The position numbers and the translations under genes were made by a program. From a virus: a DNA stretch of 42,160 bases. Where the stretch lies: IMG/VR virus record IMGVR_UViG_3300037189_003672, positions 1 through 42,160 of that record. One strand, 5' to 3'. The stretch's first letter is position 1; every line of letters begins with the position of its first letter. Positions 1 through 42,160 of the stretch are shown here, one piece after another. Under the pieces are notes generated by a model that saw only the letters and a list, made by a program, of their open reading frames with translations, was not told the origin of the DNA and searched no databases.

Positions 1-444
1 CCAGGTAACTTCATGCTAGGTGAGATTGGTCGTCTATACGACGTCGTCTTCATCGAGACCACTCAGGTTAACAGCTTCGCTGCTAACTCGGTTATCAACT
101 ACACCTCGTCTGTTGGTGACATCAACGCTTCGGGTAACAGCTACGGCCAGACTGGTGTTCCAGTTCTTGCTAACACTGACCCAGGTGCTGGTGGTAACCC
201 ATCGGCTTACCCAGCTGCAGCTAACCCTAACGGTGGTGCTAACGGTACCGTTAACGGTTCGGCAACTGTCTACGAGTCGATTATGATTGGTGACAACGCA
301 TTCGGTCACGCTATCGCACTTCCAGTTGAGCTTCGTGATGGTGGTGTTCTTGACTTTGGTCGTGAGCACGCACTAGCATGGTACTCCATCTGGGGTCTAG
401 GTATCATCACCGACCAGGCAATCAACAAGGTTTACACCAACTAA
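1..444 (+). CDS. Major capsid protein, C-terminal part (N4 gp56-like family)
   Basis: The reading frame is open from base 1, so the gene starts to the left of the window; only the last 147 residues are seen. The segment GEIGRLYDVVFIETTQ near the start and the end DFGREHALAWYSIWGLGII are of the kind seen in the C-terminal half of N4 gp56-type major capsid proteins (HK97 fold), which form the icosahedral shell. Codon use is strongly biased (AAC, TAC, GGT, TCG, CTA), as expected for the most abundant virion protein and as also seen in the sheath and tube genes here. An internal ATG at base 13 is not the start. A stable GC hairpin follows directly. Family assignment is from remembered motifs, not a search; a major head protein role is quite likely. 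Confidence 0.75.
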   Translation, partial: PGNFMLGEIGRLYDVVFIETTQVNSFAANSVINYTSSVGDINASGNSYGQTGVPVLANTDPGAGGNPSAYPAAANPNGGANGTVNGSATVYESIMIGDNAFGHAIALPVELRDGGVLDFGREHALAWYSIWGLGIITDQAINKVYTN

Positions 445-459
445 GGTTAGACCAGTAGA

Positions 460-481
460 GGGGGGCCCTTCGGGGCCCCCC
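460..481 (+). terminator. GC-rich hairpin after the capsid gene, no T-tract
   Basis: A perfect 9-bp stem (ggggggccc / gggcccccc) closed by a TTCG tetraloop lies 15 bases after the capsid stop codon. It is followed by an A/C-rich stretch rather than a run of T, so it is not a standard rho-independent terminator. It may attenuate transcription or protect the 3' end of the abundant capsid mRNA. The hairpin is certain as sequence; its role is inferred. Confidence 0.6.
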
Positions 482-522
482 AACACAAACAACAAAACAA
501 AATAACAAGGAAGACATATATC

Positions 523-906
523 GTGGCAACTCTACCAACTAGTCCTCAGGACTCAACAGGCCGTGCAGCAGAGCAGGCAGCAAAGAAGCGAGCAAAAGAA
601 CTCGCAGACCGTAAAGACGAGATTTCTCTATCTCGCCAGGCAGAAGAGATTAGCAATGCTAATGACGTCTTCGACCCTCGTACCCCAGACCAGCCAATTC
701 TTATTGATGAAGTTGAGTCTGTTGGTGTAACCGTTGCAAATGATACGGTTACCATCCGTACTATCGCAGACATTGAAGACATGACTTATGGCATCGTAAA
801 TGGTGCTCCTCAGGTGTTCAACTTCAAGCAGGGACGTGCTTACAGCGTTTCCCGTGACATCGCAGACTATCTACTGCGTCTTGGTTACGTACACCAGATT
901 GGCTAA
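523..906 (+). CDS. Small head-associated protein of unknown function
   Basis: 127 residues starting at GTG, with an AAGGAAG ribosome binding site 9 bases upstream. The N-terminal 45 residues are charged and Ala/Lys/Glu/Arg-rich, probably helical (AAEQAAKKRAKELADRKDE). The C-terminal half looks like a small beta-rich domain ending SRDIADYLLRLGYVHQIG. I do not recognise a named family. Its place directly after the major capsid gene and before a strong terminator suggests a head protein, such as a decoration or head-completion protein, transcribed with the capsid gene. That role rests on gene order only. Confidence 0.7.
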   Translation: MATLPTSPQDSTGRAAEQAAKKRAKELADRKDEISLSRQAEEISNANDVFDPRTPDQPILIDEVESVGVTVANDTVTIRTIADIEDMTYGIVNGAPQVFNFKQGRAYSVSRDIADYLLRLGYVHQIG

Positions 907-923
907 ATAGCCACCCAAAATCT

Positions 924-974
924 GTCCGTTCTGCTGGTTCCCGCCCTCCTCTCGCCAGCAGGACGGACTTTTTT
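924..974 (+). terminator. Strong rho-independent terminator
   Basis: A 14-bp stem (gtccgttctgctgg with ccagcaggacggac, one G-U pair) encloses a 17-base pyrimidine-rich loop and is followed directly by six T. It closes the capsid transcription unit, 17 bases after the stop codon of the preceding gene. Confidence 0.92.
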
Positions 975-980
975 ATGCTG

Positions 981-1026
981 TATTTATCTCCTAAATAGGG
1001 GAACATAGATGTAAAGATATTGGAGG
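981..1026 (+). promoter_or_regulatory. Candidate promoter/operator element, copy 1 of 3
   Basis: Between the terminator and the next gene lies a dyad CCTA-AA-TAGG (990-999), then an A-rich block gaacatag, then gtaaaga, then the TGGAGG ribosome binding site. The same order (CCT-N-AGG dyad, AAAATAG-like block, aaga or agac, then AGGAG) occurs at 15378-15427 and 32233-32279. This copy is the most diverged. It also carries a TATTTA/TAAATA inverted repeat (981-986 and 992-997). Position directly after a terminator and before a new gene suggests a promoter; no promoter activity is shown. Confidence 0.45.
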
Positions 1027-1030
1027 ATTC

Positions 1031-2089
1031 GTGGCAACGATTTCTAGTTTAGTGAGCCGTGTTCGGTTTGAACTCGGTGACCTTGGCAAAACCTTCGTAG
1101 ACCAGTTTGTTGCTGACGGTACTACTAACCGTTTTAAGCTTAACTATTCTCCAATTGACGCCCTTACCGCTACTGTGTTTAAAAACGGTGCGGATGTTAC
1201 AAGCACCTCTAGTATTGAAGAAAGTACTGGAAGTTTGCTTCTAGTAACGGTACCTGCTGATGGCGACATTATTACAGTTAGTGGTACTTACTATCGTTAC
1301 TTTACTGCTACTGAGCTCACGACCTTAGTTACAGACGCAGTATCCCAGCACGCAAACGGTCACGTAGACTCTGTTGGTCGTGCACTTACAGTAGACACTC
1401 TTCCTAGTATTGAAGAGTACCCAGTAGCTATTTACGCTACTACATTGGCTCTGTATACTCTTGCTACAGATGCCTCGTTTGATATCGACATTGCTGCACC
1501 AGATGGTGTATCCATTCCACGTTCTGAGCGTTATCGCCAGTTGATGGAGATGGTACAGCAGCGTCAGATTCAGTACCGTGACCTTTGCGTTCAGCTTGGT
1601 GTCGGTATGTACCGTATTGACGTGTTTACTTTGCGTCGCCAGTCTAAGGCTACAGGACGTTATGTTCCTGTCTACAAGCCTCAAGAGGTCGATGACCGTT
1701 CTTACCCAGAACGAGTTCATGACCAACTACCTACTTATGGAGATAAGAACCCAGCATGGCCATCTGATGCAGGCGAGTTTATCGCTTACCAGGGTCGTGC
1801 GTGGACAACCACTATTAACTTCAGTGGTTCTTACACAGGATACTCATTCCTGGCTAATCTCCTTAACCAACGTGGCAGTGTGCTGGTCGTCCAAAATATA
1901 ACTCTGTCCGTTCTGGACCACGGGGACGGAACCTACACTGCCACGCTCTCTCTCACAGCAGACCAAACATTGCGTTTGGCTAACCGCACCTACCTATCCC
2001 TATCCACAGTTAACGCAACTACTTTGGAGCAGATTGAGATTAAGGGTGGCAACTTCTTCACTGAGCGTGTAAGTTCGATTGTAATCTAA
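1031..2089 (+). CDS. Structural protein, putative head-tail connector with C-terminal Ig-like fibre domain
   Basis: 352 residues from a GTG codon, with TTGGAGGA just upstream. Residues 1-210 combine a small beta domain (about 20-85) with a helical region rich in Arg, Tyr and Gln (SIPRSERYRQLMEMVQQRQ) that resembles phage neck or head-tail joining proteins. Residues about 235-352 look like a separate beta-sandwich (FIAYQGRAWTTTINFSG, then a DHGDGTYTATLSLT segment), reminiscent of BppU-type N-terminal domains of siphophage baseplate fibres. The gene begins a new transcription unit after a terminator and overlaps the next gene by one base (TAATG). The neck role is inferred from position and is uncertain; it could equally anchor a fibre to the neck. 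Confidence 0.6.
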   Translation: MATISSLVSRVRFELGDLGKTFVDQFVADGTTNRFKLNYSPIDALTATVFKNGADVTSTSSIEESTGSLLLVTVPADGDIITVSGTYYRYFTATELTTLVTDAVSQHANGHVDSVGRALTVDTLPSIEEYPVAIYATTLALYTLATDASFDIDIAAPDGVSIPRSERYRQLMEMVQQRQIQYRDLCVQLGVGMYRIDVFTLRRQSKATGRYVPVYKPQEVDDRSYPERVHDQLPTYGDKNPAWPSDAGEFIAYQGRAWTTTINFSGSYTGYSFLANLLNQRGSVLVVQNITLSVLDHGDGTYTATLSLTADQTLRLANRTYLSLSTVNATTLEQIEIKGGNFFTERVSSIVI

Positions 2090-2625
2090 TGACAGCACCG
2101 TATCCAGAGAAGGACATCAACCTCCTTACGCCAAATAACGGGCCCTATAACCCAAATGATTTTCCACAGCCTGGGCAAACTACTCCTCCACAGACTATTG
2201 ACCCTAACTTCACTTATCCAGAAGTAGACACAGCTCTTCTTCCAGGTGTTCCTGGACAGCGTGGAGCAACTGGTCCTGCTGGCCCTACAGGGGCAACTGG
2301 TCCTGCTGGAGTTACTCCAGTATTTGTAATGCAGGATAGCTTGGTAGTTCGTGCTGGGGTCAACCGTTTTTATTTTGAATCAACAAGAACTATTACAAAA
2401 ATTAGAGCTAGTGTGAGCACCCCATCTGTGGGAGCACCTGTAGTCGTGGCTCTTTTAATAAATGGGGTTACAGTAGGTACAGTTTCAGTTGCTGCTGGTG
2501 CTTATACAGCAACAACTACCTTGAGTCAAGTTGTAAACTTAAATGACTATGCAACCGTAAATGTTACGGGTGTGGGCTCTACTACTGCTGGCTCTGACTT
2601 GACAGTAACCTTAACAATTAACTAA
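2089..2625 (+). CDS. Collagen-like short fibre protein
   Basis: 178 residues. A Pro-rich N-terminal arm (1-52) leads into seven Gly-X-Y triplets (about 53-74, GATGPAGPTGATGPAG) that should form a collagen-like triple helix. The rest (78-178) is a beta-rich Thr/Val domain (FVMQDSLVVRAGVNRFYFES and a repeated VTGVG-type end) that probably trimerises and forms a fibre tip or connector. This build is typical of phage tail or head fibres. It starts by TAATG overlap with the upstream gene. The target of the fibre is unknown. Confidence 0.75.
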   Translation: MTAPYPEKDINLLTPNNGPYNPNDFPQPGQTTPPQTIDPNFTYPEVDTALLPGVPGQRGATGPAGPTGATGPAGVTPVFVMQDSLVVRAGVNRFYFESTRTITKIRASVSTPSVGAPVVVALLINGVTVGTVSVAAGAYTATTTLSQVVNLNDYATVNVTGVGSTTAGSDLTVTLTIN

Positions 2626-2634
2626 GGAAAATAA

Positions 2635-2991
2635 ATGGCAAGAATTTCAACTACAGAGGCAAACCAGGCTCTAGTTACCACTGGCTGGGCTTACGTTGCT
2701 CTGTTCACTGCTGACCCTACCACATCAGGTGCTACTGGTGAGGTTACTGGTGGTACTTACGCTCGTGTAGCCGTTACTTGGGGTACCGCTTCGGGTGGTA
2801 GCATTTCTAACAGCAACGCTTTGACCATCAATCTACCTGCTTCTACCACTGCATCGTACTTTGGTGTTTTCAGTGCTATCACTGCTGGTACTTACTACTT
2901 TGGTGGTGCTCTTAGCCCAGCTATTACCACTGGTGCTTCTGCAGGTACTGTAACTATCGCCATTGGTGCTCTAACGGTGACCGCTAGCTAA
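2635..2991 (+). CDS. Phage fibre-tip family protein (YVALFTADPT type)
   Basis: 118 residues with GGAAAATAA before the ATG. The sequence WAYVALFTADPTTSGATGEV, then YARVAVTW and FGVFSAITAGTYYFGG, matches a small all-beta fibre protein that I recall from many actinophage and proteobacterial phage genomes, where it is annotated as a tail fibre or minor tail protein. It has no membrane segment or signal. It overlaps the next gene by one base and lies within a run of short fibre genes, so it is probably a subunit or tip of a fibre. Precise role unknown. Confidence 0.7.
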   Translation: MARISTTEANQALVTTGWAYVALFTADPTTSGATGEVTGGTYARVAVTWGTASGGSISNSNALTINLPASTTASYFGVFSAITAGTYYFGGALSPAITTGASAGTVTIAIGALTVTAS

Positions 2992-3455
2992 TGGCGGCTC
3001 GTTATGCAGCTGGATTCAGCGTGTCGGGTGTTAACGCTGCTAACACCCAGTACGCTAACTTGAACAATACGGGTACAACCCAGCGTATTCGTGTCATGCA
3101 AATTGCTATTGGCGTGGCTTCTGCTCCAACCACTGCTCCAAGCTTTTATCTTTCTCGTGCAACTGCTCGTGGTACTCAGTCTACTTCGGTAACTGGTAAC
3201 CCATTTGATGGTAATGACGCCGCTGCTATCGGTACCATTGATACTGCTTGGTCAGTAGCTCCAACATTTTCAACCACTCTTCAGCTAACTCGTGGCGGAC
3301 TTTCCACAACCGCTGGTGGTTGGTGGGTTTGGGACTTCCGCGACTATCCACTAATCATTCCTGCCACCGCTGGTGCAGGCATTTGCATTGTAAATGCCAG
3401 TGCTTCAGGTGGTACTGTAGGAACTTTTACAGGTCACTTTATCTGGGAGGAGTAA
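2991..3455 (+). CDS. Beta-rich virion protein of unknown function
   Basis: 154 residues, starting in a TAATG overlap with the gene before. It is rich in Ala, Thr, Ser and Gly with alternating hydrophobic residues, and has a Trp-rich core (GGWWVWDFRDYPLII, about residues 108-122) and the end GTFTGHFIWEE. It looks like a single beta-sandwich or jelly-roll domain of the kind found as fibre accessory proteins. I do not recognise a named family. Gene order places it in the fibre cassette. Confidence 0.65.
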   Translation: MAARYAAGFSVSGVNAANTQYANLNNTGTTQRIRVMQIAIGVASAPTTAPSFYLSRATARGTQSTSVTGNPFDGNDAAAIGTIDTAWSVAPTFSTTLQLTRGGLSTTAGGWWVWDFRDYPLIIPATAGAGICIVNASASGGTVGTFTGHFIWEE

Positions 3456-3462
3456 TCCTTAA

Positions 3463-4857
3463 ATGGCTCAGCCATTCCTCCCGATAACAACTAACGCCTT
3501 CGTAACAGGTGGAACTGGTGGAAACACTCAGTTTGGTGGTCCTTCACACCAGGGAAATCCTGCCGTAACTGTTGCAATCCCGCAGGCTCCGTTTGGCATT
3601 GCCGTTGACGACCTGGCTCCCACTTCTGATGGTGCGGCAACTGCTTCAGCAGGTATTGACGTAACTGGTGTAGCTACTGCTACTGTAAGTTTTACTACTA
3701 CTGGTTCAGCTGCACTTGACGTAACGGCTGCCGCCTCTACTGCCCAGTCATACCCTACTACTGGTAGTGCGTCTATCTCTATTGTTGGTGCAGACGCCGC
3801 ATCACTTAGCTTCCCAGTAACTGCTACTAACACGATTAGCCTAGTAGGTACTGCTACAGGTTCACTATCATACGCCATTACTGGTACTGGTGCAGTATCT
3901 GTAGTTGGTGCTGCCAACATTTCTAACCCCGTATTTACATCTGCAGGTTCTGGTGCCCTAACTCTTACAGCTAGTGCTACTGACGTAAACGCTTACCCTG
4001 TAACCGCAACTGGTGCACTGACTCTTACAGCATCCGCTACTATCACTAACCCAGTATTTACCACTACTGGTGCTGGGGCAGTTGGATTAGTAGGTATTGC
4101 TACTACTGCTCCTGGTGCCACTACTGCATCAGGTGCTATTTCTATTACGGGAACTGCTACCGCAACAGTAAGTTACACAACTACTGGTTCAGGTGCAGTT
4201 GGACTTGTTGGTGCTGCTACCAGTGCGTTGGCTTACCCAGTTACTGCCAGTGGCGGTATTACACTTACCGCTACTGCTACGGATGTTGAAAAGTTCCCAG
4301 TAACTGCTTCTGGTGCAATAACTTTAACTGGAACTGCCACAGGTACAGTTGCATTTACTACAACTGGTACTGCTGCCGTATCTCTAGTTGGAGCCGCTAG
4401 TTCAAGTAACTCGGCAACTATTGCTTCTGGAGCAATCTCGATTGTTGGAGCTGCTCTTGCTGGGCTATCTTACCCAACTACGGCTAGCGGAACAGTATCC
4501 ATAGTTGGTGCTGCGTCTGACGCAATTAAGTTTACAACCACGGGTACTGGGGCAGTAGCCCTGACCGCAACCGCTACTGCGGGGTTAAAGTACATTACGG
4601 TTGGCTCTGGTTCTTTATCGATAACTTCTGCTGCAACTCCGCTAACTAACGTAAACGCTGTTGGAGCAGTTTCAATAACTGCTACTGCAACTCCTGCACT
4701 AAAATACCCAGTAAGTGCTTCAGGATTAGTAAACCTAGTGGCAATAGGCTCAGGTTCTGTAGGGTATACCTCTGCTGGTAATGGAGCAATAAATATTTCA
4801 GGAACTGCTACGGGTACTAAGAAGAATGTCTTTACTGGCTGGGGAATACCTATTTAG
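3463..4857 (+). CDS. Fibre-shaft protein made of about 20-residue degenerate repeats
   Basis: 464 residues. After an N-terminal head of about 60 residues, the protein consists of roughly eighteen to twenty degenerate repeats of about 20 residues, with a pattern like TGSGAVSLVGAATxxxxYPV. Small residues (Gly, Ala, Ser, Thr) alternate with Val/Ile/Leu, and a Tyr or Phe recurs near the end of each unit. Such a period suggests an elongated beta-solenoid or a string of short hairpins, that is, a fibre shaft. It ends KKNVFTGWGIPI. Almost no charged residues occur in the repeats. The ribosome binding site is GGAGGAG (3446-3452). Function as a fibre is inferred from composition and neighbours. Confidence 0.7.
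   Translation: MAQPFLPITTNAFVTGGTGGNTQFGGPSHQGNPAVTVAIPQAPFGIAVDDLAPTSDGAATASAGIDVTGVATATVSFTTTGSAALDVTAAASTAQSYPTTGSASISIVGADAASLSFPVTATNTISLVGTATGSLSYAITGTGAVSVVGAANISNPVFTSAGSGALTLTASATDVNAYPVTATGALTLTASATITNPVFTTTGAGAVGLVGIATTAPGATTASGAISITGTATATVSYTTTGSGAVGLVGAATSALAYPVTASGGITLTATATDVEKFPVTASGAITLTGTATGTVAFTTTGTAAVSLVGAASSSNSATIASGAISIVGAALAGLSYPTTASGTVSIVGAASDAIKFTTTGTGAVALTATATAGLKYITVGSGSLSITSAATPLTNVNAVGAVSITATATPALKYPVSASGLVNLVAIGSGSVGYTSAGNGAINISGTATGTKKNVFTGWGIPI
3650..4800 (+). repeat. Degenerate tandem coding repeat, period about 60 bp
   Basis: The DNA of the fibre-shaft gene repeats with a period near 60 bases (some units 54-66), matching the 20-residue protein repeat. Copies have diverged in third positions, so they are old duplications held by protein structure, or have been shuffled by recombination. 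There is no spacer/repeat regularity of a CRISPR array. Confidence 0.75.
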
Positions 4858-4865
4858 GAATATGA

Positions 4866-5099
4866 ATGATTACATTACAGCATAAAAGAGGTACAGCAGC
4901 CAACTGGACATTACGTAATCCAGTTTTGGCACAAGGTGAGTTTGGGCTCGAAACTGACACAAATAAGCTTAAAATTGGAGACGGAGTAACTGCTTGGATT
5001 TTGCTCCCTTACTTTAGCCCTTCTGCTGGAAATCTAGATGGTGGGTTGCCCGATTCCATTTATGGTGGAACTACCGCAGTTGATGGAGGTGGAATCTAA
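4866..5099 (+). CDS. Stand-alone Mtd N-terminal-like fibre domain protein
   Basis: 77 residues. The first 50 residues (HKRGTAANW, then PVLAQGEFGLETDT and KIGDGVTAW) match the short domain found at the N-terminus of the major tropism determinant and of many phage fibres; it usually starts a fibre and may dock it to the virion. Here the domain is nearly the whole gene, followed by a Gly-rich tail (DGGLPDSIYGG). Homologous domains occur at the start of the 5099-6058 and 15434-15733 genes. The stop overlaps the next start (TAATG). It may be a docking adaptor or the remains of a larger fibre gene. Confidence 0.75.
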   Translation: MITLQHKRGTAANWTLRNPVLAQGEFGLETDTNKLKIGDGVTAWILLPYFSPSAGNLDGGLPDSIYGGTTAVDGGGI

Positions 5100-6058
5100 T
5101 GGCTGTACAAATTCAGCTTAGGCGTGGAACTGCAGCAGCTTGGACTGCTGCCAATCCTATTCTTGCTCAAGGCGAGCTTGCCATGGAGACCGACACTCTA
5201 AAGTTTAAAGTTGGTAATGGCTCATCTACTTGGACTGTTCTGCCTTATTTTACTCAAGGAACCACGGGGGCTACTGGTCCAACTGGACCTACTGGAGCAA
5301 CAGGTGCCGCGGGAGCAACAGGTGCAACGGGAGCTACAGGTCCTTCTAACGTTCTGAGTATTGGTAGTGTTACTGCTAGTACTACTGCCGCAGCCACAAT
5401 TAGCGGTACTTCTCCAAGTCAAACACTTAATTTAGTTCTTCCTTATGGACCAACTGGAGCGACTGGTCCTACTGGACCTTCTAATAGCCTAAACATTGGT
5501 ACTGTAACTACTGGTGCTTCTGGCTCTGCTGCTGCAGCTACCATTACTGGAACCGCACCTAGCCAGATTTTAAATCTGACTATTCCTCAGGGGCCTGCCA
5601 CCGCAACTGTTGCTGTGGGTACTACTACTGCTCTTCCTGCAGGAGCTGCTCCAACTGTAACTAACACTGGTACTTCTAGTGCTGCAGTATTTAACTTTGG
5701 AATTCCTGGAGGATTAACCCCAGATGTCATTCCTATTGATGATTTACACAACAATTTTAACGGTATTCAAAACCGTTTTATGCCAACTTACCAGGGTGCA
5801 CAAATATCGTTAACTAACCCTTTCTTACTATTGGTCTCAGTAAACGGTGTTATGCAAAAAGTCAACAGCCCAGAGGTTGTTTGGCAATCAGGAATACCCT
5901 TTAATGGGCTATTCTTAGATTCTGATGGTTATATTGCGTTCCACGGAATACCACCATTGGGGTCCACTTTTGATGGTAGAATTATGTCTGGACCGTCAAC
6001 CACAACAATGACAACAAACTATCCATTCCGTGCAGTGGACTTACTCCTAGGAGCGTAA
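5099..6058 (+). CDS. Fibre protein: Mtd-N-like domain, collagen-like repeats and beta tip
   Basis: 319 residues. Residues 1-50 are an Mtd-N-like domain (LRRGTAAAW, then LETDTLKFKVGNGSSTW-like). A Gly-X-Y stretch follows at about 54-82 and a second at about 116-128, each followed by a similar unit (SIGSVTASTTAAATISGT and NIGTVTTGASGSAAAATITGT) known from phage collagen fibres. The C-terminus (about 220-319) is a compact domain with Trp, Phe and Asp residues that should be the receptor-facing tip. It is made as a trimer by analogy with other collagen-like phage fibres. It overlaps the preceding small gene by one base, suggesting joint production. Confidence 0.8.
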   Translation: MAVQIQLRRGTAAAWTAANPILAQGELAMETDTLKFKVGNGSSTWTVLPYFTQGTTGATGPTGPTGATGAAGATGATGATGPSNVLSIGSVTASTTAAATISGTSPSQTLNLVLPYGPTGATGPTGPSNSLNIGTVTTGASGSAAAATITGTAPSQILNLTIPQGPATATVAVGTTTALPAGAAPTVTNTGTSSAAVFNFGIPGGLTPDVIPIDDLHNNFNGIQNRFMPTYQGAQISLTNPFLLLVSVNGVMQKVNSPEVVWQSGIPFNGLFLDSDGYIAFHGIPPLGSTFDGRIMSGPSTTTMTTNYPFRAVDLLLGA

Positions 6059-6064
6059 ACCAAT

Positions 6065-9000
6065 ATGGCAAGAAAAGTAATTTTGGAGACTGGTTATACA
6101 TTTAACCCCTCTACAAAGACGGTAGTTATCTCGAAGAACATTCTTCGTGAACGACTTATCCTCATCACCAACGTCACCATGAACCAGGTGATTTACAATT
6201 TTTCAGACCAGTCTCTAAAAGCTACTTCTTACACTAACAGCTCTGTTGCTGGTGTAGATAGCACTACTCTAGTTCTAAACTTTAACACTGTAGGTATGTC
6301 ATCGACTGACAAGCTACAGATTGTAGTTGACGAATATGCTGAGAAGTTCACCCCAGCAGAAATCAACACTGACCCAGCTAACAAGTTCCGTACCTCGACT
6401 GCTCAGGCACTTATCGATACTGACTTTGAGTATGGTACTCAGGTGTCGAAGTGGGAAAACCTCGGCACAATCAACATGCGTCCATTTGCATATCCAAGTG
6501 CCGTTCAGGTATCGGGTATCTCTGGTATTGTTACTACTGCAGGTTCTCGAGTCATTACCGTAAATGGTACTGGTATGCCAGTACTTCCTATCGGTACTCC
6601 TATTGTTGTGCGTGACACTCTAAACCCAATTGCTAACGGTATCTTTGCCGTAGACAGTGGTGTAACCCCAAGTGCTACTACCTTCACCTTTATTGCTCGT
6701 GCAGCTGCAACCGCTACCACTACTGGTGTAGGTATCTTTGACGCTAACAAGACTGCCATTGTACAGGGTAACTTCTACACTGGTGCAGCTGTCGGTGGAA
6801 CTCCTACCATGAGCTTCTCGGGCTCAAAGATTACAGTTACTACCTCTGTTCCTCACGGTCTGAGCATTGGTAACGAAATTCTTGTAACTGGTACTTCCGC
6901 AACTTCGGGTGCTCCTAATGGTACTTGGGTTGTTGCTCAGGTTGTAAGCCCAACTGTATTCAACTTCTACTCTTCGGTGGCTCCTACTGGAACCATCTCT
7001 GGTGGTGCTGTTTACACTCGTTCGCAGGCTGCCTTCTTGCACCGCCCATTTGACGGTGGAGTTATCTTTACCTCTAACGGTACTTCTAACTACGAAGCAG
7101 CAGTTCGTCAGACTCGTCGTTACTTCCGTTACCAGTCGGGTAAGGGTATCCAGATGTCTTCGGGTACTATCCTGAAGCCAAACGTACAGCTTGACCTTCT
7201 AAAGTACAGCACTAGCACTAACCTAGTAACTGTTACCACCAAGGACCAGCACAACATTCAGCCTGGTTCGACAATTGTTATTTCTGGTGCTAACGAGTCT
7301 ATTTTCAATGGTACTTTTACCAACTTTAATATCACTGGTTACAACAGCTTTACTTACACCCCAACTGCATCTAACCCAGGTGTAGACATTACCGCTACTG
7401 GTCTTTACTACGTTTCGGTTACTGGTTGGTACGGAGCTGCAAACCGTCTAGGTATCTTTGACCACCAGAACGGTCTGTTCTTTGAGTTTGATGGTCAGAC
7501 TCTATACGCTGTTCGTCGTAACTCGACTTACCAGATTGCTGGTCGTGTAGACGTTACCAATGGTAGCAATACCATTACTGCTAACGCCAACTTCCCAACT
7601 GCTTTCCCTGAACAGCTAGTTCCTGGTGACTTCATTGTAGTTCGTGGACAGTCATACCGTGTAGATGCAATTGCATCTGAGACCAGCTTGACTATCTCGC
7701 CTTCTTACCGTGGTATTACTGCTCCTGCTGTAGTTGTTTCTAAGACTCAGGAACTTCGTGTTCCTCAGTCGCAGTGGAACATTGACAAGATGGATGGAAC
7801 TGGTCCTTCGGGGTACACCATCGACCTATCGAAGATGCAGATGTTCTACATCGACTTCTCGTGGTACGGTGCTGGTTTCGTTCGTTGGGGTCTGCGTGCA
7901 ACCAATGGTGACATTGTTTACGTACACAAGATTCAGAACAACAACGTTAACTTTGAAGCTTACATGCGTTCAGGTAACTTGCCAGGTCGTTACGAGTCGG
8001 TTACTCAGCCTCAGAAGACCATTCTTGGTGCAAGCGTTGGTGCAAGCGATACTTCGATTACCGTTGCTTCAACCACTGGATTCCCAAGTTCAGGTACTCT
8101 AGTAATCAAGGGCTCAACTGCTTACGAGCACGTTAACTACTCAGGAATTACTGCAACTAGCTTTACTGGTCTAACCCGTGCACAGGCTGGTGCTACTACC
8201 ACTGTTACTATTGCTCTTGGTAGCAACGTAGGTACTGTATCGGCTAACACTGGTATCCAGGTTGGTCAGCGTGTAGTTTCGGCAACTGCTAACTCGGTAT
8301 TCCCAGATGGTACTTTTGTAAGTGCTATCAACGGTACTACCATTACCTTCAGCCAGGCACTAACTGGTTCGGTTGCTAACCCAAGCACCGTATTCGTACC
8401 AATGGGTGCTACTACAGGTACTGCGTTTACCTACTCGGCACTTGCACCAATTGCTGTTGAGCAGGCATTCCCAACCTTCGCTCCTACCATTAGCCACTGG
8501 GGAACCTCGGTTATCATGGATGGTCGCTTCGATGATGACAAGTCGCTTCTATTTACCTACGGTCAGCCAAAGGTATCGGGTCTAGTTCCAGCAGGTACTG
8601 TAAACCCAACTGGTATCACTGTACAGACCACTACCTCAACTAACGTAAACACCATTAACATCTCCACTAACGTAGGTGTTGTAGTTGGTATGAACGTAGC
8701 TGGAACTAACGTTCCAGCAGGTTCGGTAGTTCTTGCGATTAGCGGTACTGGTACTGCAACCATCATCACCATTAGCAACTTCATTACCGTAGCTGTTACT
8801 TCGACTACTGCACTTACCTTCACTTCTGCAAGTTCGCTTGCCCTAATGTCGGTTCGTATTGCACCTTCGGTAGACAACGGTATCGCAGCAGCATTTGGTA
8901 CTCGTGACCTAATCAACCGTATGCAGCTAGTGCTACGTTCGCTTGACGTATCGCTTCTAGGTACTGGTAACATTCTGGTAACTCTAAACCTAAATGGTCT

Positions 9001-9346
9001 GCCATCTACTGGAACTAGCTGGTCTAACATCGTGGGTAACTCAACTACCCTCGGTACCTCTTCGCTAGCTCAAATTGCTGACTACGCTGGTGGTACTACC
9101 TCGGTTACTGGTGGTGAGACCACTGGTGGATTCTTCGTATCGTCTACTGGTAGCGTTGACTTGCCTCTGGTTCGTGACCTTGGTAACTCCATCCTCGGTG
9201 GTGGTGGTACTGTTTCTGGTGGTACTCTGGCTAATGCTCAGATTTACCCAGATGGTCCTGACGTAGTTACGGTTGTAGTACAGAACGTTGGTTCTACTGG
9301 TGTAGCTCTTGCTGGTCGTCTATCCTGGACTGAGGCTCAGGCATAA
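6065..9346 (+). CDS. Large virion adhesin or fibre, 1093 residues
   Basis: 1093 residues with the start 6 bases after the previous stop. Residues 1-125 (FNPSTKTVVISKNILRERL, ending QALIDTDFEYG at 114-124) resemble the N-terminus of large structural proteins of aquatic phages. Several repeated Ig-like or carbohydrate-module-like beta units follow, with the pattern TVNGTGMP...GTPIVV and GNEILVTGTS. The middle (about 560-640) contains WYGAGFVRWGLRATNGDIVYVHK. Codon choice (AAC, TAC, TTC, TCG, CTA) is as strongly biased as in capsid, sheath and tube, unlike the fibre genes that follow, so it may be abundant in the virion. It has no visible enzyme motif. Attachment or decoration is inferred. Confidence 0.75.
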   Translation: MARKVILETGYTFNPSTKTVVISKNILRERLILITNVTMNQVIYNFSDQSLKATSYTNSSVAGVDSTTLVLNFNTVGMSSTDKLQIVVDEYAEKFTPAEINTDPANKFRTSTAQALIDTDFEYGTQVSKWENLGTINMRPFAYPSAVQVSGISGIVTTAGSRVITVNGTGMPVLPIGTPIVVRDTLNPIANGIFAVDSGVTPSATTFTFIARAAATATTTGVGIFDANKTAIVQGNFYTGAAVGGTPTMSFSGSKITVTTSVPHGLSIGNEILVTGTSATSGAPNGTWVVAQVVSPTVFNFYSSVAPTGTISGGAVYTRSQAAFLHRPFDGGVIFTSNGTSNYEAAVRQTRRYFRYQSGKGIQMSSGTILKPNVQLDLLKYSTSTNLVTVTTKDQHNIQPGSTIVISGANESIFNGTFTNFNITGYNSFTYTPTASNPGVDITATGLYYVSVTGWYGAANRLGIFDHQNGLFFEFDGQTLYAVRRNSTYQIAGRVDVTNGSNTITANANFPTAFPEQLVPGDFIVVRGQSYRVDAIASETSLTISPSYRGITAPAVVVSKTQELRVPQSQWNIDKMDGTGPSGYTIDLSKMQMFYIDFSWYGAGFVRWGLRATNGDIVYVHKIQNNNVNFEAYMRSGNLPGRYESVTQPQKTILGASVGASDTSITVASTTGFPSSGTLVIKGSTAYEHVNYSGITATSFTGLTRAQAGATTTVTIALGSNVGTVSANTGIQVGQRVVSATANSVFPDGTFVSAINGTTITFSQALTGSVANPSTVFVPMGATTGTAFTYSALAPIAVEQAFPTFAPTISHWGTSVIMDGRFDDDKSLLFTYGQPKVSGLVPAGTVNPTGITVQTTTSTNVNTINISTNVGVVVGMNVAGTNVPAGSVVLAISGTGTATIITISNFITVAVTSTTALTFTSASSLALMSVRIAPSVDNGIAAAFGTRDLINRMQLVLRSLDVSLLGTGNILVTLNLNGLPSTGTSWSNIVGNSTTLGTSSLAQIADYAGGTTSVTGGETTGGFFVSSTGSVDLPLVRDLGNSILGGGGTVSGGTLANAQIYPDGPDVVTVVVQNVGSTGVALAGRLSWTEAQA

Positions 9347-9347
9347 C

Positions 9348-9542
9348 ATGCCCCTAAGCACGGTAGTAAGCATCGAGGTGAGTTCGGGTACAATCTACTC
9401 GGACTCACCTCCGCTTTACCCTGCCATCGGTACTATTTGGATTAACAACAAAACTAGTATCTCTTTAACTTGGAATGGTCTACAGTGGGCTTCTGTAAGC
9501 TCTGACGCTGTTCCTACAGTCTTTACTCTGATGGGTGCATAA
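9348..9542 (+). CDS. Small structural accessory protein
   Basis: 64 residues from ATG 9348, one base after the preceding stop codon. A longer frame from 9309 would overlap the end of the adhesin by 38 bases and is less likely. The sequence (GTIYSDSPPLYPAIGTIWIN then ISLTWNGLQWASV) looks like the short domain describing two or three beta strands with a WNG turn that is common at ends of phage fibres. It overlaps the next gene by one base. Role as a fibre cap or accessory is a guess. Confidence 0.6.
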   Translation: MPLSTVVSIEVSSGTIYSDSPPLYPAIGTIWINNKTSISLTWNGLQWASVSSDAVPTVFTLMGA

Positions 9543-9871
9543 TGGCAACAGTATATAAAGTTCTTGCTCAAAGCAACCCTGCTGCAACTACTAACACTGA
9601 CATCTATACCGTTGGTGCTGCTAAGTCTGCAGTTGTTAGTTCCATCATTATTGCTAACCTAGCTGCTGCGGATGCAACATTCCGCATTGCTATTCGTGTA
9701 GCAGGTGCAGGTCTAGCAAATGCACAGTACATTGCCTACAACGTAACCGTAGGTGCTTCCGACAGTACAACTCTAACCCTCGGACTTACGCTAGGTGCTG
9801 CTGACGTAATAACCGTGTATGGTTCTACGTCAACAATCGCTTTTAGCGTGTTTGGTTCTGAGCTTTCCTAA
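9542..9871 (+). CDS. Conserved phage structural protein, single beta domain
   Basis: 109 residues. It begins MATVYKVLAQSNPAATTNTD and contains SAVVSSIIIANLAAADATF and YIAYNVTVGASDSTTLTLG, ending FSVFGSELS. This pattern is one I recall from small virion proteins of marine and freshwater phages found among fibre genes. It appears to form one beta-sandwich. Starts by TAATG overlap. Likely a small fibre, fibre knob or decoration protein; exact position in the virion cannot be told. Confidence 0.65.
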   Translation: MATVYKVLAQSNPAATTNTDIYTVGAAKSAVVSSIIIANLAAADATFRIAIRVAGAGLANAQYIAYNVTVGASDSTTLTLGLTLGAADVITVYGSTSTIAFSVFGSELS

Positions 9872-9883
9872 TAGGATTAAGCT

Positions 9884-10756
9884 ATGCCACAATCAATGAA
9901 AAACTCTCGTATGAGGGTCTTTGCTCGTACCCAAAAGATGTTGGTTGGAAATAATAAATATAATCCAATACCCACAGTATCTGGTGGAACTTTAACCTCA
10001 GACGCAACGTATTATTACATGGCGTTTACTTCTAGTGGGACTCTTACCATTACTGGTGCAAGCATTACCGCAGACATTCTTATTGTAGGTGGAGGCGGCG
10101 GTGGAGGCACTAGCGGTGCTAACTACTGTGGTGGCGGTGGTGCAGGAGGTCTTATCCAGGTAGCAAGTTCAGTTATTACTGGAAATACCTACACAATTAC
10201 AGTTGGTGCAGGAGGTGCTACCAATAGCAATGGTGCTAACAGCGTATTCGGAGCCAACATTGCTTATGGTGGTGGTTACGGTGCTTATGCGGGTTATGGT
10301 CTTGCTGGTGGTAACGGTGGTTCAGGTGGTGGCGGTACTGCAGTATCTGGTTCTGGTGGTACGGCAGTTTCTGGTCAAGGAAATATTGGTGGCTACGGCT
10401 CATCAGCTAATGCTGGTGGTACTGACTCGGGTGCTGGCGGTGGTGGTGGTGCTGGCGGAGCAGGTAACAACCTAACTAACTCTGCGTTTACTAATGAGCC
10501 CGCTAATGGTGGTGTAGGACTGCAATTGAACTATACAGGTGCTTTAGCATACTATGCTGAAGGTGGAAAAGGTTCTGGTTTCTATGACCGAGGCGGCTCG
10601 GCTAATGGTATCGGTGGTGCCATTTCAGGTTCTGGACATGCAGATGGTACAGTAAACACTGGTTCTGGTGGCGGTGGTGGTCGAGGTGGTGCTGGTGGTG
10701 CAGGCGGTTCTGGCATCATAATTTTTAGGTATACTCGTGCTCAGGTTGGCGGCTAA
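9884..10756 (+). CDS. Glycine-rich receptor-binding-type protein 1
   Basis: 290 residues. The N-terminus (about 1-60, MLVGNNKYNPIPTVSGG and YYYMAFTSSGTLTIT) is shared with the next gene. Residues about 68-280 are a glycine-rich domain with many GGGG runs and small hydrophobic spacers, ending in a GGSGIIIFRYTR strand. Such domains occur in T-even-type adhesins, where glycine-rich loops pack as polyglycine II helices and carry the receptor-contacting loops. It is one of three such genes in a row. Receptor binding is inferred from the family resemblance. Confidence 0.75.
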   Translation: MPQSMKNSRMRVFARTQKMLVGNNKYNPIPTVSGGTLTSDATYYYMAFTSSGTLTITGASITADILIVGGGGGGGTSGANYCGGGGAGGLIQVASSVITGNTYTITVGAGGATNSNGANSVFGANIAYGGGYGAYAGYGLAGGNGGSGGGGTAVSGSGGTAVSGQGNIGGYGSSANAGGTDSGAGGGGGAGGAGNNLTNSAFTNEPANGGVGLQLNYTGALAYYAEGGKGSGFYDRGGSANGIGGAISGSGHADGTVNTGSGGGGGRGGAGGAGGSGIIIFRYTRAQVGG

Positions 10757-12192
10757 TGACTACTCATTCAATTAAAAGAAGTCGTACTGGTAGTTATTTT
10801 ACATATCGTAATGCCTTAGTAGGTAACTCACCTACGTATGGGTCACTGTCGGTATCGGGAGGAATGGTAGCCTCTGATAGCACGTATTACTATCGAGTAT
10901 TTACGTCTAGTGGAACTCTGACTGTTTCTAGCGGTAATTTGACTGCTGATATTCTTGTTGTCGCTGGTGGCGGTGGTGCAGGATTTGACTCTGCTGGTGG
11001 CGGTGGTGCTGGTGGTTTACAGGGGTTTGCTAGTCAATCTTTAATTTCTGGTTCTTATACTGTTACTGTAGGTGCTGGAGGTGCTGCTGGAACAGTAATT
11101 AGTGTACCTGCATCAAATGGAGCAAATTCACAGTTTGGAGCACTAACGGCGTCTATTGGTGGAGGCGGTGGTGGCGGAAAACAAGCTACAGGTAATTCTG
11201 GTGGTTCTGGTGGAGGTTCTGGGCACGATGCTACAACTTCTCGACCTGGTGGTGCGGGTACTACTGGTCAGGGATTTGCTGGTGGAACTAACTTTACTAC
11301 TGCGGGTTCTGGTGGTGGAGGTGCTTCTGCCGTAGGTGCAAATGCTGCTAATAATACTGGTGGAAATGGTGGGTCTGGGTCTTCCGACTATTCTTCTTGG
11401 GGATTAGCTACGGCTACAGGACAGAATGTTTCTGGTACTGTTTACTATTCTGGCGGTGGTGGTGGAGGCACCTACATTTCTGGTGGAACTAGAGGAACTG
11501 GAGGAAATGGCGGTGGCGGTAACGGTGGCGTGTACAATTCTTCAGGTAGTGCTGGAACTGCAAACACTGGTGGTGGCGGAGGCTCTAATGGAGATGCAAA
11601 TTTTACTACTGCATTTCCAGGCGGTTCTGGTATTGTAATTGTGCGATATCTTAAAACTTTGGTTTTTAGTACTCAGGGTGACTACGAGCTTTTAGGTACA
11701 GTAACACTTACTTCCAATCAAGCCTCAGTTACTTTTACCGCTATTCCTCAAGACTATACGCATTTGCAGTTGCGTCTAGCTACTAGAGACAGCTTGGCAA
11801 ATGCGTATAACCCTGTTAACGTAACTTTTAATAGTTCAGCCACAGGATACTCTTTTCATTATATAACAGGAGTAAACGGTAGTCCTGGTGCAGGAAATGG
11901 CGTTTCTCAAAGTTTTATTACTATTGACGGTTTCCAAGGAAATGCATCTGATGCCAATAATTTTGGTGTTGGAATATTTGATATTTTAGATTACTCAAGT
12001 TCTATTAAAAATAAAACAATTCGTAGTTTTTCTGGACGAACAGGGACAGACCCAAGAAACTGGTTAAGCTCTGGTGCTTGGTATAATACCTCACCAGTTA
12101 CTAGTATTACTATCACGGATACATACAATGCCGCTTCTGGAGGAGTGTTTATTCCTACTTCAACATTTCGACTTTATGGAGTACGAGCATAG
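10756..12192 (+). CDS. Glycine-rich receptor-binding-type protein 2 with C-terminal beta domain
   Basis: 478 residues. Residues 1-60 match the N-terminus of the preceding protein (SVSGGMVASDSTYYYRVFTS), and a glycine-rich domain follows to about 305, ending GGSGIVIVRYLKT. A further domain (about 318-478, YELLGTVTLTSNQASVTF to FRLYGVRA) is a beta-sandwich that recurs as the whole of the next gene and as the N-terminus of the one after. Start is in a TAATG overlap and stop overlaps the next GTG. Codon use is more A/T-ending than in the 6065-9346 gene. Probable adhesin; receptor unknown. Confidence 0.75.
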   Translation: MTTHSIKRSRTGSYFTYRNALVGNSPTYGSLSVSGGMVASDSTYYYRVFTSSGTLTVSSGNLTADILVVAGGGGAGFDSAGGGGAGGLQGFASQSLISGSYTVTVGAGGAAGTVISVPASNGANSQFGALTASIGGGGGGGKQATGNSGGSGGGSGHDATTSRPGGAGTTGQGFAGGTNFTTAGSGGGGASAVGANAANNTGGNGGSGSSDYSSWGLATATGQNVSGTVYYSGGGGGGTYISGGTRGTGGNGGGGNGGVYNSSGSAGTANTGGGGGSNGDANFTTAFPGGSGIVIVRYLKTLVFSTQGDYELLGTVTLTSNQASVTFTAIPQDYTHLQLRLATRDSLANAYNPVNVTFNSSATGYSFHYITGVNGSPGAGNGVSQSFITIDGFQGNASDANNFGVGIFDILDYSSSIKNKTIRSFSGRTGTDPRNWLSSGAWYNTSPVTSITITDTYNAASGGVFIPTSTFRLYGVRA

Positions 12193-12674
12193 TGGTTCAA
12201 GCATTAATTCCATTGGGAAGCGTGACTGTAGGAGCTGTTCAGGCAGCTATAGTTTTTGCCAATATTCCTTCTTCATATAAAGATTTAAAAATAATAATTA
12301 ACGGAACTACAGTTTCTGGTGGTAGTGCATTTTTAACTTTTAATTCAGATACTGCAAGTAACTATTCGTGGGTTCGGGCATACGGAGATGGCACTAACAT
12401 TGGTGGTTCAGTTTCAAGTTCTTATGGGTATGTGTACTTAGGGGATATTGGCGGTTCCACTAGCCCAACAACAATTGTTGCAGACATTATGGAATACTCC
12501 ACTGTTGATAAGCACAAAGTAACTTTGAGTAAATCAGTAATTCCTTCTCAATATATTTTTATGGTTACGGGTAGGTGGGCATCTTTAGCCGCAGTCACTA
12601 ACATCTCCGTAACTTCTAGTGGTGGCAATTTTTCTTCTGGAACTACGGTATCTTTGTTTGGAGTAATAGGATGA
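12192..12674 (+). CDS. Stand-alone copy of the fibre beta domain
   Basis: 160 residues starting at GTG, whose first base is the last base of the previous TAG stop. The protein (VQALIPLGSVTVGAV, then FANIPSSYKDLKIII, ending TVSLFGVIG) is similar along its length to the C-terminal domain of the preceding gene and the N-terminal domain of the following one. The shared features are an alternating strand pattern, an IPxxYxxL motif and the end LFGV/LYGV. It appears to be a single fibre module expressed alone. Function as a fibre subunit is inferred. Confidence 0.7.
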   Translation: MVQALIPLGSVTVGAVQAAIVFANIPSSYKDLKIIINGTTVSGGSAFLTFNSDTASNYSWVRAYGDGTNIGGSVSSSYGYVYLGDIGGSTSPTTIVADIMEYSTVDKHKVTLSKSVIPSQYIFMVTGRWASLAAVTNISVTSSGGNFSSGTTVSLFGVIG

Positions 12675-14704
12675 GTTATGGCACTTTAATTAGCACTCAG
12701 ACAGTAGGAGCCGCTGGTGCTGCCAGCATTAATTTTGTTTCAATACCACAAACGTATACAGATTTAATTCTCGTATATTCTGCTAGAGGAACTAATGCCT
12801 CTACTTATATTGACACATGGGTTAGATTTAACGGAAGTTCTACTGGGTATCTAGCACGTATGTTGTATACAACAAATGGAACAACTGCTCAATCAGCTAC
12901 AGACTCTAGTGGTGCTCAAATTTCTTGGGGTAGCTCTACTGCGGCTAACGCTCCTGCCTCAACTTTTAGCAACGGGTCTATTTATATCCCTAACTACACA
13001 GGTCTTAATGTTAAAACTATGATGATGGATGTTGCTTTTGATAATAACGCTACTGCTGGAGGAATACAGTTAATAGGGGGTAACTGGTCAACCACTTCTG
13101 CAATTACTCAAGTTTCTTTAATTGCGTCTACTGGAACATTTGTACAGTATTCAAGTGCTTCTCTTTATGGTGTAAACCCAATAGTAACTTCTACAGGCAC
13201 TACTCCTACTGTTGACTACTTAGTAGTTGCAGGAGGCGGTGGTGGTGGTTATAACATTGGTGGAGGTGGCGGTGCAGGAGGTCTTTTGACTGGTACTGGG
13301 TTTACTGTTACTTCTGGAACTGCCCTTACAGTCACAGTAGGCGGTGGTGGTGCAGGAGGAACTAGTGGAGTAGGAACCAATGGAGTCGGGTCTGCTTTCT
13401 CTACTATTAGCACTACGGGTGGTGGAGGCGGTGGCGGTCCATATAACTCCAGTAACGCTGCCACTGGAGGTTCTGGTGGTGGAGGGCAGGCTAATACCTC
13501 GGGAGCAGCAGGTGCCGTTGGAACTGTTGGGCAGGGGTATGCTGGTGGTTCTGGAAGTTCTAATGGAACTAACTGGTCTGCTGGTGGCGGTGGTGGGTCA
13601 GCATTCGTAGGAACTAACGCATCATATAACTCTGGAACGTCTACTCTTACTGCTGGAAATGGCGGAGATGGCTCCCTATTAACCTTAAATGGATTTTCCC
13701 AGTATTACGCAGGTGGTGGTGGTGGGTCAGCATTTGCTGCCACTAATTTGACTGGAGGAACTGGAGGTATGGGAGGTGGAGGGCAGGGTGCATTGACAAG
13801 TGGCACTCCAACCGTATCCTCAACAGTTGGTCAGATAAACACTGGTGGCGGTGGCGGTGGCGGTTCTTACACTACTGCTGGTTCTGCTGGTGGTTCTGGC
13901 GTAGTAATACTTCGTTATCCACAAACTTACGCCCCAGCAATGTACACAACTGGTAATCCAGAAATAAACTATGTAAATGGTTATCGTGTGTATACTTGGT
14001 ATGCTTCTGGCTCAGTAACTTTTGGGGTGTCTACTCCCCTATCAGTTATTTCTTCTGGGCTTATCCTTAATCTTGATGCTGGGTACACTGGGTCTTATCC
14101 TGGATACGGAACTGTTTGGAAAGACCTAAGTGGAAATGCGTATGACGGTACGCTATTAAATGGCACAGCGTTCTCTACACTAGGTATAGGCTCCATGTCA
14201 TTTGACGGTGTAGATGATTACGTTTCGGGACCTATACCATCTACTGCAACTTCAAATGTTACTTTACAAGGTTGGGTAAATGTTCAAGCAGGTCGAAAAG
14301 GTCCATTCTTTAGAATTGGAAGTAATAATGGCGGTTATTCTATTGGTCAAGGTGCTGGTTCCTACGGTTCTACAGGTCAAGAAATAATTATGCTATTTTC
14401 AGGTGCTCGTTGGATTGGTACGGGAGTAAACTGGGATACTGGTTGGCAGATGGTGACTATGGTACTTGATGCTTCTGGAGTTCCTACTGCGTATAAAAAT
14501 GGTACAGTTATCGGTACTTATTCAGGAGGTGGTCCGATTGCTCCTACAACAAACTATATTTTAGGAAGAACTATCGGTGATGAACCTGGTGGTGGAGGTC
14601 CTTGGACTGGAAACCTAGGAACATTCTGGATGTACAATAGGGCACTTTCTTCCACTGAAATTACTGCAAACTTTAATGCCACTAAGTCTAGGTATGGACT
14701 TTAA
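12671..14704 (+). CDS. Multidomain fibre: beta domain, glycine-rich domain and LamG-type lectin
   Basis: 677 residues, starting in an ATGA overlap. Residues 1-175 are the third copy of the beta domain (SIPQTYTDLILVYSARG to ASLYGVNP). Residues about 180-420 are glycine-rich and end GGSGVVILRYPQT. Residues about 460-677 (SGLILNLDAG, then WKDLSGNAYDG, MSFDGVDDYV and ITANFNATKSRYG) are a concanavalin A/LamG-like jelly roll, a fold that often binds sugars. The FDG(V/T)DDYV and WKDLSGN motifs are typical. This is the clearest candidate for a sugar-binding receptor protein in the cassette. Ligand unknown. Confidence 0.82.
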   Translation: MSYGTLISTQTVGAAGAASINFVSIPQTYTDLILVYSARGTNASTYIDTWVRFNGSSTGYLARMLYTTNGTTAQSATDSSGAQISWGSSTAANAPASTFSNGSIYIPNYTGLNVKTMMMDVAFDNNATAGGIQLIGGNWSTTSAITQVSLIASTGTFVQYSSASLYGVNPIVTSTGTTPTVDYLVVAGGGGGGYNIGGGGGAGGLLTGTGFTVTSGTALTVTVGGGGAGGTSGVGTNGVGSAFSTISTTGGGGGGGPYNSSNAATGGSGGGGQANTSGAAGAVGTVGQGYAGGSGSSNGTNWSAGGGGGSAFVGTNASYNSGTSTLTAGNGGDGSLLTLNGFSQYYAGGGGGSAFAATNLTGGTGGMGGGGQGALTSGTPTVSSTVGQINTGGGGGGGSYTTAGSAGGSGVVILRYPQTYAPAMYTTGNPEINYVNGYRVYTWYASGSVTFGVSTPLSVISSGLILNLDAGYTGSYPGYGTVWKDLSGNAYDGTLLNGTAFSTLGIGSMSFDGVDDYVSGPIPSTATSNVTLQGWVNVQAGRKGPFFRIGSNNGGYSIGQGAGSYGSTGQEIIMLFSGARWIGTGVNWDTGWQMVTMVLDASGVPTAYKNGTVIGTYSGGGPIAPTTNYILGRTIGDEPGGGGPWTGNLGTFWMYNRALSSTEITANFNATKSRYGL

Positions 14705-14722
14705 TAACTATTAAGGAAAGAA

Positions 14723-14950
14723 ATGAGACCAACTAAAATTGTTCACAACTTCGATACTGGTATCACTGAGACCATCGAGTTGACTGATGAAGAAATCGCC
14801 CAAAGGGAAACTGACCAAGCAGCCTATGAAGCACAGCAAGCAGAACTTGCTGCTGCCGAGGAAGCGAAAGCCACTGCTGTAGAGTCTTTCAATGCTAAAC
14901 TATTAGCATTGGGAATCACCCCAGAAGAAATTGCAGCCTGGAGAGGATAA
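14723..14950 (+). CDS. Small helical protein, putative fibre assembly factor
   Basis: 75 residues with AAGGAAAG before the ATG. It starts with a short strand-forming part (KIVHNFDTGITETIELTDEE) followed by a long Ala/Glu/Gln-rich helix (AQRETDQAAYEAQQAELAAAEEAKA) and an end LGITPEEIAAWRG. This build, immediately downstream of receptor-binding genes, is common for small phage proteins thought to aid fibre folding or attachment. There is no direct evidence for a chaperone role. Confidence 0.65.
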   Translation: MRPTKIVHNFDTGITETIELTDEEIAQRETDQAAYEAQQAELAAAEEAKATAVESFNAKLLALGITPEEIAAWRG

Positions 14951-14951
14951 C

Positions 14952-15299
14952 ATGGCACACTTTGCAGAAATTGATTCAGACAACATTGTTACACGAGTCC
15001 TTGTAACAGACAACAATGACCCTAATGGTGATGAAGGTTACCAGTGGCTCCTAGATAATCTAGGCGGTAACTGGGTAAAGACGTCGTACAATGGAAACAT
15101 TCGTAAGAACTTTGCTGGCATCGGCTATTCTTACGATGAAACTCGTGATGCGTTTATTCCACCTAAGCCATTTCCTAGTTGGGTTTTGGTTGAAGACACT
15201 TGTCTATGGGAGGCACCAGTGCCTTACCCTACTGACGGTGCTATTTATACTTGGGACGAAAAGAAAAAGAAATGGGTCCCAATTAACTTGCCTGGCTAA
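14952..15299 (+). CDS. Conserved aquatic-phage protein (MAHFAEID family)
   Basis: 115 residues from ATG 14952, with GAGAGGA 5 bases upstream; an in-frame start at 14931 would overlap the previous gene and adds a non-family leader. The core NWVKTSYNGNIRKNFAGIGYSY, then PFPSWVLVEDTCLWEAPVPY and YTWDEKKKKW, matches a protein that I recall as widespread in cyanophages and other marine phages, usually encoded by fibre genes and of unknown function. It is last in the cassette and followed by a terminator. Confidence 0.75.
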   Translation: MAHFAEIDSDNIVTRVLVTDNNDPNGDEGYQWLLDNLGGNWVKTSYNGNIRKNFAGIGYSYDETRDAFIPPKPFPSWVLVEDTCLWEAPVPYPTDGAIYTWDEKKKKWVPINLPG

Positions 15300-15343
15300 T
15301 GCAAGGTAGGAACAAGCGGTAATCCGCTATCCCGACAAGGATG

Positions 15344-15373
15344 CTAAAGGCCCCTAGGGGGGCCTTTAGTTTT
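15344..15373 (+). terminator. Rho-independent terminator closing the fibre cassette
   Basis: An 11-bp perfect stem (ctaaaggcccc with ggggcctttag) with a 4-base loop TAGG is followed by TTTT. It lies 44 bases after the last gene of the cassette. A smaller 5-bp hairpin (agcgg/ccgct) precedes it at 15315-15328. Confidence 0.88.
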
Positions 15374-15377
15374 GAGC

Positions 15378-15427
15378 CAGTAAATCTACCTGTTATCAGG
15401 CAAAATAGTAGTAAAGACTTTTAGGAG
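15378..15427 (+). promoter_or_regulatory. Candidate promoter/operator element, copy 2 of 3
   Basis: Right after the terminator: CAGTAAA, a dyad CCTG-TTAT-CAGG (15389-15400), then CAAAATAGTA, GTAAAGAC and the TTAGGAG ribosome binding site. Copy 3 (32233-32279) aligns along its whole length: CAGTCAAA, CCTA-TTTG-TAGG, AAAATAGTA, AGAC, TTAGGAG. The dyad keeps its symmetry while changing G/C to A/T at the fourth pair, which suggests the pairing itself matters. Likely a promoter or operator for the second fibre unit. Confidence 0.5.
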
Positions 15428-15433
15428 TGTATT

Positions 15434-15733
15434 ATGGCTGCAAAGACAGTTATTAAGCACCGCAGGGATACTGCCGCCAACTGGACCAGCACTAACTCAG
15501 TTCTTGCTGCTGGAGAACTTGGCGTAGAAACAGATACCCTTAAGTCCAAGATTGGTGATGGCACTACTGCTTGGACTTCTTTGGCTTACATTAAATCAGG
15601 TAACTCTGATACAACTACTTTGGCTACTACTACTAGCAAGATTCGTGCCTCTAGCCTAGACCGCACAGTGTTTGTTGCGGCATCTGCTCCTTCTTCGGGA
15701 ATGGTTACTGGAGACATCTGGATTCAGGCATAG
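15434..15733 (+). CDS. Mtd N-terminal-like fibre domain protein 3
   Basis: 99 residues. Residues 1-52 (HRRDTAANW, VLAAGELGVETDT, KIGDGTTAW) are the third copy in the window of the Mtd-N-like domain, and a short beta part follows (IRASSLDRTVFVAASAPSS, ending VTGDIWIQA). The WIQA-type end also occurs in phage fibre proteins. It is the first gene after a terminator and the candidate promoter element. It probably acts with the next gene as a virion docking or fibre base protein. Confidence 0.72.
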   Translation: MAAKTVIKHRRDTAANWTSTNSVLAAGELGVETDTLKSKIGDGTTAWTSLAYIKSGNSDTTTLATTTSKIRASSLDRTVFVAASAPSSGMVTGDIWIQA

Positions 15734-15736
15734 CCC

Positions 15737-17044
15737 ATGAGTTATAGTGCTACATCCTTAACAGTATCTTCCTCAACTCCAGGTCAAGTTACTGTTAACT
15801 GGAGCGTGACTACTTCTCCTGGTGCCTCATTTAACTGGTCGCTAACCCTAAGCGGCTCTGGAACTATTAGCGGTACTGCTAGTGGTTCTGGGTTTGCAGG
15901 TGGCTCTGGCTCTATTACTGTAACTGGGCTAACATATGGCAGTAACTACGGTGCTGGATATAGTAATAGTGTTCAGCTTAATCTAAACGGTGCTGCTGGT
16001 ACTGCAACAATCCCCCCATCAAATAGCACAGTAGTAGCTAGTCCTTCATATACTCTTACTTGGGATTTAGCTGGAGGTTCTGGTGGAGGAACATACCCAT
16101 CAACTACCTCAGGTTCTGTTTCTGCTCCTGCCAGTACTCCTACTAGGTCTGGATATGTGTTTAATGGTTGGAGCCCGAGTCTTCCAACTACTGTATCTGC
16201 GAATACTACTATTACTGCACAATGGCTTCAGCTATACACTATGAGCTATGATTTAGCTGGTGGAACAGGTGGTAATGGTTATACTTCCTCTGTTCAATCT
16301 GGTGGCACTGTTCCAGCACCGTCTTCAAACCCAACTCTTAGTGGTAAAACATTTTACGCTTGGAGCCCAAGTCTTCCATACAGCCCAGTAACAGGTAACG
16401 TTACCTTTACTGCTATATGGACTCCTCATACTGTTACCTGGAACTATAATGGTGGTTCTGGTTCTCCTTCTTCGGTTTCAGTTAGCCATGGCTCGACTAC
16501 TACTACTCCGAGTACTTCTAGAACTGACTACACATTTAATGGTTGGTCAGGTAATGGTCAGAGCGGACTTGGTCAAGGAGCTACTACAGCTGCTATTAAT
16601 GGGGATGTAACATATACTGCAGACTGGACCTATAGCCCTCCTCCTCCTCCATCTAATCCATCTCCAACTTGGTCAGACAGTGCTTTAGGCTCATTTACTA
16701 TTGCGGCAGCTTATTCTGATGGAGTTACTGCTAACTACATGAGTGGTTATAGCGGTGCGTATTCAGTTAGTGCTGGAACTCTTCCAGCTGGAATTGCATT
16801 AGATACATCTACAGGAGCAGTCACAGGTACACCTACTAAAGTGTCTACCTATAGTTTTACTATTACTGCTACTAACGTAAATGGGGCTATTTCACAAAGT
16901 TTCTCGGGGACTGTACAAGGTGGAGTCGCAGTTGTAACGGGAAGTACTTGGTATAAAGCCACAGTAAGTGTGTACTCAGGTTCTGCTTGGGTAGCCAAGC
17001 CAGTTTATGTTTACAATGGAACCAGTTGGGTGTTGAGTAGCTAA
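15737..17044 (+). CDS. Fibre or adhesin with three InlB-type repeats and an Ig-like domain
   Basis: 435 residues. Residues 1-95 form a Ser/Thr/Gly-rich fibronectin-like domain. Three repeats of the Listeria-Bacteroides (InlB B-repeat, Flg_new) type follow at about 105-163, 167-228 and 231-297, each with the pattern WDLAGGSGGG...GYVFNGWSPSL...ITAQW. After a Pro-rich hinge (SPPPPPSNPSP) comes a putative-Ig domain of the He_PIG type (about 310-395, GTLPAGIALDTSTGAVTGTP). It ends with a short WYKATVSVYSGSAW module. Such repeats are typical of cell-surface proteins of Gram-positive bacteria, so this part may have been taken from a host. Probable adhesin. Confidence 0.8.
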   Translation: MSYSATSLTVSSSTPGQVTVNWSVTTSPGASFNWSLTLSGSGTISGTASGSGFAGGSGSITVTGLTYGSNYGAGYSNSVQLNLNGAAGTATIPPSNSTVVASPSYTLTWDLAGGSGGGTYPSTTSGSVSAPASTPTRSGYVFNGWSPSLPTTVSANTTITAQWLQLYTMSYDLAGGTGGNGYTSSVQSGGTVPAPSSNPTLSGKTFYAWSPSLPYSPVTGNVTFTAIWTPHTVTWNYNGGSGSPSSVSVSHGSTTTTPSTSRTDYTFNGWSGNGQSGLGQGATTAAINGDVTYTADWTYSPPPPPSNPSPTWSDSALGSFTIAAAYSDGVTANYMSGYSGAYSVSAGTLPAGIALDTSTGAVTGTPTKVSTYSFTITATNVNGAISQSFSGTVQGGVAVVTGSTWYKATVSVYSGSAWVAKPVYVYNGTSWVLSS

Positions 17045-17667
17045 TGCGTGGTGGAAGAGAAGGCACAGACCGTAGTTCACGCTTTGGCATGGACTACGAA
17101 GCCATGTCGATGTACGAAGGTATATCTGAAGAACTCGGTGGCACTGTAGGTGTTGACGTATCTTGGTTTAGATGGTCAGATAGCTATACCGCAGCTAATT
17201 ACACAGGTATCGTAGATAATATTTACGATGTTTCTAGCTCTGTAGTTGGTCAGGGTCGTCGTTGGATGTACCCATTCAATATGCCTGTAGTAATGGCCCA
17301 GTTTGTTCGTGGTACTAACGTTATGAACGAACGTGGTTTCTATACCACAGATACACTACGCCTAGTAATTAACGTAGGTGAAGTTCAACGTCTATTGCCA
17401 TCTTTGATTACCGATTCAAACACTCACATTAAAGATAGAATTCTATATAGAGGTGAAGTGTTTGTACCTACTCGTGTTTTGCCTCGTGGTTCTTTCGGTA
17501 ATCGCTTTGCAGTTGTAACCGTTGACTGCAACCAGGTTAACCCTGAAGAAATGGTCAATGACCCTCAGTTCCAGGCTTACGCAGCAACTTCTTCGGTAGA
17601 TAATCGACTTAACCCAGCAACTGGCTATGGCGTAACTGGCTATGGCACTAACCCTTACGGAGTCTAG
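17044..17667 (+). CDS. Putative neck or head-closure protein
   Basis: 207 residues, beginning in a TAATG overlap. It has a central region SVVGQGRRWMYPFNMPVVMAQF and a conserved-looking end KDRILYRGEVFVPTRVLPRG, then FAVVTVDCNQVNPEEMVNDPQF. This combination (membrane-free, mixed alpha/beta, about 200 residues) resembles proteins annotated as head closure or head-to-tail stopper in long-tailed phages, but I cannot name a family with certainty. It is the only gene in the 15434-18505 block that does not look like a fibre. Confidence 0.6.
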   Translation: MRGGREGTDRSSRFGMDYEAMSMYEGISEELGGTVGVDVSWFRWSDSYTAANYTGIVDNIYDVSSSVVGQGRRWMYPFNMPVVMAQFVRGTNVMNERGFYTTDTLRLVINVGEVQRLLPSLITDSNTHIKDRILYRGEVFVPTRVLPRGSFGNRFAVVTVDCNQVNPEEMVNDPQFQAYAATSSVDNRLNPATGYGVTGYGTNPYGV

Positions 17668-17668
17668 A

Positions 17669-18505
17669 ATGACAGTAACACTTCCAGCCCATGGTGATTC
17701 CAACTGGGATACCCCAATTAGTGCCGCTATTACAGGCATCGATTCTCGCCTAACCACTGTAGAAGGTAAGGCAGTTACTATTGGTGCAGTTACCGCAGAC
17801 ATCTTGCCTGCTACTGACAATGTGTACAACCTAGGCAGTAATGCTAAGCGGTTTGCTTCTGTGCATATTGGTCCAGGAACGTTGTACCTTACTGACCAGA
17901 CATTGACTAACACTAACGCGGCTATTGCTGTAAATAATGGTGCGTTTACTATTAATGGAATTGCTCAGGCTCAGCTACCTAATGTAACAGTTACTAATCT
18001 TACTTTTGCTGATTCCACTGTACAGACTACTGCTTGGAAACCTTACTACGGTTCGTTTGAAAGCACAGCCACTCAGACTAGCGGTGGGGTTACCTCCGCT
18101 AACTTGGTGACTTTTAACACCGTAACTAACTCCAGTGGTACATCCATTGACAGTGGAGCTACTAGCTCTAAGATTACATTTGCAAATGCTGGAACATATG
18201 CCATTGACTTTAATGGCCTGTACTTCTTTAGCGGTGGAGCTAGCAACTATAACATCACTGTTTGGTATGCAAAAAACGGTACTGCAGTGGCAAACTCTGC
18301 ATACACCTTTACTACTACTGGTTCTCAGGCAGCCCAGGTTATGGGCCACATTACTGACTTGATTACTGTTGCAGCCAATGACTACATTCAGATTTACTGG
18401 TGGGCAGCTGCTGCAGGTGTTGCATTGACTCCTACTGTTGCAGGAACTAACCCAACTCGTCCAGCGTCGTCTAGTGCCACTATTAACACTTGGCGAGTTG
18501 CATAA
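17669..18505 (+). CDS. Fibre protein with C1q-like/jelly-roll tip
   Basis: 278 residues from ATG 17669, one base after the preceding stop codon, with CGGAG 6 bases before. An in-frame start at 17642 would overlap the neck-like gene and is less likely. The N-terminal part (SNWDTPISAAITGIDSRLTTVEG) is a short trimerising coiled segment; TDNVYNLGSNAKRFASVHIG is a motif common in phage fibre shafts. Residues about 130-278 (YYGSFESTATQTS, SSKITFANAGTYAIDFNGLY) resemble the C1q/TNF-like tip found in many phage and bacterial fibres. Probably a trimeric fibre. The stop overlaps the next gene. Confidence 0.75.
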   Translation: MTVTLPAHGDSNWDTPISAAITGIDSRLTTVEGKAVTIGAVTADILPATDNVYNLGSNAKRFASVHIGPGTLYLTDQTLTNTNAAIAVNNGAFTINGIAQAQLPNVTVTNLTFADSTVQTTAWKPYYGSFESTATQTSGGVTSANLVTFNTVTNSSGTSIDSGATSSKITFANAGTYAIDFNGLYFFSGGASNYNITVWYAKNGTAVANSAYTFTTTGSQAAQVMGHITDLITVAANDYIQIYWWAAAAGVALTPTVAGTNPTRPASSSATINTWRVA

Positions 18506-18630
18506 TGCCTTTTGAGTCACAGGCTCAGCGTGCTTGGATGTATGCTAATAAAACTGAAATGGCCAAAGAATGGGAAAAGCACACTAAGAAAAAGAAGCTT
18601 AAGAAGAAGGTAAAGAAAAATGGCAAGTGA
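18505..18630 (+). CDS. Tiny basic phage protein (41 residues)
   Basis: 41 residues starting in a TAATG overlap: MPFESQAQRAWMYANKTEMA and then a Lys-rich tail (KHTKKKKLKKKVKKNGK). The N-terminus matches a small protein found in many phages (pattern SxAQRxxMYAxxPEMAxxW), of unknown function, often near structural genes. The tail is extremely basic, so nucleic-acid binding is plausible. It overlaps the next gene by 11 bases in another frame. It is the first of five small basic genes in a row. Confidence 0.7.
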   Translation: MPFESQAQRAWMYANKTEMAKEWEKHTKKKKLKKKVKKNGK

Positions 18631-18931
18631 AGCTTGGCAGAAAAAAGAAGGCCAGAACGCTAAGGGTGGACTGAACGCTAAGGGGCGTGCATCTTACAAT
18701 AAGGCTCATGGAGCACACCTAAAGGCCCCAGTTAAGTCTGGTGACAACCCACGTCGTGCGTCATTCTTGGCACGTATGGGTGGTTCTCCTGGTCCTGAGC
18801 GTAAGCCTAATGGTGAGCCTACTCGTCTTCTACTCAGCCTAGAAGCTTGGGGAGCGTCTTCTAAAGCAGACGCCAAGAAGAAGGCAGCAGCTATTCGCAA
18901 GCGTCTTGATGCTAAAAAGGGTAAGAAGTAA
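18620..18931 (+). CDS. Basic DUF6321-like phage protein
   Basis: 103 residues. The pattern GGLNAKGRASYNKAHGAHLK, then NPRRASFLARMGGSPGP and a Lys/Ala-rich helical tail, resembles a small family seen in cyanophages and other aquatic phages (I recall it as DUF6321; not checked). It is strongly basic and has no hydrophobic segment. It starts inside the preceding small gene and its stop overlaps the next start. Function unknown; DNA or RNA binding, or virion packaging, is possible from charge only. Confidence 0.7.
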   Translation: MASEAWQKKEGQNAKGGLNAKGRASYNKAHGAHLKAPVKSGDNPRRASFLARMGGSPGPERKPNGEPTRLLLSLEAWGASSKADAKKKAAAIRKRLDAKKGKK

Positions 18932-19236
18932 TGTCGGAAGTTAAAATTGGAACCCGTAAGAAGTTTGGGCCGTACAAAGGCTCTAAACAAAACGGTGGTC
19001 GTGAGATTTACGTTTGGAAAGTAAAGACTAAAGACGGTTGGCGTACTGAGTCTAAGAACAAGGCTCGTGCAGACTACGAAGATACTCACGGAAAATTATC
19101 TAAGAACACCGACGTAGACCACAAAGACAACAACAAAAAGAACGACTCTAAAGGTAACCTTAGAGCTATGAGTCATGGTAAAAACGTGGCTAAAGAGAAC
19201 AAACGTCGTGTTGGTAAGAAAGAAAACGAGAAGTAA
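18931..19236 (+). CDS. HNH endonuclease-like small protein
   Basis: 101 residues. The centre DVDHKDNNKKNDSKGNLRAM followed by SHGKNVAKENKRR matches the HNH motif of phage HNH endonucleases (His of VDH, Asn of GNLR, and a third Asn or His position at HGKN). The N-terminal 55 residues (FGPYKGSKQNGGREIYVWKV) look like a small DNA-binding beta part. It is short for a homing endonuclease, which usually has a separate DNA-binding domain. It may be a domesticated or minimal nuclease. Starts and ends in TAATG overlaps with neighbours. Confidence 0.75.
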   Translation: MSEVKIGTRKKFGPYKGSKQNGGREIYVWKVKTKDGWRTESKNKARADYEDTHGKLSKNTDVDHKDNNKKNDSKGNLRAMSHGKNVAKENKRRVGKKENEK

Positions 19237-19466
19237 TGTTTCATACTCGGAATACTAAGCATGACTGGTACTTCGAGTCCATGTCTAGAGAAAATCACCC
19301 AGAACTGTTGCCCCAAAACGAAGGACTAAAGCGTATGGCAGGAACAAGTAAAGCTGCTGTCTATAAGGCAGAAGATGAAGCTATCGAAGCTAAGCGTAAG
19401 CACGAAGACCTAGTTCGCAAGCAAAAGCGTCAAACCCCAGCAAAATCAAGAGTAAAGGCAAAATAA
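19236..19466 (+). CDS. Small charged helical protein of unknown function
   Basis: 76 residues in TAATG overlaps on both sides. The N-terminal half (HDWYFESMSRENHPELLPQN) is mixed; the C-terminal half is a highly charged helix (AEDEAIEAKRKHEDLVRKQK) that ends in a basic tail. No family recognised. Its place in the middle of the basic-protein island suggests that it is co-translated with them. Confidence 0.62.
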   Translation: MFHTRNTKHDWYFESMSRENHPELLPQNEGLKRMAGTSKAAVYKAEDEAIEAKRKHEDLVRKQKRQTPAKSRVKAK

Positions 19467-19681
19467 TGGCTGAAAAAAAGAAAAAGGCAATGCCACCATG
19501 GATTGGTTCCAAGGCGGATAAGAAGCAGGACAAGAAAGAAGAAAAGGGCATGACCCCTGCTCAGAAGAAGAAGTTCGAGACTGCTGACAAGAAGATGGAC
19601 AAAGACAAAACTTTGACTAAAAAGGAAGACACTGCCAAAGACAAGGCACTGGCTGCCCGCATTAAGCACAAGAAGAAGTAA
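19466..19681 (+). CDS. Lysine-rich small phage protein
   Basis: 71 residues with about one third lysine: AMPPWIGSKADKKQDKKEEK and GMTPAQKKKFETADKKMDKD, then an end of alternating charges. The MPPW and MTPAQKKKFE segments recall small proteins in many aquatic phages of unknown function. It is probably partly unfolded and strongly nucleic-acid-attracting. It is last in the island and is followed by a rho-independent terminator 18 bases later. Confidence 0.65.
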   Translation: MAEKKKKAMPPWIGSKADKKQDKKEEKGMTPAQKKKFETADKKMDKDKTLTKKEDTAKDKALAARIKHKKK

Positions 19682-19699
19682 CCGACACAAACAAAGTTT

Positions 19700-19726
19700 A
19701 GCCCTCTTTTTGAGGGCTTTTCTTTT
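19700..19726 (+). terminator. Rho-independent terminator after the basic-protein island
   Basis: Stem AGCCCTC/GAGGGCT (7 bp) with a TTTTT loop, followed by TTTCTTTT. It lies 18 bases after the last gene of the island and separates it from the tail unit. Confidence 0.88.
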
Positions 19727-19798
19727 ACTCTTAGTACGTAGGTATTCGTGCGGATATCTGCCTACCTTCAGTAGTTTGCTCCTTAAAAGGATTGTGCG
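19727..19798 (+). promoter_or_regulatory. Intergenic leader of the tail unit, probable promoter region
   Basis: 72 bases between a terminator and the first tail gene. It has an imperfect 7-bp inverted repeat (GTAGGTA at 19738-19744 with TGCCTAC at 19759-19765) and a perfect CCTT-AA-AAGG dyad (19781-19790) whose right arm is the ribosome binding site of the next gene, 8 bases before ATG. No convincing -35/-10 pair could be assigned. A promoter is expected here because the transcript upstream ends. Confidence 0.4.
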
Positions 19799-19960
19799 AT
19801 GTCTGTTCCAAATTGGATTCCAGGTGCTAACCCACCAGAGCGTGAAGAGTTTGTAAAAGGACTCTTGGGTGCTAGTCCAATTCACAAACGAGATGTTCTT
19901 TTAGCGATAATTGCTGGGTACGTAGGCGGAAGAATCGCCAAGCGTACAGGCAATAAGTAA
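19799..19960 (+). CDS. Small protein with one membrane-like segment
   Basis: 53 residues: it starts MSVPNWIPGANPPEREEF and ends HKRDVLLAIIAGYVGGRIAK plus a short basic tail. AAGGA lies 8 bases upstream of the ATG and the stop overlaps the next start (TAATG). Residues about 33-45 form a hydrophobic helix (VLLAIIAGYVGGR) that could insert in a membrane or pack in the virion. It is first in the tail unit. No family recognised. Confidence 0.65.
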   Translation: MSVPNWIPGANPPEREEFVKGLLGASPIHKRDVLLAIIAGYVGGRIAKRTGNK

Positions 19961-20268
19961 TGGAACTAAAAGAAGCCGCAATCAAAGCAATCGAAGACGC
20001 AACTAAAGTTGCCACGCACTCTTTCCGAAAGCACGCTCTCCAGCATGGCTGGGATTCAGATGTAGTTGCCCATACCCACGTAAAATACGAAAATGGCAAA
20101 TTTGGAGTACATACTCACCCTGATTATCAGGATAGGGCTTTTGTACACGAATATGGAACTGAAAATGTTCCTCCTACAGCTGCTATTCGTAAGTTCTTTA
20201 ACCGTAGTGAAAACACAGAAATGCCATTAAGAGAAGCACTTAATCACCATGCAGGAGGTAAGAAATGA
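19960..20268 (+). CDS. Putative tail-completion protein (HK97 gp10-like)
   Basis: 102 residues: helical N-terminus (AAIKAIEDATKVATHSFRK), then a beta part with HTHPDYQDRAFVHEYGTENV and PPTAAIRKFFNRSE. The combination EYGT...PPTAAIR near the end resembles HK97 gp10-type tail-completion or neck proteins, in which a xxxGTxxxPPxPxxR segment is common. Gene order (just before a terminator-type protein and the sheath) agrees with a neck role. The resemblance is weak and unverified. Confidence 0.6.
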   Translation: MELKEAAIKAIEDATKVATHSFRKHALQHGWDSDVVAHTHVKYENGKFGVHTHPDYQDRAFVHEYGTENVPPTAAIRKFFNRSENTEMPLREALNHHAGGKK

Positions 20269-20882
20269 CTTTTTTATTTTCTGAGGATGCTGCTCTCCGT
20301 AATTGGTTAAACGGGGTTACTGTCACTGACCAAAAAGCAACTGGTGATGCCACTCCTCGTCAAGTACGAGTATGGTTTGGCCAACCTGACCAGGAACTTC
20401 GTGAGCAAAGTTACCCCTACATAACTCTTGACATGGTTGATATCAATCGTGATGCAGAACGTGAAATGCGTGGAGACACAAGTGCTGCCTATCTTCGTCC
20501 TGCAAACCTACCTAGCACTAGTGGGTTTCGTCAACACTTGCCTATTCCTGTAAATATTGATTACCAAGTTACGGTTTATTCACGTAATCCCGTACATGAC
20601 CGACAGATTATGATGCAGTTACTTGCAGTAAAACTGCCACTTAGATTTGGACAGCTAGAACTTGACGATGGCACTATTCGTCGTTTAGAAGTTATGGATG
20701 TTTCAAAACGAAATGCTACAGAACAGGCAAAGCGTTTATTCGTAAACTCAATTACTGTTCGCATTTCAAGCGAAATCCCAGAAATTACATACAACGAACT
20801 ATTCCCTGTACATACCGTCGTTGGCGGTTTGACTCCGATTAATCTTCCGACACAACCTGGCACCCAAAGAATAACTATTTAA
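20265..20882 (+). CDS. Putative tail terminator or neck protein
   Basis: 205 residues, overlapping the previous gene by 4 bases (ATGA). The core VRVWFGQPDQELREQSYPYI, then HLPIPVNIDYQVTVYSRNP and QIMMQLLAVKLPLRFG, has the strand-helix order of tail terminator proteins that cap the tail tube in long-tailed phages. It stands directly upstream of the sheath, which is where contractile-tail phages often encode the terminator. Assignment is from layout and fold impression; medium confidence. Confidence 0.6.
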   Translation: MTFLFSEDAALRNWLNGVTVTDQKATGDATPRQVRVWFGQPDQELREQSYPYITLDMVDINRDAEREMRGDTSAAYLRPANLPSTSGFRQHLPIPVNIDYQVTVYSRNPVHDRQIMMQLLAVKLPLRFGQLELDDGTIRRLEVMDVSKRNATEQAKRLFVNSITVRISSEIPEITYNELFPVHTVVGGLTPINLPTQPGTQRITI

Positions 20883-20893
20883 GGAGATAAACT

Positions 20894-22507
20894 ATGACCT
20901 ATGGTCGTCCTGGAGTCTACATTAGTGAGACTCTAATCCCAGCTCCACTGGGTGCTACTGGTACAGCTAACGCTGCTGGTGCCGCTGTTGGAGCATTCGA
21001 AAAGGGTCCTGAGACCCTTACTCTAGTACGTTCGTGGTATGACTTTGCTAAGAACTTTGGTGGTTACAATGCCAAGTACCCAGCAACGTTTGGTGTAGCA
21101 CAGTTTTTTAACAACGGTGGTGGCGAGCTATACGTAAAGCGTGTACTTCAGTCTGACGCAGTTGCTGCTTACGCTTCTCTACCTGCTACTTCAGGTACAC
21201 TAGCTACTGTAACCGCACTTAGCCGAGGCACTGATGGAAACAACCTTCGTGTACAGGTAACTAACGGACCAACTATTAACAGCGTAGCTACTTTTAACCT
21301 AACTGTTTACAAAGAGGTTCAGAGTGCTTACTTGTACCCTTCAACTTCTTCTAACACAGACTCGACAAACGATGCTGTAGTAGAGCAGTACACTGGCCTA
21401 ATTACTACTGATGTAACCGCAAGTAACTTTATCGAAACTGTAGTAAACAACTCGTCTGCTTACATTAAGATTTCAGGTACAGACACTACTAAGACTGCAG
21501 CAACTCAGGCCGCTAGTGCCGTTGTTCCATTGACTAATGGTTCTAACTCGGCTGCAAATGCGTATGTTGCTGCTTCGGACTTCAGCACTGCTCTTGCTAC
21601 TGATGGTACTTCGCAGCTTGACCAGGTTGACCGTCCACTCGTGGTATTTGCTCCTGAGGTTTACGCTAAGTTCTACGTAGACCAGAAGCTACAGTCTGTT
21701 ACAGACGCAACTGCAGCCACTGCTGCTGCAACTGCTACCGCAACTGTTCACAATGCACTAGTAACTTGGGCTAACGGTGGTCAGGGCTTTGCTGTTCTTG
21801 ACACTCCTCCAAGCTACGGCACAAGTGCTGCAACTACCTACGCAAGCACTACCATCACCACTAAGTCAAGCCAGGGTGCTCTTTACTACCCTAACTACTA
21901 CATTGGTGACCCACTAGGTGCTACTGGTGCTCTTCGTAAAGTTGGCCCTGCTTCGGCTGCTGCTGGTCTTTACATCAGTACTGACAAGAGTTTTGGTCCT
22001 TTCAAGGCTCCTGCAGGTGTTCAGGCAAATGTTCGTGGTGCTCTTTCTCTAGAGCGTACCTTTAGCAATACTGACCTAGACACCCTAAACAGTGCTACTG
22101 TTCCACTAAACGCAATCCGTAACCTTCCAGGTGCTGGAATTGTTGTAATGGGTGCACGTACTCTTCTTCAGGATGGTACTGCTAACCGTTACGTCAACAT
22201 GCGTCGTAGCCTAATCTACATTAAGAAGCGTCTGCGTGACATCACTCAGTTTGCCGTAATGCAGAACAATGATTACAAGCTTTGGGCTCAGTTGAGCACC
22301 AGCATTACAGTGTTCCTAAACGAATACCGTAATCAGGGTGGTCTTCGAGGCATTAGCTCTGTTTCTTCGTTCTACGTAAAGGTAGACGCTGAAAACAATA
22401 CCCCTACTACAATCGCTCTAGGTGAAGTACACGTCGAGGTTGGCGTTGCTCTTCAGTACCCTGCAGAGTTTGTAGTAATTAACCTCAGCCAGATTACCGC
22501 TGCGTAA
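20894..22507 (+). CDS. Contractile tail sheath protein
   Basis: 537 residues with AAGGAGATAA upstream of the ATG. The N-terminus YGRPGVYISETLIP and then VGAFEKGPETLTLVRSWYDF and FFNNGGGELYVKRVL are hallmark features of phage tail sheath proteins. The C-terminal region (about 400-537: RNLPGAGIVVMGARTL, RYVNMRRSLIYIKKRL, LHVEVGVALQYPAEFV-type end) matches the conserved sheath C-terminal domain that forms the contractile mesh. The middle (about 90-330) is a variable surface insert. Codon use is strongly biased, as for an abundant virion protein. This gene shows that the phage has a contractile tail. Confidence 0.95.
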   Translation: MTYGRPGVYISETLIPAPLGATGTANAAGAAVGAFEKGPETLTLVRSWYDFAKNFGGYNAKYPATFGVAQFFNNGGGELYVKRVLQSDAVAAYASLPATSGTLATVTALSRGTDGNNLRVQVTNGPTINSVATFNLTVYKEVQSAYLYPSTSSNTDSTNDAVVEQYTGLITTDVTASNFIETVVNNSSAYIKISGTDTTKTAATQAASAVVPLTNGSNSAANAYVAASDFSTALATDGTSQLDQVDRPLVVFAPEVYAKFYVDQKLQSVTDATAATAAATATATVHNALVTWANGGQGFAVLDTPPSYGTSAATTYASTTITTKSSQGALYYPNYYIGDPLGATGALRKVGPASAAAGLYISTDKSFGPFKAPAGVQANVRGALSLERTFSNTDLDTLNSATVPLNAIRNLPGAGIVVMGARTLLQDGTANRYVNMRRSLIYIKKRLRDITQFAVMQNNDYKLWAQLSTSITVFLNEYRNQGGLRGISSVSSFYVKVDAENNTPTTIALGEVHVEVGVALQYPAEFVVINLSQITAA

Positions 22508-22521
22508 GGAGATAGACACAA

Positions 22522-23172
22522 ATGGCAACTATCCTAAATAACCGTTCAACTATTGCTACTGACCCGATTAGAAATTTCCGATTTCTTGTTCGTTTCATTC
22601 CTCAGGACCAAAGCCAGGACTGGGCTAAGAAGCTCAAGGATATTTCCTTCGGCTTTACTTCGGTAACTGGTATGGCAGTAACTACTGACTCGATTCCTTA
22701 TCGTGAAGGTGGATACAACACCACTGTTCACCAGATTCCTGGCCAGAGTTCGTTTGCTCCATTACAGCTACAGCGTGGTGTACAAATTGGTACTCGTCAG
22801 AACTGGGACTGGATGCAGCAGCTATTCCAGACTGTTCAGGGAACTACTGTTCGTGGCTCGGCAAGCAACTTCCGTTGCGACGTAATCATCGACGTACTAA
22901 GCCACCCCGTTGCGTCTATTGCTACTGGTGCTGGCTCAACTAATGGTGTTACTGCCACAGTAGGAACTATTGGTCAGGGGTCTCAGGACGACCACGTATC
23001 AATGCGATTCCGTGTTTACAACGCCTGGATTACTTCGCTAGCTTACTCAGACCTAAGTGCTGGTGACAACGCTATCCTAGTGGAGCAGATGTCGCTAGTT
23101 CACGAAGGCTGGACAAGCAGTTGGGCAACTAGCATGAACGAAGCTGACACAGCTGAAGAAATTAAGTACTAA
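22522..23172 (+). CDS. Tail tube protein (gp19-like)
   Basis: 216 residues, with AAGGAGATAG before the ATG. The start DPIRNFRFLVRFIPQDQ, then GFTSVTGMAVTTDSIPYREG and HQIPGQSSFAPLQLQRGV, match T4 gp19-type tail tube proteins, which stack as hexamers inside the sheath. The FTSVTG and YREGG motifs are typical, and a WxxQLF segment follows. Biased codon use as in the sheath. Directly after the sheath gene, as usual. Confidence 0.93.
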   Translation: MATILNNRSTIATDPIRNFRFLVRFIPQDQSQDWAKKLKDISFGFTSVTGMAVTTDSIPYREGGYNTTVHQIPGQSSFAPLQLQRGVQIGTRQNWDWMQQLFQTVQGTTVRGSASNFRCDVIIDVLSHPVASIATGAGSTNGVTATVGTIGQGSQDDHVSMRFRVYNAWITSLAYSDLSAGDNAILVEQMSLVHEGWTSSWATSMNEADTAEEIKY

Positions 23173-23196
23173 TAACATATAAACAAGGACAACAAA

Positions 23197-24009
23197 ATGG
23201 AAAATAATACATTTACAGCTCTAGAAGATACTGCAAAAGCTAACCAGATTCTTGCAGAAGCAATTGCGGAGCCCGTATACGAAGAACCTGCACAAATTAT
23301 TGCTCCTTCGGACACTACGGTAAACCTTCCTGGTGGATACATGACATTCACTGGGGAGGTTTACCGTACTGCTGAAGTACGTGAACTAAATGGTCGAGAT
23401 GAAGAAATCATTGCCAAAGCAGGCGTTGGTTCTAAGATGTTTTCGGCTATCCTGTCTCGGGGAACGGTTTCAGTAGGAGAAAAGCCTGCTGATGACCGTC
23501 TTTTGGACAATTTGCTTATTGGTGACCGTGAAGCTATTCTATTAGGCATTTATAAAGCTACTTTTGGTCCTACTGCAAAGGTGTACTCCTGGTGTGCAGG
23601 ATGCAAGGAAACTAAAGATATTCAAATTGATATTGATAAAGATATCAAAACTAAAATTCTTGTAGACCCAGTTGGAGACCGTGAGTTTACGGTAAAAGGC
23701 AAGAAAAACGAATACTCAGTAACTCTTCCTACTGGTGTAGCAGAAAAGGCTATTTCAGCAGACCCGAATAAAAACTATGCCGAAAAGGTGACTATTCTTC
23801 TAGAGAATACTGTAGTCAGTATTAACGGCAGCCCTGTAGTAAGTAAGTCCCAGATACAGAATCTAGGACTACAAGACCGAAATAAAATTTCAGAAGAACT
23901 TGCAAGTCGCAATTCTGGGCCAATCTTTGATGACATTGTTATGGTGTGTCCAGATTGCGATGGTGAGATTGTGGTGCCAGTAAATCTAGGTGCCATCTTT
24001 CGGCTCTAA
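23197..24009 (+). CDS. T4 gp26-like (T4_baseplate family) tail assembly chaperone, unshifted product
   Basis: 270 residues. Residues about 45-150 (NLPGGYMTFTG, AEVRELNGRDEEIIAK, LLIGDREAILLGIYKATFGP) follow the pattern of the T4 gp26 baseplate-hub/tail-assembly family. Two CxxC knuckles are present: C133-C136 (WCAGC) and C251-C254 (VCPDC), which could hold zinc. It lies between tail tube and tape measure, the classic place of tail assembly chaperones that are made in two forms by ribosomal frameshifting. The frame ends NLGAIFRL-stop, but a +1 frame continues without a good start to the tape measure gene; see the 23990-24166 entry. Confidence 0.8.
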   Translation: MENNTFTALEDTAKANQILAEAIAEPVYEEPAQIIAPSDTTVNLPGGYMTFTGEVYRTAEVRELNGRDEEIIAKAGVGSKMFSAILSRGTVSVGEKPADDRLLDNLLIGDREAILLGIYKATFGPTAKVYSWCAGCKETKDIQIDIDKDIKTKILVDPVGDREFTVKGKKNEYSVTLPTGVAEKAISADPNKNYAEKVTILLENTVVSINGSPVVSKSQIQNLGLQDRNKISEELASRNSGPIFDDIVMVCPDCDGEIVVPVNLGAIFRL

Positions 24010-24166
24010 TATTACTCCGTACAATGATTTGCTAGCTGAGTGGTTGGTGCTAACGCACCACTTCTCTGGCTGGACCTTAACTGAGATTAAGGACCTTTCT
24101 CCTAGAGAAAGAAAGAACTGGATTGCATTAGCAAATGAACTAGGAAAGGCGTTGAAGAAGTCCTAA
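23990..24166 (+). CDS. C-terminal frameshift extension of the tail assembly chaperone
   Basis: A frame +1 relative to the 270-residue gene is open from 23990 to a stop at 24164-24166 that overlaps the tape measure ATG (TAATG). It encodes about 55 residues after the shift (ITPYNDLLAEWLVLTHHF, then TLTEIKDLSPRERKNWIALA and ELGKALKKS). The overlap contains the slip-prone run ATC-TTT-CGG: tRNA-Phe on UUU can move one base to UUC while a CGG codon waits. The shift would give about 326 residues. Alternatively GTG 23990 starts a separate gene, but it has only a poor, badly spaced ribosome binding site. A -2 shift is also conceivable. Confidence 0.7.
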   Translation: MPSFGSNITPYNDLLAEWLVLTHHFSGWTLTEIKDLSPRERKNWIALANELGKALKKS

Positions 24167-26541
24167 TGGGTGACATTATCAACTCTATCGACAAACAAAC
24201 TAAGGTCGAAGAATCCCTAGTCAGTGCAATTAAGACACTAGTTTCTCGCATGACTGGCTCAGCTGGTCGAATTGCGGGAGGTGTTCCAAGTGCTGGTAGC
24301 GGTGGGTCAGTTATGCCTACCTCGTTTGGCAATATGAGTGCTCCTGAACTTTTAGCAAGTTCTAGGGCCGCAAATCTTGGCTATAATTCGTTAATTGGTA
24401 TTGCCCAAATGGGCAAGGGCCTAATTGGCGGTGCGGCTATGATGATGCCAAACATGCAGGCATCACTTTCTCGTGGTGCTGGGTTCTACAATGCTGGTGT
24501 ATTTGCAGGAACTAATTACCAAGGTCTAGCTACTAATACCATGAGCATGATGCGTGGTGGTATATCTGAAATTGGCGGAGACGCTCAGACTGCAAACACT
24601 CTTATCGGTATGGGAATTAACCCCACTGGAACAGGGGTTAATGCTGGTCAATACAAAAACTTAGTAACATCTACTGCAAATGCAGCTAAATACTTAAACA
24701 TGGGTAACCAGCAAGCTTCTGCTGCTCTTGGTGGCCTTACCCAAGGTGGAACTTCGCAGTCTTTGATGCGTAATTTTGGTGTTTGGACGACAGACCCAGT
24801 TACAGGTAAGCGTCAGAGTGCTACTCAAATATTTTCACAGATGTACAATCGAATTACTGCTGGACAAAAGCTAAGCCGTAGTGACCTGGAGACATCGCTT
24901 CAAGGTGGTGCACTAGCTGTAGATATCCAAAATTCTGGGTTGACGCAAGACCAACAGAACTTGTTTACTCAGTACACACTGGACCGTGCTAGTGGTAAAA
25001 ACATGGACCTTGGCAACCAGAAAGCCATGGATGCAATGTTTAAAGGTCAAGCAGGTAAAAACGGTACTGGAGAAAATCCATATAGTTCTCAATACAAAAT
25101 GAACAGTGCTACTACAGGTGCTCTTAACGACTCCTTGCAACCTTTTATTACAGGTATGAAAAATGCTGTGCCTATGTTTGAAAAACTAGAGCAGACATCT
25201 GGTGCTTTGGCTAAGCAGTTTGGTTCTCTTAGTGCCTACATTCAAACACTTGCGAGTAGCGGTCCTGGTCAAGGAGCAGCGTATGCTGCGGGTGGAGTTG
25301 CTTCTGGGCTTACATCTATTGGTGGAGCAATGGTTACAAATGCCGCACTAAGTAGGATGATGGGTGGCAAAACTGATACGGGTGCTGGGCGAGGTTGGTT
25401 TGGTAAAGGCAGTGTAAAACCTGGAGGTAGATTCGGCACTCGTCCATCTGGTGTTGGTAAAGTGGGGGCTGCTGGAGCTGCGGTAATGGGTGGTTTAACT
25501 CTTGCTAATGACGCTATGAATGGGCAAGGTTGGGGAAGTAAAAAGTTTAGTACTGATGCGGGATCTACTGTAGGTGGAATTGCTGGAAGCATTGCGGGTT
25601 CATTCCTTGACCCAGTTCTTGGTCCTTTTGGAACAATTCTTGGTGGTATGGCGGGAGCGGCTATTGGTGGAGCTATTGGAGGTATGTTTGGCGGTGGAGA
25701 GACATCTACTATTCAAACGGGAACTTCCACTGACACTAAAAAAAGTTTTAAACTTGCACGCCCAGTTAGTGCAAAAGTAACTCTTGGATATGGTGTTGTT
25801 GATGAAAACCACGCTACGGGTCACCATGGAATTGACTTTGGTTGTGGCCCAAATACTCCAGTTCAAGCAGCTGCTGATGGTGTAGCTAACGCACCTTATT
25901 ACAGTACCGAAATTGGTAACGTTGTAGAAATTGACCACGGTAATGGTTACACCTCGTTGTACGCTCACCTAACTTCTGCTGGAGTTAGAGCAGGAGATGC
26001 AGTAAAACAAGGACAAGTTATTGCCGCTAGTGGTAACACAGGTAACAATACTACTGGACCTCACCTTCACCTAGGGCTAAAGGGTCCTAATGGAATTACT
26101 GACCCAACTCCATTTTTAGTTGGTGGAGTAGCCGTAAACGGTGGTCAAACTTCTATCGGAAGTTCTGGAGATGCAGCTAAGGCTGGGTATGGTTCAGCTG
26201 ACTCTGCTGGTGGTTTGGGGTACAGCAATGACTACAACGCCCCTAAAGCTGCTGGAGGAATTCCACAATCTTATAGTGGTGCAGCTATTGCTAAGGGAGC
26301 AGCCAGTTCTGCAGGCTCTTTGGGGCGTAGTGACTCGGTACTTGGGGGAGCTCAAGGAAGCATGAGCACAGGTACTAGCAACTCTTATAAGGGTGGTGGA
26401 GATGCCCCAGTTAAGAGTAATAACTTTAACATTACTGTTAATATTGCTCAAGCTAGCGAATCTGAAGCCCGTAAATTTGCCCAAATGATTAAGGGCTACA
26501 TTGAACAAGAAACTCTTACTAACAACATGGGACGGCTATAA
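24166..26541 (+). CDS. Tape measure protein with M23 peptidase domain
   Basis: 791 residues. The N-terminal 380 are helical and polar, the usual tape measure build. About 380-515 is hydrophobic and glycine-rich (VGGIAGSIAGSFLDPVLGPF, AAIGGAIGGMFGG) and may interact with the host membrane. Residues about 540-650 form an M23/LytM metallopeptidase: HxxxD at H553-D557 (HHGIDFG) and HxH at H633-H635 (GPHLHLG) are the zinc ligands. This would cut peptidoglycan cross-links during DNA entry. The end (EARKFAQMIKGYIEQETL) is helical. At roughly 1.5 Angstrom per residue the tail would be about 0.1 micrometre long (rule of thumb). Confidence 0.9.
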   Translation: MGDIINSIDKQTKVEESLVSAIKTLVSRMTGSAGRIAGGVPSAGSGGSVMPTSFGNMSAPELLASSRAANLGYNSLIGIAQMGKGLIGGAAMMMPNMQASLSRGAGFYNAGVFAGTNYQGLATNTMSMMRGGISEIGGDAQTANTLIGMGINPTGTGVNAGQYKNLVTSTANAAKYLNMGNQQASAALGGLTQGGTSQSLMRNFGVWTTDPVTGKRQSATQIFSQMYNRITAGQKLSRSDLETSLQGGALAVDIQNSGLTQDQQNLFTQYTLDRASGKNMDLGNQKAMDAMFKGQAGKNGTGENPYSSQYKMNSATTGALNDSLQPFITGMKNAVPMFEKLEQTSGALAKQFGSLSAYIQTLASSGPGQGAAYAAGGVASGLTSIGGAMVTNAALSRMMGGKTDTGAGRGWFGKGSVKPGGRFGTRPSGVGKVGAAGAAVMGGLTLANDAMNGQGWGSKKFSTDAGSTVGGIAGSIAGSFLDPVLGPFGTILGGMAGAAIGGAIGGMFGGGETSTIQTGTSTDTKKSFKLARPVSAKVTLGYGVVDENHATGHHGIDFGCGPNTPVQAAADGVANAPYYSTEIGNVVEIDHGNGYTSLYAHLTSAGVRAGDAVKQGQVIAASGNTGNNTTGPHLHLGLKGPNGITDPTPFLVGGVAVNGGQTSIGSSGDAAKAGYGSADSAGGLGYSNDYNAPKAAGGIPQSYSGAAIAKGAASSAGSLGRSDSVLGGAQGSMSTGTSNSYKGGGDAPVKSNNFNITVNIAQASESEARKFAQMIKGYIEQETLTNNMGRL

Positions 26542-28115
26542 TGAGTTATAACCCAAAAGTAAGCCCCACTACCCCAAAACCTTCTGCTGCTTCGCTTGCA
26601 GCAGCACAAAAAGCTATTGGGGCACAAATTGAATCTGACAAAGTAACTGCAGTGCAGGTAGCTGCACGAGACGCAATGGTAAAACTAGAGCAGTCAACTA
26701 ATGCTCAAAAACGAAAAATTGGGTATTTAAAAAATATCTCTGACCAAATGCAAAATGCCATTACTCAGCTAATTGCAGGTAAGGACCTTCAGCAAGTTAT
26801 TGGAGTTGTTGGAGGAGGTTCTAGTAGACCAACATCGGTATTTAGAGCTGGCCCTGAAACCTACAGCGTGCCGTATGTTTATGTTGGAACTAATGCCCCA
26901 GCGGGTAATCGTGCTTTGCAAATTGCTTATTTGACTGATAGTAAGATTACTCTTAACAAGTATATTAACCAATTGCGTACTACTCTAACCAACTCAACTG
27001 GACTAGACCACAATGCCCCTGGTTCAGACCTTACTGTTGCAGGTCCTACTACTGGTGGTGGAGGCGGCGGCGGCTCGGATAAGAAGCCAAAGCCAATAAT
27101 TAAGCCGTACACTGGGGGAGTTAGGTATAACTTGCCTGGCGTTACAGACGCTTATTTTGCAGATGTTAACCCTGTGCTTTTTGTAACTAACCCAAATAGA
27201 CCTGCTATTGTTAACGAGGCATGGGACCTTTGGAGACAAACAGGTTCTCACAAGGGTATGATTCAAAGCTTTGTTATTCCTAAACTAGCTAACAGCTCCT
27301 CTAGTTCTGCTAAAAATACTCCCGAAACCTACGCTAGTAAAAACATCAACAAAAGTAAGTATGCTTTTCAGTTTTTGTATAATCCAGGCACAGTAGAAAT
27401 GAACTACGCAGGAGCACCTGCTGTTGATATGGGACTTGAACTTAGTGGACTAGATAAAGTTCCACTGATTGGTTCAGCAGCAACTTCATCTACAATTTCA
27501 TTTCAGTTGCTATTAAACCGTATGCCTGATATGAAATACATCTACGATTACTTTAATAGTGGTTCAACTTATACTGAACTTGACCCAGGAATTCTTCGTT
27601 TAAATCCTGACCTTGGTAAAAATTCTCATGTTGTAGACTTTAATAAAATTTATGGACGAAACGTTCCTATAGAAGATATTAAAGATATTAGAGAACGTGG
27701 AACAATGTACGACGTAGAATTTTTATTACGTACTCTTATCGGTTACGCACTTCCTAGCACACTTCGTGGGTTTACTACCTCAGACATTGGCTACTTGGGA
27801 GCTTATCCAGTTGAGCTACATCTAGGTAAATCACTTAGGTACCTGGTTACTATTGACTCAATTAGTCTTAACCACACTATCTTTACTGAAGATATGGTTC
27901 CTGTGTTTACCAATATGACCCTCAACTGCAACCGTCTTCCTGATTATCCATTTGATTACGCAACTGGTGCGTCATCTTACGGAGGTGCAGCGTCTAGCCT
28001 TGGGTCTACTAAAACTGACCCAGCAGCTGCCAATGCTGCTAAAACAACTAGTACGTCTGCTTCAGGAACTACTACTACCACAACTACTACAACTACTACA
28101 ACCACAAAGAAGTAG
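26541..28115 (+). CDS. Baseplate or tail hub protein with poly-Thr tail
   Basis: 524 residues, starting by TAATG overlap with the tape measure. The N-terminal 150 residues are a charged helical region (KLEQSTNAQKRKIGYLKNIS), followed by a Gly7 linker (GGGGGGG near 175). The domain at about 275-470 (YAFQFLYNPGTVEMNYAGAP, STISFQLLLNRMPDMKYIYD, HTIFTEDMVPVFTNMTLNCN) is of the kind found in baseplate proteins encoded after tape measure genes, next to LysM-type and gpD-type proteins. The C-terminus is thirteen Thr followed by two Lys. A scaffold linking tail tube, tape measure and hub is plausible; no named family is certain. Confidence 0.7.
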   Translation: MSYNPKVSPTTPKPSAASLAAAQKAIGAQIESDKVTAVQVAARDAMVKLEQSTNAQKRKIGYLKNISDQMQNAITQLIAGKDLQQVIGVVGGGSSRPTSVFRAGPETYSVPYVYVGTNAPAGNRALQIAYLTDSKITLNKYINQLRTTLTNSTGLDHNAPGSDLTVAGPTTGGGGGGGSDKKPKPIIKPYTGGVRYNLPGVTDAYFADVNPVLFVTNPNRPAIVNEAWDLWRQTGSHKGMIQSFVIPKLANSSSSSAKNTPETYASKNINKSKYAFQFLYNPGTVEMNYAGAPAVDMGLELSGLDKVPLIGSAATSSTISFQLLLNRMPDMKYIYDYFNSGSTYTELDPGILRLNPDLGKNSHVVDFNKIYGRNVPIEDIKDIRERGTMYDVEFLLRTLIGYALPSTLRGFTTSDIGYLGAYPVELHLGKSLRYLVTIDSISLNHTIFTEDMVPVFTNMTLNCNRLPDYPFDYATGASSYGGAASSLGSTKTDPAAANAAKTTSTSASGTTTTTTTTTTTTTKK

Positions 28116-28120
28116 GAATT

Positions 28121-28396
28121 ATGATTTTTACAGATAGTAGATACGCAAACGGTAAGTTTTTTAAAGCATACGATAGTAGAACTGGGCAATACAGCACTAC
28201 TGTGCTACGTAATTTTCCTTATGATTCTGAAAACTATTATTACTATGTATGGGTAGATAAAGACCGCATTGATTTGGTAGCTCAAAAAATGATGGGTAAT
28301 GCTGATTTTTGGTCAAAGATTATGGATTTTAATCCTGAGATAATTGACCCATTTACCATCCCTGCTGGTACAACTATTAGGATTCCTAGTGCCTAA
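28121..28396 (+). CDS. LysM-like baseplate protein (gp53-like)
   Basis: 91 residues. Residues about 38-91 (YYYYVWVDKDRIDLVAQKMM, then NADFWSKIMDFNPEI and IPAGTTIRIP) show the LysM-type pattern (D.L..IA...G....W..I...N.....P..L..G..L.IP) that is seen in short baseplate proteins such as T4 gp53-like or the X-type tail proteins of P2-like phages. It would help assemble the hub with the following gpD-like protein. It overlaps the next gene by 8 bases. Confidence 0.82.
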   Translation: MIFTDSRYANGKFFKAYDSRTGQYSTTVLRNFPYDSENYYYYVWVDKDRIDLVAQKMMGNADFWSKIMDFNPEIIDPFTIPAGTTIRIPSA

Positions 28397-29660
28397 TTTA
28401 CCAACAGGAAAATACCGCAGAGGTACGTCATACTCTATACAACTTCCAACTATTCCGACGTTGAGTGTTCAACCTAGGCGAGTAGAGATTCATCAAAAAC
28501 AGTATCATCACGATGTGCTAATTATGGAGTTTAGTCAGCCTGCAGATTTGTGGTTTGAAGTAGTTAACACAGGTGTTCCAATCAAGTTTACTTGGAGTCA
28601 GGGCAGCATCACTAAAACTTTTTACGGATATGTGTCATTTTTAGTTCGTAATGCTGCTGGACAAATTGAAAACCTTATGGAAGTTCACTGTGTGGGAACT
28701 ACATTTGTGCTTAAAGAACGTGCTACTAAAGTATTCACAAATACAACTATCCCAGCTGCTGTTAACTCTATTGTTACTAGTTTTGGATTTAAATTTATTG
28801 GCGAAGATGACACCAGAGTATTTGACCAGTTGACTATGGCTGGGCATTCTTATTGGGAATGGATTCAAGAACAAGCTAAACGTATTGGGTATGGAGTGCT
28901 AGTAGATGGAATGAACTTCTCTTTCCGACCACTAGACAAACTAATTGACCAAGGCATTACAAGTGTTCCAGTTTTAAGTATTTCTACTGCAGAAACTCCT
29001 ATTAACACTCAGGTTTTAGACCGTACTCTAGACTCTATTAAGATTCTTCAGGGAGAGCATATTGAGGATGCCAATAGTCTGCGAGCTATAAAGCACACTT
29101 CTGGTGTAGACCCAATTACTGGAAAAGTAGTAACTAGTATTTCATCTCCAAATACTGTAGGAAGTGCGTTACGCACAAATGTAAGTGACGTAATGTTTTC
29201 AGAGTATCGTTCTGAACAGGTTGTTCATGATATTTCTTCTGCACAAAGTGCCGCTGCGGGAGCTGCTACTATGGCGAGAATGAACATGCCTGCAAAAATT
29301 AAGTGCCAGGGTGACCCACGAATTTCTCCATTTAATCCTGTACTAGTTCAAGGTACAGGTCCTCAAACTGACGGCTATTGGATAGCTAAAGAAGTAAAAC
29401 ATATGTTTGCCAGGATTGGTGATTATCAAATTGAAATGACCGCAGGTACTGACGGTACAGGCAATAACCTGCTAACCACTGTTAGACAAGGAACCGATAC
29501 AGTTGTTGGAATGGTAAACTTAAACGAAGCTGTGAAGAACGGTAGAAATATCACTGCAAGCTCTAGCAACCAAGTAAGTTTAAAGCTAGGGTCTTCAGGA
29601 GTAAGTATGACTAACCAAGGATTCCGTAGGACTCCTGCTACTTGGGTATCTGGAGGGTAA
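28389..29660 (+). CDS. Baseplate hub protein (P2 gpD/T4 gp27-like)
   Basis: 423 residues from GTG 28389, which overlaps the preceding stop by 8 bases and has AGGATT upstream. An ATG at 28344 would overlap by 53 bases and adds a hydrophobic non-family leader. Residues about 30-230 (ADLWFEVVNTGVPIKFTW, VHCVGTTFVLKERATKVFTN, HSYWEWIQEQAKRIGYGVLV, FSFRPLDKLID) follow the order of gpD/late-control hub proteins, which link the tail tube to the spike and form the central hub ring. The C-terminal domain (about 320-423) is beta-rich with AGTDGTGNNLL. Next to LysM-like and gp25-like genes, as in other contractile tails. Confidence 0.8.
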   Translation: MPNLPTGKYRRGTSYSIQLPTIPTLSVQPRRVEIHQKQYHHDVLIMEFSQPADLWFEVVNTGVPIKFTWSQGSITKTFYGYVSFLVRNAAGQIENLMEVHCVGTTFVLKERATKVFTNTTIPAAVNSIVTSFGFKFIGEDDTRVFDQLTMAGHSYWEWIQEQAKRIGYGVLVDGMNFSFRPLDKLIDQGITSVPVLSISTAETPINTQVLDRTLDSIKILQGEHIEDANSLRAIKHTSGVDPITGKVVTSISSPNTVGSALRTNVSDVMFSEYRSEQVVHDISSAQSAAAGAATMARMNMPAKIKCQGDPRISPFNPVLVQGTGPQTDGYWIAKEVKHMFARIGDYQIEMTAGTDGTGNNLLTTVRQGTDTVVGMVNLNEAVKNGRNITASSSNQVSLKLGSSGVSMTNQGFRRTPATWVSGG

Positions 29661-29662
29661 CT

Positions 29663-30079
29663 ATGGCGTCAAAACAACACATTGAAGAGTTTGCAGTTTC
29701 TCTTCCATTTACTGTAGGTATTGATGGAAAAGTAAACGGAACTACAGACCAATCAAAAATTTGGCAAGATAGAGTTTTATCTGCGGTGGGTACTGCTATT
29801 GGAGAAAGAGTTCTTAATTTTACTTATGGTAGTAACGTCTATAAACAGATGTATAACAACCAAACTGCAGCAACTGAAGCCGTGCGTTCTGAAATTTCAC
29901 GTGTATTTTTAGTTTTTTTGCCCCTGCTTACGTTATCGACTATAAACACAACATTTGTATCAGAAACAGGCTCACTAATCGTGGAAGTAATTTACCAACT
30001 TCCAAATGATGTTGTTGATTCCGTAGTTATCGGCAACCTAACACTTAATGGTAATTTTTTAAATACTGAGGATATGTAA
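29663..30079 (+). CDS. Baseplate wedge protein (gp25-like)
   Basis: 138 residues from ATG 29663, with GGAGGG upstream; a frame start at 29642 would overlap the hub gene. The pattern FAVSLPFTVGIDGKVNGTTD, then IWQDRVLSAVGTAIGERVLN and FTYGSNVYKQMYNN, fits the gp25-like family (wedge component of T4 and of P2 gpW type), including the conserved GTxxGERxxxxxxG core. It connects the sheath to the baseplate wedge. Directly before the gpJ/gp6-like gene, as usual. Confidence 0.9.
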   Translation: MASKQHIEEFAVSLPFTVGIDGKVNGTTDQSKIWQDRVLSAVGTAIGERVLNFTYGSNVYKQMYNNQTAATEAVRSEISRVFLVFLPLLTLSTINTTFVSETGSLIVEVIYQLPNDVVDSVVIGNLTLNGNFLNTEDM

Positions 30080-31935
30080 TGGCCAATAATACCCCTATGT
30101 CAATTGACTATACTAACCGTGATTACTACGCACTACGAGCAGACCTAATTACTCGTATTCAGACACGTTTGGCAAATAATGGAAAAACCTGGAATGCTAC
30201 TGACCCAGGTGATTTTGGTGTAGTAATGGCAGAAGCTTTTGCTTACATTGGAGATATTACAAATTACTACATTGACCGTGTAGCCAACGAAACGCTTTTA
30301 GCTACAGCAACTCAACGACAGAGCATTCTTAACATTGCCGCAAGTTATGGGTATATACCTTCGGGATACAGGCAGGCCACTGTTCCTGTGACGTTTAAGA
30401 ATAGTAGTGGGTCTGATTTTGTTATTCCTGCAGGAACAGAGTTTGTTACTCAAATTACAACAATTAATGCTGCAACACAGACTGTGGTACAGCTACCATA
30501 CACTCTGCAGTATGACATTACTGTGCCAGCTGTTACTACTGCCCCAAGTGGTATTAAAGGCTATTTAGTACACGGGTCTAATATTTCTTACACGTACCCA
30601 TCTGCGGGCGGTAATGATATTGCGGGTGAATTAATTGGAACTTCTAATGGTCTAACTAACCAAACCATGGTTTTAGGAAGTACCCAAGTTGCTGATGGTT
30701 CTGTGGCTATTTATGTGCAAAATGGTGATTATTTTATTCCTTGGACGCAGGTTGCTCATCTATCCGATTACGGACCAACAGACGCTGTATACACCCTAAC
30801 TAGTGATGCTAATAACAACATATACATTAAATTTGGTGATGGAGCAACAGGTGCTGTTCCTGCGTATGGCTCACTGATTAAAGCCCAGTACATTGTAGGT
30901 GGAGGATTAGTAGGCAACCTTGCAGCTAATTCATATGTTTTTTATGTAAACAATATTCCTGCTAGCAGCATTCTTACAAAGAGTAGCTTTTCAGTAATTA
31001 CTGTTACCCAGCAAGACCAGTCTTATGGTGGTGAAGACCCAGAAAGCAATGACAGTATTCGTATTAACGCTCCAGCTGCATTGACTACTTTGCAACGGGC
31101 TGTTACTCTGGCTGATTTTAAAAATCTTGCAATTACGGTTTCAGGTGTAGGTAAGGCAGCAGCTTATGCCAGTACGCCTACATCTATTGCAGTTTATGCG
31201 GGCCCTGTAATAACCGATGTTAACTCTGATTATTATCCAGGTATGGATTCAACAAATACTACTATTACTAGTGCTTGGTATTCTTTGCAGTCTTCAATTA
31301 CTAGCTTTTTTTCTAATAAACTTCAAATTGGCACTACAGTTACTGTTCTTCCACCTGTCTACGTACCAATTCATATAGACGTGCAATACACCAAAAACAG
31401 CACCTATACTGATGCTCAAATTCAATCTGCAATTAAATACGGTATTGTTTATGGACTTGGGTACACCAGCCTAAACTTTGACCAGGTTATTTACCCAGAA
31501 CAAATTGAAGCATACTTGGCAACTATTCCAGGAATTTTGTCAATTAAAGTAATCCACCTTTACCGTGGTTCTACCGTAGCTCGCAATGTGCTAACTCCAG
31601 CTAATGGCGAGTTGTTTGTTTTCCGTGATGATATGACTACTGCTTATCCAAATGCTGGTTTGGTTGGATTGTCTACTACTGCAGGTACTCTAAGCCCAAC
31701 CTTTACTTCAGGTACCTTTACTTACGCAGTAACTACCTCGTCTAGTACAGCTACTGTGACTGCCACGTTGCCTACTGATGTTACTGGAACAATAACAATT
31801 AACGGTGTAACTACTGCCTCAGGTGTGGCTAGTGCTTCAATTACTATACCTACTGGAATGTCTACAATTACTGTGGTGGTGACTTCTACCGACCTCACCG
31901 TATCGAACACCTACACAATTAGGGTGACTAAGTGA
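30079..31935 (+). CDS. Baseplate wedge protein (gpJ/T4 gp6-like) with C-terminal Ig-like domain
   Basis: 618 residues. The N-terminal part (IDYTNRDYYALRADLITRIQ, then TDPGDFGVVMAEAFAYIGD and ETLLATATQRQSILNIAASYGY) matches baseplate J-like proteins, which form the wedge ring. The central part (IYIKFGDGATGAVPAYGS, TTLQRAVTLADFKNLA, AIKYGIVYGLGYTSLNFDQV) is typical too. Residues about 529-618 (STTAGTLSPTFTSGTFTYAV, ending SNTYTIRVTK) resemble a cadherin-like beta-sandwich (PF12733 type), an unusual appendage that may bind the cell surface or another fibre. It overlaps the next gene by GTGA. Confidence 0.9.
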   Translation: MANNTPMSIDYTNRDYYALRADLITRIQTRLANNGKTWNATDPGDFGVVMAEAFAYIGDITNYYIDRVANETLLATATQRQSILNIAASYGYIPSGYRQATVPVTFKNSSGSDFVIPAGTEFVTQITTINAATQTVVQLPYTLQYDITVPAVTTAPSGIKGYLVHGSNISYTYPSAGGNDIAGELIGTSNGLTNQTMVLGSTQVADGSVAIYVQNGDYFIPWTQVAHLSDYGPTDAVYTLTSDANNNIYIKFGDGATGAVPAYGSLIKAQYIVGGGLVGNLAANSYVFYVNNIPASSILTKSSFSVITVTQQDQSYGGEDPESNDSIRINAPAALTTLQRAVTLADFKNLAITVSGVGKAAAYASTPTSIAVYAGPVITDVNSDYYPGMDSTNTTITSAWYSLQSSITSFFSNKLQIGTTVTVLPPVYVPIHIDVQYTKNSTYTDAQIQSAIKYGIVYGLGYTSLNFDQVIYPEQIEAYLATIPGILSIKVIHLYRGSTVARNVLTPANGELFVFRDDMTTAYPNAGLVGLSTTAGTLSPTFTSGTFTYAVTTSSSTATVTATLPTDVTGTITINGVTTASGVASASITIPTGMSTITVVVTSTDLTVSNTYTIRVTK

Positions 31936-32231
31936 TAAAAGACGAGTTTGGTAATAGGAGGTACTTTGGGTTATACAGAGGTGTAATCCAAAGTACTGCT
32001 GACCCCCAGGGATTGGGAAGAATTCAAGTTCTTGTTCCTCAAGTACTTGATGACCAAGTTACTGGTTGGATTTGGGTTCAAACTAGCACAAGTGTAGGAA
32101 CAAAAACTCCTGTAGTGAATCAGGGTGCTTGGATTCAATTCGAAGGTGGAGACCCCTCATTTCCAGTGTGTGTGGGATTTTTTGGTACCACAGGAATTTC
32201 AGATATCATTGACTGCGGCGTAATAAGTTAG
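31932..32231 (+). CDS. Baseplate spike OB-fold protein (gp5 N-terminus/gpV-like)
   Basis: 99 residues starting at GTG, overlapping the preceding stop. The pattern RYFGLYRGVIQSTADPQGLG, RIQVLVPQVL and GAWIQFEGGDPSFPVCVGFF is that of the OB-fold domain of T4 gp5 and phage gpV, which sits under the hub and starts the spike. The beta-helix spike itself is not attached here, so this is the OB-fold alone; the tip must come from another gene or the fold ends here. Last gene of this baseplate run. Confidence 0.88.
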   Translation: MIKDEFGNRRYFGLYRGVIQSTADPQGLGRIQVLVPQVLDDQVTGWIWVQTSTSVGTKTPVVNQGAWIQFEGGDPSFPVCVGFFGTTGISDIIDCGVIS

Positions 32232-32232
32232 G

Positions 32233-32279
32233 CAGTCAAACTCACCTATTTGTAGGAAAATAGTATAGACCCTTAGGAG
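32233..32279 (+). promoter_or_regulatory. Candidate promoter/operator element, copy 3 of 3
   Basis: CAGTCAAA, a dyad CCTA-TTTG-TAGG (32245-32256), AAAATAGTA, AGAC and TTAGGAG align with copy 2 at 15378-15427 along the whole length, although the adjacent genes differ. There is no terminator directly before it. It precedes a fibre gene, as do the other good copies. The distance from dyad to ribosome binding site is 18 bases (21 and 22 in the other two). Confidence 0.5.
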
Positions 32280-32283
32280 ACAA

Positions 32284-32709
32284 ATGTCTACAGCATCTTA
32301 CCCATCTGGTATCAAATCTTTTGGAACTGACCGAATTGACGGAACTGACGTAGTCGTTGCTGCCGACGTTAATGCTTCTTACGCTGAGATTGTCGCACTT
32401 GAAACCGTACTGGGAGTTTCTCCTACTACTACAGGTTTTGGTGGTTCGTATTCTACATCCGTATCCCCAGCTACTGTGGCTGCTCGAATCTCTAACGTAG
32501 AAGCAGGACTAAACACTGCATACACTAACCGTGTTCCTACTACAGGTGGGGCCACTATTGCTCCAACAGCAGCTACTTTGGGCTTAGGATTGCAAGCAGC
32601 CGCCTCAGCTAGTGCCAATCTATTAGAGGCACGTGACTCTAGTAATAACCTAAATCTTGCTATTGGGCCAAATGCTTATATCTTAACTATTGATGGTGGC
32701 ACTGCTTAA
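32284..32709 (+). CDS. Small fibre protein
   Basis: 141 residues. The first half (PSGIKSFGTDRIDGTDVVVA, then DVNASYAEIVALETVLGVSP) matches a motif frequent in phage fibre N-termini; SPATVAARISNVEAGL forms a short coiled-coil that would trimerise. The C-terminal part (ANLLEARDSSNNLNLAIGPN) is common in fibres too. TTAGGAG is 5 bases from the ATG and the stop overlaps the next start. Probably the fibre partner of the following gpI-like protein. Confidence 0.72.
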   Translation: MSTASYPSGIKSFGTDRIDGTDVVVAADVNASYAEIVALETVLGVSPTTTGFGGSYSTSVSPATVAARISNVEAGLNTAYTNRVPTTGGATIAPTAATLGLGLQAAASASANLLEARDSSNNLNLAIGPNAYILTIDGGTA

Positions 32710-35048
32710 TGGGCATTTACAATCAGTTTAATTACGCCACAGGTATTACTTATGGTGGTGTATTTGGTAAAAGTTCCTATAATATTGACCCATTTACAGC
32801 AACCGTATTAGATTACGATTCAGTTCTTTTAATGTGGACAGCACCATCTGGTGACATTAAAGATTTTCGTATTGTACGAAATCAATTTGGATTTTCTGAA
32901 ACTGAAGAAGATGGCTACATTCTCCCTGTACCTTCGTACAATGCTCCTTCTTACACTGATTCTTCTGCGTTACAGGGAACATTGCCTCTATTCCAGGGAA
33001 AGTATGTTTATTACACATACTGGGTAATGCTTTCTGATTTTACTTGGACTGCAATTGGCTATGTCTATGCATTAATTCCTACAGAACACAATACTGTCTC
33101 TCCAGAACTAGACCCAGTTACTAAGAAGCACATTGTTTTGCAAAGTGCTCAAGGAAAATTAACAGAATTATTGCCAAAGGTGTACACCACCTCAGGACAA
33201 AGCTACATGGATGAGGTAGACACTACTTCGGATTTGTACCAATTTCTTGGTGGAATTTCAATTACTCTTGATGAGATTCTTACTTACGCAGATTTAGTAG
33301 TACCTAATTCTGATGGAACAACTACTAATCCAAATTTTGTAGGTTTTCAAAGTCAGCAATGGGGCGTTCCCGATGAAACCCAGTTGGGAATGCAGCGTCA
33401 AAAGCGGTTAATAAAAGAAGCTTTGCGTATTTACCCAATTAAAGGAACTACTCTCGGAGTCTACGACTACGCAGTAAGTATTACTAATTACTATCCAGTA
33501 TTGTCTGATAGCCCAAATATTATGCTATCTAATCAAGACAGCAGTTTTTACAAATCCACAGGAAATTGGGTTGCAGGATATGGAGCGGCTCTAACTGCAG
33601 ACAATACAATTCTTTCTACTGTTCCTAATTCTTCTTTAGAAGCGTACGCAACAGATACTTCATACGCAGGAAAAGTAGTAGTAACTGTCCCTGGTGCCGC
33701 CATTACTAATGGTGTAGATAATTTTAAGCTTAAAGGAATTCCAATTACTGCAGGAACTACTTATGCTTTCAGTTACTACGCATATTCCCCAAGTGCAACT
33801 GGAACAATTACTCCTACGGTTACTTTTTACGATTTTGCAGGAACTGTAATGAGCACCGTAACTGGAACCGCTACAGCTACTACATCTACTTGGACAAAGA
33901 AAACTCAAACGGGACTTGTAGCCCCAGGAACTAGTGTTTCGGTAACTTCTTATGACATCGGTGTTACTTTAGCTAACACAGTTACTTTGGTGGTGCCTGT
34001 AGGACATGGGTTTACATCAGGAAATAGTATTCTTGTTGTTGGAGCAACGTCTACAACAACCAGCACAGTAACAAAGCCTACAGTATCTATTAATGGTAAG
34101 TTTACCGTTACTGCTGTTACATCTACCACTGTTCAATATGCATTTGCTGGATACGGTACTCTAGCGTCTACTACTGTCACTGGAGTAACTGTTTCTCCTC
34201 CTAAAGCCGTATACGCAAGTTTATCTTTAGCATTTAGTGCTAATGGAACATATTACCTAGACCTAATGCAATTCGCTAGCACTGCTGATTCTAGGTACAC
34301 AACCTATTACCCTGCTCGTGGTGTAGAAGTTTACTTAACTCCTAGTAAAACTAACTGGTTGACTAACCCATCATTTGAAACTAACACTACGGGTTGGACA
34401 ACTGGTGGAAGCCCAACAGTTACCACCCCTACATCTACTCTTACTAGTATTTCTGCTGGAACTAAGATGTTGCAGCTAGTTACTGGGGCCACAGTTACTA
34501 CTACAAGTTCTCCACTACTTTCTACTTCTGCTGCTACAGGGGCTTTTGCTGGTGGTCAGTTTGTAACGTTCTCTGTATATGCTCAGATTACTTCAGGAAC
34601 TCTAGGAACCATGAACTTGAGACTTGAGGCCACAGACACTAACACTGGTGGTGGAACAGTAGTTCATTCTGTCCCTATTGCTTTGACAACTACCTGGACA
34701 AGATTCCAAGTAAACGTTTACATTCCAAATAATTACACTCAAGCAAACACCACCGTGACTGCAAAATTGTATGGAACTTCTAGCTCTGCAACTATTCAGC
34801 TGGATGCTGCTCAACTAGAATCTGGGTATGTGGCTACTGACTATATGGATGGAAGCTTAACCACTCGAGGTGCTTCTTGGACAGGGACAGCTAATGCTTC
34901 AACCAGTATTCTGTATCGAAATAAGTCAATACGTGTGGCTCGTTTAGTATCCAACCTACCAAGCCAGCTTCCTTTAAACACTCATTTTATGGTTACAACA
35001 GGACCAACTACAAGTAAGACATTGGAGTATTCTGGGTTCTCGTCGTAA
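32709..35048 (+). CDS. gpI-like tail protein with two carbohydrate-binding-type modules
   Basis: 779 residues. Residues 1-140 contain an Ig or fibronectin-like part (VLLMWTAPSGDIKDFRIVRN). Residues about 145-265 (GKLTELLPKVYTTSG, LYQFLGGISITLDEILTYAD, RLIKEALRIYPIKGTTLGVY) follow P2 gpI-like proteins, which attach the tail fibres to the baseplate wedge. Two jelly-roll modules follow: about 275-420 and about 547-705 (NWLTNPSFETNTTGWTTGGS, then AGTKMLQLV), the second with the NPSFE...GW signature of CBM4/9-like modules. So the fibre dock appears to carry its own sugar-binding domains. Last gene of the structural block. Confidence 0.8.
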   Translation: MGIYNQFNYATGITYGGVFGKSSYNIDPFTATVLDYDSVLLMWTAPSGDIKDFRIVRNQFGFSETEEDGYILPVPSYNAPSYTDSSALQGTLPLFQGKYVYYTYWVMLSDFTWTAIGYVYALIPTEHNTVSPELDPVTKKHIVLQSAQGKLTELLPKVYTTSGQSYMDEVDTTSDLYQFLGGISITLDEILTYADLVVPNSDGTTTNPNFVGFQSQQWGVPDETQLGMQRQKRLIKEALRIYPIKGTTLGVYDYAVSITNYYPVLSDSPNIMLSNQDSSFYKSTGNWVAGYGAALTADNTILSTVPNSSLEAYATDTSYAGKVVVTVPGAAITNGVDNFKLKGIPITAGTTYAFSYYAYSPSATGTITPTVTFYDFAGTVMSTVTGTATATTSTWTKKTQTGLVAPGTSVSVTSYDIGVTLANTVTLVVPVGHGFTSGNSILVVGATSTTTSTVTKPTVSINGKFTVTAVTSTTVQYAFAGYGTLASTTVTGVTVSPPKAVYASLSLAFSANGTYYLDLMQFASTADSRYTTYYPARGVEVYLTPSKTNWLTNPSFETNTTGWTTGGSPTVTTPTSTLTSISAGTKMLQLVTGATVTTTSSPLLSTSAATGAFAGGQFVTFSVYAQITSGTLGTMNLRLEATDTNTGGGTVVHSVPIALTTTWTRFQVNVYIPNNYTQANTTVTAKLYGTSSSATIQLDAAQLESGYVATDYMDGSLTTRGASWTGTANASTSILYRNKSIRVARLVSNLPSQLPLNTHFMVTTGPTTSKTLEYSGFSS

Positions 35049-35057
35049 GATAGAGGC

Positions 35058-35300
35058 ATGAATACTTTCTTTTTAATTCTCATTAGTAGTTTTGCTATCT
35101 CTTACTGGGTAGAGCTCAGTCGAGCAGGCGGTTGGGTTAAGCACGCCATCATTTTCTTGGGTGCAACCTCTACTTGCATTTTCTACCCTGCCACCTGGTT
35201 CCTAATCCCAATCATCTTTGCCACAGCATTTTTATCCACCGTTTGGATTATTTTGGTAAATGGTGTAACCTCAAAGCCTCAGGTAATAAGAAGGCGTTAA
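35058..35300 (+). CDS. Small membrane protein, holin candidate
   Basis: 80 residues with TAGAGG before the ATG. Two to three hydrophobic segments: FFLILISSFAISYWVEL (about 4-20), AIIFLGATSTCIFYPATWFL (about 30-49) and IPIIFATAFLSTVWIILV (about 50-67), then a basic tail (KPQVIRRR). The size and the topology with a positive C-terminus fit a class I/II holin, but no endolysin gene is next to it in this window. It could also be another inner-membrane phage protein. One base separates it from a DNA-binding protein gene. Confidence 0.65.
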   Translation: MNTFFLILISSFAISYWVELSRAGGWVKHAIIFLGATSTCIFYPATWFLIPIIFATAFLSTVWIILVNGVTSKPQVIRRR

Positions 35301-35525
35301 ATGAATCAACTACAAACCACTGTGTACGAAGCCATAAAAGCTTCACGTGACAGGTGGGGTGAATCCCGCATACCCATGATAGAGCTACAAGATAAAACTG
35401 GGTATGGTCGTACCTCAATATCTAAGGCTGTTGCACATCTTTCAGCATTAGGGTATATTTCTGTAACTAGAACCAAAAGGAATTTGGGCAAGTTGCACAA
35501 GAACCGTTACACTGTTTTAAAGTGA
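35301..35525 (+). CDS. Winged-helix DNA-binding regulator
   Basis: 74 residues, starting directly after the preceding stop. The sequence TTVYEAIKASRDRWGE, then IPMIELQDKTGYGRTSISKA and VAHLSALGYISVTRTKRNLG, is a winged helix-turn-helix: recognition helix around GRTSISKAVAHL and a wing (SVTRTKRN...HKNRYTVL). It is followed by a 107-bp region with strong palindromes, so it may bind there and control the early/late switch. It has no other domain. The target is inferred. Confidence 0.75.
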   Translation: MNQLQTTVYEAIKASRDRWGESRIPMIELQDKTGYGRTSISKAVAHLSALGYISVTRTKRNLGKLHKNRYTVLK

Positions 35526-35573
35526 ACATCAACAGCGTATATATAAGTTACATAAGTATCACTTGTACATTAG
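35526..35573 (+). promoter_or_regulatory. AT-rich leader upstream of the twin palindromes
   Basis: 48 bases, very AT-rich, with GCGTATATATAAG (35535-35547), which could hold a -10-like hexamer or a melted site, and TTGTAC (35563-35568), a possible -35 hexamer. Short inverted half-sites AAGT-ATC-ACTT occur at 35554-35564. No promoter can be assigned with certainty, but it is the only gene-free stretch between the structural and replication genes. Confidence 0.4.
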
Positions 35574-35604
35574 TAATTAATAAATACTACGTATTTATTA
35601 ATTA
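35574..35604 (+). promoter_or_regulatory. Perfect 14-bp inverted repeat, operator or origin candidate
   Basis: TAATTAATAAATAC - TAC - GTATTTATTAATTA: two perfect 14-bp arms around a 3-base centre, all AT-rich except the inner C/G. On DNA this is a symmetric site for a dimeric protein; as RNA it would fold into a long hairpin. It lies between a winged-helix gene and the replication genes and is flush with a second hairpin. Operator, origin element or RNA structure are all possible. Confidence 0.6.
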
Positions 35605-35620
35605 GAAGGCTGACGCCTTC
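35605..35620 (+). promoter_or_regulatory. GAAGGC hairpin touching the ribosome binding site
   Basis: GAAGGC-TGAC-GCCTTC, a perfect 6-bp stem with a 4-base loop, begins directly after the preceding palindrome and ends one base before AGGGAGG (35621-35627), the ribosome binding site of the next gene. It may place or occlude the site, or act together with the upstream hairpin. Confidence 0.6.
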
Positions 35621-35632
35621 AGGGAGGAAAAT

Positions 35633-36154
35633 ATGGTTAATAAATGGGCTTCAGAAAATGAGGGATTCATCCTTGGTGACTTTTCCCTAGAGCCAAGTAC
35701 AACCAAGAAGATAAGCAAGAGGGACCCTAAGACTAGGCACCAGCGTCCACAGGAAGAATGGACTCCTGCAGATGTTGCTTCAGAGTTTGCGTCCATCGTC
35801 TATGGAAAGATTCGTGGTGTTCCAGGAATTGTAAATACCAAAGCTCTATGGGGTGCTCTAGCAGCTAACCGCAAGCGGTTTGGTGTTACTGCAGTAATTG
35901 AACTAGAGGCCATGGAACGTTTCTTTGCAGACGACAGAACTATCACCTCTTTGCGTAACCGTCCAAAGGACGCACACAAGATGTTCTTGAACGCAATCAC
36001 TAACAACATTCAGGATGTAACTCAGGATTTGGGTATGGATTTGACTTCCAGCGTAGAGGTCGTTTATGCTTCAGATGGCACCGAATTTGATAACTCGATG
36101 TCAGGTCGTCTAGAACGAGACGATTACGAAAAGTCAATTAAGAAGGGAAACTAA
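35633..36154 (+). CDS. First gene of the replication operon, unknown function
   Basis: 173 residues with AGGGAGG just upstream. A charged N-terminal arm (about 1-50, KKISKRDPKTRHQRPQEEW) is followed by a helical domain (ADVASEFASIVYGKIRGVPG, NTKALWGALAANRKRFGVTA, MFLNAITNNIQDVTQD). It is directly before a DnaC-like loader and overlaps it by one base (TAATG). This suggests a replication-initiation or loader partner protein. No family recognised. Confidence 0.68.
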   Translation: MVNKWASENEGFILGDFSLEPSTTKKISKRDPKTRHQRPQEEWTPADVASEFASIVYGKIRGVPGIVNTKALWGALAANRKRFGVTAVIELEAMERFFADDRTITSLRNRPKDAHKMFLNAITNNIQDVTQDLGMDLTSSVEVVYASDGTEFDNSMSGRLERDDYEKSIKKGN

Positions 36155-36870
36155 TGACTTACGATATTGGAGAGTTAGAGTCGCTAAAGCGACACTGGCT
36201 ACTTCGAGGCAGCAACATCCCACGACGATTTCTAGGCTTTGAGCCTTCAGACATCACTAAGGGATTTCCACCAGCAATTGAGGGGTGGACTCAAAAGGTA
36301 CTAGATGGCAAGGTAATCAAGCAGCTTGGCGGAATCGGCACCACTGGTGTTGGCCTATTGTTTGATGGTGCTCCAGGTCTCGGAAAGACTACTCACGCAG
36401 TAACTACTGCCATGGAGATTATCCGCAGGTTACCAGAAGATACCAATGAGATTGCCAGAATCCTGGGAGTAAATGCCTCGGATGTTAACCAGCATTTCCG
36501 CCCTGTGTACTACATGACCTACCCAGAGTTCCTATCTCGCAAGAAGGCAATGATTGATGCTGACCCAGAGACTAAGAAGGAACTCTACCGTGAGATGGAA
36601 GGGTTCCATGGCCGTGCCAAGGAAGACTACCTAAACGTCCGTATCCTTATCCTTGATGACCTTGGCAAGGAATACAAGGGTGCTGGCTTCAACGATGCCT
36701 CGTTTGACGAGATTCTAAGAAGTCGTTATGATAAGGGATTACCAACAATTATCACCACCAACGTATCCCGCGAAAAGTGGGGTGCACAATACGGCGAAGC
36801 TATGGGTAGTTTCGCTTACGAAGCATTCAAGAGAGTGCGTATCATTGGAGAGGACCTAAGACAGCTATGA
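36154..36870 (+). CDS. DnaC/IstB-like helicase loader (AAA+ ATPase)
   Basis: 238 residues. Walker A at G72-T80 (GAPGLGKTT) and Walker B around D168-D169 (VRILILDDLGKE) are typical of DnaC-like AAA+ loaders. The following ILRSRYDKGLPTIITTNVSR gives the sensor 1 Asn in the usual TTN form. The C-terminus (SFAYEAFKRVRIIGEDLRQL) matches the IstB/DnaC end with the arginine-finger region. It should load the DnaB-like helicase (37627-38874) on the origin. Overlaps the next gene by ATGA. Confidence 0.92.
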   Translation: MTYDIGELESLKRHWLLRGSNIPRRFLGFEPSDITKGFPPAIEGWTQKVLDGKVIKQLGGIGTTGVGLLFDGAPGLGKTTHAVTTAMEIIRRLPEDTNEIARILGVNASDVNQHFRPVYYMTYPEFLSRKKAMIDADPETKKELYREMEGFHGRAKEDYLNVRILILDDLGKEYKGAGFNDASFDEILRSRYDKGLPTIITTNVSREKWGAQYGEAMGSFAYEAFKRVRIIGEDLRQL

Positions 36871-37175
36871 AGGATTTGAGCATGGACATTGAATGGAGAC
36901 TAGTTCAGGTGTTTGTCGGACTAGATGGAGTTTCTGAAGTATCAATTGCTTCGCACGATAACCGCAAAGCTAACTGTACTTGTGAAGCATTTAGCAAGTC
37001 AGCACGTTGCAAGCACACCGTGTTTGTAAAGATTCGTATGTCGGAGAACGACGGCAACTACAACGTACAGATTCCAGAGAGCGTTTCGGATGAAGACGCT
37101 ATTGACGCCATGATGGACCCAGAGGCCTGGAGGGTGTTTGTTCGCAAGTACGCTAAGGTTGAGGCAATTGATTAA
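36867..37175 (+). CDS. SWIM-type zinc-finger protein
   Basis: 102 residues. CxC at C37/C39 (NCTCEAF) and CxH at C48/H50 (RCKHTVF) form a SWIM motif, a zinc-binding fold used for DNA or protein binding. The N-terminus (IEWRLVQVFVGLDG) is a strand pair leading into it; the C-terminus (DEDAIDAMMDPEAWRVFVRK) is acidic and helical. It starts in the ATGA overlap with the loader gene. A replication or recombination accessory is plausible; its partner is unknown. Confidence 0.78.
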   Translation: MKDLSMDIEWRLVQVFVGLDGVSEVSIASHDNRKANCTCEAFSKSARCKHTVFVKIRMSENDGNYNVQIPESVSDEDAIDAMMDPEAWRVFVRKYAKVEAID

Positions 37176-37584
37176 CGGAGATATCTCCAACGAAAGCCCA
37201 CGTCGAATTATTGTAAACATCGATGTGGTAGCTGAGTCAGATATTGAAACTCAAAAGAAGTTCCTCAGTACCACCACTTCTCGTAAGATTCTAAATCTTA
37301 ACCGAACTGCTCTAAGTGCAATTTGGTTAAGGGCAGACCGTTTTGGGCTTTCAGTTGAGCTAGCAGCTTTTGCTAGCGACAACTGGACCCAAGACGATTT
37401 GGATAATCTTATGGGTAAGCTAGAGCGTAGAGGAACTAACCCGTTCAACTACGCAGAGCTTTACGAGGATATCGAAGAGTTCATAGAAGACATTCCATAC
37501 AGAAACAACCTACAAGGCGTAGTAGACATCCGAAGTAGAGTCGCAAGGTACGGCTCTTACGGAATTGAGATAGAGAACCTGTAA
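37168..37584 (+). CDS. Replication-operon protein of unknown function
   Basis: 138 residues if TTG 37168 is the start, overlapping the SWIM gene by 8 bases; a longer TTG start at 37138 would overlap by 38. There is GAGG close upstream and AAGG further up. The protein (IIVNIDVVAESDIETQKKFL, STTTSRKILNLNRTALSAIW, DLDNLMGKLERRGTNPFNYA, EDIEEFIEDIPYRNN) is helical and acidic in the second half. No known domain is recognised. Start codon uncertain. Confidence 0.62.
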   Translation: MINGDISNESPRRIIVNIDVVAESDIETQKKFLSTTTSRKILNLNRTALSAIWLRADRFGLSVELAAFASDNWTQDDLDNLMGKLERRGTNPFNYAELYEDIEEFIEDIPYRNNLQGVVDIRSRVARYGSYGIEIENL

Positions 37585-37612
37585 AGTTTTTTACAGATTT
37601 CTTTACAGGAGG
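37578..37612 (+). promoter_or_regulatory. Competing hairpins over the helicase ribosome binding site
   Basis: CCTGTAAAG (37578-37586) can pair with CTTTACAGG (37601-37609), which takes in the first bases of the AGGAGG ribosome binding site. Its inner part CTGTAAA (37579-37585) can instead pair with TTTACAG (37590-37596), leaving the site free. Both arms are perfect. The two folds exclude each other and could switch translation of the helicase gene. Regulation is inferred. Confidence 0.5.
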
Positions 37613-37626
37613 AGAGAATAAGTAAA

Positions 37627-38874
37627 ATGGCACACGATAACGAATACCGCTTAGTAAGCAAAGTTATTGCAGACCGCAACATCATTCCAGTAATTGAGCG
37701 TGGCGTAAAGGACGACTGGATTGTAGACGACGACCTACGTCGTGTATGGAAGTTTGTTCGAGAGCACTACGCTGCATACCGTGAAGTACCTACTGCTATT
37801 GCGGTTATGGATAACTTCCCAAACTTTGAAGTTCTTAAGGTAGAAGACACCATCGAGTATCTCCTCGATGTAATGACTGCTTACCACCGACGCAAGTTGA
37901 CTCGTCAAGGTATCGAAGCCGTAATCACTGACATCAGTGCTAACGACCACGAAGCTGCTCTAGTTGAAATGAGCAAGACCATCACCCTGGTCAACGAACA
38001 GGGCGTAATCGGTACTACCCACCTTGACGTAACTAAAGACCCAGACAAGTTCCTCGAAGAGTACCGCAACATCCAGACTCAAAAGCTTTTGGGTGTACCT
38101 ACTGGGTTTGAAAAGATTGACGAGGCAACGGCTGGCTTGCAGGGCGGACAGCTCATTACCGTGATTGCTCCACCTAAGACTGGTAAGTCTCAGATTGGAT
38201 TGCGTATTGCGGCAAATGTTCACCAAGCAGGAATGGTGCCTATGTTCCAGTCCTTTGAGATGAACAACCACGAACAGCTACAGCGTTACTACGCAATGTC
38301 TACTCACGTATCGGCAAAGCGTCTTCGTCTCGGAAAGCTTCAGGTAGCAGAAGAAGAGCGTCTAGAAGACTTTGTAGAAGACATAAAAGACCAGCACCCA
38401 TTTCACTTTGTAGATGCGGTAAATGGCTTGACCATCGATGCTCTACTAGCTAAGGCAGAACAGCTAAAGCCAGACGTATTGTTTATTGATGGTGTGTACC
38501 TAATGCTTGACCAGGTGTCTGGTGAAGCCAACACTCCTCAGGCATTGACCAACATTACTCGTGGCTTGAAGCGTGTGGCTCAGCGTTTGAACATTCCTGT
38601 AATCATTACTACCCAGACTCTTCTATGGAAGATGAAGGGTGGCAAGGTGTCTGCTGACTCTATCGGTTACTCGTCCTCGTTCTTTCAAGACTCAGATGTT
38701 ATTCTAGGTCTCGAGCAGGTTGAAGAAGACGAACTGCTCCGCAATCTAAAAGTTGTACAGGCTCGTAACTGCGGTCCTGTAGAATCTATGATTACTTGGA
38801 ACTGGGAAACTGGTTGCTTCCACGACGAGGAAGTTCAAGCCAAGTGCAAGTTCTGCCGTAGTCCTTGGAGCTAA
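37627..38874 (+). CDS. DnaB-like replicative helicase
   Basis: 415 residues. An N-terminal helical domain (1-135) is followed by the RecA-like motor: GVPTGFEKIDEATAGLQGGQ, Walker A A181-S188 (APPKTGKS), and Walker B with D288 (VLFIDGVYLML). The segments QSFEMNNHEQLQRYYAMSTH and VIITTQTLLWKMKGGKVS correspond to the usual DnaB motifs. The C-terminus has C397, H399, C407 and C410 (CFHDEEVQAKCKFC), a possible zinc knuckle that I do not recall as a normal DnaB feature. It should unwind DNA at the phage fork with the DnaC-like loader and the primase encoded next. Confidence 0.9.
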   Translation: MAHDNEYRLVSKVIADRNIIPVIERGVKDDWIVDDDLRRVWKFVREHYAAYREVPTAIAVMDNFPNFEVLKVEDTIEYLLDVMTAYHRRKLTRQGIEAVITDISANDHEAALVEMSKTITLVNEQGVIGTTHLDVTKDPDKFLEEYRNIQTQKLLGVPTGFEKIDEATAGLQGGQLITVIAPPKTGKSQIGLRIAANVHQAGMVPMFQSFEMNNHEQLQRYYAMSTHVSAKRLRLGKLQVAEEERLEDFVEDIKDQHPFHFVDAVNGLTIDALLAKAEQLKPDVLFIDGVYLMLDQVSGEANTPQALTNITRGLKRVAQRLNIPVIITTQTLLWKMKGGKVSADSIGYSSSFFQDSDVILGLEQVEEDELLRNLKVVQARNCGPVESMITWNWETGCFHDEEVQAKCKFCRSPWS

Positions 38875-38876
38875 AA

Positions 38877-39872
38877 ATGTTGATTGATGTACCTGCAGTA
38901 TTAGTAGGTCTTGGTATTGACCACTCGGAGCGTGGGGCAGAGGCACTTGCACTCTGCCCCATGCACGAGCGTAGAACTGGCAAGCCAGATGGCAATCCAT
39001 CCTGGTCTATCAACCTAGACACTGGACAGCACATTTGTTTTTCCTGTGGGTACAAGGGCAACTTAATCCAGTTAGTCTGTGACGTAAACGAGTTTTACAC
39101 CAGCACTTGGGGTGAAGTAGACGGCAGAGATTACGCTGCTGGACAAGCTTGGATTTCTAATGTTTCGGAAATTCCACTAGAGGTATTGCTCAAGATGGTG
39201 CAGTCCTTGCCTACCTACTCTGAGCCTATTCCAAAGCCCCTAGAGATGTCTGAAGCTCGCCTTGCAGTGTTTACTGAGCCCCCTCAGGAAGCCCTAGAAT
39301 CTCGTAACCTAACACTTGCTTCAGCTCAGGCTTACGGCGTCCTGTGGGACCCAAAGAAAGCTACCTGGATACTGCCTATCCGTGACCCCCACTTCCACCG
39401 TTTAATGGGTTGGCAAGAAAAGGGCACAGTAAACCGCACGTTCTTTAATCGACCTGCTGGACTTCAGCGGTCTAAGACTTTATTTGGAATTGAGAATCAA
39501 AATGAAGAAACGCTTATCGTGGTCGAAAGTCCTCTTGACTGTTTGGTTCTTCACAGCATGGGAATTACTGGTGCTGTCGCCCTTTGTGGGTCATCACTAA
39601 GCGAGGCTCAAATCAAGTTGATTCGTGCATCAGACAAGATTATTGCTGCGTTTGATAACGATGCCGCTGGTCGCAAAGCCAGCAAAGAACTTCTTGAGTT
39701 TGGTCGCAAATACGGACTAAACCTATTCTTTTTCAACTATGGTAGTAGTGGTAAGAAAGACCCTGGAGAAATGACTTACGAGGAAATTCAATGGGGATTG
39801 CAGAACGCCAAGTCCTCAATCTTAGGTGAAAACGCTTATGTTCAAGGGAACACTCAAACCGTATCAAGTTGA
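38877..39872 (+). CDS. DnaG-like primase (zinc finger and Toprim)
   Basis: 331 residues from ATG 38877, with GGAG 6 bases upstream and only 2 bases after the helicase stop. A CHC2-type zinc finger is visible at C27-x2-H30 and C54-x2-C57 (LCPMHERR ... HICFSCGYKGNL). The Toprim catalytic part has E217 (VVESPLDCLVL) and D260/D262 (AFDNDAAGRKA), which bind the metal. The linker around 130-200 (PKKATWILPIRDPHFH) is shorter than in bacterial DnaG. It would make RNA primers for the helicase complex. An extra C-terminal helicase-binding domain is not apparent. Confidence 0.9.
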   Translation: MLIDVPAVLVGLGIDHSERGAEALALCPMHERRTGKPDGNPSWSINLDTGQHICFSCGYKGNLIQLVCDVNEFYTSTWGEVDGRDYAAGQAWISNVSEIPLEVLLKMVQSLPTYSEPIPKPLEMSEARLAVFTEPPQEALESRNLTLASAQAYGVLWDPKKATWILPIRDPHFHRLMGWQEKGTVNRTFFNRPAGLQRSKTLFGIENQNEETLIVVESPLDCLVLHSMGITGAVALCGSSLSEAQIKLIRASDKIIAAFDNDAAGRKASKELLEFGRKYGLNLFFFNYGSSGKKDPGEMTYEEIQWGLQNAKSSILGENAYVQGNTQTVSS

Positions 39873-41397
39873 AGCAGTAACTAAGATGGTGGACCAAAAA
39901 ACTATTTTGGTTGCCTATGAAATGGGTCTAGGTAAAACACCTATGACTATTGCTGCAATCGAGCAACTAAAGCCCAAGAGAACTCTAGTACTTTGTTTGG
40001 CATCTCTTAAATACCAGTGGCAAAAAGAAATATCTAAATTTAGCGATTCAAATGCTTTAGTAATTGACGGCAACAAAACACAACGAGATAAGCAGTATTC
40101 TCAGGTAAACAATTACGACTACGTAATCATGAACTACGAACAAGTAGTCAACGATTGGGAAATGCTAAAGAACTTAGAGTTTGATGCCATGGTTTGCGAT
40201 GAAGCTACCGCTATCAAAGGCTTTAAAGCTAAGCGAGCAAAGAAGGTAAAAGAGCTCGGTAAAAAAGTAGCGATTAGATTTGCTCTGACGGGTACTCCAG
40301 TAGAGAATGGCAAGCCAGAAGAAATCTACTCCATCATGCAGTTTGTAGAGCCCAAGGCTCTGGGACGTTTTGATATCTTTGACAAAACATTTATTGTGCG
40401 TAATCACTTTGGTGGCGTACAAAGATACACCAATCTTCCAACACTGCATAACACTGTAATGAAATACGCCGTGCGTAAATCTCAGCAAGATGATGATGTT
40501 AAGCCATATCTACCAGATGCAGTGTATCGAGAGCCAATTGTAATCAAGCTAGATGGTGCTGGACAAAAACTTTATAACCATATAGCCACAGACCTATTGG
40601 TATTACTAACCGAAGCTAGTGAAACATTTGGAAGTAACTTTAGTCTGGCTGCTCATTACGGGCAGGCGTACAACCCAAATGACCCAGCCAATGAACTACG
40701 TGGCGAAGTAATGTCAAGAATTTCGGCATTACGTATGCTGTGTTCTAGCCCCGAAGTACTAAAGCTCAGTGCTTTAAATTTCAGTATGCACAATGGAAAA
40801 GGCAGTGCGTATATCCATTCCCTAGGTGACCTGTTGCATGGAGTATCAAAAACTCCTAAGCTAGACGCAGCAGTTAAATATCTAGAGGAGCACCTGGACA
40901 TCGATGATACCTACAAAGCCGTTGTTTTCACCTCCTACCTTGACTCTGTGGGAGAGCTCGTCGATAGACTTAATGCTAAAGGCTATGGGGCAGTTGCGTA
41001 CACAGGCGAAATGAACGCAGTAAAGAAGGAAGATGCAAAAGTTAAGTTTCAAACTCGCAGTCACATTCGTGTTCTGGTTAGTAGCGATGCTGGTGGCTAT
41101 GGTGTCGATTTACCTCAGGCTAACCTTCTGCTCAACTACGACCAACCTTGGTCCTCAGGGCTTGCAGTGCAACGTAATGGTCGTATCAACAGAACCTCCA
41201 GTACCTGGTCAACCATTACAATACAAGATATCCTGGTAAAAGATTCTATTGAACAACGTCAGTGGGATATGCTAAAACAGAAGAGCAACATTGCTGGAGC
41301 AATTCTTGATGGCACAGGAATTAACGATAAAGGCGGAGTTGACATGACAGTAGGAAGTCTGCTAAAGTTTCTTACACAGAAAGTAATAGGAGGATAA
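39838..41397 (+). CDS. SNF2/DEAD-type helicase-like ATPase
   Basis: 519 residues from ATG 39838, with AGGTGA 8 bases before; GTG 39826 is an alternative. It overlaps the primase by 35 bases. Motif I EMGLGKT (K33), motif II DEAT (D121-T124, VCDEATAIKG), motif III LTGTPVENG, and the C-terminal half with motif V (SDAGGYGVDLPQANLLLNYD) and motif VI (QRNGRINRTSSTWSTI) define an SNF2-type superfamily 2 ATPase. Such phage proteins remodel DNA or act in recombination or repair (as T4 UvsW does). The substrate here is unknown. Confidence 0.88.
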   Translation: MFKGTLKPYQVEAVTKMVDQKTILVAYEMGLGKTPMTIAAIEQLKPKRTLVLCLASLKYQWQKEISKFSDSNALVIDGNKTQRDKQYSQVNNYDYVIMNYEQVVNDWEMLKNLEFDAMVCDEATAIKGFKAKRAKKVKELGKKVAIRFALTGTPVENGKPEEIYSIMQFVEPKALGRFDIFDKTFIVRNHFGGVQRYTNLPTLHNTVMKYAVRKSQQDDDVKPYLPDAVYREPIVIKLDGAGQKLYNHIATDLLVLLTEASETFGSNFSLAAHYGQAYNPNDPANELRGEVMSRISALRMLCSSPEVLKLSALNFSMHNGKGSAYIHSLGDLLHGVSKTPKLDAAVKYLEEHLDIDDTYKAVVFTSYLDSVGELVDRLNAKGYGAVAYTGEMNAVKKEDAKVKFQTRSHIRVLVSSDAGGYGVDLPQANLLLNYDQPWSSGLAVQRNGRINRTSSTWSTITIQDILVKDSIEQRQWDMLKQKSNIAGAILDGTGINDKGGVDMTVGSLLKFLTQKVIGG

Positions 41398-41398
41398 C

Positions 41399-41533
41399 AT
41401 GGCAAAAGCAAAAGGCGGCAAGCCAGTAGCCCCAGTATCAAAAGGGCCAGACCGTCAAAACGGTAAAGCATTTAAGAAGCGTCCAAAAGTATTTGACCCA
41501 GTAAAGGGTCGTCTAGTAACGAAGGCGAAGTAA
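41399..41533 (+). CDS. Tiny basic protein (44 residues)
   Basis: 44 residues: MAKAKGGKPVAPVSKGPDRQ, a basic middle (NGKAFKKRPKVF) and an end DPVKGRLVTKAK. AGGAGGATA lies just before the ATG, one base after the preceding stop, and the next gene starts 1 base after its stop. It is very basic and unstructured-looking, similar in character to the small island at 18505-19681. Unknown function. Confidence 0.6.
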   Translation: MAKAKGGKPVAPVSKGPDRQNGKAFKKRPKVFDPVKGRLVTKAK

Positions 41534-41534
41534 G

Positions 41535-41978
41535 ATGGCACAAGTAGCTCCAGAAGAAGGTCGTAAGTTCTATGACCCAGAAGATTTTCTAACTCAGGTA
41601 CGAGAGTATGTACGTGCCAAGCAAGCAATTGATTCGCTAGACAAGCGAGCCAAAGAACTTCGTGATGTACTCATGGAGGCTATTGACCTACAGGGTGAAG
41701 AAGACTCCAACGGAAACATTGTTCTGCCTCTAGAGTCTGTAGTTGATGGTGTGCTTTCTCTCGAGAAGCAGCGTCGTGTCAGTCGTAAGCTAAATGAAGA
41801 GCTTGCTGAAAGTATCATTGATGAAAAGGGTATTGGCGACAGTATCTACGAGATGAAGCGAGTAATCAATGAAGAGGCCCTAATGGCTGCTTATTACAAT
41901 GACCAAATTACCGAAGAGGAACTTGACAGCATGTTCCCTAGTAATGTAACCTGGGCTCTAAGGACTTCAAAGAAGTAA
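41535..41978 (+). CDS. Helical acidic protein of unknown function
   Basis: 147 residues. Two helical stretches, FYDPEDFLTQVREYVRAKQA with IDSLDKRAKELRDVLMEA, and VSRKLNEELAESIIDEKGI, flank a short beta hairpin (SNGNIVLPLESVVDGVLSLE). The C-terminus (ITEEELDSMFPSNVTWALRT) is acidic. A coiled-coil or partner-binding role is possible. It has the look of conserved small proteins next to replication genes in actinophages and aquatic phages, but I cannot name the family. Confidence 0.65.
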   Translation: MAQVAPEEGRKFYDPEDFLTQVREYVRAKQAIDSLDKRAKELRDVLMEAIDLQGEEDSNGNIVLPLESVVDGVLSLEKQRRVSRKLNEELAESIIDEKGIGDSIYEMKRVINEEALMAAYYNDQITEEELDSMFPSNVTWALRTSKK

Positions 41979-41980
41979 TT

Positions 41981-42160
41981 ATGCCAGGTATGCGTAGCGA
42001 TGAAGATATCCTTAGAGCTTTTGATGGATTAGATTTCGTCCCAGGTTCTAAGAAAAAGCGTCGTGACGATAACCCAGTTGCCCAGAAGAAGCGTAAGCTA
42101 GCTGCTGGGGAAACTAATGGTTGGGATGAAAACCCAATTATTAAAACGCTTTTTGGAAAG
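41981..42160 (+). CDS. Unknown protein, N-terminal 60 residues (cut by window end)
   Basis: The frame from ATG 41981 is open to the end of the window. It begins MPGMRSDEDILRAFDGLDFV, then a basic stretch (GSKKKRRDDNPVAQKKRKL) and GWDENPIIKTLFGK. The length and function are unknown. It lies 2 bases after the preceding stop, so it belongs to the replication operon. Confidence 0.6.
   Translation, partial: MPGMRSDEDILRAFDGLDFVPGSKKKRRDDNPVAQKKRKLAAGETNGWDENPIIKTLFGK

Follow-up and report, generated by a model that had tools for sequence, protein, structure and literature searches.

Between its tail tube and tape measure genes, the 42,160-base IMG/VR virus record analysed here (the window, to whose coordinates all positions refer) carries two overlapping open reading frames, and the question is how the second of them is translated. 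Tail assembly chaperones made by frameshifting are a textbook phenomenon. They are widely conserved in -1, -2 and +1 forms, and T4 has been named as an exception (PMC5009743). The original prediction proposed a +1 ribosomal frameshift at this locus. In this study, we examined the locus, its relatives and the two parts of the predicted protein.

Frame break ahead of the tape measure gene

As shown in Table 1, the gene order is tail tube, chaperone and tape measure. The 270-residue ORF terminates at a TAA at 24007-24009. The +1 frame has stops at 23981 (TAA) and 23987 (TAG), is open from 23990 to 24163, and closes with a TAA that overlaps the tape measure ATG at 24166. It has 55 codons counted from the TTC at 23999 and 58 from an in-frame GTG at 23990. 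These coordinates agree with those given in the original prediction, which also held that the +1 frame has neither an ATG nor a good ribosome binding site. Indeed, no ATG was found at the beginning of this frame, and no Shine-Dalgarno match of at least 4 nt was found ahead of the GTG. The zero frame in the overlap reads ATC TTT CGG CTC TAA, with TTT at 23998-24000. The 270-residue protein scored 30.9 bits against PF12322 (T4_baseplate, the T4 gp26/gp51 family), above the curated cut-off of 24.5, and has the CxxC pairs C133/C136 and C251/C254; its earlier assignment to the gp26 family with two CxxC pairs was thus confirmed.

Table 1. Features of the tail chaperone locus in window coordinates
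Feature	Position	Strand	Evidence
Tail tube protein (T4 gp19-like)	22522..23172	+	PF06841 2.2e-23; phrog_4542 tail tube
Short form (270 aa): tail (hub) assembly chaperone of the T4 gp26/gp51 family with two CxxC pairs	23197..24009	+	PF12322 2.8e-7; AF2 pLDDT 89.8; PDB matches to YqbN and HK97 tail assembly chaperone
Candidate +1 slip site UUU_C (P-site UUU would re-pair with UUC)	23998..24001	+	TTT_C in 58/58 clusters and 33/43 further clusters
A-site codon CGG, rarest Arg codon in the window (0.8 per 1000 codons)	24001..24003	+	Window codon usage
+1-frame ORF	23990..24166	+	pN/pS 0.33 in its own frame vs 1.9 for the same DNA in the old frame (259 pairs); hhalign to P2 E' and DUF6760
E'/DUF6760-like extension, 54 residues	Codons 24002-24163; stop 24164-24166	+	Codons downstream of the slip
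Predicted long form, 322 aa (270-residue protein through F268, then GSNITPYNDLL...)	23197..24166	+	Translation with a single four-base step
Tape measure protein with M23 peptidase domain	24166..26541	+	PF01551 1.2e-26; tape-measure PHROGs; ATG overlaps extension stop

We are highly confident, from comparison of sequences, that this gene encodes a tail (baseplate hub) assembly chaperone pair of the G/GT type, whose two proteins would be produced through +1 slippage of tRNA-Phe at UUU_C. We infer that the slippage rate is such that most ribosomes would terminate at 24009 and release the short form. On the other ribosomes, the P-site tRNA-Phe on UUU would move forward one base and re-pair on UUC in the +1 frame, after which GGC would be read in place of CGG. 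A small, P2 E'-related helical domain would thereby be added in the long form. If the two forms act as lambda G/GT and P2 E/E+E' do, tail tube subunits may be recruited by the long form, and the short form may coat the tape measure. UUU and UUC are read by one tRNA, whose GAA anticodon forms the better pairing with UUC. The influenza PA-X shift has been explained by the same tRNA-Phe pairing argument (PMC3498833). The GGC codon read after the shift is used 16.9 times per 1000 codons in the window, compared to the rare CGG (Table 1), and the rarity of the A-site CGG fits with slow decoding in the window.

Conservation of the slip site and the downstream frame

A single-protein query against viral contigs found no relatives, and tblastn against phage records returned six Streptomyces phage records and no others. 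An alignment query against IMG/VR yielded 319 relatives, 80 of which were kept, and a genome scan yielded four. The 88 junctions, drawn from IMG/VR contigs, Streptomyces phages and actinobacterial contigs, formed 58 clusters at 90% DNA identity, with the Paractinoplanes locus L090 left out as a different case. The Streptomyces phage junctions showed the same break: the zero frame reads CTG TTT CGC (or CAG) GAA CTC followed by a stop, and the +1 frame opens slightly upstream, with the conserved peptide beginning immediately after TTT-C.

A zero-frame TTT followed by C was present at the homologous place in 58/58 clusters. Elsewhere in the same ORFs, TTT_C accounted for 11 of 330 Phe codons, a contrast given without a p-value because the clusters are non-independent samples. 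The share of the top base was 1.00 at the third base of the slip codon and at the next base, against a mean of 0.55 at other zero-frame third positions. The codon after TTT was CGN in 40 clusters, CAR in 17 and CTC in one; the codons seen were CGG, CGC, CGA, CAG, CAA, CGT and CTC. Since these A-site codons and their amino acids (Arg, Gln, Leu) vary while the first base is C in all 58 clusters, the element kept in the alignment is UUU-C and not a waiting CGG. The original prediction had a UUU slipping to UUC while CGG waits; its slip site held, with the A-site codon as the one point to correct. The homologue alignment that it had suggested also found the overlap itself to be kept.

A second scan with a different alignment served as a test of the slip site on fresh data. 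It gave 43 new clusters, with TTT_C in the overlap in 33 and CTT_Y in 10, and none of the 43 lacked both. Some of the 33 TTT_C clusters have the site 6-9 codons ahead of the stop instead of 3-4, and a few carry a second candidate slip site. The CTT_T/CTT_C clade consists of L266, L279, L283, L284, L286, L289, L294, L299, L301 and L307. The prfB shift takes place at CTT_T (PMC10885494), so a switch to a prfB-like slip codon seems to have occurred in this clade. These results support the +1 reading of the original prediction and suggest that a UUU-C +1 slip is very probable across a large group of contractile-tailed bacterial viruses.

We also examined possible stimulators of the shift. CAG is common in the window (21 per 1000 codons), and because A-site codons such as this one are not rare, codon rarity may not account for all relatives. 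RNAalifold gave no conserved RNA structure, and no upstream stimulator was identified. The downstream per-sequence folding z was -1.65, compared to about -1.0 in control windows, which is only slightly stronger and not convincing. No phage-encoded tRNAs were found in the window.

The downstream frame evolves under purifying selection (Table 1), and its conserved reading begins directly after the slip site, with the consensus FxSxxxxYxxLxxEWxxLxxxxxGWTLxEIKxLSxRERxNWLExA. It could belong to a separate gene, with translation beginning at the GTG at 23990 or, through coupled re-initiation, at an unusual codon, which would yield a free protein of 55-58 residues. The presence of this GTG in the window agrees with such a gene, and so do the actinobacterial injection-system loci, in which a GTG or ATG of the related DUF6760 ORF, preceded by GGGGGA, frequently overlaps the upstream stop. 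However, 29 of the 58 clusters have no ATG, GTG or TTG in the downstream frame over the stretch from the upstream stop to ten codons beyond the slip site. In only three is a start preceded by even a 4-nt Shine-Dalgarno match, in each case a TTG upstream of the slip, compared with 48/58 for the start of the main gene. Homologues with a normal downstream start, which the original prediction had named as evidence against a shift, are therefore not a pattern. A separate gene would also leave the invariant TTT_C unexplained, as well as a conserved reading that begins right at the end of that site, and we consider it improbable.

The same frame would be reached, with one extra residue, by -2 slippage as in phage Mu, and this shift is used by Mu-type tail chaperones (PMC5009743). 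However, a tRNA moved two bases back from TTT would meet TCT in the window or TGT in most relatives, where re-pairing is impossible, and the invariant C after TTT would have no role. This mechanism was rejected as very improbable, less likely even than a separate gene. A sequencing error or a decayed gene, which a single contig alone could not exclude, has a negligible chance of explaining the break and is already refuted by conservation, as the break recurs at one and the same position in 101 clusters, among them Streptomyces phages that were sequenced separately, and the extension is under purifying selection.

In the deposited annotations of the Streptomyces phages (L001-L005), the extension begins at an internal codon or is left out (pSt2308). 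The existing annotations of BRock, LuckySocke, GiJojo and pSt2308 thus split or miss the predicted long protein.

Relationships of the two protein parts

The predicted long form was modelled as two separate parts, the 270-residue protein and the extension. The AlphaFold2 model of the main protein matched T4-type hub assembly proteins among viral models. In a fold comparison with the PDB (VIA), its two best matches were YqbN (Z 6.5, 95 residues), which we take to be a tail assembly chaperone of the XkdN type, and the HK97 tail assembly chaperone (Z 3.8, 94 residues); the two cover largely different parts of the protein and their Z values are middling. The modelled fold is thus supporting, and not decisive, for a relationship to tail assembly chaperones.

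The extension was predicted to fold as three helices (pLDDT 86.8), and a fold search with its 55 residues returned no matches. By hhalign, it matched DUF6760 of actinobacterial contractile injection loci at 93% and P2 E' at 83-84%, the latter with a score of 28; when P2 E' was shuffled 300 times, the highest score was 15.8. The window extension scored 14.4 bits against PF20546 (DUF6760), below the curated cut-off of 27. PF06528 (P2_GpE) gave weak matches in 9 of 57 extension members (best E 0.007), which did not reach the cut-off, and no match in the window's own extension. A scan using P2 E' returned identical copies alone. These results suggest that the extension is remotely related to both DUF6760 and P2 E'. 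No similarity was detected between P2 E and the 270-residue protein.

Related systems and the chaperone pair of contractile tails

The locus resembles P2 E/E+E' in its two nested products ahead of the tape measure, its related extension domain and its contractile tail; the annotation of P2 E+E' gives it as the product of a -1 frameshift, ahead of the tape measure gene T. It differs in that the P2 shift is -1 at a T-run, and the 270-residue protein is larger than P2 E and has CxxC pairs. With lambda G/GT and the tail assembly chaperone class it shares the position ahead of the tape measure and an extension made by frameshifting (PMC5009743), which in the window is predicted; lambda, however, uses a -1 shift, and its sequence is unrelated to the window protein.

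In HF1-like haloarchaeal myoviruses, a TTT-CGC motif with a +1 shift has been proposed (PMC7230728). The slip tetranucleotide, the direction, the spacing and the site between tube and tape measure are the same as in the window, HF2 reading AAG TTT CGC AGA TAG where the window has TTT CGG CTC TAA. However, these viruses are archaeal, the shift there is likewise only proposed, and the first ORF (155 aa) is apparently unrelated, as that of HF2 gave no match to PF12322. The UUU_CGN +1 class of eukaryotic viruses, including influenza PA-X, has the same UUU_C slip with tRNA-Phe re-pairing on UUC and a preference for CGN (PMC3498833). The window group differs in comprising bacterial viruses and in having CAR in the A site in 17/58 clusters and CTC in one. 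A search of open papers, with subscription papers outside its scope, found no report of a +1 UUU_C site for the gp26 family or for bacterial phages.

DUF6760 in actinobacterial contractile injection-system loci is the related extension domain and likewise comes after a gp26-like gene. In contrast to the window, it lies mostly in the -1 frame or is fused in frame. In 36 loci, DUF6760 is in the -1 frame and overlaps or directly adjoins the gene before it; by a hand count over the tabulated junctions, 31 of these 36 have GGGGGAA in register for a -1 shift. Among tail chaperones, every motif of one type had GGGGGAA in the PRFect paper (PMC10885494). A programmed -1 frameshift in contractile injection systems is possible on this evidence; alternatively, GGGGGA could act as the ribosome site for initiation at a GTG or ATG that overlaps the stop. 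L131 has no ATG or GTG in the DUF6760 frame, and no TTG was seen there by eye; this locus, with no start codon in frame, favours a -1 shift. The junctions between the gp26-like and DUF6760 ORFs of L091-L137 are CCTGGGGGAATCGTGACG-like, with an overlapping GTG or ATG in most. L092 (1136-1659) has a DUF6760-like ORF in the -1 frame with neither an ATG or GTG start near the junction nor GGGGGAA. In Paractinoplanes durhamensis (L090, L093), gp26-like and DUF6760-like domains are fused in one 286-residue ORF within a sheath and tube locus. Because the two parts occur there in a single ORF, this relative supports the view that a joined chaperone-extension protein would be functional.

T4 gp26 and gp51 are listed as hub assembly chaperones (PMC3004832). 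Their genes lie at 3803-4429 (gene 26) and 4480-5229 (gene 51) of L094, and both products belong to PF12322. They share this family and the predicted fold with the main protein, but are encoded by two separate genes, and T4 has been called an exception without a G/GT shift (PMC5009743). The C-terminal extra stretch of gp51 (24 residues) is weakly similar to the frameshift extension, scoring 17.0 for T4 alone (shuffle maximum 12.6) and 15.7 for the family profile (shuffle maximum 13.6). This resemblance is no more than suggestive. We consider the chances evenly balanced that contractile tails need a short and a long chaperone of the gp26/gp51 type, obtained by a +1 slip at UUU_C or CUU_Y in the phages studied here, by a -1 shift at GGGGGAA in actinobacterial injection systems, by in-frame fusion in Paractinoplanes, and by duplication in T4, with gp26 as the short form and gp51 as the long form.

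The present results extend the UUU_C +1 shift, which has been described in eukaryotic viruses and proposed in haloarchaeal viruses, to bacterial viruses with strong comparative support, and add a CUU_Y variant within the same gene family. They also offer a possible account of why T4 has two chaperones of the gp26 family. If this account is true, T4 would be no exception to the G/GT rule.
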